From: Rhizoclosmatium globosum
Taxonomy: Eukaryota > Chytridiomycota > Chytridiomycetes > Chytridiales > Chytriomycetaceae
Assembly: GCA_002104985.1 (NCBI GenBank)
Contig: MCGO01000081.1
Location: 119,047 to 183,046, forward strand
Reading direction: 5' to 3'
DNA length: 64,000 nt
The notes under the pieces are model-generated. The model worked only from the letters and a program-made list of their open reading frames with translations. It was not told where the DNA came from and ran no database searches. Of this stretch, positions 1 to 64,000 are shown one piece after another; the stretch's first letter is position 1; each line of letters starts with the position of its first letter. The position numbers and the translations under genes are program-made.

Positions 1-2253
1 TCAACTCATTATTAAGGCTGCAAGCTCCATCCTCCAAACCTTTTCGGACTTTTCATTGATTCTATCAAACGTATTGACCAACTTTGCAATCAAGACATTC
101 ACCAGTAGGACCACAGCAAACAACGCGTACGTCAGAAACAAAAGCTGTGAGTAGACTGGAAGTGCGCCTTTCTTGATGTCTTCATACTTTTCTTCTTGAA
201 AAATGAATCGAACAGCCCACAAAGAAGAACCAAGCAACGAATCCCAGTCGTATAGGGAATCACTTGCAGCACCACCTTCACTAGACGCAACATTTCCAAC
301 GTTTGCATTTGCATGAACAAGGCTCCCCAAACCCAACCGTGGTTGGAATATAAACGAACAGCCATTCTGGAAAATCCTTCGCCACAATCTCCTTAACAAT
401 AACCACAAGGTGCCCAATTGTTGCTGATCCTTTGGCAAACGTGAGGAGGTACAAATATCCAGATATCATTGCGAATCCGAGCACAACATTCTCAACATTA
501 AACATAACCTCGCTCGGTCCTGCAATTCTTATAAAAGGGACCGTGATAACAATCGCTGAGAAAATCCAGCGAAGGTAGTTATCAGCCGCGTTCCACTTTC
601 GGTGAATATCAGAAAAGTAATAACAGAAAAGACAAACTGTCCCAACAAGAGTTCCAACTCAAAGAAACCCCGTGCAACATCAAACCCATTTCTATATTTG
701 TAAATGCCCGAAATTCAGGGGTATTGGTTGAAGTGCAATCGCGGGCGTCAACATGAACACAATCAACACGACAAACATCATTAGTTTTCGGAAATAAATG
801 TGTTTCGCGTAGGCGTTCCATTTCCATTGGAGATTGTTTTCATCACGGGATGATTCAGCATTTCTTCATTGTGTCGTTCAATGACAAGCTCAAGTAGGTT
901 TGGGTTCTTGTTGTGAGGGTCAAGTTGGGTGGGCGATTCATCTAACGGCGCGTGAATTGGATCCAGTAAATTTAAAGGAACGCGGTATCGATGGGTTCTA
1001 TCAAACTGGTTTTGGTTTTCATTAAAACTAGGTTTCTTTCTTTTGTGTGTTGATTACCTCCCAAAGCTCTTCCTTCATTGCCTCAAGAACGTTGGAATTC
1101 TCGGAATGCATTCCTAGTTGATAAGGTGTACGTTTGATACCTTCATTGTCGATGTTCTTCCATCCAGGAGAGACGGCGCTTTGATTTGAGGAACTGGAAC
1201 ATGCGCGCGAAACAATTCTTTCCATACCCTCGTTTTCAATAGCAGATGCAGGATATTATCGTTCGTGTTTAGATCAATGGCATTCACGTCGGCTCCGCGG
1301 TCTACCAGGTATTCCACGATTTTGGGCTTTCCGACACTGCAGCGAAATGGAGAACTGTTTGCCCGTAGAATCGAAGTGTGCCTTATCAGCGAAATTGAAT
1401 TCCGCGCCAGTTGCTCTGTGTTTATTGTCTGTAGATGCCTGTACAGGAATGTGTCGTGAATAAGGGAAAGGTTGTTATGATGTGGAACGTACCCTGCTTC
1501 AATCAACATTCGAACAATGCTTTTCCCGCTGTAACGGTAGTCATCATCATCAACTGTTATTAGTGTCACTGCATTTGGTTTCTTTCGTCTGTGGTACAGT
1601 GTCAAAACAAAACCAATTTAAAAGTGGGTTGGACTTACTCTCTCAGGCCCCTCAGCACGGATCTATCTTCTTTACTCAGAATATCGTCACTAGGATCTTG
1701 ATCTTCTTCCTGAACCACAGCTAAATGAAGGGCGGTCTCTCCTGTTTCAAGGTTAACCCTTAAAAGCCCTGAACTCAAAAGACGATTCCCGCTCAGAACA
1801 CTTGCCTTCGTACCGGTTGCCACGATACATTTTGTTGATGAGCTCTGGAAGTTGACCAGGATCCAGAAGATAATAGTTGGCGATCTGCAACAGAGAATGG
1901 CAGCGTGCAAGATAGTCTCGCCCTCACCGCCCCGTTCAACCAAACCACGCATCCGCAATCCATCCTGCTTTTTGTTCGCATACTCTTTGATTTGTGCGAG
2001 CGATCCATGCGCAACAGCCTTCCACAGGTCGTCATTCCCAAAGAGCCAAGACTGGTCACGAATGTCATACCATGAAACCACAGACATTCCGTCTTCATCT
2101 TTGTCATGTCCATCATCACGTCCTGGTGATTGCTCCACAGTTTCTCCAGTGGCGTTTGGTTGTTGGCCATTTCGGCTGCGATTTTGGAGTCAACAGAAAA
2201 TTTAAATTCTTGAACCGTATCTGTAAGAGTTGGGCAACTTCTTGTTTACTCAT
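1..2253 (-). CDS. Ankyrin-repeat TRP-like cation channel, 3' part cut by window edge, frameshifted
   Basis: Probably a plasma-membrane or endomembrane cation channel of the ankyrin/TRP type. Reading leftward from an ATG at 2253, an N-terminal part (about 2253-1640) contains ankyrin-like stretches such as GETILHAAI and GETALHLAV. A second exon (about 1605-1210) has VEYLVDRGADVNAIDL, a clear ankyrin signature. About 860-780 encodes the pre-S1 element HPVMKTISNGKWNAYAKHIY, followed by hydrophobic helices. The last part (240-1) holds a pore-region-like SLYDWDSLLGSSLW and a final helix with LVNVLIAKLVNTFDRI, which resembles TRPV/TRPC S6 plus TRP box. The reading frame changes several times, for example near 2215, 2115 and 340-320, each explained by one missing base. 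I therefore favour sequence errors over a pseudogene. The stop codon lies outside the window. The family call rests on motif memory, not on a search. Confidence 0.7.
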
Positions 2254-3000
2254 TATTTAGAGTATGGTATTAATAAGGGAGATGAAGTGTCAGATGGGTT
2301 TCGCCCACAAACAAGCAACACGACAAATACAAAAGAACAATGAACCGCTAATCCAACAAAAAAGTAAACTTCGCTTTAAAATACAATCGCGCACTTATCA
2401 ATCGCTCGCATTTGAAACATAATCGTACATGTCATGTTATAACAATATTCACAAGTGATGATATTCAATCATCGAACGAAACATCGAATTTAGGTCGATA
2501 AGAACGACGCGCTCCTGGCTTACGAAGGTCATTGGCATAAAGTCTCAAAACTTTAATTCAACTGCATATGCTCCCTCCTGTGCCAGCTTGAAAGAAGAAA
2601 AACTTGGCATTGTCTTCGGTAAGCGAATCTTGCGCCAAAAGAAGGAGGAAGTATCATACCACTTGGTTGTTTCACTGAATTACGCCATCATGTTTTTTGG
2701 GGTGATGGGGTGAGATTCAACGCGGGTCATTTCCCCAACCTCATTTTGGTCAAAGTGTTCCGCCCCAAAAAAAGCAAAAAAGCAATATGCCTCGTCACAC
2801 TGCCCCCGCCTCTTTCCTTCCATTGAGGTGAGATTCAACGATCTTGGCATTGTGGGTCTTGTAAAGGAAGTCCGCTCGGGCTAGGGCAACCTGGTTTTGG
2901 TTGTGTAGCTTACTGTGACCCACCATGAACCATCGCATCCCCTCAGCTATCTCAACTTACTTACTCTCTTTCAATTAATAGAAAGTTCTCCCACTACTAC
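2254..3000. other. Intergenic region, divergent promoters
   Basis: About 750 bp between the divergent channel gene and the binding-protein-like gene. I see no convincing coding sequence. The phrase GTGAGATTCAACG occurs twice (near 2709 and 2829), about 120 bp apart. The region presumably holds both promoters, but I recognise no defined element. Confidence 0.5.
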
Positions 3001-4570
3001 ATGCAGTTCATCTGCGTCGTTTGGCTGGTTCCCTCCTTGCTGCTGACTCTGTCGCCGCCCAGGCCGCTGCCACCAACTTGCAAACTGGATGTGTAACGAA
3101 TTATGATCCAAACACTGACTACTTCCCAGAGAAGATCGATGGATGTATGTTATCTGTGCCTGCTCCCATGTTTCACACCACGGCTTCCCAACGCCACTTT
3201 CCGCGTTATACAGTGCCAGCAAACGATTATATGCATTATCTGAGATTATGCTATTATCATCTCTATTTCCCCTAGTCGTTGTGGGCTGACTCAGCACTCC
3301 TCCCTTCCTCCCTCCTTCCAAACTTCTAAAAATATGGATTACTAACCTCAATTTCACAGCCAACAGCCCCCACCTGACCTACACCTATGCTAAGAACTAC
3401 AAGACGATTTTCAACTCGTTCTCCAACGAGACTACTGTACTTTACCAATGTGGAACCCCCAAGCCAGATGTCAAGGCCAAGAACATCATCGCCGTCCCAA
3501 TCACCTCTGTGACTGTCGGTGACACTACTGTTGTCACCTACCTCGAGCTTTTGGGCAAGCGCAGTGCCATCAAGGTTACTTCCGGCGGAACTCTCGGCTA
3601 CATCTCCTCTCCTTGCGTCCAAGCCCTCGTTGCTGCTAACCCATCTGCAATTATTGAAGCTGACGCCAAGAACAAGACCCACGCTCTTGAGCAAATCACC
3701 TCCACTGATGTTTACTTCCAGTGGTACGGTACCCTCGCTTCAAACGCCACCAATGCTGTCACTTTCCCAGCTTCTGGTGATCCAGGTGTTGCCGGTCGTG
3801 CCGAATGGATTGGTTTCGTTGCTTCTTTCTTCAACCTTGAAGCCAAGGCAAACCAAATCTCAACTGCTTTCAACACCAACTACGCTGCCCTCTCCACTGC
3901 TGCCAACGCTGCCAAGTCTCCAAAGCCAGTTGTTGCCTGGATCGAGCACATGAGCGCTTACCCTCCAGACTACCCAGAAGCCTGGATCATCCACGCTAAC
4001 CAGTACCAGCTCGACTACGTCAACGCCTCTGGTGCCGTTGCCTACATCCCAGCTACCACTGAAGGAACCTCTTCTGTCACTGGCCTCAAGACTCAAGCCA
4101 TCACCTACAACTACGACACCGCTTCCGCTTTCCTCAAGGCCCTTGCTCCAGTCGACATTGTCATTGACCTCTCCTTCGCCTCTGTTAACTCTACCGACTT
4201 TGCCACCTCCTTCGGTGTTTCTCTTGCCTCTACTCAATACAAGTTCTTGACCAACAAGCAGATCTACATGACCAACAAGGCGATTTCCGCTGAGAACGGT
4301 GGTAACGCGTGGTTTGAGTCTGGAACTGTCATGGAGAACGTTGTTCTTGCTGACATCATCTCTTTCACTCACCCAGAGGTTGTTGGATCTTCTTACGTTC
4401 CAACTTACTTCAGAAACGCGTTCAAGGACCAGCAGGTTGTCTTGACTGCCCAGTCTTGCAAGGATGTTACTGCCGCTGAGGTTGTTCCAGTTATCCAGGT
4501 TGCCAAGACATCTGGTGCTGAGAAGGTTGTTGCTGCCTTTGCTCTTGCTTTGGTTGCTGCTCTTCTCTAA
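3001..4570 (+). CDS. Secreted periplasmic-binding-protein-like protein with hydrophobic (GPI-type) C-tail
   Basis: Exon 1 runs 3001-3144 and exon 2 3360-4570, with a 215-bp intron (GTATGT...TTTCACAG) joining in phase. The mature protein is about 400 residues and rich in Ala/Val/Thr. It has the two-lobed look of TroA/Fe3+-type substrate-binding proteins, including a VVAWIEHMSAYPPDYPEAW segment and an ...IVIDLSFASV... core strand. The C-terminus ends in Gly-Ala-Glu-Lys followed by about 14 hydrophobic residues (AFALALVAALL), as in GPI-anchored fungal wall proteins. The signal peptide starts MQFICVV and then needs one extra T in the TTT at 3020-3022 to continue as LAGSLLAADSVAAQ. I read this as a single-base undercall. 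The ligand is unknown; surface metal or siderophore capture is only a guess from the fold. Confidence 0.65.
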
Positions 4571-4826
4571 GTAGTTTGATTTTACTTTGAGGTTTACGCT
4601 TTGGTTAGTTCATTTCGTAATTTAGTTTTAGTTTCTGAGGTGTGGGAGCCTAGAGTTGTTGGTGTTTCCTAGGTCGCTTTCAATTTTAATGCGAGTTTCA
4701 ATTGCTTTTCATTCTATGGAATAAATTAGAGGATTGAAAAATGCAACGATTCTATGTCACACCTCTTATGTTGCCTGAACAAAGAGTGGGCAGTGTTGGC
4801 TTCATTTCTTTCGTAAACTCAAAACA

Positions 4827-6199
4827 GTGGATGCCAACCTTTCAACACTTCCACCGGAAGTCGTCAAAGACATTTTCGGCTGGATTGATCCTCGCTGTGC
4901 TCATCGGTACCGAGAATTCTGCCGCCGAATCAATGAAGCCCTTGATAATGAACACTTTGCCCGACTTAACCTCAAGCGCTTCATCGATTTGACAGTCTCT
5001 TCGAAATGCAGCATGCGTTAGATGACGATACGTTTGAGAACAATACGGAGTCGAGTTCGAGCCGCAAGTTGTCAGTGCAGTCCCAAATACCCTCGACCTT
5101 TTCTGCTTCGCTTTCCCGGCAGAGTATCGGAAAGTATATATTCAACTGAAGTTTAGCCGAATGATTGTTCTCGATTGGGATGTTGACGACGGGAAGCCAA
5201 AGCCTTGGTCCAGAGTTGGCCTTTTGGTCAGCTTCGTGGCCTCTCTTTGAAGTGTTTTAGTTGAAAGGATCCATTCCCACTGAGATTGGAGATTGCGTTT
5301 GCTGAGATCATTGGTTTGGAGACAATAGCTTGAAGGAGCTATTCCCGCATCGATTGGATTGCTCTCAAACCTTACCCATCTAGAGCTGGGAAACAACTGT
5401 TTGGAAGGTGAAATTCCATCAGAATAATGAATCTTGTGAATCTAGTCAATTCTGCTTGCCAAACAATCGACTCACGGGTCAATTCCTGCTGCTATTGGGA
5501 ATATGACAAAACTTACGACCCTTGACCTCGCTCAAACATTGTCGGGATTTATTCCTTCTAGTGTTGGGTCGCTCAGAAATTTGAGGACTTGTCTTTGGCG
5601 TTCAATCGTTTATCTGGAGGTATTCCTCCCGAGCTTGGCCAGTTATCGAGCCTTTGTTCCTCTTTCTGCAAGGAAATAAACTTTCTGGAAAATCCCTCCT
5701 GAAATCGGATTGCTCCAGGTCGTTTCGTGCATGGACTTGAGTGCGAACCAACTTTCTGGAGCATTCCAGATTCATTTGCCAATCTCACTGCATTAAACAA
5801 TCTCAACCTGAGTAATAACCAAATCAGTGGTGTACTTTCAGGGGTGTTATAAACGGTCTATGATCCTGTTTTGTACTGAATGTCTGTGGCAACAACCTCT
5901 CAGGATGCATACCACAAGAGCTATGGAGTCAAAATCAGATGCTTGCTCTTGATTTAAGTGGGAACAATTTCGACGCCTTCCAGATACCATCTCAAATCTC
6001 ACGCATGACTAGTTTACAGCGTATATATTTGATGAATACGCGAGTATATGGATCCTTACCTTTGGAGATATGCGATCTTGAAGATTTGGAAGAAATCAAT
6101 TTGCATGGAACGAATGTGGATAAGGAAGTAGATTCGAAGTTTTTCGCTTGTACTATTTCGGAAAGTTTGACTCGGCAAGGATTTTACTCGTCGAGATGA
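4827..6199 (+). pseudogene. LRR-A1: decayed F-box-like/LRR gene (type A)
   Basis: The first 60 residues (MDANLSTLPPEVVKDIFGWI onward) match the start of the intact type A gene at 8155-9459. The last 80 residues (5939-6199, ending SRQGFYSSR) match its end. Between them the homology to the intact paralogue continues at DNA level, but the frame is broken many times. Breaks lie near 5010, 5065, 5210, 5430, 5460, 5690 and 5850, with stops in all frames. Some breaks are one-base homopolymer changes, but others involve diverged blocks (for example 5280-5340), so I judge this to be a true pseudogene. The four related LRR ORFs in this window have no frame breaks, which supports that view. It is the first gene of the first A-B-chitinase cassette. 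Confidence 0.75.
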
Positions 6200-6387
6200 G
6201 ACAGAGTTGGAAAGAAAAAAAGTGGAGAGTGGATGGATAGGATTGCTTTGATGCGAAATAGCAACGCCAACAGAGGTGACCCTGAAGAAATTGCATTAAT
6301 AATATAATACGTTTGTAAAATTGAAATATATGTTAACATTACTTCTTTCTTCTCCAATTTATGCGAATGATTTAATTTGTTCGTTCA

Positions 6388-7821
6388 ATGTCCGCCTTCC
6401 AAACCAAGCTACCACTTGAATTAATCAGGGATATCTTTGGATGGATTGACCCTCGATGCGCTCACCGTTACCGAGAGCTGTGTCGTAGAGTGAATGCGGC
6501 TCTTGATGATATCCACTTTGCGAGGCTCAATCTTTATCGATTCATGGACTCAAATAATCTATCATTGGCGACTGATAGTTTTCAAGAGGCTCGAAGATCA
6601 TATATCAAAAATAGATTCGGTCTTACTTCGGAGGACGGAACTGTCAGTGTATCTCCTGATGGACTTGACCACTTGTTCTTTGCTTTCCCAAAAGATTACC
6701 GAACTGTGTATGCTCAGTCTAGGCTCAAAGATTTGGCTGCTCTGTCGTGGGGAGTGGATGAGGAGAATGACGATGCCATGCTTCATCCATTCTCAAAACT
6801 GCAGCCCGAGATTGGCCTTCTTGCGAAACTCCAGGCGCTTCAACTAGACGGCCTTACCTTACCTGGACCAATTCCAGTTGCTATTGGTCATCTCTCACTT
6901 CTTCGATATTTGTATCTAAATAGTTTGGAATTGACGGGGAATATCCCATCATCCATCGGTCAACTCGTTCATTTGACAACTCTTTCGATGTCAAATAATA
7001 ACTTGGAAGGTCCAATTCCCGTTGAAATCACTCACCTTTCAAATCTTGTGGTTTTGTCCTTGGCTTCGAATCAACTTTCTGGTGTGATACCTGAATCAAT
7101 TGGGAACTTGAGAAACCTGTTAACGTTAAGATTGAGCTCAAATTGCTTGAGTGGTTCAATTCCGCCCACGATTGGACGGCTTGTAAATTTGGATGGACTC
7201 TATCTTGAGGACAACAAGCTAACAGGATATATTCCTCCCGAAATCGGAAATCTACAGCAAATGGTTTTACTTCGACTCCGCGACAATCAATTAGATGGAT
7301 GTATACCAGCCGAATTAGGAATACTAGGGAATTTGGATATTCTTGATATCAGTGGAAATAAGTTCACTGGACATCTGCCTGATTTCTTGAGTGGACTCAC
7401 GTTGCTTGGATTCCTTGATATAAGCAGGAACAGTTTTTCAGGCCCCATTTCGGAAGTTGCTTCTTCTCGATTTATTGCTTGTCGATCAATCAATCTCAGT
7501 TATAACGCATTCACGGGAAAGATACCTGACGCTTTGTGGAATTCCCCAGGGTTGTATGAAATTTGGTTGAACGATACACACTTTGATCCGTTTGAAATTC
7601 CAGCGGGAGTTGGAAATCTTATAGATTTGACGACTTTGGATATTAGGAACACGAAAGCTTTTGGACGATTGCCTATTGAGATGAGTTTTCTCGCAGAACT
7701 CGAAGAAGTGAAGGTGGATGGGACTGATTTGGAAAGGATTGTTGATCGTCGGTTTGATGGGTGTCCTGTTTGGTCATGTTTAGAGAAAAGTGGATTTGGG
7801 TTGGCTAATATTTGTATATAA
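6388..7821 (+). CDS. LRR-B1: F-box-like, plant-type leucine-rich-repeat protein (477 aa)
   Basis: Intact intronless ORF starting MSAFQTKLPLELIRDIFGWI. Residues about 8-45 look like an F-box (LPLELIRDIF...RYRELCRRVNAAL), though SKP1 binding is not shown. From about residue 140 onward there are roughly a dozen leucine-rich repeats of the plant-specific class, consensus LxGxIPxxIGxLxxLxxLxLxxN. No signal peptide or membrane segment is visible, so it is probably cytosolic or nuclear. The C-terminal cap (EEVKVDGTDLERIVDRRFDG) is shared with the other LRR genes here. It converges on a chitinase remnant at 7845-8075, the same layout as the 9.6-13.2 kb cassette. The function is unknown; substrate recognition for ubiquitin ligation is an inference from the F-box-like N-terminus. 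Confidence 0.85.
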   Translation: MSAFQTKLPLELIRDIFGWIDPRCAHRYRELCRRVNAALDDIHFARLNLYRFMDSNNLSLATDSFQEARRSYIKNRFGLTSEDGTVSVSPDGLDHLFFAFPKDYRTVYAQSRLKDLAALSWGVDEENDDAMLHPFSKLQPEIGLLAKLQALQLDGLTLPGPIPVAIGHLSLLRYLYLNSLELTGNIPSSIGQLVHLTTLSMSNNNLEGPIPVEITHLSNLVVLSLASNQLSGVIPESIGNLRNLLTLRLSSNCLSGSIPPTIGRLVNLDGLYLEDNKLTGYIPPEIGNLQQMVLLRLRDNQLDGCIPAELGILGNLDILDISGNKFTGHLPDFLSGLTLLGFLDISRNSFSGPISEVASSRFIACRSINLSYNAFTGKIPDALWNSPGLYEIWLNDTHFDPFEIPAGVGNLIDLTTLDIRNTKAFGRLPIEMSFLAELEEVKVDGTDLERIVDRRFDGCPVWSCLEKSGFGLANICI

Positions 7822-7844
7822 AGCATATCCTCAAGTTCTTTTTC

Positions 7845-8075
7845 ATTTTGGAAGGCTGTTCACGAAGTCTGGTTCCTTTACATTAATCCACCAAAAATGG
7901 ATAAATTCAAGGGTTTCCAACTTGGAGAATGGAGCCCAAAAGTCTGATGCACCAAAGTTTCCATTATTTGCATGCAAGGAAATCCAACTTTCAGTTTAAC
8001 GTTCTTGTTTGGTCTGAGACATCCAAGATCCTTGGTTATGGTTCCAGATGGAAGAATTGTCCTTTTAAAATGAAT
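7845..8075 (-). pseudogene. Remnant of GH18 chitinase 3' end
   Basis: The stretch from 7845 to about 8075 aligns with the last part of the intact GH18 chitinase at 11757-12020. It retains a recognisable PNKNVKLKVGFP and SIFGGLM on the minus strand, and a near-identical block around the ATCCAAGATCCTTGGTTATG phrase (8027-8070). Internal blocks are missing and the frame is broken, so no enzyme can be made. Its position downstream of, and convergent with, LRR-B1 repeats the order seen for LRR-B2 and the intact chitinase. It is therefore a fossil of a duplicated cassette. Confidence 0.85.
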
Positions 8076-8154
8076 GCGAGTATCTGCTGTTTCTGTGGAT
8101 GAAATAAATGAAAACTTAAGAAGTGGTTTCCAATTTATTTCAGAAAAAGACCGG

Positions 8155-9459
8155 ATGCCCCACCTTGCCACCCTTCCACCTGAGGTCATCAAGGACATTT
8201 TCAGCCGGATCGATCCACGTAGGGCCCATCGTTACCGAGAACTCTGCCACATAGTCAATGAAGCTTTGAGCGATGAACACTTTGCCCGACTCAACCTCAA
8301 CCGTTTCATCAACTTGAAACTCTCTTCAAAACCCAAAGATCCTTTCAATAACGAAGTGTTCACCGGATTGGAGTACGATCCGCAAACAATCAGTGCACTG
8401 CCAGATGCACTTGACCTGTTCTGTTGGGCTTTTCCGAAACACTATCGAAAGGCGTATTTTCAACTGAAGGTCTCTCGAATCGCTGTTCTCAACTGGGAAC
8501 ACGACAGGAAGCCAAAAGAACTAGGTCCAGAAATTGGCATCCTTTTCGGACTTAAGAGCCTCTCGTTGAATTGGTTTGGATTGAAAGGAGCGATTCCAAA
8601 CGAAATTGGGAACTTGAGTTCACTGCGGTCATTGGTCTTGGAGTACAACAAGATGGAGGGGTCTATTCCTGCTTCAATTGGATTACTTGTGAACCTTGCC
8701 TTTCTTAAGTTGGGAAACAACTGTTTGGAAGGTGAAATTCCAGCAGAAATAATGAACCTTGTCAATCTGGTTGAATTTCGCGTGCCAAACAATCGGCTGA
8801 GCGGATCAATTCCTGATACAATTGCGAACTTGACGAAGCTGCAGAACCTCGACCTCAGCTCAAACCTGTTTACTGGTTCAATTCCATTTTCAGTTGGATC
8901 ACTCAAACAATTGGTCCACTTGTCTTTATCGTCAAATAGTCTGACTGGAAGTATTCCGTCTGAAGTTGGAACACTCCAGTCCCTGTCAAGTATAGACTTG
9001 AGTAAAAACCAGCTTTCTGGCGTCCTTCCTGATTCTTTTGCAAACCTCACTACTTTACACATACTGAACTTGAGTGATAATCAAATATTTGGTCCATTTC
9101 CAGGAGCTATCGTAACTGGGCTCAGAGCCTGTTTGGAACTTAACCTCGGCGGCAACAATCTCTCAGGAAGTGTACCAGAAGAGCTATGGAACAATGATCG
9201 GTTGGAAGTTCTCGACTTGAGCGGGAACAATTTTGACGCCTTCCAGATACCATCTCAGATCTCGGAAATGACTAGCTTACAGCGTATATACTTGATTAAT
9301 ACACGAGTAAACGGATCTCTACCTTTGGAAATATGTGATCTGGATGATTTGGAAGAAATTAATTTGAATGGAACGAATGTGGACAAGAAGGTGGATTCAA
9401 GGTTTTTCGCCGGTTCTATTTGGGAAACCTTGACTTTGCAAGGTTTTTACTCATCATAA
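8155..9459 (+). CDS. LRR-A2: F-box-like, plant-type LRR protein (type A, about 434 aa)
   Basis: Intact intronless ORF. I place the start at the ATG at 8155 (MPHLATLPPEVIKDIF) because the type A paralogue and the B genes start at the equivalent spot. The upstream in-frame ATG at 8074 would translate sequence abutting the chitinase remnant. Residues 5-45 are F-box-like. Plant-type LRRs follow from about residue 125 to 370 (for example NLTKLQNLDLSSNLFTGSIP). The C-terminal cap EICDLDDLEEINLNGTNVD ends in LTLQGFYSS. It is the functional counterpart of the decayed copy at 4827-6199. About 165 bp separate it from LRR-B2 on the same strand. No signal peptide. Function unknown. Confidence 0.85.
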   Translation: MPHLATLPPEVIKDIFSRIDPRRAHRYRELCHIVNEALSDEHFARLNLNRFINLKLSSKPKDPFNNEVFTGLEYDPQTISALPDALDLFCWAFPKHYRKAYFQLKVSRIAVLNWEHDRKPKELGPEIGILFGLKSLSLNWFGLKGAIPNEIGNLSSLRSLVLEYNKMEGSIPASIGLLVNLAFLKLGNNCLEGEIPAEIMNLVNLVEFRVPNNRLSGSIPDTIANLTKLQNLDLSSNLFTGSIPFSVGSLKQLVHLSLSSNSLTGSIPSEVGTLQSLSSIDLSKNQLSGVLPDSFANLTTLHILNLSDNQIFGPFPGAIVTGLRACLELNLGGNNLSGSVPEELWNNDRLEVLDLSGNNFDAFQIPSQISEMTSLQRIYLINTRVNGSLPLEICDLDDLEEINLNGTNVDKKVDSRFFAGSIWETLTLQGFYSS

Positions 9460-9624
9460 AGAGATAGGTGGAATGAAATAGAAGAGGAGAGTGGATGGAT
9501 AGGATTACTTTGAGAGAAATATCAAGAGTGACGACCGCTGCAGAAATAAAATAAAATTATTAATTGTGTATGTTGTTTTTCCTCTTCTTCTTCCACATCA
9601 ATGTGATTAAATTTGTTTCGTTAA

Positions 9625-11376
9625 ATGTCCACCATCCAAACTAAGCTACCACTCGAAATAATCCGCGACATCTTTGGATGGATTGACCCTCGATGCACTC
9701 ACCGTTACCGAGAGCTGTGTCGTAGAGTGAATGCGGCTCTTGATGATATCCACTTTGCGAGGCTCAACCTTCACCGATTCATCACTTACAGCCACCAACC
9801 AACGGTAACTGAAGAATGGCTAGAATCCGAAAGGTACCACCAACCAATGGTAACTGTTGAATGGCAAGAATCCGAAATGTCGTATATCAAAGATAAATTT
9901 GGTATTACTTCCGAGGACGGCCATATTAGCATATATCCTCATGGACTTGACCACATGTTCTTTGCTTTCCCAAAAGATTACCGCACCGTGTATGCTGAAT
10001 CCATGCTTAAAGACTTGGCTGTAATGAAATGGGTAAAAGGAATTACCATGAATCCAAGCCAAAAACTTCATCCATTATCGAAACTACACTCTGAGATTGG
10101 GCTTCTCACAAAACTCCAGGTTCTTAAACTAGACCGTCTTTCATTACCTGGACCAATTCCAAATGACATCAGTCATCTCACACTCCTCCGACATTTGCTA
10201 TTGGAGAAGTTGGGTTTGACGGGGAATATTCCATCATGCATCGGTCAACTGATTCATCTGAAAGAACTTTCGTTATTTAATAACAGCTTGGACGGGCCTA
10301 TTCCCGTTGAAATCACTCACATCTCAAATCTTAATTATTTGGATTTGGCTTGGAATCAACTGTCTGGCAATATACCCGAATCAATAGGGAACTTGACAAG
10401 CCTATTATTATTAAGATTGGGGCCAAATTGCTTGAGTGGGTCGATTCCGCCCACGATTGGACAGCTTGTAAATCTACATGAATTAAGTCTTGAATGTAAC
10501 CAACTCACTGGATGTATTCCTCCCGAAATCGTAAGCCTACAGCAAATGGTTTCCCTTGATCTCCAACACAATCAACTTGATGGATGTATTCCTCCCGACA
10601 TTGGAAACAGGCAGCATCTGTTTAGCCTTGACCTCAGTGAAAATTGTCTTAATGGATGTATTCCTCCTGAAATTGGAAACATGCAGCAGCTGAGACGCCT
10701 TATCCTCAGCAACAATCTCCTTGATGGATGTATTCCACCCGAAATTGGAAACCTACAGAACATGAAATCGCTTGTACTCGACAACAATCAACTTGATGGA
10801 TGTATTCCTCCTGAAATTGGATACATGCAGCAACTGACGTGCCTTATCCTCAGCAATAATCGTCTTGATGGATGTATACCAGCCGAATTAGGAACACTAG
10901 GGAATTTGAGTATTCTTGATCTCAGTGGAAATAAGTTCACTGGACATCTGCCTGATTTCTTGAGTGGACTCACGTCGCTTACAATGCTTGATATAAGTCG
11001 AAACGCTTTTTCAGGCCCCATTTCGGAAGTGGCTTCTTCTCGATTTATTTCTTGTCAATCAATCAATCTCAGTTATAACGCATTCACGGGAAAGATACCT
11101 GATGCTTTGTGGAATGCTGGGAAATTAGAGGAACTTTTCTTGAATGATACACAATTCGACGCGTTTGAAATTCCGGACACTGTTGGAGAGAGCTTGACAA
11201 TATTGGATATAAGTAACACAAAAGTGTTTGGACGTTTGCCTGTGGCCTTGGCATATTTAAATGACCTTAAAGAACTGAAAGTGGATGGAACTAACCTTGA
11301 AAAGATTGTGAAGAGTTCATTTAGATTTTGTCCTTTTTGGTCATATTTGAGGAATATTGGGTTTGAGTTGGATTGA
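9625..11376 (+). CDS. LRR-B2: F-box-like, plant-type LRR protein with expanded repeat block (583 aa)
   Basis: Intact intronless ORF, MSTIQTKLPLEIIRDIFGWI, with the same F-box-like head and C-terminal cap as LRR-B1. It is about 106 residues longer than LRR-B1. Part of the extra length is a 30-residue insert after the head, containing a repeated HQPTVTEEW-type phrase (about 9790-9860). The rest is extra 24-residue LRR units near 10500-10880 carrying the almost invariant core DGCIPPEIGNMQQL. The near-identity of these units suggests recent unit duplication. It converges with the intact GH18 chitinase at 11750-13219. An inverted near-copy (LRR-B3) lies at 40052-41752. Confidence 0.87.
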   Translation: MSTIQTKLPLEIIRDIFGWIDPRCTHRYRELCRRVNAALDDIHFARLNLHRFITYSHQPTVTEEWLESERYHQPMVTVEWQESEMSYIKDKFGITSEDGHISIYPHGLDHMFFAFPKDYRTVYAESMLKDLAVMKWVKGITMNPSQKLHPLSKLHSEIGLLTKLQVLKLDRLSLPGPIPNDISHLTLLRHLLLEKLGLTGNIPSCIGQLIHLKELSLFNNSLDGPIPVEITHISNLNYLDLAWNQLSGNIPESIGNLTSLLLLRLGPNCLSGSIPPTIGQLVNLHELSLECNQLTGCIPPEIVSLQQMVSLDLQHNQLDGCIPPDIGNRQHLFSLDLSENCLNGCIPPEIGNMQQLRRLILSNNLLDGCIPPEIGNLQNMKSLVLDNNQLDGCIPPEIGYMQQLTCLILSNNRLDGCIPAELGTLGNLSILDLSGNKFTGHLPDFLSGLTSLTMLDISRNAFSGPISEVASSRFISCQSINLSYNAFTGKIPDALWNAGKLEELFLNDTQFDAFEIPDTVGESLTILDISNTKVFGRLPVALAYLNDLKELKVDGTNLEKIVKSSFRFCPFWSYLRNIGFELD

Positions 11377-11749
11377 TTTTGAGTGTTCATTCAGTTTTAA
11401 GATATAAAGTCTGCTTTCGAGTTAATAGTGTCTCCTCTACTTGGGCATATCTTGTAACTAGATGTACTTTTGATGAGGGTTTATCTCTGGAGAAGTTGCT
11501 ACATACCCTTGATCTCAGGTCAGTCACTTGGGTCAAATCGAACTCGTGAGGGATCAGAGTCCGCAAAGTAGACAAAAACTCTTGACAGGCGATGTTTATG
11601 AGTCATCAACTATATTGATTATATCATTTAAATTGATTGATTGTGATATACGTTTTCTCGGAGAATTACTATTTACTATTGTATTCTATTCTTTTTCATA
11701 GACATGACAGACAAGCACTAAAACACTAAGTGATAAGCATACCGTCCAC
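11377..11749. other. Spacer between convergent LRR-B2 and chitinase
   Basis: A 373-bp AT-rich spacer between two convergent genes, expected to hold both 3' UTRs. It is conserved in the inverted copy at 39695-40051. No coding sequence seen. Confidence 0.6.
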
Positions 11750-13219
11750 TTAGTTTGGAAGGCTGTTCACAAATGTCTTGTACTTTGCTCCATCTGTGAG
11801 CCCCATCCAGAAACAGTCCCACCACATCAATCCGCCAAAGATGGATGGATTCAAAGCCTTCCAGCCTGGAACCAAACTGGAAACTGCAGCCCAGGGGTCA
11901 GATGCACCAAAGTTTCCAGCGTTTGCACTCGCAGGGAATCCAACAACCAATTTAACGTTCTTGTTTGGCCACAATGGCGTCTGAGACATCCAAGATCCTT
12001 GGTTATGGTTCCAGATGGAAGAATTGTCTGCATAGTTGGGACCTTGTTGAGGACCACTGAAAGCCAAACCACAAAGCGCAGAGTAGAACTGAACAGAGAC
12101 GAAATCAAACCATCCGTTCTTCAACGTGTAATCCATGTTGGCATCAGGAATTGGACACTGTGGTGCTGCAGAGATGTAGTACTGCTTCCCAGACGCGACA
12201 ATCAAAGAACGCAATTCGTTCACGAGTTCCGCGTATCCTGCATTCGTGCTTCCATCATTGCTCTCCACATCGATATCAATTCCATCAAGAACGACACCTG
12301 GAAGTACACGAGAAGCCAAGGGAGTACTACCACCCAAGAAGTTGTTCCACAACGTTGTTGCAGCAGCTTTTCCCAACCCAGCACCAAGTCCTGCAGATCC
12401 AAGTTGTCCTCCGACAGAGGCTCCAATACGGATTCCCTTCGATTGACAGTACAGGACGTCGGCGGCGACTTGCTTGAGGTCGCGTTGGGTGATGTCGGAG
12501 TCGAATACCCAGGTTCCAGCGTTGATGAAGGAGAGTTGGATGATGGAGTATACGTTCAAATCGCAATACGTTGCGAGGGAGAGTTCTCCGGCAGTTGGGT
12601 GGGCTCCCCAGTACGAGACGATTAAGTTCTGGTATGCACCAGATGGAGGTGGAGGAGTTCCTGTTGTAGTGACTACAGCGGCGGTTGTAGTGGTTTTAAT
12701 GACTGCAGCAGTTGTTGTTTGGACGATTGGAGCGGTTGTGGTTTTCACAACGGCGGTGGTTGTTGGTGGCACGGCATTCGTTGTTGTTGATTTCACTGCC
12801 GTGGTGGTCGTGGTCGTAGTAGTTGTGGAGGTGGTCGTGGTCTTAAAAAGATTGATTAGTAATTGATCGGATAAGGAAGAGCATACAAACTTTGGCAACG
12901 GCAGTCGTGGTTTGAGGGTTTGGATTTGTCCCAGTGAGACAACCAACATAGCCGCTGGTAGTACAATACGTTCCAGTACCACAAGTTTGCAAAAGAGTCC
13001 AGTTAAGAACACCTCCAGCACCGTAAGCACATTGATTCAAGCTCTAAAACACAGAGGACAAGTCAGCGACGAAGAGTGAACATTATTTCGTTATTATCCC
13101 ACCTGTCCCGAACACTGATAAGCACCGAAAGTACATGTATCACGCTTGGAGATATCAATTGGAGAAGCGGAGACTGCAGTAATAGCAGCTACCACTGAAA
13201 GGACTGATGAAAGCTGCAT
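11750..13219 (-). CDS. Secreted GH18 chitinase with CBM19-like domain and Thr-rich linker
   Basis: Endo-chitinase acting outside the cell on chitin. Three exons: 13219-13103, 13043-12891 and 12841-11750, with GT-AG introns of 59 and 49 bp that keep frame. The signal peptide is MQLSSVLSVVAAITAVSASP, followed by DISKR. A cysteine-rich module (CTFGAYQCSG...CAYGAGG...CGTGTYC) resembles CBM19. Next come about 60 residues of Thr/Val-rich linker and the GH18 barrel beginning NLIVSYWGAHP. The catalytic motif LDGIDIDVE carries the DxxDxDxE pattern with the acid/base Glu. The conserved GGLMWWDCFW strand lies near the C-terminus. The gene is intact, unlike the two related copies at 7845-8075 and 38465-39694. 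It is convergent with LRR-B2. Confidence 0.93.
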
Positions 13220-13411
13220 GGTTTGGAGACAAATTCTGGGAGTGATATACGGGAGGCATTCCCTCTTTTCTATGCTTTCCGCAGAGTAGCAAAGCGTCAC
13301 GTGTAATATCTATGGATCAGGTGGAAAGTCATTCGGCTGCATCAGGTGGGAAAGCGGGGCCACCCTGATTAAATTTTTTTTTTGCTTGGCAGCGATTTAA
13401 TCACTAATCAT

Positions 13412-15679
13412 TTATTGGTGATGTGTGCTGAACAGAGTTTCAAATAAGTGGATTAAGCTCTGTGGGACGATGGGGAGGTGGTAGATTCCAATGACACGGT
13501 AGAATTGGTGTAGGAAGAGTGGGCTGACGATGAGAGTGATAGCAAGAGCGACTGTGCAAACGATTAGCTCTCAAAGCGATGCGAAGATACTTACTCATAA
13601 TCCTCGTAGCTTTCCAAAGAATCGACTTCCCAAACAGTTTGTCTGATTGGTATTCAAGAATACAAAGTACCCCCTGCGTCAAAAAGAACACAAGACTTCC
13701 ACCCAACGGCTGTTCTCCCAGGAAGAACAATAACGTTCCAAACTCATGAATTAAAGCTGATTGAAAAAAAGCTGCCATGCAAGCGATCGAGAGATGGATT
13801 GGGTTCCTCTTTGCTGCAGAATTGCGAGGTGGATCAATGTATTCGAGGAACTTGAGTGTGGGAACAAACGCAACGTGATGAAAGTACGACTTCATAGGAA
13901 TATTCCATCTCCGCGACCAGAACTCGTGTAGCGAGGTGGAAAGGAACGGGTTCTTGAATAACGGGAAGTACGGTACTTGAAATAGAATCGCGATAGCAAG
14001 TACTGTAATCTCATAACCTAACGTAAATCAGATTAAATCTGCGCATCAATATAATTGCAAGGAGAATACAACTTACTAATCTGCATCTTACAAAACCCCA
14101 TAACCCCCAACACAACAATCCCTCTCACACTTTCCAAATCCCTTAAATCCAACAACCCCCGTTCCGGAGTAAACGGATGCAAATTCGTATACGCAATCGT
14201 CGCCGCTGTGAAGTACTTCACAAGGGGTTCTTCTTGTTCATTACCTAGGTTCAAAGACTTGGCAACGGGGCTTGTATTTATTCTTTTACGTTTTGTTATT
14301 TGGTTATTTTATGTACTTTGCTTATTTATTTGTCGTTATGGGGGATCAGCGGTAAATCAGTAAAGATTGAAGTTGTCTATAATTGAAGTGCTGTGGCGAG
14401 CATAGAGAGTATATTCAAGGACCCTTCGACAGTCGCTGCGGGTGAGCGCTGTTGTCGACCATATTCACGCCAGGGAATCTCGTTGCGAGTTCTGAGCGAT
14501 AGTGTTGAACAAGTAGCACAGGTACAATGGGCACAGAAAGAATCTCTAGTTAGGGGACCTGTGGGTTGTAGGTCTGGCCAAAAGTAACGTGGATAACGTC
14601 AATGGACCGTGAGGCGCTTAGGACCGGATAACGGCTTCTGGAAATAACCGTGGTGACGTCGTTTAGTCAAAGGGGAGTTGTGCAGCCATGGATCAAGAGG
14701 TACAGCGGGGTGATCATGGTGCGACTCGACAGTTTATTATATTTGAGCGGAGGCAGGAACCTAGTTCCCCACGGATTGCTAAACCGAGCATATATAATGA
14801 CACGTTCTAACGTTTGGACTTGGTCGTTCGGAGCGTAGGAAAAGGAGCTATAGACCGTGTTGAGGTCATGCGGCACTAGTCCTAAAAGCGCTCTTCAGTG
14901 GGGTAAGTCGAGCAGCTACGAGGTGGAGTATTTCTTTATTAGTTGTGTTGTTTCTTTTATTGTTATTCTCTTTCCTGTTCTTTCCCTTCCCTTACTGTTA
15001 GTTCTACGATGCTCTAACGTGCTTAGGAACCGCACATTTCCCGCTCTGCAATTGGGGCCAATGGACCTGCAGGGTAGGATGGACATTACTTCCAAATCTA
15101 TAACGATCGAGGTCTGTCGTCGTCCAGTCGATGGATCGAGACCAGTTAGAGGTTTCACACCGCATACACACCCAAAAACACACACTGTCTCGCCACAACC
15201 CCGCCATAAAACCCGACACCCCTGTCCTCTGGTTTCCACTTCCGAAGCCCCGCAGCGTCCCACGCATCTTTCACGTGTTTCCGCGTGAATCGCGGGTTGT
15301 TGGATGTGATGAGGAACTCAATGTAGTTGTGGCGTGTCCAGGTTTCTGTGTTTTTGAGGAGGCTTGATTCGAGGAGGCGGACGGAGAGGAAGCCGGATAT
15401 GATTAGGGACCATGTGTAGTCGTAGACGGGGTTGTTGCAGCGGCAGAGGGGCCAGAAGAGGGCGTAGGCTAGATTGGGGACTAGGAGCTCGATCCATTGG
15501 GGGAGGCGGGGTTTGGATGTTAGAAGTGGGTAGTGGACTAGTGGAATTACGAGGAATGCGTGGGCCTGGTTGGAGGTTTGACGTTTAGTTTGGGAAGAGT
15601 TAAGAGCGGGTAAAGCTTTACAAGTGTCAACCAAACAGGCATTTGTATGAGAGCGAGCAGAAAGAATCGGAACGTTCAC
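13412..15679 (-). CDS. Wax-synthase-like membrane-bound O-acyltransferase (MBOAT type), 5' end uncertain
   Basis: Likely an ER acyltransferase that esterifies alcohols or sterol-like acceptors with acyl-CoA. The N-terminal exon (about 15679-15160) has hydrophobic helices and LLVPNLAYALFWPLCR, plus KDAWDAAGLRKWKPEDRGVG. A middle exon covers about 14290-14085. A third exon holds SLHEFWSRRWNIPMKSYFHH (around 13930-13880), the FWxRRW motif of this family, followed by AAFFQSALIHEF, where the His is the expected catalytic residue. The last exon follows an intron GTAAGTATC...TTTGCACAG (about 13600-13555) and ends at a stop at 13412-13414. No ATG is in frame in the first visible exon, so a short upstream exon or a frame error is likely. 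An unusually large intron (about 14290-15155) contains foreign-looking sequence. Confidence 0.75.
14375..15145. other. Unexplained segment inside the wax-synthase intron
   Basis: About 770 bp that look unlike the rest of the window's introns. Base composition is balanced, it contains no long ORF, it has a pyrimidine-rich run at 14930-15000 and a TATATAA box-like stretch near 14797. It ends within a few bases of the 5' splice site at about 15150. Most other introns here are 45-70 bp, with a few of about 200-600 bp. I found no clear terminal repeats or target duplication. A solo LTR or other short insertion is possible. Confidence 0.4.
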
Positions 15680-15861
15680 AAGAGAATTCTTGGAATCAAA
15701 ATGCAGCGCTTTTTAAGTTTTGGGTGAAAGGTTTCCGATCTCCTTCCGATCTCCAACAAGACTGAACACCGCAGAATCCAAAAGGTATAAATAAGTTTAT
15801 ACATAGTCAAATAGTCTGCTCATATCTCCCCCTCCCATCCAAAAACCCAAAACCGTAACCA

Positions 15862-18800
15862 TTAAACCGCAGCATCCCCACCACCACCACCACCAGAAGC
15901 CTTCTTCTGCTTCTTCAAAATCATCTGCTCCAAAATATCCTTCGCATACACAATCCGATCCACAACCTCCCTCTCCTTCCTCGCGAGAAACGATTCAACG
16001 GTGCGGGTTGTCATTTCGCGGTTCTTGTCAATGTATGTGATGAGTTGCGCGTTTTGGGAGAGGATCAGTTTTGTGTGATCAAAGAGGTTGATCTTATTGA
16101 AGGGCTTGTTAGTTTTTTGGAGGGGAAAAGGGTTTGGATGGGTGTATTACGTACCTGGACGATTTGGTTGCTCAGGCGGAATACGACTCCATGTTTCGTT
16201 TTCAGGTATTTCGTGAGGAAGATTAAGTCTGATGTACGAGGAGATGTGTGGATATCTTCTTTCACATTCTGTTGGTTGTGTTTTTAGATTCCCAAATACA
16301 CAAGAGAACAAGCAACATGACTCACCTGGTACAACTTCTCCTGCATATACCCTGCGAAATGCTTCAAAAGCGTTACTTTCTTTTGCAAGTCGGTTGGATA
16401 CGTTGTCATTGTATACGGCCGTCTATGCATTCGTGTCCCTTCCGCTCCAGACTCGTAGTACAAGTATTCGATATGTCTGCCATACCCAACTTCCGTCAGC
16501 ATACGTTAAAATAAAGAAAACACTCACACTTGGTCTGAAGACATCAACAAACTCGTTGAATCGTTAAAGTAGACACCAATAGACCCGTCCTGCAACTCAT
16601 ACCCGAGTCCATATTTGTTTGAATAGTCGATCCATTTTATAATGAATACGTCGGGGTGTGGAGATTCGTCTTCGTCTGTGGCGGGGTGGTAGGTTTGGGA
16701 GTTTATGTTTGAGATGGCGGTTTTGATTGTGCGGTACATATTTTCGAGTGTGCTTCTTGGTGTTGTTGTCGTCTGCTCGACTTGGCGGTTTAGGTTTGGT
16801 GTGGGTGGTCTCATTAGCGTTGGTTGTGGTTGAGTTGTTGGTGTAGATGTGGCTGGAATGTCTGCGTCGTTGCGTGTGAGTGATCGACGCGTTTGCTGAA
16901 GAGGTGATGCTGTCATTGTAGATGGTTGTTGTTGTGGAATGGAAACGGGGTCTATACAAATTGTGAGTATCCCATCGTTCCAATATCTTGGTTTCATACC
17001 TTTTCCGACTGCCCTTGTTTCCTTCTCATGACTATAATTATGTGTTTGAACACTATGTCTCAACGTCCGCGGTGAAGCCTGGTTCAGAGTCGCTGCACAA
17101 ACACATCAATACATCAAACAACATCAGAGAATGCACTCAACTAGACTCTCCCAACACACCCTCATGACCCGAACTCCGTAATCTCTGCACCCCACTCCCT
17201 CTACTCCCTCGATTCTCATTCTCAACATTCTCATCCTGAGAGCGATGCGTCGCAGTCATAACCAACGCAGACATTGACTTTACAAACGGTTCCACTTCCG
17301 CCGAGATTCCACGTGACGCGCGTTGTCGCTCTGTTAGAGGCGGCACAGGTTCTGCTTCGATGCGTTTTGCGGGGGAGTCAAGGGAGGTGTGGGTGATTGG
17401 TTCTGAGGTGGTACGTTTTGGAAGTGGAGGTATTTCGTATGTGGGAATGACGGGTGCGCGTGGAGACGAGGGTTTCGGCTGACCAATTAGTCCTCCAGCA
17501 GCTCCAGTTGTGGTGTTGGCTGTAGTATTCGACCTTGAGAGTTTTCCGTTTGATGAAGGTTGGTTGTTTCGGACTACAATGTTGAGTTCGGCGAGAGTTG
17601 GGATGGTGTGTAATGCACTTGTTGGGATTAAATAGGGGACGGGTTCGGCGACGAAAAAGGTGTATCCAAGGACTTCTTGCACGGTTGGGCGAGAGTTTGG
17701 GTCTCTGGTTAATAAGGCTTCCACGACTTCACGCGCAGCATCCGAGATGGGGACGTTGTTGGGGAATTCGTATGTGTTGTCACGAATCTTTTTGTAGATT
17801 TGCTTCACGTCTTTTGTTTGAAAGGGGGGTTTTCCGATTAGGAGGGTGTAGAGGACGACGCCGAGGGACCACATGTCTACTTCGTAGGAGTGTCCTGTTG
17901 ATGTGTCAAAGAGTACTTCGGGGGCAATGTAGTTTGGTGTTCCACAGATTGTCCTGCCAATGGTTATTTGTTAGGTTTTATGTTTTGTGGTTGAATGAAA
18001 AGATCTCCATACTTTTTTCTTTCACCGTCGTGTTTGAGAATGGCTGCTAATCCAAAGTCTCCAATCTTGAGGCGCATATCTTTAGCGAGGAACATGTTCC
18101 CGAGCTTCAAGTCACGATGAATGACGCGGTGTTGATGCATATAATTGACGCCATGCAAGAGATGGTGCATATAATATCGTACTTCTGGTTCTGAAAGACG
18201 TTTACGAGTTCTGAGCATATCGACCATTGTCTATTGGGTTGGGTAGTTTTTAGATGGTTGTCGGACATGAGAAGACAAGAAACAGTTCCAGAACTGAAGC
18301 ACACGCATTCATCTAATCTCCCACACAATCTTATCATCAAATTAGAAAGAAAGAGACTCACGCCATTCTCGCAGAGCTCCATAATCATGTACACATTATC
18401 GTCATCTTCAAACACGTGCTGAAACTGAACAATTGCAGGATGGGACATTTGCTGATGGATTCTAATTTCTGCGAATAGCTTAAATGTTGAATGCGGTAGG
18501 AATAGGTTAGTTCTGAGTCTGGGAAGGTGGTGCGTTGAAAGCACTGAGCCAAGCACCTTTTGCTTCTGTTTCTGCGAAGTCAGCGAGGCCTTCCGAATAA
18601 CCTTCGCGGCGAGTCGCTCGCCCTTTTCAGTTGATACTTCGAAACAGCGCGCGAATCCGCCCTTTTTAAACGAAGGTGAAGCTGTCAATTCCCTCGTACT
18701 TGATTGGTGGTTATGTTAAACGTACTTCTCCGAGCAGCTTTCCAGTCGCGTACGAGGCATTTGCTTTCTTGTCGATTATTAATTGAGGTGGTGGTGGTCC

Positions 18801-18869
18801 AGCGTGTTTTGAGGAGGATGTTGGTGGTGGTGGTTGTGCTGCTGAAACAGGTGGTTTCACTTGCTCCAT
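15862..18869 (-). CDS. Polo-like kinase (Ser/Thr kinase with two polo boxes)
   Basis: Mitotic regulator acting at spindle poles and the division site. Start ATG at 18869 ([14 protein letters not shown]). Splicing GTACGT...AAAAAG near 18720-18665 joins GKLLGE to GGFARCFEV, giving the family's GxxGGFA glycine loop. The catalytic Lys lies in [11 protein letters not shown]. The catalytic loop is [11 protein letters not shown] and the Mg loop DFGLA (about 18120-18030). Kinase C-lobe: [20 protein letters not shown] and [18 protein letters not shown]. After a low-complexity linker comes polo box 1 ([27 protein letters not shown]; then [13 protein letters not shown]). Polo box 2 ([16 protein letters not shown], then FDHTKLIL) follows, ending in [14 protein letters not shown]. 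All frames join without breaks. At least seven introns. The start is about 100 bp from the divergent SNX3-like gene. Confidence 0.93.
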
Positions 18870-18970
18870 TTGTTTGAAGAATTGAATCAGAGACAGAAAA
18901 GAATGTCGAGAAACTGGCCCGAGGGTTTGTTGTGCCAGCCCCCTCTCTTTCTTGTTAGGCAACTGACTGG

Positions 18971-19916
18971 ATGCACCTAGGACTGTCCAAGATTGACTTT
19001 AGAGAACAGGTGCCTTCGCAGTCCTAGTCCTAGTCCTAGTCCCTGGTCGTCTAACCCACTCGCCCTGACAGACCGCCGAAGAGCGCTATGGCGTCCCAGA
19101 GAACTTTCTCGAAGTCGAAGTGCGAAACCCGCAAATCCAAGGCACGGGTCGCTCGCAGTTTGTCGACTACGAGATTGTCGTAAAAGTAACGTGCCCCGCT
19201 CGTCTCCTTCTCTTTCTTACATTTCAAATCGCAACAGACAAATATTCCTGCTTTCAAAATCAAACACTCGGTCGTGAGAAGGCGGTACAGTGACTTTGAA
19301 TGGTTCAAGGATGCCCTCGAGAGAGAGTCTTCAAAGTGAGTTCTCCTTGGAGTTTACAGGCGGCGACAGCTTGTTTGATACTGAAACTCAATGGTTGGGA
19401 GTAATGTGGAGTGGACTGCCGCTTCGAAAAGTGAAACTGGGGCTGTGAACAGAAATGGCAGGAGGTATCCATCGTTTCCACAAAGGGCTAAACTACTGGA
19501 TATTATGAGTGTCGAATCGAGAAATAGTTATTGAAGTACTTTCGGCTTCCAGCATTGGAATGTTAGAGTGAATATGGAATCAGGATAGAACTAGAGTTCA
19601 ACGACTCTGTCAAAGCAGTAGCGATCAGAAGCAATCTACAGAGAGCCTAACAATTCTTCTCGAATAGAGTCAATATCCCTCCTCTGCCAGGAAAAGTGTA
19701 CACCAACAGATTCTCAGATGAAGTTATCGAGACGCGTCGGGCTGGTCTTGAGCGATTCCTTCAAATGTGAGCACCCCTTTCGTCGTACGCTGAAATGACG
19801 ATATCTAAATTTGTCTTGGAAACAGTGTTGCGGGACACCCATTACTTCAAACTGGTTCACAAATCCTTGGAGTGTTTATCCAGGACCCAAACTTCAACCG
19901 TGACAGCTACCGATGA
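18971..19916 (+). CDS. SNX3/Grd19-like PX-domain sorting nexin
   Basis: Binds phosphatidylinositol-3-phosphate on endosomes and recruits cargo to retromer. Exons 2-5 are firm: 19072-19185, 19238-19335, 19668-19766 and 19826-19916. They join to [73 protein letters not shown] and [13 protein letters not shown]. The RRRYSDF motif is the PX phosphoinositide-binding signature, and the protein is essentially a bare PX domain, as in SNX3. The first exon is less certain: an ATG at 18971 ([13 protein letters not shown]) splices in frame by GTGCCTTC...CTGACAG. The third intron is 332 bp, long for this window. It is divergent from the polo kinase gene. Confidence 0.87.
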
Positions 19917-20055
19917 TTGTGACTGATTAGGAAACCAAGTTGTTTTTATTTGATTCTATTTTCGTGATGCATATTCTTTGAATTAAATGGTTTGTCTCTG
20001 AACAATTTGACTCTTGTTTTTTGTTTTTTGCAATTGACATTTGGATAGAACAAGA

Positions 20056-22306
20056 ATGGAGGAGGACAACATTGCATCAGCCGGTTCGTGGGACCAGATT
20101 AAGCTGTCGCCTCGCATGTAAGCTTTCCTTGCCTGTTTAGTGTAGTTACAGTACTAAAGAAGACTTCTAGGCGAGACGCGCTGTCGCTAGTTGGGTTCTC
20201 TGACATGACCCCAGTCCAGGCATCCACGATCCCGCTCTTTCTCGCCCACAAAGATGTCGTAGTCGAAGTACGCACCTTCCTTCACCTAAGTTACCCTATA
20301 CTAACACCCTTCCCAGGCAGTCACCGGAAGCGGAAAGACCTTAGCCTTCGTAATCCCAATCCTCGAAATGCTCCTCCGCCGCGAAGAACAATGGCAAAAG
20401 AACGAAATCGGCGCCCTCATCATCAGCCCCACCCGCGAACTCGCCAAACAAATCAGCGACGTTGTCTCCACATTCCTCAATCACCTAAACCCACCCGACG
20501 ACGAACCCGTTCCCGAATTCACAACGCAGTATAACCACCGCCTCACACACCAACTGTTCATCGGAGGCACGAGCGTGAATCAGGATATATCGTCGTTTAA
20601 ATTGAAGGGTGGGAATATATTGATTGGGACTCCCGGACGGTTGGAGGATCTCCTTACGACGAGGACGTTGTTGTTTAATACAAAGAACTTGCAAGTTCTT
20701 GTGCTTGATGAGGCGGATCGGTTGCTTGAGTTCAAGTCGTCTGTTACAGCTATCCTGCTGCGGTTGCCTAAACAACGACGAACGGGGCTGTTTAGTGCGA
20801 CGATGAGTGAAGCGCTTGATGGGGTGATTAAAGCGGGATGAGGAACCCTGTAAGGTTGCTGTGAAGGTGGAGGCTGTGGGACAGGTGATGAAACCGGGGA
20901 GTGCTGGGAATGAGCATCAGTTGACTCCGGCGACGCTTTCTATTGGGTTTATGGTGCTTGAGTCGCATGAGAAGTTGGAGCAGTTGTTGGCGCATGTGAA
21001 GGAGTATCCTGCTGCAAAGACGATTGTGTATTTCGCGACCTGTGCCATTGTGGATTATATTTATACGGCTTTGACGTTTGATTCGCAGGAGGAGGGGGAA
21101 GGGGTTGGTGGTGGGAAGAAGAAGAAGGGAAAGAAGGAGGGAAGAAGTATCCAGGGTTTAGCGGGAATTGGGGATGTTTTGGTTTTCTCTCTGCATGGAA
21201 AGATGAATCCTAAAAGACGTGAAGGTGAGGTTCATTGATTTTGGAGGTGATATTAATGGTTATACAGCGGTATATGAAAAGTTTACGGCTTGTACGGAAC
21301 CATGTCTTTTAATTACGACGGATGTTGCATCGCGAGGACTTGATATTCCGGACGTTGACTGGGTTATTCAATATGACCCTCCACAAGATCCTAAATCCTT
21401 CAGTCACCGATGTGGACGAACGCGAGAGCTGGACGTGTCGGAAGTGCTGTAGTCTATTTGACTCCACAGGAAGAGACATACGTTGGTGAGTTCACTCAAG
21501 TCTTTAAAACCACTATACTAAAGCAATCATCAACAGAATTCCTTCAAATCCGTAAAATCCCGTTAACACCCATGCCCCGCCTCCCCTTCACACCCACAAC
21601 TCCACTCCTCGCAACCCTCCGCGCCCAAAACAAACTCGACAAAGACATTCACGACAAATCAATCAAAGCGTTCACATCCTTCATCCGTTCCTACTGCGAA
21701 CACCAGCCTCCTCCATCTTCCGTATCCGAAGCGTTGATTTCGCGTCACTTGCGTATAGCTTTGGGATCCTCCGAATGCCCAAGATTCAGAGTTGAAGACA
21801 ATAAAAGTGGAAGGGTTCGTGGAAGACCGCGTAAATGTAAGTTGTTTTGTTGCTTTCACTTGCTGCGAACATCACTAACCTTGCATCGCGGTTTAGCCTG
21901 CCCTGATCCCCTTCAAAAACCCTCAACGTGAAAAACAGAGGCAGGAGAACCTCGCCAAGGCTGCTCAAGCAACCGAAGAAGAACTCGCGAAACAAGCTGC
22001 CAAGAAAAAGAAGTTGCATAAGAAGGAGACTGAGGCGTGGTCTCAACAGAAAGCCGCAAGGAACGGAAAGTCGAACGACGTGTCAAAAAGATTCGCAAGA
22101 AGGAGGCTATTGCGCGCGTGAAAGCGGAGGCTGAAGGTGTGAAGGAGGACGCTGCTTCTGTCAGTGCTGTTCCTGGGTTAAAGAGGAAAGCGGAGGACGA
22201 TGAGAAGGATGATGTTGAGGATTGGAAGGAACTTAAAAAGGAGGCGAGGGCGAAGAAGGCTAAAAAGGGGAATGGGATTTTTAATAATTACGAAGATGAT
22301 GAATAA
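20056..22306 (+). CDS. SPB4: DEAD-box RNA helicase of the Spb4/DDX55 type, interrupted by several single-base losses
   Basis: Nucleolar ATPase needed for 60S subunit assembly. Exons begin at 20056, 20171 (after GTAAGC...TTCTAG), 20317, 21268, 21537 and about 21900. Motifs: Q-region GFSDMTPVQ, motif I AVTGSGKT, Ia SPTRELA, GG, Ib [15 protein letters not shown] (VLDEADRLL), III SAT (FSATMSEAL), [42 protein letters not shown]...ARAGR. The family-specific C-part is [19 protein letters not shown] and a Lys/Glu-rich tail ending NYEDDE. About seven one-base losses break the frame: two near 20837-20855, then about 21420, 21715, 21786 and 22052. Each lies in a G, C or mixed short run and is fixed by one extra base. 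An essential gene with fully conserved motifs is unlikely to be dead, so sequence error is my preferred reading. Confidence 0.85.
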
Positions 22307-22410
22307 ACAGTCATGTGGAATTCCGGGGATTAAAAAAGAGGGAGCTCCATGGTCATGTGACGGTGTAATGGCACGTTTTTTTGATCAACCAACAAAAACA
22401 ACTTCCAAAT

Positions 22411-24305
22411 AATGGTTGCAGTGACTCGAGTCCAAGGTGCCAATGGTAAGCACTATCGATCGAATCAATCATAGTTCTAAGGTGTATCAGCTGTTTCCCG
22501 CAAGGAAGTGCGCGACTTCTTTGCCGATCAGAAGCAGGCTTCCCTCTTCCTCCAAGCTTTTGCCGTTCTCCAGGCCAGAGACCCTAAGGATCCAAAGTCG
22601 TACGCTCAAGTCTCTTCTATCCACGGTCTTCCAAACACTGAGTAGATGGGTTCCCTTCTGAGAAGCCAGATGGGGATACTGGTGAGTGGATGTAGACACA
22701 CTTTCTCTTTCAGTGGATCCCTGTATCTTAAACTTATTGTATCTACTTGTAACAGTGTTCACGGCCAGGCCTTGTTCCCAACTTGGCACAGGTGTGTTCG
22801 AAAGTGAGGCTGTGTTTGATTGTTGTACTCAATTTGTCACTAGACCTTACATTGCCTTGCTTGAGACTCTGCTTGTTGAAGCTGCCACAGAAATCGCTCA
22901 TAAGTACACTACTGACACTCAGGCGTGGGTGAGTGCCGCTCAAAGCATCAGATTCCCGTAAGTCCGCTCTTACAACTTGTAACGTGGACACTTGGCTAAA
23001 GACCACAAAACAACGAAACAAAAAGATACTTGGACTGGGCTAATGATGCGACCATCTCTCAAGGACTCCCAAGCGTCCTTGTTGACCCATCCGTGACTAT
23101 CTTGGCTGCTCCTTCAGGTCAATCCAAACCATCAAGAACCCATTGGCTTCCTTCGCTATGCCCCAATTCATCAAAGATTCCTTCCCAAATGACTTGGGTC
23201 CATTAAAATCATTCAACAACACAGTCAGATTCCCCACTTCGTCTTCTCCAGACGCGACCAGTGACGTGAACGCTTTGCAAACCGCGTTCAAGCGTCTCGC
23301 GCCTCAACTTCGTTCCATGGTCCGCGTTCTGTTTGACGGCACCGTGACAAAGTGGGCCGATTTCTCGAACCACGGGTTGGACTTTTCGCACCAACACCTG
23401 GAAACTACCACTCCCTCGAATACATCCACGATCAAGTCCATGGAACTATTTCTGGTAACGGTGGACACATGGGGTACCCAGAAGTCGCGGCGTATGATCC
23501 AATCTTTTACTTCCACCACTGTAACGTTGACCGTTTGCTTGCGCTTTACGAGAGTATCTTTAATGTGTACGTGGATGCTGGGTTGGCGGGTCAGGCTTTG
23601 GCGCCATTCAAGATTGTGGATGGAACAAATCAGGCTTGGACTTCGAATGATGCGCATGATGTGACTAGCTTTGGTTATACTTACCCTGAGTTGGGTAAGA
23701 GTGGGAAGAGTTGCAGCAAGCGGTTTTGGCTCAGTACAGTGGTAACACTCGTTCCCGGTGATTCCTGACATTGTTGCTACTCCTGCACCAGCTGCCCGCT
23801 CCAGCTCCTGCACCAGTTGCGTCCGAGAAGCCAGAATCCCTTATTGACGAATTCAAGGGACTCTTCAAGGGACTTTTTGGAAACAAGCAACAACAAGTTA
23901 TTGGACAAACCTTCCAGAGAAATGAGATTCCAGAGGCTCAACCAGCCGCTCCACCAGCTGCCCCGCCGCTGAACCTTCTGACAACTCATCGTCTGCTCCA
24001 TCCGCACGTACCTCTGTGTACGCTCACTTCAGCGTCAAGAAGAACGCAGTCAACGGTCCATTCACTGTCAAATTCACTGTTGGAGAACGCTCAGTCGATG
24101 CCTACATTTTCGCGCGTCTCAAGCGTGACATGTGTGCAAACTGTATCGACTTGGACGATTTGACCGTTGGAGGCGCTGTTTCCCTTACTGACTGTTCAAA
24201 TCGTATGATATTTTGGAGGACAAGCGTGAATGGAAGGGGGCTGTCAGTGTGAGTGTGTATAACTGGAAGGGCGAGCAGATTCCATGCAAGGAGTTGGACG
24301 CTTGA
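22411..24305 (+). CDS. Tyrosinase (type-3 copper oxidase), interrupted by single-base losses
   Basis: Oxidises phenols to quinones for melanin formation. Exon 1 (22411-22445) splices to VSRKEVRDFFADQKQASLFL. The CuA site is built from SSIHGLP, VHGQALFPTWHR and PYIALLE; CuB from LEYIHDQVHG and FYFHHCNVDRLLALYES. A Cys- and Pro-rich linker and a C-terminal tyrosinase domain follow (SVYAHFSVKKNAVNGPFTVK, CANCIDLDDL), ending IPCKELDA at 24305. Introns include 22683-22755 and 22794-22845, and one near 22960-23028. The frame slips at about 22641, 22681, 23122, 23384, 23735 and 23965. Those I examined closely are each explained by one missing base in a short run, so the enzyme is probably intact in the organism. 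No clear signal peptide precedes the catalytic core (start MVAVTRVQGAN). Confidence 0.83.
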
Positions 24306-24549
24306 ATGTATTCTTGAGAGGTGCAGAGGTTTGCGGGGAGGAAGTTGAAGGATACATTACGGAGAGAAAGTGGGGGATGTTTGGGGAACTATTGAGGTTT
24401 AGATTGTGTGATTTCATTGAGGTTTCGTTTGAGTACCATGCATAAAGGATAACATCAGTTTTGTCTCCTTTCTATTCAGCACAGCTGATACCCAAACGAG
24501 ATTATGCAAAAAATATTAGTCGGAAAGGATGACAGATCACCCAGATTTA

Positions 24550-25032
24550 TTAATTTAAACCGCCGGCTTGTTCAATCACCACAAAAGCGGATCCATATGC
24601 TCGACCACCCTTCTTCTTCAACAACCCATCCCGAACATCCACAATCCTCAATTCATACCAAAAGTGATACGCCGGCTTCTTGAACCCTTCAGCCAACTTC
24701 CCGTCCTTATAAAAGTGGGACATGACAGCAAACACATTCGACCCGCCCGTGTGTACGTACAAGGTGTCCCACAGTCCGTGCATCGCACACGGTATGTGTT
24801 CCAGTCCCCCTTGTATGAATGGTATTCGGTCGTTGGACCTGTTACGATGTAGTTTTGGCGCTCAATGTGGGAGTAGAGGGAGAAGGGGGATCCTGTGGCG
24901 TGACGGCAGAGTTGCAGTGGCAGTACCCTGGTTCTATGGCTTCAGTTGGATTAGGTACTGTTATTGTACAGGAGCCGCATTTGCAGGTTGCTGTTGCTGG
25001 TTTGGAGTGGTGGTGGTGACAACGTCAGCCAT
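24550..25032 (-). CDS. GFA-domain (CENP-V/glutathione-dependent formaldehyde-activating-like) zinc protein
   Basis: Small cytosolic zinc-binding protein of the GFA family. From the ATG at 25032 (MADVVTTTTPNQQQQ) the frame must gain one C near 24990 to give CKCGSCTITVPNPTEAIEPG, and one T near 24905 to give YCHCNSCRHATGSPFS. These supply the CxCxxC and CxxC zinc ligands. The rest (YRVRCTDCGTPC, FAVMSHFYKDGKLAEGF, AYHFWYELRIVDVRDG) is uninterrupted and ends at 24550. The domain call comes from the cysteine spacing and the CHCxxCRxxTGS motif. The true substrate in fungi is not known; many GFA proteins are not formaldehyde enzymes. Confidence 0.75.
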
Positions 25033-25087
25033 TTGTTGCTTTTTTGAGTTATTATCTAATTTGAGTTTTTACTTGCAAAATACAGAA

Positions 25088-27097
25088 TCAGTTTGAAAAG
25101 GCACGAGATACAGTGAACGTTCCTTTTCCGAAATCAACTACAGCCACGTCTCCAAAATCCATTATGTTTCCGAAGCTCACTGGTGCAACACGGATATAAT
25201 AAACCAAGCCAGATGTGGCGTAATTTGAAAACGCAGAAGGTAGTGGATCCATTTCTGCTGCTGCCAGCGAAACAGGTAACGAAAAGTACGACTTTTTCCC
25301 TCGATATACTTGGATATCGTTTATACTCAGGACATATTCATTGATTGGTACTTGGTTTGCGATTTGAAGAGGTGTGAGGCCGAGTGTTTTCTGAAGAGAT
25401 GTTGTGTACAGGTCGGTAATACTCGTTGTGGCGTTGTATGGATACGTCCACTTGATGAGTCCCTTTGATATATCGGAGTTCGTCATATTCCATTGGGTTT
25501 GGACTGTTCCTTGCGTGTAAATTGCGTTCGCTTGAAGAGATGTGTCGAACGGTGATGCGAACCCATACTTTATGACACCTTGGACGAATAAACCGATCAG
25601 GAGGCCTTGCGCTACAAGAGCTATGCGTGATTGAAGTCTTGTACCAGGTAGAAGGAGCAGGCCGTAAAGATAATGGTGGAGGTGGATTTTCAGACCAACA
25701 ATGTTAGGGAGTGACGCATAGACAATGCCTGATATAGAATAGCCTACAATGTATCCAAACAGTGTGTTTTGCTTATAGTGCATGTACAAGAACACAAGGA
25801 TCGCGATACCAACTACGATGAGAATCGCGATCAAGCCACCTTTTGATGATGCATTTGAAAACATTTTGCTGTCAAAACTGAGCGTATTGAGAGGCAATAT
25901 GTAGTTTGAGAGCATATCGAGATGGAATCCGAGCCATACGAATGAAATCCATAGAATAGATGTCTCGAGAGGGTATTGGGATGGTTTCGGTAAAGAGTAT
26001 GCGCAATAGTAGTGTATATTACGTATAATACACTCAATGTCGGTATGAGGGTACCAAGGTATTGTTGAATTGAGTCGTTGTCTTTTCCAGTATCAGGCGA
26101 TACAAACGTCCAGTACATGAACGACCAGACCAAAGTACTCCAATAAACATGCCTTCTCGAAACATTGAGGAACGGAAGGAAAAAGAGCATGGGAAAAAAT
26201 AGGCCTTCGGAATAGTATCCCAAATCGCTGCAGTAAGCAGATTGTCCCGATTGCAGCGAAGTGAAAGTCAGAGTCGCAGGATATGTTGAATTAAATGCAT
26301 ATGACGATATGCTATTGCTTGTAGAAGCTTTGTATGTTTCTCCAGCGTTTGGTGAGAGATTCGCAACAATACAACCCCCAACTTCATTTTTCAACGCACC
26401 AGCATGGATCGCGCACTGCAATCCAAGAATCTCCTCGATATTGACCGTTCGCTCCACCTCCAACTACATATGGTTCGTACTGCACGGCACTCTGTTCGAA
26501 ATAGATTGGAGACCAGGCCAGCTGGCTCAGACAGCCCGCAGGACATCTGAAGGCATTTGTTTGATAATAAGGTTCACAACTTGCAGCATTTAGTTCACCG
26601 CAGGAACCTTCGGCAAGGTACTGAGATGCACAGGCAATTGGTTGGACTTGTGAAAAGGAATCGACTCTTGCTGAATAGGAAGAGTACTTTGCAAAGAGCA
26701 CCAGGGCTATGAGCAGTATGATATTGTACAGCAAGTGGACAATCAAATGTCTGAATGAAGGATGCGTTGGAGTTCGCCGAAGAACTGTTGCCAAAGATAG
26801 TTTCGGCTGCCACGCCAAAAACGGAAGCTGGGCATATTCGAAGATTTGAGGTTTCTTTGATCCAACTTGAAAGAGGGTTTGTCAGCTTCTTCGTAGCCAA
26901 TTAGGAGGTTACTTACACAGCGACCGGAACTTGGTCCAGTACAACTCGGCCCGGGTGGCCACTCGCACTTTTACTTCGCCAGTTTCAGTTTCAGAGTTTG
27001 GCGAAGGTGCTTCACTTGTTGCCGGTGCGACGAGGATCATCTTGCTGTCCATTTCAATTGGATCTGGTTCAGTGGTTGCGGAGAGACCTGTGCTCAT
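25088..27097 (-). CDS. LCCL-domain multi-pass membrane protein
   Basis: Integral membrane protein with an extracytosolic LCCL domain, of a type conserved in fungi but of unknown role. Start ATG at 27097 (MSTGLSATTEPDPIEMDSK), then an intron near 26930-26900. Next come LPFLAWQPKLSLATVLRR, a first TM helix (LLYNIILLIALVLFAKY), and the LCCL module with CPAGCLSQ, VVGGGANGQYRGDSWI and AAIHAGAL. Several C-terminal TM helices follow, with YLYGLLLLPGTRLQSR between two of them. Single missing bases disturb the frame in the LCCL core (two around 26420-26405) and near 26000 (after IAHTL). Otherwise the coding frame is continuous to the stop at 25088. It converges with the GFA gene and diverges from the small TM gene at 27205. 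Confidence 0.78.
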
Positions 27098-27204
27098 TCG
27101 AACTTGGTTTTTATCCCTGTCCCTTTCTTGGAGGTAAATCTCCTTTGTAATTCTCTTCTCTATATTTCTTTCTTCTCTGAATTAGAATTGTCACCAACAA
27201 CAAC

Positions 27205-27846
27205 ATGCCATCTCTTCCACACACCGAGCGCCAGGCGCTTCGCTCCAAGTCAATCGAAAAGGGTTCTGTGGAATCTTATCTCGCCATATTCGCTTTATGC
27301 ACCATGATCGCGGCTTGCGTCTACATATTCTTTATTGCTGTGAAATCAGCACTTGTTCCAATTCTCGACCTCGCAAAGAAACAAAAGGCTCTTAGAGAAG
27401 CACAGGAAGGATATGTCTCTCAAGGGTTAAAGATGAACCCAGCACAATACCGTAAACGTATCGCCGAGCTCGAAGAATCAGACACGACAGTGTACTCTCC
27501 AAAAGAAGGAGAAGATGAGTTTGACGCCATGTTAGATGAGATGATCGAGAAGGAGAGGAGACGCGGAATTCCCAAACGTGTTTCCAGTTTAACAGCAGAC
27601 GTTCCAGCAGTTGACACGGGATTGAGAAAGAGGTGACCGATCTAAACTATTTCACCATGTTTAATAATATTGAATTATAGAACTGCGAAAGCTTCAGTTC
27701 CTCTCGGTGACGCAGAATTGAGACATCGTGAAATGATTAAAAACTTGAAGGATATTTACGACTTTGACAATGATGATGAGCACGATGAAGACAGTGACGA
27801 TGATGCTCAACGCAACCCTGCATTCAGCAACGACATTCGTGTTTAG
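27205..27846 (+). CDS. Small single-pass membrane protein with acidic tail, unrecognised
   Basis: Two exons, 27205-27634 and 27680-27846, joined in frame by a 45-bp GTGACC...TTATAG intron. The 199-residue product has a basic N-terminus (RQALRSKSIEKG), one hydrophobic helix at about residues 27-52 (YLAIFALCTMIAACVYIFFIAV), then a charged, probably helical region (KKQKALREAQEGY, MLDEMIEKERRRGIPKR). It ends in a strongly acidic tail (DFDNDDEHDEDSDDD). I do not recognise the family. It lies divergent from the LCCL protein gene with about 107 bp between starts. Confidence 0.75.
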
Positions 27847-27925
27847 TTCAAAGAGCTCGTGCAATTCATAAAATAAAAAGATAACTTATAAATCAAATTG
27901 AAAGAAAAACGCTCTAAAGGGTTGT

Positions 27926-29571
27926 TCAAGTATTTCCTGGCAAACTGGGAGCCGATTTAGACATGCAAACCCCTTGATGCAAGCTGGTGATTCCAGAAGT
28001 CGAGGTCGCTCGACCAGAGCTACGCAAAGTATTACTTGTCTTGAGAGTATCTGCGAAAACTGTGACCATTTCCTGAAATGCCTCTTGCAACCGTGCCAGT
28101 TCCAAAACAAATGATCGGCTTTTCACACCACTTTCTTTATCAAGCACTTCTGAAAACTTGAGCTGCTTGAGAAGATTAATTTGATTCGAAACCAAGTCTA
28201 ATTGACGGGTGATTGTGATTGCAAACAGGGCACCTCCAAGAGTGAAAGCTGCTATGATTCCGCCAATCATGTACCCAGTTTTCGTTGAAGTATCAATGAC
28301 TTGAGCATTAAAGTCGTCGGTATTGAGGTATAATAGTGTCAGTAGTTGTTGAGTTCCGTACTCGACTACATTCAACTGGAGATAGTATTTGGATCCATTT
28401 ACGTATCGCTCTATGAGCACTTTTTGGCTGTAATTCCCAGACCGCACGTTTATTGATGCAGCGAGATTGGAAAGTGAATCGTTCCCAACATATCTGGAAA
28501 AATCTTGGAGAATGGGGTTGACGATTTCGTTGAACAGTAGAATCCGAGAACCATCAGTAGCTATTGCTTGTACCGGTGGCCATGATGCAACAACAAAGCC
28601 TGTAGATATTTCAATTACGTCAATGGTTACAGGATATGGTGCGCCTTTGACTATTGTTTCTAATTTGTCGGATAAGAAATCCATTGTCATGTCGTTTCCA
28701 GCTATAACTTTTTCTTTAGTGACTTGGTTTACAGTAACACGAAGTGACGTTTTCCAAAGACGACCGGAAATTAAATTTAGATTTGAAAACCCGTGCCAAT
28801 TGGTATCGGAGAAATTAATGCTTGCTCCTGATGACCCGTTTGGACCGTAGTAGAGCGTATTGTTATTGTCTATGCTTGTGCCGTGGTTGTCAGGAATGCC
28901 GATTTTGTTGCCGTTGGAGTCAACATTCCAGACGTAGTTTGTTAGGCCATCTTGATCCCACTTTTTTATAGCAATGAGTACTTCTGATGTAGGTAAATGA
29001 TGTGGGTTTACCAGCACAAATGTGTTTTCTGCCGTCCAAGAATATCCGAACATAAGACCTCCAGGATAAGTAATATAAAAAACACTCTTGGCTATATCAG
29101 CCATTTTTACGAGGAGTGTAAACATATCTGTCATTGTTTGATTGTTTCTATTAATCCTTATATCACCATCGCCGTCTGCAGATTAATGATGTCCAGGTGT
29201 TTTTCTAAAGTAAGAATAAGATTGCAGTTAATAAATATGTTTGCACAAACGCTGAAGAGAGAAGCTTGAAACGCGGTCAACTGTTCTATTCTGTGAAACT
29301 GCGATACGACAGAGGCCGAGATTTGGTCTGAGATCAAGTTTTCAATCTCTACGACAAGATTTTCGATATTATGTTTCGCTGCTCCAAGAGTTAGTTGCCT
29401 GGGCATATGTCATTTAGTCATGGAACATTAGGTATATTGTTCAAACCATCCTAATCCAACTGTCACAGCCGAGACAGCCAAAAACACGACCATTAAGATG
29501 AAGAACTTTGGTCTAAATGAGGTAGTTTTCGATACACCTGTATTGATGGCATTGGACTTGGGTTCGGGCAT
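27926..29571 (-). CDS. Cache-domain membrane sensor 1 (no output domain)
   Basis: Two-TM receptor-like protein. ATG at 29571 (MPEPKSNAINTG), TM1 near residues 20-40 (FFILMVVFLAVSAVTVGLGW), then a long extracytosolic region with a helical start (ENLVVEIENLISDQISASVV). It looks like a double Cache sensor (SVFYITYPGGLMFGYSW, YYGPNGSSG, STGFVVASWPPVQAIA). TM2 is TGYMIGGIIAAFTLGGALFA, followed by a HAMP-like helix and a short Ser-rich tail ending SAPSLPGNT. No kinase or cyclase follows. Introns lie near 29452-29405, 29255-29210 and, I propose, 29010-28960: a 51-bp GT-AG segment that happens to have no stop. One frame slip appears near 29185. It shares all features with sensor 2 downstream of it in window coordinates. 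Confidence 0.7.
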
Positions 29572-29722
29572 TCTAGGATTATTTTTTTTTTGCAGTCTTT
29601 GTTCTCTGTGGAACTTTAAAACAAAGGCCAAGAATATGTGTCAGCTGTCAAACGATGAGCTCTGTCGATTACTTATCATTTATATTCAATGCATTTAACA
29701 TGTATATCAGTGATAATTATAA

Positions 29723-31416
29723 TTATGGAAATTTACTACTCGCAGCGGACATATTCCCAGGTAAACTTGGCGCTGATTTGCTCACCGCCGTGCCTTGATT
29801 CTGATTATTTCCCAGCGTTGAAACCAAACGACCCGATCCTTGTCTCAAACTATTACTCGCTTTCAAAGTGTCAGCAAAGACTGTCACCATCTCATGAAAC
29901 GCTTCTTGCAAATTCGCTAGCTCAAACACAAATGAACGCCCCTTCACACCGCTATCCTTATCCAGCACTTCAGAGAACTTCAAGCACTTAAGAAGATTGA
30001 TTTGTCTAGACACGAGGTCCAGTTGACGCGTGATTGTGATTGAAAATAGGTATCCGCCAAACACGAAAGCGAGAATAATTCCGCCAATCATGTAGCCGGT
30101 TTTCGTGGAGGTGTCAGTGACTTGTGCATTAAAGTCGTCCGTGTTTAAGTAAAGGACGGTCAAAAGTTTTTGTGTTCCGTATTGGACTATGTTGAGTTGC
30201 AGGATGTATTTCGATCCATTTACGTATCGATCTACAAAGAGACCGTGCTTTTGATGAAGAGCCGAGATGCCATCTGCAAGAGTGGAGAGCGGAGATGCAG
30301 TGGTTTTGAAAGAGTCAACATACGCTGAAAAATCTTGGAGTATGATACTGCTTATTTCATTATATCGTAAGATTCTTGAACCATCTTCTGCGATTGCTTG
30401 AACTCGAGGCCAAGAGGCTACGACAAATCCTGTTGATATTTCAATAACATCAATGACAACTGGGTAGGGAGAAGCTTCAACAATTGTTTGCAGTTTATCT
30501 GATAAAAAGTCCATTGTCATGTCGTTCCCAGCAATCACTTTCTCATTTGTAATTCGATTGACAACTACTCGGAGCGAAGTTTTCCAAAGACGACCGGAAA
30601 TGAGGTTAACGTCTGAGAAACCGTGCCAGTTCACGTTGGAAAAATCAATGTTTGCACCAGAGGCGCCAGTCGGACCGTAGTATAAAGTATTGTTATTATC
30701 TTGACTTGTTCCATGGTTATCAGGCGTTCCAATTTTGTTTCCATTCGCGTCTACTTGCCAAACGTAGTTTGTAAGCCCGACTTGATCCCACTGGCGTTTG
30801 TGTTTTAAAAATTTCGGTTAAGTTGGAACGAATGGATCAATCATTACCATGACAAAAGTGTTATTCGAAGTCCAGGAATAACCAAACATTAAGCCGTCGG
30901 GATAGGTGATATAAAAAACACTCTTTGCTACATCTGCCATATTGTCTAGCAACACAAACATATCGGTCATTGTTCTATTGTTCTGGTCGATAGTAGCTGG
31001 CGTCTTCAACGACGTCCAGGTATTTTTCTAACAACGTAATAAGTTTTAATAATCAACCAATTGATCCATACACGAAATAGCGAGGCCTGCAGCGCCGTTA
31101 GTTGCTCGATTTTATGGAACTGGTTAACAACTGATGACATGATTTGGGCTGAAATCAAGTCTTCAATCTCAATCACTAGGCTTTCAATATTATACTTTGC
31201 AGCGCGAAGAGTCAGTTGCCTTGCATAGTGGGAGTTAGCGCAAAGTTGGATTTGGAGTAAAGATTACCATCCCAAAACACCAACTGTGACTGCAGAGACT
31301 GCCAAAAAAGCTATCATAAGAACAAAGAATCGCGGACGACCGCGAAATGTCTTTGAGGCTACAGTTTCAAAACCGTTAGAGATTACGCTCTTGGAACCGC
31401 TCGGTGTGGATGGCAT
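29723..31416 (-). CDS. Cache-domain membrane sensor 2 (tandem paralogue)
   Basis: Tandem paralogue of the sensor at 27926-29571. ATG at 31416 (MPSTPSGSKSVISNG), TM1 RFFVLMIAFLAVSAVTVGVL, and LISAQIMSSVVNQFHKIEQL in the juxtamembrane helix. Cache-type phrases: SVFYITYPDGLMFGYSW, LYYGPTGASG, STGFVVASWPRVQAIAEDGS. TM2 is TGYMIGGIILAFVFGGYLF. A HAMP-like helix (QINLLKCLKFSEVLDKDSGV) and a Ser-rich tail ending SAASSKFP complete it. The intron at about 30850-30795 (GTAATGATTG...AACGCCAG, 57 bp) contains an in-frame stop and so must be removed, which identifies the equivalent 51-bp intron in sensor 1. The output partner is unknown. Confidence 0.75.
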
Positions 31417-31734
31417 TGTTTTTTTTTAGGTTGGAGCTTTTTCACTGGTAAACTTTGGAATAACAATGAGAACCATTGTTTCATCTTTTTTTCTTTGGAC
31501 GATGAATTAATATTAATATCCTATCCATTTTAGACAAGAAAGGCTCAACTCAAACAGCTTATGATAACTTGAGTCACACATGGTTGATAGTTACAAGTCC
31601 TATCTAGATCCAAGGCATCAACTAACAATAATTAAGCTTCAAATATTAAGATCAGTGACCGTAGGATCGTTTTAACTCTAGTTTCAGTCACAATTGTGGC
31701 TTTCAGTATTTTGATACCTCTCGGGAATGTCAAG

Positions 31735-31805
31735 TGTTGTATAGTGTAGTGGTTATCACCCGGGTTTCTGATACCCGTAACCCCGGTTCGAATCCGGGTA
31801 CGACC
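31735..31805 (+). tRNA. tRNA-Gln (anticodon CUG)
   Basis: Cloverleaf folds: D-stem GTG/CAC, anticodon stem CGGGT/ACCCG with loop TTCTGAT (anticodon CTG), T-stem CCCGG/CCGGG with loop TTCGAAT. The acceptor stem pairs at positions 2-7 with 66-71, including one G-U pair. Position 1 (T) does not pair with C72, where a G would be expected. There is no intron. The acceptor mismatch is odd and might be a base error or a weakened gene. Confidence 0.9.
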
Positions 31806-32065
31806 TCGTCTTGATACGTTTTGGGACGTTGAGTGTTGAGTTAGTTGGTTGGATACTCCCAGCCAACTCTCACAAACTTCACGGCGGCATCGAAACAACG
31901 TGATCGTAAATCATTACCATACGTAAAGTTCTGGAGGTTATTCTGGTGAGAAGTTGGAAGTGATGAAACACGATTGATGCCACAAAAAAAAAACTTGAAG
32001 TGACTGGCCAGCATTTGTGCTATGTACATCACATTCTTGACTTCGCTTATCAAAGCATTATTTAT

Positions 32066-33347
32066 TTACTGTCCTGCAGCAGTGAACTTGACGACACCTG
32101 TCTCCTTCAAAACTTCCACCTCCTCCTTCACAAAGCCAAAACCAACAGCAAGTCTCTGGACCCAACCCTTGAGGTCAACGCCCATCACAGTGATTCTATA
32201 GACGAGAGTAGGATCAGTATCTGGCACAGATGTGAGAGTGTATCGCCCGAAAGCCCAATTGATAATGTACAGGTTGGAGTCAACACGAATCGATCCTTTG
32301 ATACGATAAAAGTAATCTTTTGGGAGAGGCGCGAGGAAAGATTCGAGGCTCTCCTTTGTGAATTTTGATGGTAATGAGATTGAGGATGCCGTGTCGGATT
32401 CGTGTGAGTGGTGACGATGATCTCTGCATTCGTGATCTTCGCAGCTGGAAGTTAATGGAGCAGGGTACATGATTTGAACTAAATCGACTTCATTCGCGTG
32501 ATGGTTTTCAGGGCCTGTGATTTCACCCATCATGGAGACTGTGGGGACTGAGCCGTCTGCAGAGAGTTCGAATAGTTTTGTGTCGATTCCGAAGAGGAGG
32601 GATGGAGAGACGCCGTTTGTGCCGTTGCATTTCAGTTTTGGTGTGTCCTCGTTCAAGTCGGAGATGTGGTCAATTACAATGTCAAGTTGGCGTTCAGTCA
32701 CCTGAGGAGTACTTTAAGTAGACTAAAAATAGAGGTGAAGTGATCGCACCAGTTCGTGTTTGTTGAGGAGGATGACGTCTGTGTACTTTGCCTGCATTTT
32801 GGCTGTGTACGAAGTGTCTTCGTATCCAGTGAAGTTTACGCAGTCGATAACAGTAATGATTGCATCGAGGATGAAGCCATCTGGCTCAAGTTGTCTGATT
32901 TGCCATGCAATCGGAGCTGTTTTGGAGTCAGATGCGATAGAGCCATTACAAGGACGCACCTGGAAAGGCTGATCCAGAAGTCTCAATGATGATGCGATCA
33001 GGATTATACTTTTCTGGATACGCATTGATAGTGTTAGTGCTGCAGACAAGTGCGAAGATAAGCACACCTTTGATATCCAACAAGGCATTCTTCATCTGTC
33101 CCACAAGAACACAACACAGACATCCATTGAGCATTTCTGTCACTTTAAACGAGTCCTTTGACGCTGAAGCCTCGGATCCATTTGCCAACAACTGCGAATC
33201 CACTTTGACATCGCCAAACTCGTTCTTGAGCACACACACTTTGTAGTCGCTCGGAACCTGCGCCAGCAACGAAAGAAGGATCGTTGTCTTGCCCGCGCCG
33301 AGAAATCCAGTGAAAACTGTGACAGGAATCTGGTTGGTTGATGTCAT
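32066..33347 (-). CDS. CobW/ZNG1-type zinc-chaperone GTPase
   Basis: COG0523 GTPase that likely loads zinc onto client enzymes such as methionine aminopeptidase. ATG at 33347: MTSTNQIPVTVFTGFLGAGK contains the Walker A motif GFLGAGKTT. The metal-binding CxCC motif is in MLNGCLCCVLVGQMKNAL. The switch/G region is RIIIETSGSA and the specificity motif is VILLNKHEL (NKxE/D). The C-terminal CobW domain includes a His-rich stretch (EDHECRDHRHHSHE, about 32440-32400) typical of metal-handling members, and SIRVDSNLYIINWAFGRYTL. Introns are near 33070-33030, 32960-32920 and 32750-32705; all join in frame (for example SGSAFP to APIAWQIRQ). About 1.2 kb from Sec22 on the same strand. No frame breaks. 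Confidence 0.9.
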
Positions 33348-33468
33348 TGGCGAAGTTTCAAATGATGATTGTCTGCAAAATTAAAACTCATGAGGCTTAA
33401 TGGATTTATTTCATCCGTTCCTACTCCTTATCGTGCACTTTCTTGTACATCTAACAGCAGTTAAGTGC

Positions 33469-34583
33469 TTAGAACCACCAGAATCGCAAAAACAACACAA
33501 AGAGCACAACTCCAGCCACAATCGCAGGAGGTCCGTACTTTTGATATAATGCCTGCATATTCAGCTGCTTCGAATGCTTCATGTACTTTTTGCTATTCTC
33601 CTTCAACTGTGATGACATTGTGGCCATTCTGTCCAACTGCTCTCCACGCCCCAACACGTCTCCAATATTCTTTGTCATGATTCGTGTCACGTCTTGTAAG
33701 TCGTCGTTCAGTTTGTTGAGATTCTTTTGAGTGCGTGTGTCCTTGTATTGCTTCTTTGTCTTTTGGATAAATGTGTCTGTGGGATTGTTGAATTAGATAA
33801 GATTGACTAAGGCATACAGTGGAATGGATAGTGTTGTGAAGAGTGAAGGGGTCGCATAACTCGATGATATATGTTGATGGTATTGAGTCATTGACAGCGT
33901 AGCGCCGAATCCCCGCCGCCCCAGCCTCTCCCCCGTCAATATTATATTGATGTCGTGTCTGCTGAATATTCTGACTGCACATGCGCCACGCCTCTCCAAT
34001 GCAACTCCGCATTTGACACCGTATGACCTGCCAACCTCCAAATAAACCACATAAACACCCACCAAACTTCACGAACGCATAAGGCCGAGCAACAGACGCC
34101 ACCTCGTTCCCGTACTTTTCATGAAACTCCTTCTGCAGCTCTTCCAGGTACGCAAAGGCCAGTTTCTTTGGGTATGAGCGGTCGCAGAGGGCCAAGTAGC
34201 ACACGCCAAACTCAATTAGGTAGTGGAAGACGAGAGAGCCGCCTGTTTCGATTGAGCAGCGGAGGTCTGAGTCGGGTGATAGTTTTTTTGAAGATGCTTT
34301 TAATATTGTTGGAGTTAGTTTGTGAGGCGATGATGCGAGGATTGTGAAGGTAGTTATGAGACAGATGCGTGTCCTAAAAGTACAAAGAAGAAGCATGGAA
34401 AGGTATAGTACCTCTTTGCCTGAGCCTTGAATTCGGTGAGGTCCGCTGACTCTTCATCGTCCATCGAGGCTGCAAGTGGAACTCCGTCTGCCACACGGGC
34501 TATGATTGTTGACCGAACCTGATGAAATAAAAAGGTGTTTCTTAGGCGGTTGGTTGGTTGGACTGAGTGTGTGGAACTTGCCA
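33469..34583 (-). CDS. SEC22: Sec22-type R-SNARE (longin plus SNARE plus C-terminal anchor)
   Basis: v-SNARE for ER-Golgi vesicle fusion. The longin domain is split over exons: IIARVADGVPLAASMDDEE, then a second exon with FHYLIEFGVCYLALCDRSYP and KKLAFAYLEELQKEFHEKYG and ARPYAFVKF. After a roughly 290-bp intron comes TFIQKTKKQYKDTRTQKNLN. The SNARE motif carries the central Arg in MTKNIGDVLGRGEQLDRM. The tail anchor ends FLRFWWF, as in animal and fungal Sec22. The exact start is unsure. The first in-frame ATG (34583) gives about 25 extra residues before the conserved start, which may include a retained intron or UTR. The intron at about 34065-33785 is long for this window. Confidence 0.88.
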
Positions 34584-34806
34584 TTTCGATGACTTTCTAA
34601 TCAAGACAAATGGATTATTGGAGAAATAGAACATTCAAACAAAATGTTATAGTTATTCCTACACTTTTTAATTGTGGGATAAATTCTATTTCTCGGTTTC
34701 AACGGGTAGTAGAACTGTCAACAGGCTCTCAACAGGTTCAGTAACAATAAATTCTCGCCAACATATCCTTGATTCCCAAACGCCAAAACAAACAACTCAA
34801 AAATCC

Positions 34807-35100
34807 ATGAGATCATTCGTCTTATTACTTCTCACTGTATGGGCTTCTCAGCTCGCTGCCTTTCCTGTTGAAACTGGAATTCAACAGAGTCTTTCGGCTT
34901 CAACAGATCAAATCAACCCAGGCTCTGCTCAAAATTCCCATTCAAAGCGTGGTCGCAACAATTGCTGGTCTTTCCTCAATGCTGGTTGTATTTCTTACCT
35001 TCGACGTGATATCGTTGCCAATGTTCCGCCAATGGCAGGAGACGGTCTTGAAGCAGATAATGCAACACAAACACCAAAACGATTTCTTAACTGGTTCTGA
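34807..35100 (+). CDS. Small secreted protein with Kex2-like sites and a CWSFLNAGC loop
   Basis: Single-exon 97-residue protein. The signal peptide MRSFVLLLLTVWASQLAAFP is followed by a pro-like region. A dibasic site (HSKR) then precedes GRNNCWSFLNAGCISYLRR, and further basic residues follow: another RR inside that phrase, and PKRFLNWF at the C-terminus. The only two cysteines are in CWSFLNAGC, seven residues apart, so a cyclic peptide could be released. The layout (signal, acidic spacer, Lys-Arg, short Cys loop, Arg-Arg) resembles a peptide-hormone or pheromone precursor. The function is unknown and the processing is inferred only from the basic pairs. It lies between Sec22 and the aminotransferase gene. 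Confidence 0.7.
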   Translation: MRSFVLLLLTVWASQLAAFPVETGIQQSLSASTDQINPGSAQNSHSKRGRNNCWSFLNAGCISYLRRDIVANVPPMAGDGLEADNATQTPKRFLNWF

Positions 35101-35153
35101 TTTATTTGAAATTCTTCTTCTTAGCCGCCTTCAATAAAGCCATAATCTCAAAA

Positions 35154-36552
35154 TTAATCCTCAATCTCCAAAGAATCCAACACTCTCATTAATCGCTGCA
35201 TTCCAATATCCAAAATGTGTAAAGGAACTGACCATACAAGGCGAAACATTCCTCGTTGTTCTATGTGGTCCATTGCACAAAAAAACGCATCTGATGGAGC
35301 AATATACAACCCATTGTCAATTAATATATGAAAAAGAGCGAGAGAAGGCGTTGCCTTCTTTGAAACTGCTTGGGAAAGAGACGGATGAGCCAAATATCTG
35401 TTCAAGTTAATCCACAGAAAGATTCCAGCTTCTGGTTCAAGGTACGGAATCTGTCGGGCGTCAAGGTACGCTCTGGCGTGTGTGACACTTGCTTCGAGTC
35501 TACTGTGGTTCAGAGCAATGAAGTTGTCGATTCTTGGAAGGGATTCAAGGAATTGTGTTAATGCTGAATCGAGTGACCGGGAAATAGAGTGGAAGTAGAC
35601 TAGTTCGTGATAAGCTCGCATGAATTGTGGGCTACGTGATCTGAGGTTGGTAGTTGTATAATTAGTTGGGTGTGTTTTTTGAGATTGAAACATACATCAT
35701 GACAGCTGCACGTTGCCCGTTCATGCAAAAGTCTTTAGAGAAACTCCAAATTATGTGAACTAGATCTGGTTTGATTACGTTTTCGTCAACTTCAAGGGCA
35801 CTCATGAACTTGTGTCTAGCCGTTTTGTTCCAAATTGAAAAAGCGTAGACCTCATCGACAATCACATGCAAGTTATTTGTGTTTGCCCATTTCAGGTATT
35901 CTAGAACTAAATCGCGTGGGATGATTCGGCCCGTTGGGTTTCCTGGGTTCGTCAACAGAAGGGCCTTAATGCGATAGTCTTTCTTGAACGCATTATCAAA
36001 CTGTTCTGTACTTGGGAATTCTCCCAATTCGTCTGATTCAGAGACGCTTTGGCCTGCAGGGTTGACTGTTACAAAACGCAATCCAGCTGAAGCTTCAAAG
36101 TTACGAGAAAACGAGCCGTAAGTGGGAGCTGGGGAAAGGATTGCATCGCCTGGATCACCTATGATTTGAGCGGCACACGAAAGCAAAGAAATCGAGCCGT
36201 TGGCGATCGCCACTTGTTCTTGATTTAACTTGGCGGCGAGGGAGTGGCGGTGGTTCAAAAGTGTGGCTATTTTAGACCTGAGTTGGTGCGTTCCACGATA
36301 TGGGCCTTTTTGTTATGATTTAAAAGTCAGCTAAATGCAGTGACAAAACTTACCATAGGGCAAGTGTTCTCGAGTAACACGCAATGGAAGCATTTCAAGC
36401 ACTTCCAATTCCATCAACCTGTTTTCTGAACGTCCAAGGTTTACAATCCCAGACGGATTCGACTCAGAATAGGGATTAGATGCGATTGCGTCTGCCCCTT
36501 CTACGAGAACAGATGAACGTGAAATGTTCCTCGATGCACGGTTGGATAACAT
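35154..36552 (-). CDS. Class I/II PLP aminotransferase, ACC-synthase-like
   Basis: Fold-type I PLP enzyme. ATG at 36552 (MLSNRASRNISRSS). NLGRSENRLMELEV and the following REHLPYG, then YRGTHQLR, match the N-terminal region of ACC synthase-like and 1-aminocyclopropane-related proteins. ANGSISLLSCAAQIIGDPGD and LSPAPTYGSFSRNFE form the PLP-phosphate loop region. LLLTNPGNPTGRIIPRD holds the Asn, and VIVDEVYAFSIW the Asp/Tyr. The Schiff-base Lys is in WSFSKDFCMNGQRAAVM. The C-terminal Arg that binds the substrate carboxylate lies in MFRLVWSVP. Introns near 36355-36310 and 35695-35650 preserve frame. Whether it makes ACC or is a general aminotransferase cannot be told from motifs. Confidence 0.85.
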
Positions 36553-36758
36553 TTTTGAGTGTGTGTTTTTTGGTGTGGCTCAAGACATCTCTGATCCCGA
36601 AATCTGTCTTTACAAACCCTTCTTTTTCTCAAGGCAATATTTCTTCAGTAAATATTTTATTGCAAAACATAAACTGGGTTCAGCGTTTGCTAAATGACCA
36701 TCACAACTATTTTTTGAACCTTTACTCCAAGTAACCCTTACCCAGCGGCTATATTACT

Positions 36759-37899
36759 TCAAAATATTGGCTGATTATGACCATCCAGTGTTGTTGCTGA
36801 AGCTTGTGAAGTAATGAATCGATGTACCTTCTCTTCTACAGACATCTCTTCCATTTCCAATAAAGAATCAATTTCCTCTTGATCATCATCAGTGTCTTCT
36901 TCATTAGGCTCTGCGGCTCCACGCATATGAACAATTCTTGAAATTAGTTCGTGGAGTTTCAAAAATACTTTGGCAGGTCTTGGTTGAGACGTGCCAATAA
37001 ACAAAACTTGATTAAAAGAGGAGATTCGTCGGAAACATCCATTATCAGTTGCTTCTTCTCTTCCCATGGAAAAGATACCAAGTAATCCAGTGTCGTTGAC
37101 TTCAGTGGCACGATAAACGGACATATTTGGGTCCATATTTTCCTCCATTGTTATAAACCACTGAAAATTACCAAAAAATGTATGTGCGCCATGATTTAAC
37201 AGAATTGCGTTTTCGCATCTATCAATTGTTGAAAAGAAGTCCTCAGGAATCCAAGGGCATATTGCACGGATGAATTGCCTTATCTCGGCGCTTTGATTCA
37301 TTAGACTGTGTGGTACAATATGCGCTACCTATGGTTCGATGAGTTCCATTAGAAATGGGAACAAAGGAACGGAAAGGCGGTACCTCAAATGAGTGTTTTT
37401 CAGCTCTACCGGGAACCATTTCACTCATACCAGTCAAAACGCAGCAACCTACATCCCGATCTCGAACGTCTTTTCTCACTTGGTTGTTACGGTAACTTTG
37501 TCTTTGACCAACAACTGACCCTGCCATGGATCTTATGGAACCTCTGCGAATAAGTGAGTTACCGGATAACGGAGAACTTGGCCCTTCCCCTACTTGTGAC
37601 CGTCTAATACATTTTGATGCTGAACCTGAAGTTTCAGAATCATCTGAGCCCGCGAGACTAGTTCTGGAGCCAGTTGGAGAGCCGCCATTCGAAAGAAGAG
37701 GCTTGAAGAAGAAGCTATTGTAATGCTCGACAAGCAGATTTAAATCTTCGGCAATGTTGATTTGGTCTGCCACCACTTGCCGAGTTGCGGCAAAGTCAGC
37801 ATCATTTGTAACAAGTGGACCGTTAAGCATTGCGTTCAGAATCTTGAAGCACGGCAGCGTGGCGTCCAGAGCAGAAACCGTTCTTTCAGCTGCCTCCAT
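36759..37899 (-). CDS. HNH-type domain protein
   Basis: ATG at 37899 (MEAAERTVSALDATLPCFKI). The first exon has a helical N-terminal region (residues 1-65), then a Ser/Arg-rich disordered stretch, then CCVLTGMSEMV. A 64-bp intron (GTACCG...ACCATAG, about 37383-37320) joins HSFE to VAHIVPHSLMNQ. The result, CxLTG...AHIVPHS, is the HNH_2 core seen in a large family of fungal proteins of unknown role. The second exon continues with ILLNHGAHTFFGNFQWFI, the expected C-terminal part of that fold, and an acidic tail (NEEDTDDDQEEIDSLLEMEE). Nuclease activity is not demonstrated for this family in fungi. No frame breaks. Confidence 0.78.
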
Positions 37900-38009
37900 T
37901 TTTTGAAACAATTTTTTGGTGGTGATGATCTAAAAATAAACATTTCCGGATTCCTTAGAGGCCTTTCTAACAAAGCAGAATAGAACTTATGAATAGAACT
38001 GTACTCTCT

Positions 38010-38220
38010 AAACTTAATAACTTAATTATGATGGTACATCCAAACTACGAAATAAACGGTTTTAAAAAGCTCTAAACAGCATCACAAGAAACACTCGTTT
38101 TCTCCACCTCCCTCCACTCCTTCACTTCTTCAACTCGACTTCCACATCCATCTTGTACCCATTTCTCAACCCTCTCTCTAAGTCCTTCGTCGCCGGCTTC
38201 CACAGCCGCGATGAGACCTT
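38010..38220. repeat. Left direct repeat flanking the inverted chitinase/LRR block
   Basis: About 210 bp, roughly 93 percent identical by eye to 42085-42290. It corresponds to the last coding bases (ending CDAV on the minus strand) and 3' flank of the membrane-protein gene at 42142-45209. The partial copy keeps an open frame for its last roughly 48 codons but has no upstream exons. Confidence 0.85.
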
Positions 38221-38464
38221 TCCACTTGTTCTCAGTCATCAGATTATTATTAATAAACCTATTAATACAAATGAGTTACAACAGGGTTTATAGATAGCTT
38301 TGGAGATAAGACACAAAGGGGCGATGATAAGGCTCTGGTGTTGCCGAGTTAGCTGTACTATAGTCAGCTTGGGGGCTTACTGCAGGCGCTGCTGCCGATT
38401 AATTGAACGCAATAAACTCTTTTATTTACCCTTATCACCAATCTGGCTGTTAATTGGTCTGCGT
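38221..38464. other. Junction between direct repeat and truncated chitinase
   Basis: About 245 bp of non-coding sequence between the left direct repeat and the point where chitinase homology begins. It has no match I can see elsewhere in the window and may hold sequence from the rearrangement that placed the block here. Confidence 0.4.
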
Positions 38465-39694
38465 GGTTAATGTTGTACTACCACCGGGTATGTTGGTTGT
38501 CTTACTGGTACGAATCCAAACCCTCAAACCACGACTGCTGCCGCTGCCAAGGTTGGTATACTCTTATGTTTCATATCATTATTTACGATTTTATTAGACG
38601 ACAACCACCTCCACAACTACAACTACAACCACAACCACAACAGTTCCTGTGAAATCCACAACTACGAATGCCGTACCACCAACAACCACTGCCGTTGTAA
38701 AAACCACCACAGCTCCAATCGTTCAAACAACAACTGCTGTCGTCGTTCAAACGACAACCGCCGCTGTAGTCACTACAACAGGAACTCCTCCACCTCCATC
38801 TGGTGCATACCAGAACTTAATCGTCTCGTACTGGGGAGCCCACCCAACTGCCGGAGAACTCTCCCTCGCAACTTATTGCGATTTGAACGTTTACTCCATC
38901 ATCCAACTCTCCTTCATTAATGCTAGAACCTGGGTATTCGACTCAGACATCACCCATCCCGACCTCAAACAAGTCGCCGCCGATGTTCTATACTGTCAAT
39001 CCAAGGGAATCCGTATTGGAGCTTCGGTTGGAGGACAACTTGGATCTGCGGGACTTGGTGGTTGGGAAAAGCGCGGCCTGCTGCAACAACATTGTGGAAC
39101 AACTTCTTGGGTGGTAGTACTCCCTTGGCTTCTCGTGTGCTTCCAGGTGTCGTTCTTGATGGAATTGATATCGATGTGGAGAGCAATGATGGAAGCACGA
39201 ATGCAGGATACGCGGAACTCGTGAAGAAATTGCGTTCCTTGATTGTTGCGTCTGGAAAGCAGTACTACATTTCAGCTGCACCACAGTGTCCAATTCCTGA
39301 TGCCAACATAGATTACACGTTGAAGAACGGATGGTTTGATTTTGTCTCTGTTCAGTTCTACTCTGCTCTTTGTGGTTTGGCTTTCAGTGGTCCTCAACAA
39401 GGTCCCAACTATGCAGACAACTCCTCCATCTGGAACCATAACCAAGGATCTTGGATGTCTCAGACGCCATTGTGGCCAAACAAGAACGTTAAATTGGTTG
39501 TTGGATTCCCTGCGAGTGCAAACGCTGGAAACTTTGGTGCATCCGACCCCTGGGCTGCAGTTTCCAGTTTGGTTCCAGGCTGGAAGGCTTTGAATCCATC
39601 TATCTTTGGCGGATTGATGTGGTGGGACTGTTTCTGGATGGGGCTCACGAATGGGGCAAAGTACAAGACTTTCGTGAACAGCCTTCCAAACTAA
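38465..39694 (+). pseudogene. 5'-truncated GH18 chitinase copy with frameshift
   Basis: Copy of the chitinase at 11750-13219. Homology starts in the middle of the chitin-binding exon (YVGCLTGTNPNPQTT, about 38488-38535), so the signal peptide and most of the CBM19-like domain are missing. An intron (about 38555-38597), the Thr-rich linker and the catalytic barrel follow. Near 39056-39080 the copy has lost four bases and gained six relative to the intact gene, shifting the frame just upstream of the catalytic motif LDGIDIDVE. Downstream the frame is again open to the end, NSLPN. Because these are multi-base changes plus truncation, I call this a real pseudogene. It is convergent with LRR-B3. 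Confidence 0.87.
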
Positions 39695-40051
39695 GCGGAA
39701 TGTATGCTTATCACTTATAGTTTTAGTGCCTGTCTGTCGTGTCTATGAGAAAGAATAGAATACAATAGTAAATAGTAATTCTCTGATAATACCTATATCA
39801 CAATCAATCAATTGAAATTATATAATCAATATAGTAGATGACTCATAAACACAGTCTGTCAAGAGTTTTTGTCTACTTTGCGGACTCCAATCCCTCACAA
39901 GTTCGATTTGACCCAAGTGACTGACCTGAGATCAAGGTTATGTAGCAACTTCTCCAGGAATAAACACTGTTTGCAAGATACACCCAAGCAGAGAAGACAC
40001 TATTAACTCAAAAGTAGACTTTATATCTTTAAACTGAATGAACGCTCAAAA

Positions 40052-41752
40052 TTAATCCGACTCAAACCCATTATTCCTCAAATATGCCCAAAAAGGACAA
40101 AATGTGAATGAACCATTCACAATCTTTTCAAGGTTAGTTCCATCCACTTTCAGTTCTTTAAGGTCATTTAGATATGCCAAGGCCACAGGCAAACGTCCAA
40201 ACACTTTCGTGTTACTTATATCCAATATTTTCAAGCTCTTTCCAACAGTGTCCGGAATTTCAAATGCATCGAATTGTGTATCATTCAAGAAAAGTTCCTC
40301 TAATTTCCCGGCATTCCACAAAGTATCAGGTATCTTTCCCGTGAATGCATTATGACTAAGATCAATTGACCAGAAATTAATGAATCGAGAAGAAACCACT
40401 TCCGAAATGGGGCCTGAAAATCTGTTATTGCCTATATGAAGCTTTTTAAGCGACTTGAGCCCACTCAAGAAATCAGGCAGAGGTCCAGTGAGCTTGTTCC
40501 CACCGATCCACAGATAGGTTAAATTCCTGAGAGTCCCTAATTCGGCTGGTATACATCCATCAAGGAGATTGTCACTGAGGTAAAGGCTACTCAGCTGCTG
40601 CATATTTCCAATTTCAGGAGGAATATATCCATCAAGGAGATTGTCGCTGAAGTTAAGGCTACTCAGCTGCTGCATATTTCCAATTTCAGGAGGAATATAT
40701 CCATCAAGGAGATTGTCGCTGAAGTTAAGGCATCTCAGCTGCTGCATGTTTCCAATTTCAGGAGGAATACATCCATCAAGGAGGTTGTCGCAGAGGTTAA
40801 GGCATCTCAGCTGCTGCATGTTTCCAATGTCGGGAGGAATACATCCATCAAGTTGATTGTGTTGCAGATCAAGGGAAAACAATTGCTGTAGGCTTACGAT
40901 TTCGGGAGGAATACATCCAGTGAGCCGGTTACAATCAAGACTTAATTCATATAGATTTACAAGCCGTCCAATTGTGGGCGGAATTGACCCACTCAAGCAA
41001 TTTGACTCCAATCTTAATATTAATAGACTTGTCAAGTTCCCTATTGATTCAGGTATATTGCCAGACAGTTGATTTCGAGCCAAAACCAAATGATTAAGAT
41101 TTGAGATGTGAGTGATTTCAACGGGAATAGGCCCGTCCAAGCTGTTATTAAATAACGAAAGTTCTTTCAGATGAATCAGTTGACCGATGCATGATGGAAT
41201 ATTCCCCGTCAAACCCAACTTGTCCAATAGCAAATGTCGGAGGAGTGTGAGATGACTGATGTCATTTGGAATTGGTCCAGGTAATGAAAGACGGTCTAGT
41301 TCAAGAACCTGGAGTTTTGTGAGAAGCCCAATCTCAGAGTGTAGTTTCGATAATGGATGAAGTTTTTGGCCTTCATTCATGGTAATTCCTGTTCCCCATT
41401 TCATTACAGCCAAGTCTTTAAGCATGGATTCAGCATACACGGTGCGGTAATCTTTTGGGAAAGCAAAGAACATGTGGTCAAGTCCATGAGGAGATATGCT
41501 GACAGTTCCGTCCTCCGAAGTAATCCCAAATCTATTGTTGACCAACGATTCCCAAGCCTGTTGTTCAGCATTAGTTGGTTGATGAATTGGGGCGATGAAT
41601 CGGTGAAGATTGAGCCTTGCAAAGTGGATATCGTCAAGGGCCTCATTTACTTTGCGACATAACTCTCGATAACGGTGAGTGCATCGAGGGTCAATCCATC
41701 CAAAGATGTCGCGGATTATTTCGAGTGGTAACTTAATTTGGATGGTGGACAT
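40052..41752 (-). CDS. LRR-B3: F-box-like, plant-type LRR protein (566 aa)
   Basis: Intact ORF starting MSTIQIKLPLEIIRDIFGWI, very close to LRR-B2 over the F-box-like head, the LRR region and the C-terminal cap (NDLKELKVDGTNLEKIV). It lacks the HQPTVTEEW insert repeat of LRR-B2 but has its own short insert. Its central block contains five consecutive near-identical 24-residue LRRs (about 40550-40860, core LLDGYIPPEIGNMQQL). Unit order and sequence differ from LRR-B2, so the array has been reshaped since duplication. It remains open despite lying beside a dead chitinase copy, which suggests it is still used. No signal peptide. Confidence 0.87.
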   Translation of the reverse strand: MSTIQIKLPLEIIRDIFGWIDPRCTHRYRELCRKVNEALDDIHFARLNLHRFIAPIHQPTNAEQQAWESLVNNRFGITSEDGTVSISPHGLDHMFFAFPKDYRTVYAESMLKDLAVMKWGTGITMNEGQKLHPLSKLHSEIGLLTKLQVLELDRLSLPGPIPNDISHLTLLRHLLLDKLGLTGNIPSCIGQLIHLKELSLFNNSLDGPIPVEITHISNLNHLVLARNQLSGNIPESIGNLTSLLILRLESNCLSGSIPPTIGRLVNLYELSLDCNRLTGCIPPEIVSLQQLFSLDLQHNQLDGCIPPDIGNMQQLRCLNLCDNLLDGCIPPEIGNMQQLRCLNFSDNLLDGYIPPEIGNMQQLSSLNFSDNLLDGYIPPEIGNMQQLSSLYLSDNLLDGCIPAELGTLRNLTYLWIGGNKLTGPLPDFLSGLKSLKKLHIGNNRFSGPISEVVSSRFINFWSIDLSHNAFTGKIPDTLWNAGKLEELFLNDTQFDAFEIPDTVGKSLKILDISNTKVFGRLPVALAYLNDLKELKVDGTNLEKIVNGSFTFCPFWAYLRNNGFESD

Positions 41753-42084
41753 TTAACACTACAAATTTAATCACATTGACGTGGAAGAAGAAGACAAAAC
41801 ACAACATACACATTTAATAATTTTATTTTATTTCTGCAGCGGTCGTCACTCTTGATATTTCTCTCAAAGTAATCCTATCCATCCACTATTTCATTCCACC
41901 TATCTCTTTTTTTTCTGATGATTTCCGAATTCCGAAGAGGCGTCAATACATCAAGTACTTGAAAATAATCAAACCAAAGCAGCGTTTGGATTAGATGATG
42001 CACGAGACGTAAGTTATGCTGACAGGATATGCCTGCGTCCTCATCCAAGTATAAACACTTCAATTAATAGACTAACTATTTGAT

Positions 42085-42290
42085 TCTAAACTTAATTATG
42101 ATTGTACATCCAAACTACGAAATAAACGGTTTTAAAAATCTCTAAACAGCATCACAAGCAACTGTCGTTTTCTCCACATCCCTCCACTCCTTCACCTCTT
42201 CAACTCGACTTCCACATCCATCTTTCACCCACTTCTCAACCCTCTCTCTAAGTCCTTCGTCGCCGGCTTCCACAGCCGCAATGAGCCCTT
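42085..42290. repeat. Right direct repeat (parent copy, 3' end of the membrane-protein gene)
   Basis: Contains the authentic 3' end of the gene at 42142-45209. The matching partial copy is at 38010-38220 in the same orientation, with the inverted chitinase/LRR block between them. Confidence 0.85.
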
Positions 42291-45209
42291 CTATGTCGCC
42301 TGCTTCCATCGCGGAAACTAGGGCTAATGCTGTGACGGGGGGTATTGGGTCTGGAGCATGGATCCAGGTTATGAGGAGGATTTGGACTTTTTGGAGGTAT
42401 TGGGATTCTTTGGTTGTGGTTGTTAAGGTGGGAAGGGTTGGTTGGGGTGGTGGAGATGAGCCTGTCTTTTTGGCGAGGATTGTTGCGTGGATGTGGGAGC
42501 GGAGGAGGGTTAATGTTGGTGGTGGGGTGTGTTTTTGAGTGGGTGGGAGGGAGCTGCGGGTGTGAGAGGTTAGTTTAAGTACGGAGAAGAAGGGTGGGTT
42601 TTACGTTGCAGCTGTTTTGAGGAAGTAGTATGCTATCGCGGGCCAGGTCATGGCGATTGTAAGGAATCCAGAAATAAGGATGTATGTTGGAGATTTTTGG
42701 AGGATTGCTGATAGGGCGACTGTCATTGTGTGGGCGAGGCCGAGACGCATAATTGTGGCGTTTAGATGTGGGATTTGGGTGCAGCCGTGTTTTGAGACTG
42801 TAAGAGAAATCGCCATTACGGAGAGCGCGACGAATAAGTGTGTGTACGGAGCGTCGAAGGTTGATGTGTGTAGATACAGCAGTGGTGTAATGATTTGAAG
42901 GGATGTTTGAAGGGCGAGGAACCAAGAGGATAAATTCGTCACCTGAAAAGAGACGATTAGTCTTTAAGACAGATAAATTTGGTTTAGTACCATTTGCGAA
43001 CATGATTTCTGGACTTCTGTGCATGTAAGAATGAAGCAAGGTACGGTAATGAGAAGAACGGCGCCAGCAGTGCCAGCTCTCGCTACATGTTCGTCATTGT
43101 TCCAGCATTTGATGTCAGTTCCAGGAATGAAAGCATCAGAAGGACCGTATGTGCATGTCATTTCTTTCGCAAGCTGATACGTGATGGGAAGAACAAGGAA
43201 CGTAGAGATCGTTGCGGAGACTGCAAGTATAAACTCGAATACTGGTTGAACAGTAGGAACTCTTCCCAAAACCGCGCGCTTTACACATGGAAACAAAAGA
43301 ATCGATGAGACCTTGTAAGCCGCGAGGATATGAATAATCGGCATGAAGTCTGTATTTTGAATCAGCAAAACAATGTCTTGGAAAAAGTCACAAACTTACA
43401 ATCCCCAACCTCAGGTCCAAAAACCATCGCCTTCAAAATCCATACATCCCACCCCCGTTTCTCAAACACACCAACAATACAAACTCCAAGAACCTGCGTA
43501 TACCGCGCTACAACCCCCGTAAGTGGAACCCACCGCCAACCTCCCCGCTCAGAAACCACATCCTCTTTCCTCACACCGTATTCCGCGTCTCGAGTCACAA
43601 CGTATATTACGCTTACGATAATCGCACCGGCAATCATAATCAACGTCGCGGTTTCGTACAGCGCTCCCGTCTTGGATGTTTCAAGGCTGTGAGGCCAGTT
43701 GTGGAGGACGGGGCCGAAGCGGGTTGGGTGTGGAGGCATGTGTGGTATGTGGGATGGGGAGGGGTCGCGTTTTTCGAGGGTCGTGCGGAGGTGGGCTTTT
43801 GTGGATAGGGGAGGGGTTATGGAGGGTTCGGTTTGTGGGTCGTTTTGGGAGAGGGGACCGCGGGGGCGACGGAAGGGGGAGTTTGGGTCTGTTGGGAGGG
43901 GGTGGTAGTCTTTGGTTTCGAGGGGGGTGTCGCGTGGGGATGCGGGGATGTTTAACTTGTCACGCGGAGAAGCGGGTTCATTGATGAGAGGATCGCGTGG
44001 TGACGCTGGGATGTTAAGCTTGTCTCGCGAGGAAGCAGGTTCATTTATGATTGGGTCTCGTGGGGAAGGAGGCTCGTTGATTATTTCATTTGGATCTCTC
44101 GGCGATGCTGGAGCATGGATTAAATCTCGTTCCGATAATGGTTCGACGGGGTCATCTGTGACAGTTAATGGTCGTCCATTTGAAATACGTTTGGTTCCTG
44201 AATCTCTTGGAGACGCGGGAGCATTGATGTTGATGTTGCGTTTATGTGGAGATGGAGGTACGTCTATTGTCTTGGTTTTGTTTTGAGTGGGGTCTTTGAC
44301 TGGAACTGCGACCTGTAGGTCTTGAGCTTCTGCGCGGATAAAATCATGATCGGATGGGTGAACTGGTGGCGGCTGGTAGTTTTTAATGGTTTCCATAGTT
44401 AGTTGTGTGGAAGGCGGTTGGGGAGAGGTTGAAAGACGTGTGAGGCGGTTTAAGTCGTGTAGACGAAATTTCTCTTGTGAAGAGAGTAGATTTATGTCAG
44501 ATGATTCATCTGTTACAAGCGGTATACGCGGTTGTTCGTTGGATACGTCTGATTGTGGTTGTGGAAGGGTATATTCTGGATTAGGGTTGGAGGCTTTCGC
44601 AATTTCAATTTGGCTTTCAACGCGATTCTTGGCGAGTTTTCCTTTACGGATTTGACGGTTCAGGTCATGTTGCTTCGATCTTTGTTGGAATGATACATCT
44701 GATGATTTTTGTGGAGAGTCGTTTTTGGTTGGATTGGATAATGAACGGCGTTGTCTGTCCAGGTCAATGTCTTTTGAACGTTCCTGAAAATATTTTAAAG
44801 CCTCAGGTATCACTATCTGAGGCTCAACACGTTGGGTGTCGTAGGACGGGAGGTGATGTGAAGGTATATTGTCGGAAGATTCTTGTCTTTCTTCACGGTA
44901 AGATGTATATGACGGCAAGTGATACGATGGAATGTCTGATGGGCCGGTTTCCAAGTCGGGTGTGAGAGGAATAGATTCTGATTGAGACTGCGACTCTTCA
45001 CGAGGATGATTATACGAGGGAAGATGATAAGAAGGAGCGGTATCTTCTGTATCCAAGTCCAAAGAACGGGGAATAAGAGTTGGATGTGGCATCAAATGTA
45101 AAGACTCGTCGCGTGGACGAATATGTTCCACGTGATCCACGAAATGATACGATGGAATACTATTTTCATCTTCGGCTGGATTTGAAGGAGTAGAATCGGT
45201 TGTAGCCAT
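42142..45209 (-). CDS. Large membrane protein with PASPRD repeats and multi-pass C-terminal half, unrecognised
   Basis: Start chosen at the ATG at 45209 (MATTDSTPSNPAEDENS). The N-terminal roughly 530 residues are hydrophilic and probably disordered, with repeated YHLPSY phrases and a run of PASPRD units (about 44260-43930, for example NEPASPRDKLNIPASPRD). The C-terminal half is multi-pass: ATLIMIAGAIIVSVIYVVT, PLTGVVARYTQVLGVCIVGV, then after an intron PIIHILAAYKVSSILLF and FILAVSATISTFLVLPITY, and after another TNLSSWFLALQTSLQIITPL and further helices to AIAYYFLKTAA. A last intron (GTAAAACC...CACCCGCAG, about 42603-42555) leads to a soluble tail ending in CDAV at 42142. The introns join in frame. 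About six or more TM helices; family not recognised. Confidence 0.7.
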
Positions 45210-45291
45210 GTGTGACGTTGGATCATTCACTGGGTAGATTGTGATATGAACGCGTATTAAAATATCGATACGGATGAAGAAGAACAATTAC

Positions 45292-45471
45292 TCAACTATT
45301 TATAATTTGGTCAGAGAGGGTAGAATCAAACTCTGGCTCCTCAGATCCAATGACAGGTCCTTGTTGAGGCAAAGTGTCCATCCATTCCTTTTTGAGAGGA
45401 ACAGCATCTACCAAAATGATCTGAAGAATCAAGAATATGCATATTGCCAGGAGAGCTGCAGTTGCTTTCAT
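45292..45471 (-). CDS. Possible small secreted or membrane protein, hypothetical
   Basis: From the ATG at 45471 the product is 59 residues: MKATAALLAICIFLILQIIL, a convincing signal peptide or anchor, followed by DAVPLKKEWMDTLPQQG and an acidic tail (SEEPEFDSTLSDQ). The same frame is open further upstream to about 45666 and encodes more hydrophobic residues (SFVLIVGFTLLFI), so a longer two-helix protein is possible, but no ATG supports it. It lies only about 80 bp from the start of the large membrane-protein gene on the same strand. Existence uncertain. Confidence 0.35.
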   Translation of the reverse strand: MKATAALLAICIFLILQIILVDAVPLKKEWMDTLPQQGPVIGSEEPEFDSTLSDQIINS

Positions 45472-45874
45472 GTTGAAGATGGCGGAGTCGACGGCGACAC
45501 TGAACGCGTTTTGGCAATCCCTTTTTTCTTCGATAAACAGTAATGTAAATCCTACAATCAAAACAAAAGACTGAACTGCAGGAATCGTGGAAATAAGGGA
45601 ATATTCTTGTATCAACCCAAATGAAGTTTTGAAGACACCCAGTGATTTGCAACTGTTGAGGGTCAAGGGTAGATGAATTTAAAAGTAGATGGTATAGAAG
45701 ATACTGTCTACAACGCGTCTGTGTAGCTAGGAAGAAGAGGACACTTAAATGATTAAATTGGGGGGTGAGAAATCCGGGCAGTGCAAAAATAGTTGGTCAT
45801 CCAAATTGGTAAAATTTTCAGATGTCCCCCCTTTGGCCAAGTTTTTCCTTCCTCACATTAGACATAGACAGAGG

Positions 45875-47234
45875 ATGCACGCTTCCCAAGTGATCGCCCT
45901 CGCGCTTGCCGCCCTCGCCGCCAACGCCAGTGTTGTGCCAGTGAACCCATACGCACCAGCACCAGCACCCGCACCAGCGAACCCAACCTCGTACGTTGCT
46001 CCACCACCCGTGCCAACCAAGACAGCGCCAGTGCCAGCGCCGGTTGTTCCATCCAACCCAACAGCCTACAAGCCAGGACCAGCACCAGCGACTCCTTCAG
46101 ACGACTGCGAGGACGTTGTTGTCGATGACTGCGAAGACGACACTACAGCGCCAGTTGCCCCACCCTCAAAGCCGCCAGCCGCCCTCATTCCCGCCCCTGC
46201 TCCTGCTCCTGCTCCTGCTGCGAACACCGACGACTGCGAAGACGATGTTCCCAGCGACGATTGTGAGGACGACACTCCAAAGCCAGTTGCCCCAACCGCC
46301 AAGCCGCCTGCTGGAGTCGTCCCAACGGTCTACTTGCCCGCCCAGACCACCGACGACTGTGAGGACGATGCTCCGGTTGCTTCGGCTAAGCCTCCTGCGG
46401 CTGTCACTCCGGCTAAGCCTGCTGCTGCCACCACCGACGATTGCGAGGACGAGCCTGTCGATGACTGTGAGGACGATGTCCCGGCTCAGTCTGCTGCTTC
46501 CTCGGCTAAGCCACCTGCTGCCAACGTGCCTTCTGCCGTTGTTACTGCCTACGGTATGTGTTATAGAGCTGTGGTTCATTAAATTGGGTTGTTTAGGAAT
46601 TGGAATGAATTGAGCGAGCGAGCGAGCGATATGTGCATGAAAGCAAAGCCTAGTACTGGAAATGAACATGCATTGTAGCAGAAGAGGAATGGGATCGTTA
46701 GAGTTGGAGTGTCTTGATCACCTTTGAGTTGACTTGAACTCGGACATCAACCACCATCAGCAACATCATTCAATCAACAATCATCAACTATATTCAAACA
46801 CTCGTCATGAATGATGGAGGGAATGGGATAGAAAGGAGGGGCAATCAATGATGTGATCCGAAAATTTTCAAAGGAAGGGTTGTGTGCGTGCCCATGAGAG
46901 TAGCAGTGCGAGACAGCTAGAGGTCATGCTGGGATATCGAAAAGTGATTCTGGATTCGAAGACGGAAGGACCAGATGTTGGGATGGCTAGCTGAAAGACG
47001 GAGTTGAACATCTCCATCCCCTCATTTAGAGATTGTAGCAGACACCCAACAAACAAACTCCCACAAATACCTACTCCTCCTGCAGCAAAACCTGTAAACT
47101 AACGTATGTATTCCCTTTTCCAAAAAATAGTCCCTGTCTACACCGCCAACAACCTCAAGCCAGCCGGTATCTCCAGCGCTTCCAAGGTCTCTGCCGTTGT
47201 TGCCGGAGTCCTTGCCTTCTTCCTCGCCATGTAA
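45875..47234 (+). CDS. Secreted GPI-type protein with seven DDCED motifs
   Basis: Signal peptide MHASQVIALALAALAANASV. The body is Ala/Pro-rich and carries seven copies of the pentapeptide DDCED. These are arranged as three close pairs (8-9 residues apart) and one single, separated by PAPAPAP-like or KPPA spacers. The first exon ends at 46552 (AVVTAY). A 577-bp intron (GTATGTG...AAAATAG) joins in frame to VPVYTANNLKPAG. The final hydrophobic stretch SAVVAGVLAFFLAM ends at 47234, as in GPI-anchored wall proteins. The only cysteines in the mature protein are those in the DDCED units, each flanked by acids, which could suit metal binding or inter-chain disulfides. I know no family with this motif. 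Confidence 0.75.
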
Positions 47235-47561
47235 AAGATTTTCACCTATAGACTGGGATTAATACCTTTTACTTTCCGTTTTCATTTTTTTTTTTTCCCT
47301 CTCCCCCTTTACTGTCACATTCGAAATAGACGTGAATTCGAACTTACCCCTACCCTTTCCCCTCCTCCCATTTATGTGTTTATCTTTATAGTTTTACTTT
47401 TCTCTTTCACTATTAAAAAAGAGTTACCAAAAACGTTGTCATATTCTTTCCACTGAATCCGTTCTAACTGCAAGAAACATCCAGAGTCCAATCCAACATT
47501 TTATTTCAGGTTCCAAGAGAGCAAAAAAAAATAGAGAATATAGTTTTAAAGGGGACATTCG

Positions 47562-49022
47562 TTATTGATACGCGTGATGTTGGCTATTGAATCCTTCAAG
47601 TTTCTGAGGATATGGGTGTTGTCGTTGTGTGAACTGTGGATGTATGTGCTCTTCCCTCCCGTATTCGTAGCGCTGTTGAGGTGGAGGTGGGAGTGTGTGG
47701 TATTCGTTTGGGTGCCTGTAGTATGGTTCTTGTGGTGGATATTGTGGAGCTGAAGATGGGGAGTAGTAGGGTTGTTGTGGGGCGGTGGTGGTGGGGGTGG
47801 TGGGTGATGTTGTCGAGGTGGAGAATATGTATGGGGAATGCTTGGGCCATAGGTTTCGCCAGGTGGGAAGTATGGTTCAGGGAAGTAATCTCTTCGCGGG
47901 TGGTGAGGTGGTGGGTAGTACGGTGGTTGGGTGTGTGATTGGATTGTTGTTGGTTGTGGGTACGGCGAAGAGTTGTAGCGTTGGTGAGGAGCTGGTGGAG
48001 CATTGTATTCTGGTCGGTGTGAGGGTATTGCATAAGGATAAGAGTGGACGCGGGTTGGCTGTAATGGGTTGGGAAGAAGAGGTCTTGGATGTGCCGGGTA
48101 TGGTTGTTGTGTGGGATAGATGGGAGTTGTATTTTAGGTCGGGTGAAGGATGGTGGAGGTAGGGAGGATCCAGATGAAATATCTTCTGATGAAGTGGAAG
48201 GGATTCGGTAAGTTGGCGGTTTGTTTAAAGCGGCAGCACGTTGTCTTCGCGGTGAGTCACGGTGAGAGTCTGTTTGAGAAGGGGTGGGAGACATGTGTGG
48301 AGCTGTGGTAGGTGTAGAGCGGGGTTGAGGGGCTGGTGACGCTGTTGAGACTTGTTCAGTTGGGAGTGGGTATTTTCTAGGACGTCCGCGCTTTCGTTTT
48401 GGTTGGTCAGAAGTTGGAGGAGGAGGTGCTGGTGACGGTTTACTCCGTTTTCGAGACCGTTTCGGTGGTTCGTCGTCGTCTTCCGATGATGATGCTTCTG
48501 AGGGAACGTCGTCATCGTCCTCACTTTTCTCCGAATCTTCCCCCTCTTCCTCCGTCGATGAATGTATAACCTTCGATCTTCTTTTCTTTGGTCGCGTCGG
48601 GGCTGGAGAATCACTCTCACTGACACCAGAATCAGTTACTCCAGAAACAACCTTCCTCGGTCGACCTCGTCCCCTCTTCACTTGACCAACAGGCAGCGGC
48701 GGCGACACACTCCCACTCTCTTCATCACTACCATCACTATCACTCCTGATTGCGTTCAGCCTGTTCCTCCGCAACAACCGTAACGCCCGATCCCCCAACA
48801 CATCCGCCTCATATCCCGTTTCACAACCACCTTTTCGTCATCAGCCCCCACAGGAACCCACAACACACGGTCCTTCACGCGCGTCTTTTTGGGGCGGTCT
48901 GAGTCGTCGGATTCGTATGGGTCGGGAAGGGGGGTGGGTTTCGGGAGGGATTGTAGGGCGAGAGGACATATTGGGGAGAGTTTTAGGAAGTGGGGGTCGT
49001 AGGGTGCTGAAAAGTCTGACAT
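47562..49022 (-). CDS. AT-hook, low-complexity nuclear protein; frame breaks
   Basis: ATG at 49022 (MSDFSAPYDPHFLKLSPICP). The N-terminal part has ESDDSDRPKKTRVKDRVLWV. One extra G near 48803 is needed to continue into YEADVLGDRALRLLRRNRL. Two AT-hooks follow: KRGRGRPRKVV (about 48680-48650) and KRKRGRPRKYP (about 48405-48375). Between them is an acidic/Ser segment (TEEEGEDSEKSEDDDD), pointing to minor-groove DNA binding and a chromatin role. Downstream the apparent His/Thr-rich reading is probably out of frame. Another frame reads a Pro/Tyr/Gln-rich tail (YPPQEPYYRHPNEYHTL, ending HHAYQ at 47562), more like a real disordered C-terminus. Hence at least two single-base losses. Function beyond DNA binding unknown. 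Confidence 0.6.
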
Positions 49023-49943
49023 TTCTGAAGGGGTTGGGGAGGATGATCCTGTGGAGCGAGGTGGTGGGGTAGGAGGTTTTCGGGAGGGAATATGGTGTGC
49101 GAATATTGCTGTTGTTGGGGTATGTGAGTAAAGAGTGGGGTGGACGGTTTAGGTTGGTGAGATGTGGACAGGGATTCCTAGGTGTGTGTTTGTCAGCTTT
49201 CATTGGGAGGTTGTTGGTGTTTGGGGTAGGCTCACGTTTACAGTGCCACGCAGGAGAGACCTTTGTATTCGGAATTGAATATGTGCAGGTAATGTCTCAC
49301 AGTTGGTTATGGACTGAGTATTACTTATTTGGCGGAGGATGAGAGGTGTGACGCATTTCCTGTCATTTTGGAGTTAGATTGACGTTTCTGTTGGTTTTGT
49401 GTTGGGTACCAATGCAGCCATTTTGTTGCAAGTGGATTCGAGGAAGAAGAGGCTTTGGCGATGAGAAGGCCAAGCTCAGCGGAGGTCTGGTTTGGTTGGT
49501 CAATTTAGATTTGGTTTTTGATGGAGAACGTGCTTACGAGAGATTCGCGGGCATGGCAGATGTGACAAGTTCGTTGAGTGGATGCTGAAGAAGAGGAGGC
49601 AGAGCTCGAGGAAGGAAGGAAGGTCAGGTGATCAGACACACTGTTCTGTGTTATTGAAAACTGCCGGCCATCGAACCCATTTAGATTTAACTGGATTCAC
49701 TTAATTAAACAACATACTTGGTCCTCCATAGAGACTATGTGCAAATACTCGAGGAAGTTGAAGGACTCAAAGTGTGGTGCGGGATGAAGTGGTTTTGTCA
49801 AACAAGAAAAGGAGAAGGCACAGATTGAGTTCTGCTAAGGAATAGACAGGCTTAGATTGAAAATGAGCGTATTTTAATAAAGATAAGTCAAGTAGTAGTA
49901 ATTAAGCCTAATCAGCCAAAAAACGAGAGGCGAGGAGAAAGAT
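49023..49943. other. Intergenic region
   Basis: About 0.9 kb upstream of the AT-hook gene and downstream of the basic nuclear protein. Several short open frames occur on both strands, but none has a recognisable domain or convincing codon pattern. An upstream exon of the AT-hook gene cannot be excluded. Confidence 0.4.
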
Positions 49944-50694
49944 TTAGTCTGAATCCCTGTATACATCTAATCCTCCACTAATCTTTGCTCGCGACCGTGT
50001 AACTCTTTTTGTCGTTGTAGACTCTTGAGTGCTTTGTTTTTGCGGTTTGGCGACGGCAAGCTTCTTCTTCCTTGAGACGATGGGTGTATCATCAACTGCC
50101 CCATCAACATTCTCCACCTCTTCCTCTTCATTCTCCACCACCTTCCTCTTCTTTACAGTAACATTCGACTTTGATCGTGTTTTAGGATCAGCAAATGGTT
50201 TGTACTTTGCAAAGAGAGCCTGTCCTGGCGCACGCGGAGAGGAGTCAGTTGAAGCTGACGAGACTGAGGACGAGGAAGAGCGTGGTGGTGAATGATGGAT
50301 TTTGTTAAGTTGATTTGATTCTGATTTTGATTCTGAGGCAGGTTTGAAGCCTTTGAAGAAGGTTTTCGTGCTAGTTGTTTTGCGAGTCGTTCTGCAACGT
50401 CGAATCCAAATGGATCTGCGTCTTCTCCGAATTCCTTTGACCAGATCGAATTGGACTGAGGAAAGATCGAAGGATTTAGGGTTGGCGGTGTTGTTTGTTG
50501 TAGTTGATTCGAGATAGATTTGGCGATGAGAGAGAAACGGCGGAAACGAGAATGTGCGATTCGTCGTTGGTTTTGGTTGGCGGGGCTTTCTTTGTCAGAG
50601 TGCCGTTCTTCTTGGTCGATGGCTGCAACTGCGTCTGGGTCTGGCGGCGCGGTGTGTTGCTGTTGACGAGGGCGAGGGCCGTGCGCGGTGCCAT
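49944..50694 (-). CDS. Basic, nuclear-type protein, unrecognised; frame breaks
   Basis: ATG at 50694 (MAPRTALALVNSNTPRRQTQ). A Lys/Thr-rich N-terminus precedes a frame change near 50560 leading into RFRRFSLIAKSISNQL. The most conserved-looking stretch is WSKEFGEDADPFGFDVAERL followed by AKQLARK. Further changes of frame lead through SKYKPFADPKTRSKSN-like and KKRKVVENEEEEVENVDGA to a C-terminus KRVTRSRAKISGGLDVYRDS. Basic clusters (KKRK, SRKKK) suggest nuclear localisation. The mix of basic ends and one short conserved-looking core resembles small mitotic or chromatin adaptors, but I cannot name a family. At least two single-base losses are needed for one continuous product. Confidence 0.5.
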
Positions 50695-51092
50695 CTTGGA
50701 TAGTATTACTTGGAAGAAAAACAAATAAATGACATAAGAGGCAAAAGAGAAGATCATGGAAAAGATAGAGACTCATCCACTGTAATTATGGCTTCATCAC
50801 AATTTATTACTAGGTTTGAAAATACTAAAATGTTGTATCCTGTGAGAGATTCATTCTTTAATCGATTAAAATGAGAAGCCACACAAACAGAGATGCCTCC
50901 TGAAAATAAGAGACACAGGAGCGTGCCTCTCAATCACACGTCTTCTTTCATTTCCGAAATCCTCCCTTGATGGAGGTGTCTTTTCACGTGATTTAGCCAC
51001 TCCAAAGGGCTCAAAATGAAACATTTTCCCCCTTGAAACATTTGTCTCCCAACAAAGAGTTATACCCATCACCCTTTTCTGCACTGGATCGG
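50695..51092. other. Divergent promoter region
   Basis: About 400 bp between the divergent starts of the basic nuclear protein and the GH19 chitinase. No coding sequence or recognised motif seen. Confidence 0.5.
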
Positions 51093-52774
51093 ATGCACTG
51101 TCTTTCATTCATTTGCGTGCTGCTCTCTCTTGCTGTCACTCTTTCTGCAGCTCTGCCGTCTCGACGTGTCCGTGTCAGACGTAACTCTTCTGTCAAGCTT
51201 GCAAGAAGGACACTCCTCCTCTTTTTCCTTGTACCAACTTGAATGAGTATGGATGTGATACTACCAATCACTTGTTCCAGTGTTTGGCGAATCCTAATGA
51301 TGCGTCTGGATCCTTGGTGTGGCTTCTCACTGGTGATGACTGGTACGTGTATTTTGATAGTGAATCAAGAGTTATCAGGAGGATTACGAGGAGATGAATG
51401 GAGAGCGACTGGCAATCATTAAGTATTCGAATGAGGCTGGAAAGTTACGGTTGTGGCACCTGGAAAACCATCCTCTTTGTAAAAACCTGATAACAATGAC
51501 AATACTAACAGTAATATTAGTTCTTCATTTAATACCAATGGTGACAACGCGAAATCTGAAGACACTCCACCCAGAACCAAAGCCTCAAGAGGAATCCGAT
51601 TTAATTGAAGGCGTACAAGCCGCTGCTGTTGAAGCAGCTCCAGCTACGACTCCTGCGACTCCTGCGAACGCGCCACAGCCTCAGGTAGAGCCACAATCCA
51701 AGACACAGACACAAGGAGACACCACCAAGCGGTGCGGAACTTCTTGGACCGACGCTAATAACAAGTGTGGAACTCTTTGCACGTACAAGGATATTGACTG
51801 TCCTTCCGGTGAAAAATGCTTCAGGGACTTGAAGGCAGATGTTTGTGTTGCGAATTCATTGAGGTCTGATCCAGCCACCTCAACTGCACCTGCACCTGCA
51901 CCTCAGACTGAAGCCGAAGATTTAATTCAAGGAGTTCAAGCTGCTGTTGTCGATGTAGCCACTGCTCCAGCCCCTGTTTCTCAACCACAAACAACAGCAG
52001 TGGTTCAAGGTGACAACTCTAAGCGATGTGGATCTTCTTGGTCCAATGCAAATGCAAAGTGCGGTTCAATCTGTAGCGATGACAATGGCTGTGCCAAGGG
52101 CGAAAAGTGTTTCAAGGATTTAGCTGTTGACATCTGTTCAGCGAACTCACAAGCTCCTGCACCAGCACCTCAACCAGAGACCTCCGACACTGCGTCATCC
52201 GGCTCAACATCAACATCCTTCTCCTCCTTAATCTCCGAAACTGATTTCAACAACGCGTTGAGCGCGTGTGGAATGAGTAAACCAAGTCTCTACTCCTCTT
52301 TGTCAAAGGCTTCAAAGCACCTCTCCTCGGTGGATACAAGGAACTCGCGCTCCTCCTTGGAAACACCGCGCATGAGTCAGGCGGGTTCCAATTCCTCGAA
52401 GAAATTCAGTGTAAGGGTGTTAGTCAAGTTACCCAGGATTGCCCATATGGATGGTACCACGGCCGTGGATATATCCAGCTCAGTTGGGACTTTAATTATA
52501 GAGACGCGGGGAATGCGCTTGGACTTGATTTGTTGGGAAACCCGGATTTGTTCGAGATGATGAGACGGTGAATGTCGCGGTTGTGCAGTGGTATTGGATG
52601 ACGACTGTGCAGCCATATTTGAAGACGAATGGGTATACGTTTGGGAACAGTGTTTTGATGATTAATGGGCCTGTTGAGTGTGGCGTGAAGCCGATTTCGT
52701 CTGGACGGATTAGTACGTATCAGTGCTTTGAGAGAGTGTTGACGGGGGGAAATGTGGATGCGACTTGGTGTTAA
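51093..52774 (+). CDS. Secreted modular GH19 chitinase with two Cys-rich modules; frame breaks
   Basis: Extracellular chitinase. Signal peptide [21 protein letters not shown] first module includes [19 protein letters not shown] and [13 protein letters not shown] (in other frames; introns and one-base losses intervene). Then two copies of a roughly 40-residue six-Cys module: [18 protein letters not shown]...[12 protein letters not shown] and [18 protein letters not shown]...[12 protein letters not shown], joined by Ala/Pro/Gln linkers. They are probably carbohydrate-binding. The GH19 domain begins [13 protein letters not shown]. One C is missing near 52302, after which [31 protein letters not shown] (catalytic Glu region) and [20 protein letters not shown] read cleanly. 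One G is missing near 52550, then [14 protein letters not shown] and the C-terminus GNVDATWC follow. Two different chitinase families therefore occur in this window. Confidence 0.8.
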
Positions 52775-52969
52775 ATTCTGTTTCGTTGTTTTTAGATTTC
52801 GTTAGTAAGGTGCTTTATGCGTTGAACGTATAATATATTGTGAATAAAATACAGTTTTCAATTGCTCATTGTTTCGGGCTTACATCTCCTTCGGCGGTTT
52901 CATCCAGAAGGCGCAACACACTTGAAACAGGGACGGCTTGTTTCATCCCAAAAGTTTTAGTGTTCTGGA

Positions 52970-53935
52970 ATGGTTCCAAGTTTCGGCGGTAACGTTGCTC
53001 ACGCCATCACTTCGTCGATAGGGCTGGTCATCAACTCGGCAATCGTACTCGCACTTCTATATACACCCGGTGTGCTTGTCAGCCGTTTACACTTTGCCTT
53101 GTTGTATTTGATGTGTGTGTTCATTGTTGGGAGTTTGCCTATCGCGGCCATGAACATTCGTCTTGCGGTTTACCCTACACCTATCCCTGATATCGGAATG
53201 CGAATCATTGCGAGTATACTAGAGTTTGCGGTTGTCGGTGTGTTTGGGTTGAATGTTGTGCTTGCTTTTGAGCGATGGAGTGCTTTTCGGGATATTGACG
53301 GTGCCATAAGGTCGAAAACGTATAAGCTGATTTGTGGTACTACGTTTCTATGTTGGGTTGCGGCCGTGTCTTGCTACTTTTCAACGGTAAGACTTACTTT
53401 TGGCTTGTGGGTTGGGAATGATAATTGTTTCCAACAGGGCTCTGATGACGGAATTCGACCCAATAAGAAGCCCGAGCTATTTATCTGGATGGGAGCTAAT
53501 TCTTTGTTATTCAATATATCCGTCAGTACGGTAGTGGCTTTGTATAGTCAAACGTATTCCTACGCAAAGCGGGCTCTGCGATCTTTGCAAGCTAGTGATT
53601 CAAGAGAAGAATATCTTACTGAATTGAATAGCCGGCTGACAGAGGGCTGCGAGCCTGATGAGGAGGAAGAAATGCGAGCAGCAGCCAACAAAAACATTAG
53701 ACAAGAGAGGGAAATCTTGATTGGATGCATTACTCTCTTCTGCTGGTTGATTATTTTCTATACCCCAACACTCGTTGTTCATACACTGCTTGATTTGATT
53801 GGCATGGAGGTCAATGAGCGGGTTGTTATTATGGCGGATGTGTTTTCGGACTTGGATTCTATTTTGACGCCGGCTTTCACTTTGTACTTTCAGCCAGACT
53901 TTCGGGATTCTGTTTATCACTTTTATTTCGGTTGA
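52970..53935 (+). CDS. 7-TM receptor 1 (rhodopsin-like GPCR-type)
   Basis: Membrane receptor-like protein with seven hydrophobic segments. Examples are IGLVINSAIVLALLYT (TM1), YLMCVFIVGSLPIAAMNIRL (TM2), LEFAVVGVFGLNVVLAFERW (TM3 with ERW in the DRY position), FLCWVAAVSCYFST (TM4) and LIGCITLFCWLIIFYTPTLV (TM6). The TM7 end is DLDSILTPAFTLYFQPDFR. The plain frame is open throughout, but 53387-53437 (51 bp, GTAAGAC...CCAACAG) matches the position of a proven intron in the neighbouring paralogue. I propose the CDS is 52970-53386 joined to 53438-53935. Removing it joins YFST to GSDDGIRPNKKPEL. The ligand is unknown. Confidence 0.75.
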   Translation: MVPSFGGNVAHAITSSIGLVINSAIVLALLYTPGVLVSRLHFALLYLMCVFIVGSLPIAAMNIRLAVYPTPIPDIGMRIIASILEFAVVGVFGLNVVLAFERWSAFRDIDGAIRSKTYKLICGTTFLCWVAAVSCYFSTVRLTFGLWVGNDNCFQQGSDDGIRPNKKPELFIWMGANSLLFNISVSTVVALYSQTYSYAKRALRSLQASDSREEYLTELNSRLTEGCEPDEEEEMRAAANKNIRQEREILIGCITLFCWLIIFYTPTLVVHTLLDLIGMEVNERVVIMADVFSDLDSILTPAFTLYFQPDFRDSVYHFYFG

Positions 53936-53980
53936 AAGAGAAATATTGCGGAATCTCGTTTATGTTTTTGAGTTCCAATC

Positions 53981-54974
53981 ATGGTTCGGCAAGACATTCA
54001 CATCACAAATGCCACGATTATGACGGCTTCAGTTCTTTTGAACGGCTCGATCATTCTTGCAATTCTCCGAACGAAGGGTGTGCTTGTTGGTCGGTTGCAA
54101 TGGACACTGCTGCTTCTTTTGGCAACACTATTTGTTGCAAGCTTCATCGTCGCCGTGGTTCAAACGCTTCTCGCAGTCGATCCAGGCCTTCTTTCACCTG
54201 GATGGATGAGGATTATTGTGATCTCTGCTCAGATCGAACTTGCCCTTGTTTGGTTGTTCAATGTTGGCTTAAGCATCGAACGGAATGCCACGATCATCGA
54301 CATTGACTTGTCTGTTCGGAACCAAAGATATAATGCACTATATCTAGTGACGACAGTGTGCACAATTGCGGGGCTTTCTGTGTATGTTACTTCTGTGAGT
54401 CCACGGTGGGAAGTTTGAAACAACGCCACTCAGCCACCCATTCTAACTATAGGGCTCCCATGACGGAATTCGACCAAACAAGAAACCCGAATTGTACATA
54501 TGGATGGGCGTAAACTCAATGTTGTTCTCGCTGTGTGCCACTGTCGTTGTCTATCTGTACACAACAACATACTTTCATTCTATCAAGGCAATCGCTTTGG
54601 TCATGAATGCAAATCGCCTAGAAATGAGTGATTCTTCGGTTATGTCAACAGCAGAAACATTGGCAGAAAAGTTGCAAGATCAAAGTGAAGATCTCGGGCG
54701 AATACACATAGAACGCAAAATCTTGATTGGGTGTATCAGTTTGTTTAGTGGACTCATCATTTGCTATATGCCCTCAATGGTTGCTCATATCATTTCGGAT
54801 TTTACTGAGGTTCCCGTTGACCCTGTCGTGGTGGGATATGCTGATGCGTTTTCTGACCTTGATACATTGGTGACTCCAATCGTATCGCTTTGTTTCCAAA
54901 CTGACTTTCGAAATGCTGTGGTTGAGTTTTATTTCACGAAGCAACAGCGAATTCGAAGCAACATATTTAAATAA
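53981..54974 (+). CDS. 7-TM receptor 2 (tandem paralogue)
   Basis: Paralogue of receptor 1, starting only 46 bp after its stop. Exon 1 53981-54394 and exon 2 54453-54974, joined by a 58-bp intron (GTGAGTCC...ACTATAG) containing an in-frame stop. TM1 ATIMTASVLLNGSIILAIL; TM3 ends ALVWLFNVGLSIER; the conserved post-intron loop GSHDGIRPNKKPELYIWMG is nearly the same as in receptor 1. TM6 LIGCISLFSGLIICYMP and TM7 SDLDTLVTPIVSLCFQTDFR match in order. An acidic/Ser-rich third inner loop (MSDSSVMSTAETLAEKLQDQ) differs from receptor 1. A C-terminal basic tail (KQQRIRSNIFK) follows. Function unknown; sensing by swimming spores is only a possibility. Confidence 0.78.
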
Positions 54975-55124
54975 AGAAGAAAGAAATGATAACACGAAAT
55001 CACAATCACAAGAAATTGTGGTTGAGCCAAAGAAATATTAACATCAACGTGGAAGAGTCCAAAACTCGGCACCAAAAAAGTGATACGCCAAAAAAGAACC
55101 CACGAATCTTCAGCTTCAGCAAAT

Positions 55125-56825
55125 ATGACATTGCAAACGAGCAACAACAACGAATTGAAGGTGTCTGATACTGTCGCTCATTCAGGAGAGACGCAGACTC
55201 CCTTGTCCGATGCACAAGCCTCACTCAACAAGCTTCATTCGTTCATCTCTCTCAAGAATACATCCCGTCCTCTGCTCTGCCCCAATCCAATCGATCTCGG
55301 CAATGGACTTGTTCTGAGAAGAGCTGAACCTGGCGACAGGGATGAACTCGCAGCTTTCAATGCACACATCCACTTCCCTTCTGGTGGTCGAGGAACCTTT
55401 GACTATTTCAGTCCATCTAACTTTGAAGGTGCCGAGCATCCCACGACAGACCATACAAACTTCACTGTCGTTGTTGATACAGCCAAGAACAACAAGATTG
55501 TTAGTTCGGTATGGTCGGTTCCGCAGATTTGGTATTACGGAAACCCGGATACGCTTGCTACTGAGTCGAACGCTCTTGAGACGGGCGTGCCCATTGTTGT
55601 CGTTCGTCCTGAAGGTGTTGGGACGGATGAAGAGTATCGAGGACACGGTGAGTGTTTCACAGCTTTCGTGGCCAGGCATTGTGCTCATTGACATTATAGG
55701 ACTTATTAAGAAGCATATGGATGTGCATCATGAATGGGCGAGAGCTCTTGGGTCTCCACTGCAGTTTATTGGGGGAATGCCTCAGTACTATTGTCGGTTT
55801 GGATACGAGTGTGCACCAGAACGAATTGCGGGAGTTGGAGGGACACTTGCCTCGTTGGAGCCGTTAATCAAGAAGAAGGATCCACGCTTTCAAGTTCGAC
55901 AAGCTACTTTGGATGATGTTGACTTTATTATGACGACTGTACGTGTCAATTCTAGTCGTCGTGACGGGATATGGACTGACGTGGACCAATTTGGTTGGAC
56001 GAGTATTATGAAGGGACGTCAAGCGGGGTCGTTACAGCCTATCACCATTACGTTGTCGAATTCGTGTCGGATTCTCCAGAAAGTTCTAAGGAACCTGTTC
56101 GTATTGGGTTCGTCGAGTTTAAGTCTTACAGTGGAAATATTCAACGGCTGGAGCTTGCAGACACTGACGTGGCTTCGTGGGAAGATTTTACGAGTGCTGT
56201 TCTGGCATTTGTTCCTCAATTTCATAAGGAAGTGATGGCGGGAGTCAAGAAACAGATTCAAGCACCATACACTGCACCCCGAAAGATGAAAGTTACGATA
56301 ACTCAGCTGACCTGTGATTTCTGATGAGAATAGTAACACTCTTCCCAACGATTGGCAGTTCTTTTTATCGCTTGGTGCTCGTCATCCTGCATACAAAAGT
56401 GTGGCAGCTACGTGCCTTCCGCTGAAACGCGATCCTTATTATTGGTTCACAAGAATTGAATCTGTCCAGCATTTATTGAGTCTGTCGTTCCTGTTCTGAA
56501 TGATCGTTTGCGACGAAGCCTCACGTTCAGCAAGATACTTACACGTTTAGCATTACCAAGAGTGATTACAACGCTGGAGGCGCACCTTTAATAAGATTGA
56601 GAGAGGCAAGATTGTGAGCATTGAAACTTTGCCATTGGGCACAACAGTGGATCTGTGATTGAGAAAGGTGGTCAATTTGTAACGTTCCAAGGAAACACTG
56701 CAACACGAATGTGTTGGGACATCGTACAGCGAGTGAATTGCGACTGAATGGAGACGTTATGGACATCCAAAGTGTGTGGATGTGTTGGATGTACTGTTTC
56801 CAAGGATGGCCAATGATTAATTCTT
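55125..56825 (+). CDS. GNAT-family acetyltransferase-like protein; frame breaks
   Basis: Start ATG at 55125 (MTLQTSNNNELKVSDTVAHS). The GNAT fold starts at LGNGLVLRRAEPGDRDELAA and includes VVRPEGVGTDEEYRGHG, the acetyl-CoA-binding (R/Q)xxGxG-like loop. A short intron (about 55650-55699) separates EYRGH from GLIKKHMDVHHEWARALG. GMPQYYCRFGYECAPER is a typical late GNAT strand. One T is missing near 56000, after which DEYYEGTSSGVVTAYHHYVV continues in the right frame. Further single-base changes after 56330 link LPNDWQFFLSLGARHPAYK and a C-terminal part, LGHRTASELRLNGDVMDIQS, ending near 56825. The second half resembles other large fungal GNAT proteins of unknown substrate. Confidence 0.7.
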
Positions 56826-56967
56826 GGTTTTGATTGATGAATGAATTAAATAAAGGGTTGATAAAAAGAGCACTTAAGGAAGTGTGGCTGACTATGCGTT
56901 TCTTTGGAACATTTTGACATTGCACCATTTCCGACGACAGAACAAAACTCAACTTTAAGGGAACACC

Positions 56968-57210
56968 ATGGCCCGCACTTACCAATCGCCACTCTTCACA
57001 GCCGCCCTTCTTTTCTCAGCCTTCTTCAAGTAGCCTCTGCGCCGCTTCCAAAGCCAGTCGCCATGGCCAAAGTCAAAGTATCGCGACGAGACGTCGAACT
57101 CTGCGTCAATTCCTGTTTTCACCGTCGCCGCGTCGTCGATCGCCGTGTTGCTGTTCTTGTTGTCGTTGTTGGCGCCGTTGTTGTGCGCCGCCGAACCCGG
57201 ATTCAGAGTG
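56968..57210 (+). CDS. Possible small secreted or membrane protein, frame-broken
   Basis: ATG at 56968 gives MARTYQSPLFTAALLFSAFF, a good signal peptide, then a stop at 57030. One missing G at 57029 would continue into VASAPLPKPVAMAKVKVS. Beyond that, another frame encodes a second hydrophobic helix (ASSIAVLLFLLSLLAPLLCA), ending in RVR. A small protein with signal peptide and one TM helix is plausible, but two frame changes in about 240 bp make the exact product uncertain. Confidence 0.35.
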
Positions 57211-57785
57211 CGATAGTCCGCTCGACCTCAAACAATCCAAACTTTGAAGTACCGCGAATCGAACTCGGAAATGAAAAGAACGAAGTTTGTGTGTTTGGGA
57301 GACTGTCGAGAAGATCTATCATGATGTTGTCTCTCAGAAACCCATTAGACACAGTTGTTGTTTTGTTCTCTGCATCTTCTTGTTTCCCTCTTTCCTCCTC
57401 TTTCTTATTCTGCATTCACTGCCTCTTGTTTTACATCTGCATATGCATGCTTTCTTCATACTAGAATAGATTCTTATTTATCTTATGTTTCAACAAAACC
57501 ACGCCCAAAGAGGCTTTTACAATCAGAACACGGAAATCAAAAGCCTCCTTCGCAGACTCCAGAGTCTGATGAATACTTTGTGTCGAGAAATATCATCTTT
57601 TATTTTCTCTTTCTCTCTTCTTTATTTGATTTTTCGTCCCAATTAACATATCCTTCTTACTCAAGTCAGCTTGAATCGCAATAACCGCATATGAATGCTG
57701 TACATCATCGCTGATACGGTGTTTGGCCCAAACATAGCCCAAACCGAATCTACCCACGCAAACCACTGGGTTCTATACTGTTGGA
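57211..57785. other. Non-coding region left of the mobile element
   Basis: AT/pyrimidine-rich sequence with no supported gene. The minus-strand frame crossing 57661-57957 is mostly inverted-repeat sequence of the mobile element and is not a gene. Confidence 0.5.
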
Positions 57786-58015
57786 TTAAGTAGAGACAGT
57801 CAGAGATCAGGACATTACAGTTATAATGGATCAAGTAATGAGGTATAGTTTGATCAAGAGCAGTTGCATCCCCGCGCATTTTTGAGCAGAGATAGAGAGT
57901 GTCACAATCTTTGATCCAAGTGTACTGTAGAGATGTTTGGGGTTGCAAATGGATCATCAGGACTCTGTAATCGTGATCCAGTGTTTCTGTGCTCTCCCGA
58001 TTTCTCTCCTAGTGT
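57786..58015 (+). repeat. Left terminal inverted repeat
   Basis: 230 bp, inverted match to 62709-62938. Starts TTAAGTAGAGACAG at the outer end and ends CTCTCCTAGTGT inside. Confidence 0.9.
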
Positions 58016-58413
58016 AGCCTGTGTGTGTTTGTTTTGGCTCTTGAAATATGCAATCAATAGCTGCTCCACAGTTCTATCCACTCTTTCTATCCAAATCTAC
58101 TCTTCTTTCTTCTATATATCAGGATTTATTACGAAGGTTTTTGTGGTTGGAAAGGGTTTAGACAACATCTTGTTTCTGCTTGTTCACACTCTCTTCACCG
58201 CAAAAATAGATCTCCGCTTCAATGCCCAGAAGCAGAATGCAAGGATCTCCCCTTGTTTGGAAGCAAGTATTCATTGATAAAACATGCAAGGTTACACCAT
58301 CAACCTGTTGTTGGAGTTTATTACTGGAAAAATGACTACACAAGTATACAATTGTTTCTCTTTTTTAGTCGATAACTAAAACAAAGATTTTTATAGGAGA
58401 GGATGTACTTACT
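58016..58413 (+). other. 5' leader region of the element gene
   Basis: About 400 bp of T-rich sequence between the left inverted repeat and the first coding exon, with no supported ORF. Presumably promoter and 5' UTR of the recombinase-like gene. Confidence 0.4.
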
Positions 58414-61400
58414 ATGATTCAACGAAATCCAGAAAACAAAATGTTCAAGTGCAACAAGTGTAGCTATGCTGACCCCTTTCCTGAGAAGCTTCAGAAACAC
58501 GTGAAAATTACAAAGTGTGGTGTTGGCCATCCTGCTAGACATGGTTTCATGTGCTTGGATTGTCCCTATGTTTGTGTGACTGAACGATCCATGAAACTGC
58601 ACTGTCGGACTAAACATTCTGATAACCCATACTGGGCTTTCAAGCCAACTCTTGTGACAAAAGTTCACAGTAGCATCTATAAAATGTTTAAGCCTGAGGA
58701 AGGGTTCGATGCTCGTCAGAGAGCCAAGCAACTTCAAAGCCTTGCTCGGAAACAGAAAAAGGTGAAAAACACAGCGGGATCACGTTCAAAAGCATACCTC
58801 TCAACTGGATTGGAAACTGCTGGTTTGATTGCCTCATCAAGCAAAACAAACACACCATTTTTAAACAATGTGAGTTCAATATATTCATAGCAAGTGGTTG
58901 TTTACTTAATTTTATGGTAGATGGGATGGGACAAGTTGGTGTTTGGGGTTGATGCTATCAAGAATCCTGCAAACTACATTGCCTTATTGAAGGAGTCAAA
59001 AGATACCAAAGCTGTCTTTGTATGTTGTCGTCTGTTCTTGGAAAAAGTGAATGAGTTGGCATCATTGCCTGGAACGCAACCAACCCGCACTGCTATCAAA
59101 AATGCTGGTCGTAAGTCTACAAATGACTCTGGCTATGCAGGAAAGGTTTTCAAAGCTATTGACGTCAAAACCAGTATTCCAATCTACACTAGAACACTGG
59201 GCCTTTTTGTTGTGATGTTGATTGCTCGAATGGAAGGGAAACCCACTGGCACAAAGCTGCCGAAACTCCGTGAAGAAGTGAATGAGGCTGTCGATGAATT
59301 TGTTCAATCTCTTGATGTCCCCCTTCTTTGCAGAACAGATGCTGTCTTTCAAAACCAGCAACAGGCTTTGGTCAAATTATTGAGGATTGTACTGTTCGAG
59401 GACATTGGGTTTGATGGCCTTGACACTAGCCGAATCCATTTAGTGGAGGAGTTCTTGATGCTCAAGTTTTTGCAGTCTGATGGCACATTTTGCAAGGAAC
59501 AACTGATGACTGGGCCTTGTACTCATATTCTTTTTGCCTCTCGTTGTCTTGTCTTGGATTGGTGCCAAGAAATAGCTTCCTTTGGTTCTTGGATGCAAAA
59601 AGCTGAAAAAGAAAAGTAAGTTATGTTCTATTTATGTTGGTTATTAATGTTTGGAAAAGAGAGATCAATCAAGTCATTGAGCTTGTAAGCTATGGGAAAC
59701 ACAGTCTTCCATATGCAAAAATGAAACAGTTCAAGTCAGTCTGTGGATTGATTGTGATGGGCAGTAACACAGCCAATTTAATCAGCAAGCATTGGGACTA
59801 TTCTCTGCCAAATGAACCAAAATTGGTCATTGACAATCGGGTTGGGATTTCAAAGACAATGTTCCGTGAAGGGTGTGCAAATTACTTTCAAGTTATATCT
59901 GAGGACTTGGACTCTTTGTTGTATGGAATGGATGTTACCAACTTCAAGTTTGATCCAACACATTTGACTGATAATGTTGCAAATACAACACCAGGCTACA
60001 GCTTCATGACAGATGCAGCCAACAGCACTATTTTCACTGAAGCCAATGGAAATAGACTGGAAGAGCATCTCAGGAAAAAGATAGAATTGAGAGCTATGTT
60101 TTTTGTACCTGGCAGGTGTATTTATAAGGCTGATGCTATGGAACAATACACAGGTATTACACAACTACTGGTTAGTATTATACATCTAACAAAACAGCAG
60201 TTCAAGTTGACAAGTTTATTTCTCTTTTGATGCTGGGTCTTACCTTGTTTTGTGGAATGCCTCCTCGTACGACTGAGTTTCAAATGACGTCAATTGTTAA
60301 TTCTGGTTTGGGAAAAAGGAATTTGATGATCTTGGAGCATAGACTCTGCATTAATTTGAGGTTTGTATTGATAGAATGATTAGGAAAGACTCATCTTACG
60401 TTACTTCAAAGGTACAACAAGTCGAGTGCAAACTCTGGATACCACAAGGACGTTTTTCGATTTGTTCCAGACAAGCTTGCACAAATTCTTATGAAGTATT
60501 TGGTGTTTGTGTATCCACTCTACACGTAAGGCTTCTTTGCAAAGTATCAATCATAAGATTACTAATGGCTTTCTCAGTGCATTTGGGCAGATATGAGAAT
60601 CCGCAAAAAGATGTCGTTCCTTACCCATGAAGAGGAAATTCATGCCAAGACTTACCTGTTCTTGAGAAATGGTGTTGAAACAAACGTAAAAGTATTGCAT
60701 CGATTGTACATGCAAAGTTTCTGGAACATTTTCGGGGTCAATCTGGGAATCCGCCACACTCGACAAATGATGGCATCTTTTGCTGATGACATTGACTTTG
60801 AAGAAGCTGCTGCAGCCACTGTGAATGAGACTGTTAGCAGACAGTTTGGGCACAGCTCCAGGGTCCACCAACTCAACTACGGGGCCACTACTGACGGAGC
60901 TGCAGTTATTCGTAAAATGAAGAGCATCTCTGATAAATGGTGGCATTGGTGCTGTTTGGTAGGAGAAGTTGATTCTCAAGGTACTTTACCTGTCTCAAGA
61001 TCGAGATCAGCAGGCACTGGGTCAGGAGTATTTGATTCAGTAGTAATTGACGTTGAACACAGTGATGATGCTGCAGACAGTGACAGTAGTGATGGTGGGG
61101 CTGAAAGTGCTCTTGGTGATGGCAACGTTGATCAAGAAATTGACTCTGTTCTGAGTGAGAGTACATTTGGTCATGAAAACATTGAGGAGCATGAATTCTG
61201 TGATGAAGACAACAGTGAAAGTAATAGGGACTGTTTGGACAAAGCCAGCACCAGTGAGCAGGAATCAGTAGATGGTCAGGAAAGTGAAACTGATTCCAGG
61301 AATGACGGACGGCTTGATCCTAGATATCCTAAAGACAGTGAGCAGGAATCAGTAGATGGTCAGGAAAGTGAAACTGATTCCAGGAATGACGGACGGCTTG

Positions 61401-61579
61401 ATCCTAGATATCCTAAAGAATTTAATGATCCTAATTTAGCAACCTTTTACTCCATGATTTTCAAGTATCTGGATGATAATGCTGAAGCCCTTGGATACAA
61501 TAACACACCCAGTGAAGATGAGGCTTGGGCTACAGATTATGATGATGATGATGATGACGATGATGAAACTGAAGGCTAA
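58414..61579 (+). CDS. C2H2-type zinc-finger plus tyrosine-recombinase-like protein with acidic tail
   Basis: Exons: 58414-58869, 58921-59615, 59660-60153, 60198-60360, 60412-60525 and about 60578-61579; all but the last junction are in phase. The N-terminus has two Cys/His fingers (CNKCSYADPF...HVKITKC and CLDCPYVCVTERSMKLHCRT). The C-terminal third shows tyrosine-recombinase landmarks: box I-like LTLFCGMPPRTTEF (Arg codon 60266-60268), a HKDVFRFVPDKLAQILMKYL strand-helix, and box II-like LGIRHTRQMM (Arg-His, 60752-60757). The final QFGHSSRVHQLNYGA carries His (60851-60853) and candidate nucleophile Tyr (60878-60880). The tail is acidic and ends in a poly-Asp run (DYDDDDDDDDETEG). One base appears missing at the last splice junction. 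Its arrangement recalls the N-terminal half of fungal telomere-linked RecQ-like proteins, but no helicase follows. Confidence 0.7.
61253..61420 (+). repeat. 84-bp tandem duplication inside the acidic tail
   Basis: Two near-exact copies of an 84-bp (28-codon) unit, 61253-61336 and 61337-61420, encoding SEQESVDGQESETDSRNDGR and the following residues. The reading frame is kept. Confidence 0.9.
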
Positions 61580-62708
61580 GGAGTTGTTTACAAAGAAGTA
61601 TCACTGGCTCAAAACAAAAACGCACCATTCATTTAACCTCAATAAAACATTTCAGTTCTTTATTAACCAAGATGCCTATCACTACTGTAGTTGTGCTCAC
61701 TGCTTTACTTGCATTGGTCTACTTGCTCAACTCACAGCCACTTTGATCACTGAATTGCTGCTGTGTTTACAATTATTTCAGAATATTAGCCCAATCCACA
61801 CCTTCCATGGCATCAGCCCTTGTTGATCTTGGTTCAGGACCCACGTCACAGACTCCTATTGGAGCTCTTGCCTACCTGACTTGTCACATCTTTGTCTTCC
61901 ATCTCAATGCCTCCAGTGCACCTTGCCACAGTATCTCCTCAGCACCACAACTTGACCTGCCTTCAAAGATAAAGAAGCAACCGCAACTGCGAGACTGGTA
62001 ACTGCCCATGGACAAACCAACAAGAAAGCTCTAACTCTCAACCTTTTTCGACCATTTCTACCAAATTGGTTGAGGCTCGCAGTCACTGCTTTACCCTCAC
62101 ACCTCTAATATGCACTTATAACTAACATGTCTTAGTAAACTTGACTTTATAGATTGTTTGAGTCATGGGTGCATGAGCTGAGAGGATTCTGGACTTGAGC
62201 CTGAAGTTGGCTGACTTGAGCCTCAAGTTACGTTTTCCCCGCACACCACTAATATCCACTCAGAACTAAAGTAAACTCTGACTTGACTTTATAGATGTGT
62301 TTGAAGTGTGGGAGCATGTACTGATAGGATTCTGGACTAAAGCCTCAAGTTACGTTTTACCCGCACACGGCGAATATCCACTCAAAGCTAACATAACTTA
62401 TTAAAGTTGATTGTATAGACGTTATTGAGTGGTGGATGCATGTGTCGGATGTTTGTGACCTTGGTGAGAATTGAAGTTAGACAGCTTAAACCTCAAATCC
62501 ACTTCTTTTAACTGACTACGTTTTAATATGAAAAGTTTTTGATTTCATTGCTTTTTTGGGTTAAGATCTTTGTGTATAAGTTATTTCTGCCACATATTGA
62601 GCAAACAGTTGCAAATCAAGAATTCACGAACAATCTGATTGTACATCTTTTATTTTTTAACCACATTTAATAAAGTAAACAAGCATAGTTGGCAATTTAA
62701 CGTCTTGC
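61580..62708 (+). other. 3' non-coding part of the element with degenerate tandem repeat
   Basis: No supported gene. From about 62095 to 62460 three diverged copies of a roughly 130-bp unit occur, each with a GACTTTATAGA-like phrase (62144, 62284, 62410) followed by TTGAG/TTGAA, a GTGGGAGCATG-like phrase and CTCAAGTTACGTTTT. These may serve as internal binding sites next to the right inverted repeat. Confidence 0.6.
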
Positions 62709-62938
62709 ACACTAGGAGAGAAATCGGGAGAGCACAGAAACACTGGATCACGATTACAGAGTCCTGATGATCCATTTGCAACCCCAAACATCTCTACAGT
62801 ACACTTGGATCAAAGATTGTGACACTCTCTATCTCTGCTCAAAAATGCGCGGGGATGCAACTGCTCTTGATCAAACTATACCTCATTACTTGATCCATTA
62901 TAACTGTAATGTCCTGATCTCTGACTGTCTCTACTTAA
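62709..62938 (-). repeat. Right terminal inverted repeat
   Basis: 230 bp, inverted match to 57786-58015, ending in TTAA at 62935-62938. Confidence 0.9.
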
Positions 62939-63147
62939 AACACCCTTGCTGATAGAAAGCAAGAAGGAGGAGACTGTGAAGGAGAGGGATTTACGAAAAT
63001 GAATTTTTGACAAATCTTGCTTTAAACTGTTGTGACTGTTGAAAGGTTTCTCAATGGTTCCAAGAGGGACTGAAATGTCAGCTTCTTTTGTTTTTGATAA
63101 AGATTGACACACTCACCTTCCTTCTCAGTATCACCTGAAATATTCGT
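62939..63147. other. Short unique spacer before satellite
   Basis: About 210 bp between the element and the subtelomeric satellite. No coding sequence or repeat seen. Confidence 0.5.
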
Positions 63148-63866
63148 AAATAGGATTATACTATTCCTTAATTCAAGGCTACTCTATAGGTACTGCCCCA
63201 GATTAAGGAATAGGATTATACTATTGTAAATAGGATTATACTATTCCTTAAACCAAGGCTACTCTATAGGTACTGCCCCAGATTAAGGAATAGGATTATA
63301 CTATTTCAAAATAGGATTATACTATTCCTTAAACCAAGGCTACTCTATAGGTACTGCCCCAGATTAAGGAATAGGATTATACTATTCGTAAATAGGATTA
63401 TACTATTCCTTAAACCAAGGCTACTCTATAGGTACTGCCCCAGATTAAGGAATAGGATTATACTATTCGTAAATAGGATTATACTATTCCTTAAACCAAG
63501 GCTACTCTATAGGTACTGCCCCAGATTAAGGAATAGGATTATACTATTTCAAAATAGGATTATACTATTCCTTAAACCAAGGCTACTCTATAGGTACTGC
63601 CCCAGATTAAGGAATAGGATTATACTATTCGAAATAGGATTATACTATTCCTTAATTCAAGGCTACTCTATAGGTACTGCCCCAGATTAAGGAATAGGAT
63701 TATACTATTTGAAATAGGATTATACTATTCCTTAATCCAAGGCTACTCTATAGGTACTGCCCCAGATTAAGGAATAGGATTATACTATTTCAAATAGGAT
63801 TATACTATTCCTTAACAAGGCTACTCTATAGGTACTGCCCCAGATTAAGGAATAGGATTATACTAT
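63148..63866 (+). repeat. Subtelomeric satellite, nine units of about 81 bp
   Basis: Nine copies of a unit containing the core GGCTACTCTATAGGTACTGC, flanked on both sides by the phrase AATAGGATTATACTATT. Between cores, the junction reads TTAAGGAATAG GATTATA CTATT ... AATAG GATTATA CTATTCCTTAA, so consecutive units are linked by an interrupted palindrome. Core spacing averages 81.5 bp (first core at about 63177, last at about 63829). Units differ only at a few bases and in 0-3 bp at the junction. Confidence 0.95.
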
Positions 63867-64000
63867 TTAGGTTAGGGTTAGGGTTAGGGTTAGGGTTAGG
63901 GTTAGGGTTAGGTTAGGGTTAGGGTTAGGGTTAGGGTTAGGGTTAGGGTTAGGGTTAGGTTAGGGTTAGGGTTAGGGTTAGGGTTAGGGTTAGGTTAGGG
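63867..64000 (+). repeat. Telomeric repeat array (TTAGGG)n
   Basis: About 23 units of TTAGGG running to the window end, G-rich strand pointing outward. Four units read TTAGG (63867, about 63906, 63954 and 63989). The array begins directly after the last satellite unit. This identifies the right edge as a chromosome end. Confidence 0.97.

Follow-up and report, generated by a model that had tools for sequence, protein, structure and literature searches.

Tagged cassettes, one with a recombinase-like gene and long inverted repeats, at assembled chromosome ends of Rhizoclosmatium globosum

Fungal telomere-linked helicase (TLH) genes are described in an excerpt of PMC12857005 as multicopy and located near chromosome ends. 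The same excerpt presents FoTeRs as non-LTR retrotransposons with a reverse transcriptase (RT), telomere-joined ends, truncated copies and co-occurrence with TLHs. Athena terminons of bdelloid rotifers, in an excerpt of PMC6431247, have one end fixed on G-rich telomere repeats and the other end cut short by telomere repeats, form head-to-tail arrays and carry mixed cargo. Cryptons are characterised in an excerpt of PMC3212892 as having neither terminal inverted repeats (TIRs) nor long direct repeats. The window analysed here is a stretch of 64,000 nucleotides from the chytrid fungus Rhizoclosmatium globosum; it contains a copy of a TIR-bearing cassette, roughly 1 kb away from a TTAGGG terminus. 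To our knowledge, the known telomere-attached elements are retroelements or retroelement-dependent, and the origin and role of fungal TLHs are still open. Among the cassettes at many assembled chromosome ends of this fungus, the one in the window represents an unusual type of chromosome-end element, of the telomere-attached kind with unusual parts.

The cassette at the contig end and its gene

Within positions 55000-64000, the longest inverted pair consisted of two 230-nt arms (57786-58015 and 62709-62938), which were 100% complementary and had TTAA as the outermost letters of both, in agreement with the identical repeats given in the initial annotation; the next longest pair was 52 nt. The following features were identified:

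57770-57788, + strand: cassette tag GTTCTATACTGTTGGATTA, made up of the leader (57770-57785) and the first three bases of the TIR; common to unrelated cassettes near many contig ends
57786-58015, + strand: left (proximal) 230-bp TIR, with the start codon, exon 1 and the first splice donor inside
57826-57842, + strand: exon 1, MDQVM plus 2 nt, within the TIR; the length of 17 nt is common to families A, B and C
58210-58343, + strand: exon 2
58397-58869, + strand: exon 3, with a C2H2-type finger at the Pfam cut-off
58921-59615, + strand: exon 4
59660-60153, + strand: exon 5
60198-60360, + strand: exon 6, with the Arg-box-like GMPPRTTEF
60412-60525, + strand: exon 7
60578-61579, + strand: exon 8, with LGIRHTRQ, GHSSRVHQLNYG and an acidic tail; this copy lacks one base near the start
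61252-61419, + strand: perfect tandem duplication of 84 bp, within the acidic tail
62070-62443, no strand assigned: diverged internal direct repeats 3' of the gene
62709-62938, - strand: right (distal) TIR, the same sequence as the left TIR, with an inward-facing copy of the start region
62939-63024, + strand: 86-bp tail, common to all five copies with a right TIR
63147-63868, + strand: array in which an 81-bp unit with palindromic AATAGGATTATACTATT arms occurs nine times
63870-64000, + strand: terminal TTAGGG telomere repeats, at the end of contig C401

The gene contained eight exons on the + strand (57826-61579). It had been described as a single multi-exon gene enclosed by the TIRs; the multi-exon structure was retained, but the gene begins inside the left TIR instead of between the two. 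Exon lengths matched across families A, B and C with two exceptions, the last exon and exon 6, which ranged from 160 to 163 nt, with the boundaries in families B and C placed by hand and the last exon of B cut by a contig end. Introns were retained in nine copies of family A, as far as each extends, and also in B and C, and dN/dS between families was 0.14-0.16. Since exon lengths agree across families and dN/dS is 0.14-0.16, the gene is no chance reading frame. At the start of exon 8, the window copy had one base fewer than seven of the eight other copies (the eighth stops before exon 8), and the C246 copy encoded an uninterrupted protein of 1002 aa.

Recombinase-like residues and a helicase-fused relative

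The motifs GMPPRTTEF, LGIRHTRQ and GHSS...NYG, pointed out in the initial annotation, were all found in the gene product. At the level of sequence, the protein carries residues that fit the order of tyrosine recombinases (R...R..H..Y-like) and that are partly kept in a Podochytrium relative. The Cys/His fingers claimed for the N-terminus were weakly supported, with zf-H2C2_5 scoring 27.0 bits on the exon-3 frame (cut-off 27) and 21.4 bits on the annotated protein P0001. Profile searches of the gene's protein detected no tyrosine recombinase (YR) domain, and PF00589 had 0 matches in the R. globosum genome at E 0.1, while all 14 control genomes matched. There was no helicase match in P0001-P0004, no DDE profile match in the gene and no RT in the window element. 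A PHROGs search returned a single match of unknown function (E 0.023), and a PDB sequence search with P0002 returned zinc-finger chains and one centrosomal chain, all weak. AlphaFold models had mean pLDDT values of 28.5 and 33.3, and the helicase half in the second model, the positive control, was also below 50.

The Podochytrium protein (P0007), which was found with a profile, contained the same region, with 26-29% identity, as its front portion, joined to a RecQ-type helicase, and GMPPRTTEF aligned with its AGPPSRRTD. None of the 51 matches to this protein in the R. globosum genome extended past its residue 598 or reached the helicase. RecQ helicases gave 38 matches in R. globosum, and contigs C197, C330 and C360 had matches less than 10 kb from the contig start. 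Because the same region is fused to RecQ in Podochytrium, the gene is supported as a helicase-free relative of a TLH-type protein, which upholds an earlier proposal; likewise, all 25 YR-like genes placed on contigs of known length pointed outward, to the nearer contig end.

Copies, families and the common tag

Searching the genome with the 230-bp TIR gave 12 elements, with 12 proximal ends, five distal ends and no distal-only copy. Outside the TTAA the flanks were constrained: 11 of the 12 proximal ends carried the leader tag, whole or shortened, and each of the five distal TIRs was followed by one common tail, at least 86 bp long. Five copies stopped at 65, 117, 165, 2137 and 3172 bp, running into telomere-like repeats (three) or another cassette (two). 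The left flanks mostly differed; the window and C122 copies had 1 kb of left flank in common (95.7% identity), so duplication also spreads copies. The C246 and C206 copies were of equal total length (8221), and their inserts occupied identical positions within the element, yet the proximal contexts differed; movement or exchange of the cassette therefore took place later than the insertion. The C246 insert, the one tested, contained a DDE_Tnp_4 domain, the sole DDE domain found and separate from the gene. TIRs started with TTAAGTAGAG in family A, TTAAAAAGAG in family B and TCAACAAGAG in family C (left end only). The core of the 81-bp unit was present in five contigs, always distal to a family A or C gene.

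The telomere-side join was the tag GTTCTATACTGTTGGA, directly 5' of the left TIR. There were 70 exact genome-wide copies of GTTCTATACTGTTGGATTA (0 in the reversed control) and 73 of the 16-mer CTATACTGTTGGATTA (0 in the control). Among the 72 copies of the 16-mer on contigs of known length, 71 faced the closer end of their contig, at a median distance of 6.1 kb and over 51 ends, with contig ends as a stand-in for chromosome ends: of 18 end sequences read, a long TTAGGG run was found only in that of the window and degenerate repeats only in that of C390. One tag copy was interstitial (C412:21393). GTT immediately preceded the 16-mer in 70 of 73 copies, mostly as GGGTT, and telomere-like repeats or other DNA, often truncated, lay upstream. 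Of the 67 tag junctions read, 41 had a TTAGG-like unit at most 14 bp away and 26 had none within that distance. Unrelated cassettes carried the common tag and were stacked head-to-tail. The proximal end was fixed and in a fixed register after GTT, and the distal end was variable, often followed by telomere-like repeats.

Attachment to chromosome ends and comparison with known systems

On balance, a chromosome-end cassette with telomere-primed attachment appears to be the best explanation. The cassette runs in the order leader tag, TIR with the first exon, helicase-less TLH-type gene, second TIR, tail, palindromic array and telomere. It would be copied onto a telomere or broken end by G-strand-primed synthesis, in which GGGTT may pair with the AACCC that adjoins the tag; the end would then erode, be healed by telomerase and receive a further cassette. 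The template is probably RNA, given that cassettes resembling SINEs and bearing Pol III-like boxes end in the same manner. In the YR-like cassette, it would be the antisense strand of the gene that serves as template; its RNA would end in ...TCCAACAGTATAGAACCC and could be driven by the start region duplicated in the right TIR. For the recombinase-like protein, a role at the TIRs or terminal arrays, in resolution or amplification, is more likely than one in the end-joining itself.

Pol III-like A/B boxes gave five matches in 52 kb and 0 in 20 shuffles, using a pattern picked after seeing the sequence; four of the five read toward the tag, and the B box of F2 did not fit the pattern. No tRNA-like RNA heads were found by ARAGORN and Rfam at the loci tested. 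An RT with the tag as its 3' terminus was not found, the 3' ends read being those of two LINEs behind 105 RT matches, one with poly(A) and one joined to TTAGGG. The F2 cassette was also considered as an RT carrier and rejected: its subtelomere in C31 holds a LINE as well, but the homology with C35 extends over no more than parts of F2. Telomerase-RNA read-through was considered as a possible source of the tag. Along with the negative results for RT and tRNA-like RNA, points against telomere-primed attachment are the antisense orientation that the YR gene would have to the template RNA, the flank shared by the window and C122, the interstitial C412 tag and the contig-end proxy.

An autonomous tyrosine-recombinase transposon with TIRs, integrating itself beside the telomeric leader tag via a circular intermediate, is a tentative alternative. 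The leaders that adjoin left TIR tips are of three kinds in family A and of two kinds in both B and C, which makes the tip a genuine joint; the tips fit TYAANNAGAG, the 3778-bp tandem units of family C in C400 are joined through a TIR junction that is cut back, and the YR-like signature is kept in Podochytrium. However, neither profile nor fold supports a YR, the same tag heads other sequences (F2 34, F3 7 and F5 7 of the 67 junctions), and the right TIR end of family A was never seen in a second context (same tail in 5/5).

Passive spread, in which old subtelomeric blocks, a host TLH-like gene among them, are copied between chromosome ends through break-induced replication and segmental exchange, seems unlikely. 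Subtelomeric exchange is common in fungi, purifying selection suits a host-like gene, and the window and C122 have a left flank in common, but an exact common proximal end stands beside unrelated flanks in a fixed telomere register at dozens of places, and most left flanks differ. We give similarly little weight to the bolder idea that the recombinase-like protein itself would join tagged cassettes to telomeric GGGTT 3' ends, as an RT-independent, DNA-based extension of chromosome ends; the TLH proteins of other fungi would then descend, with a helicase fused on, from an end-joining recombinase of this sort.

A TTAA-bounded transposon was not supported: families A and B have TTAA tips, family C has TCAA at its left end, no empty site was present among the 67 tag junctions read, and the join is marked by telomere-like repeats together with the tag. 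TTAA seems to belong to the TIR tip itself, and a target duplication is disfavoured. A TTAA-targeting DDE transposon (piggyBac or Kolobok-like), suggested by long TIRs with TTAA at each end, is highly improbable given the TCAA tip, the 0/67 empty junctions, the gene's lack of a DDE match and the position of the only DDE domain found, in a nested insert apart from the gene.

One telomere-phased end is common to several unrelated cassettes, among them one that bears long TIRs and a recombinase-like gene, which offers a testable route from a mobile element to fungal TLHs and a natural system to study the capping of broken ends. Compared with Crypton and DIRS elements, the protein has a similar R...R..H..Y-like residue order, whereas the window element, unlike Cryptons, has 230-bp TIRs. 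MoTeRs and FoTeRs, the telomeric LINEs of ascomycetes, likewise have telomere-joined ends and truncated copies, but here a recombinase-like protein takes the place of a non-LTR RT. Terminons and Athena Penelope-like elements resemble the cassettes in the end fixed on telomeric G-strand repeats, the truncated other end, the head-to-tail arrangement and the mixed cargo; in contrast, the window element has no RT (other cassettes were partly read), no hammerhead was found in the loci tested with Rfam, and the gene points outward. Like fungal TLH genes, the R. globosum gene is multicopy and telomere-adjacent, with contig ends as the proxy for chromosome ends, and has a RecQ-fused chytrid relative, but it is without a RecQ-type helicase and lies inside a TIR-bearing, tagged cassette.

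Structure and copies of element A

As the initial annotation had proposed, element A carries perfect terminal inverted repeats (TIRs) with TTAA at the outer end of both, and a single gene lies between them; it has eight exons.

57786-58015 and 62709-62938: TIR arms of element A, 230 bp each, 100% complementary

The left TIR contains the start codon, exon 1 and the first splice donor. Exon 8 of the window copy starts with one base fewer than seven of eight other copies compared, the eighth stopping before exon 8, and the gene copy on contig C246 was open through 1002 aa. TTAGGG repeats at the contig end start 931 bp past the right TIR. The window occupies 119047-183046 of this contig, C401.

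The genome of R. globosum (G000, 56.9 Mb, 420 contigs) was searched for copies of the TIR, as had also been suggested, and at least 17 matches were found, belonging to 12 elements with 12 proximal ends (the side of the tag, a short sequence directly before the left TIR), five distal ends and no distal-only end. Seven copies were unpaired. Two of these (C92 and C269) extend past the contig end, and the remaining five stop at 65, 117, 165, 2137 and 3172 bp, where telomere-like repeats (C31, C248 and C290) or directly another cassette (C1 and C268) followed. The proximal context was ...TACTGTTGGA, ...TACTGT and a different leader in 9, 2 and 1 of the 12 elements, respectively. A tail of at least 86 bp after the right TIR was common to all five copies compared. 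The genome search with the 86-bp tail found four matches, each adjoining element A, and none away from it, and missed the known fifth copy in C206.

The copies in C246 and C206 were each 8221 bp long, with an insert of the same length at the identical element position; DDE_Tnp_4 was found in the C246 insert.

L009 4909-8057: 3.1-kb Harbinger-like insert with a DDE_Tnp_4 domain, in the C246 copy of element A (3' region)

Since these two copies differ in left context, the insertion predates a move or an exchange of the cassette. The window and C122 copies are sister copies, with 1 kb of left flank 95.7% alike, and were therefore not counted as independent events. Searches of listings of the openly licensed literature turned up no published account of this element.

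The recombinase-like gene, its families and its relatives

From 98 exon matches, 36 gene places on 32 contigs were picked by hand. All 25 on contigs of known size faced outward, with contig ends as a proxy for chromosome ends (the other 11 were unplaced). The core of the 81-bp unit of the window had 45 exact matches on five contigs, in each case distal to a family A or C gene, and element A copies in C206 and C223 have a different repeat at the array position.

Gene family B (about 74% nucleotide identity) and gene family C likewise carry inverted repeats that contain exon 1, of about 170 bp in B (the two arms compared come from different copies) and about 95 bp visible in C, limited by the shortened right arm in C400. 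The left tips of A, B and C were TTAAGTAGAG, TTAAAAAGAG and TCAACAAGAG, respectively, family C being seen at the left tip only. This comparison argues that TTAA is part of the TIR tip rather than a target duplication. Exon lengths differed among the families only in the last exon and in exon 6 (160-163 nt), with the exon boundaries of B and C set by hand. The dN/dS values were 0.155, 0.140 and 0.153 for A-B, A-C and B-C, respectively, and 0.10-0.12 in the recombinase-like part and 0.41-0.57 in the acidic tail. Family C units stand in tandem in C400 (L086) with a period of 3778 bp, meeting at a partly deleted TIR junction. Family B cassettes have a second small reading frame behind the recombinase-like gene (L053, about 316-872; about 185 aa, by eye). 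The database protein P0004, a LINE reverse transcriptase (RT) fragment joined to the family C N-terminus, is probably a gene-model fusion spanning a subtelomeric junction.

A profile built from four sequences matched six proteins of R. globosum and a single further one, from Podochytrium sp. JEL0797 (P0007; E 4.7e-35), a species of the same family, Chytriomycetaceae. Two single-sequence searches matched R. globosum only; the profile search and one single-sequence search scored no more than the roughly 8000 candidates with most words in common. P0007, whose gene sits on a 3.5-kb contig, aligned to the profile in hhalign with probability 99.9 over 530 columns at 29% identity, and showed 26% identity in BLASTP. 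According to the initial annotation, telomere-linked helicases of other fungi carry a recombinase-like region. The suspected link to these proteins was strengthened, as P0007 joins the same region to a C-terminal DEAD helicase (Pfam 6.4e-13), closest by sequence to RECQ5, then WRN and BLM.

The aligned motifs of R. globosum and Podochytrium were GMPPRTTEF/AGPPSRRTD, GIRHTRQM/GVRAYRDM and QFGHSS..NYG/QFGHSE..NYG, respectively. The second R is G in the annotated family C protein P0002 and is kept in the C400 copies. A loose R-R-H-Y spacing pattern, chosen post hoc, fitted both proteins and at most 0.1% of shuffles. Motif order and spacing fit a tyrosine recombinase, but no match to that family was found in Pfam, NCBIfam or PDB sequences. 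PF00589 had no match in the R. globosum genome, and two AlphaFold models were uninformative, the second for the helicase part too.

The tag and its neighbours at contig ends

The tag GTTCTATACTGTTGGATTA had 70 exact copies in the genome and its 3' 16-mer 73, with none of either in the reversed control. Among the 72 16-mer copies on contigs of known size, 71 face the nearer contig end, at a median of 6.1 kb and at 51 ends; contig ends approximate chromosome ends throughout. An interstitial copy lies at C412:21393. When 18 contig ends were read letter by letter, a long TTAGGG run was found only in that of the window, and C390 had degenerate repeats.

GTT directly preceded 70 of the 73 copies, which is the unbiased figure, most loci behind the 67 distinct junctions read having been retrieved by a 19-mer that biases their GTT share. 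In these junctions G occupied -4 in 60 and -5 in 58, and a TTAGG-like unit was present in the final 14 bp before the tag in 41 and absent in 26. The cassettes behind the tag were F2 (34, of which two are short and atypical stubs), B (10), A (9), F3 (7) and F5 (7), where F2-F9 are working labels coined here. Read from these junctions and cassette types, the tag is one end, fixed to a single telomere phase, common to unrelated sequences. Tagged ends also adjoin other DNA, partly truncated gene copies (L020 and L034). In L033 (C62:72068), a LINE poly(A) end abuts a tagged F2 cassette reduced to a 25-bp stub, and this tag is one of the three copies without preceding GTT.

Two LINE groups were found at contig ends, and an F2 cassette (L051) holds further reading frames:

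L085 648-4502, minus; L028 and L084: LINEs with endonuclease and RT, 3' end joined to TTAGGG, and LINEs with poly(A) joined to CCCTAA
L051 2162-2803, minus: F2-cassette frame with a match to the histone H3 tail in its first 34 residues
L051 4155-6999, plus: two frames (214 and 738 aa) facing inward to the tag

The best E-value of the H3-tail-like frame against PDB sequences was 1.1e-5 and its remainder had no match; its product is a possible chromatin mimic. The frames of 214 and 738 aa had no Pfam match.

Proposed attachment to chromosome ends

Pol III-like A/B boxes were present in F3 and in F6, which carries a variant tag.

L018 2637-2694; L010 896-950; L017; L019: Pol III-like A/B boxes, cassettes F3 and F6

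The pattern, picked after the sequence was seen, matched five times in the selected loci, 52 kb in all, and never in 20 shuffles. Four of the five were on the strand that reads to the tag, two of these being homologous. F3 and F6 are thus candidate telomere-attaching SINEs, and the boxes suggest that cassettes may be attached through RNA-templated, telomere-primed synthesis. Introns are retained in the gene copies, which excludes spliced sense mRNA as the template. At the few LINE ends that were read, no reverse transcriptase matching the tagged end was identified; neither ARAGORN nor Rfam found a tRNA-like RNA.

The cassettes are polar, with a fixed proximal and a variable distal end. This polarity, the fixed register after GGGTT and the stacking of cassettes match growth at chromosome ends of the kind described for Terminons in PMC6431247.
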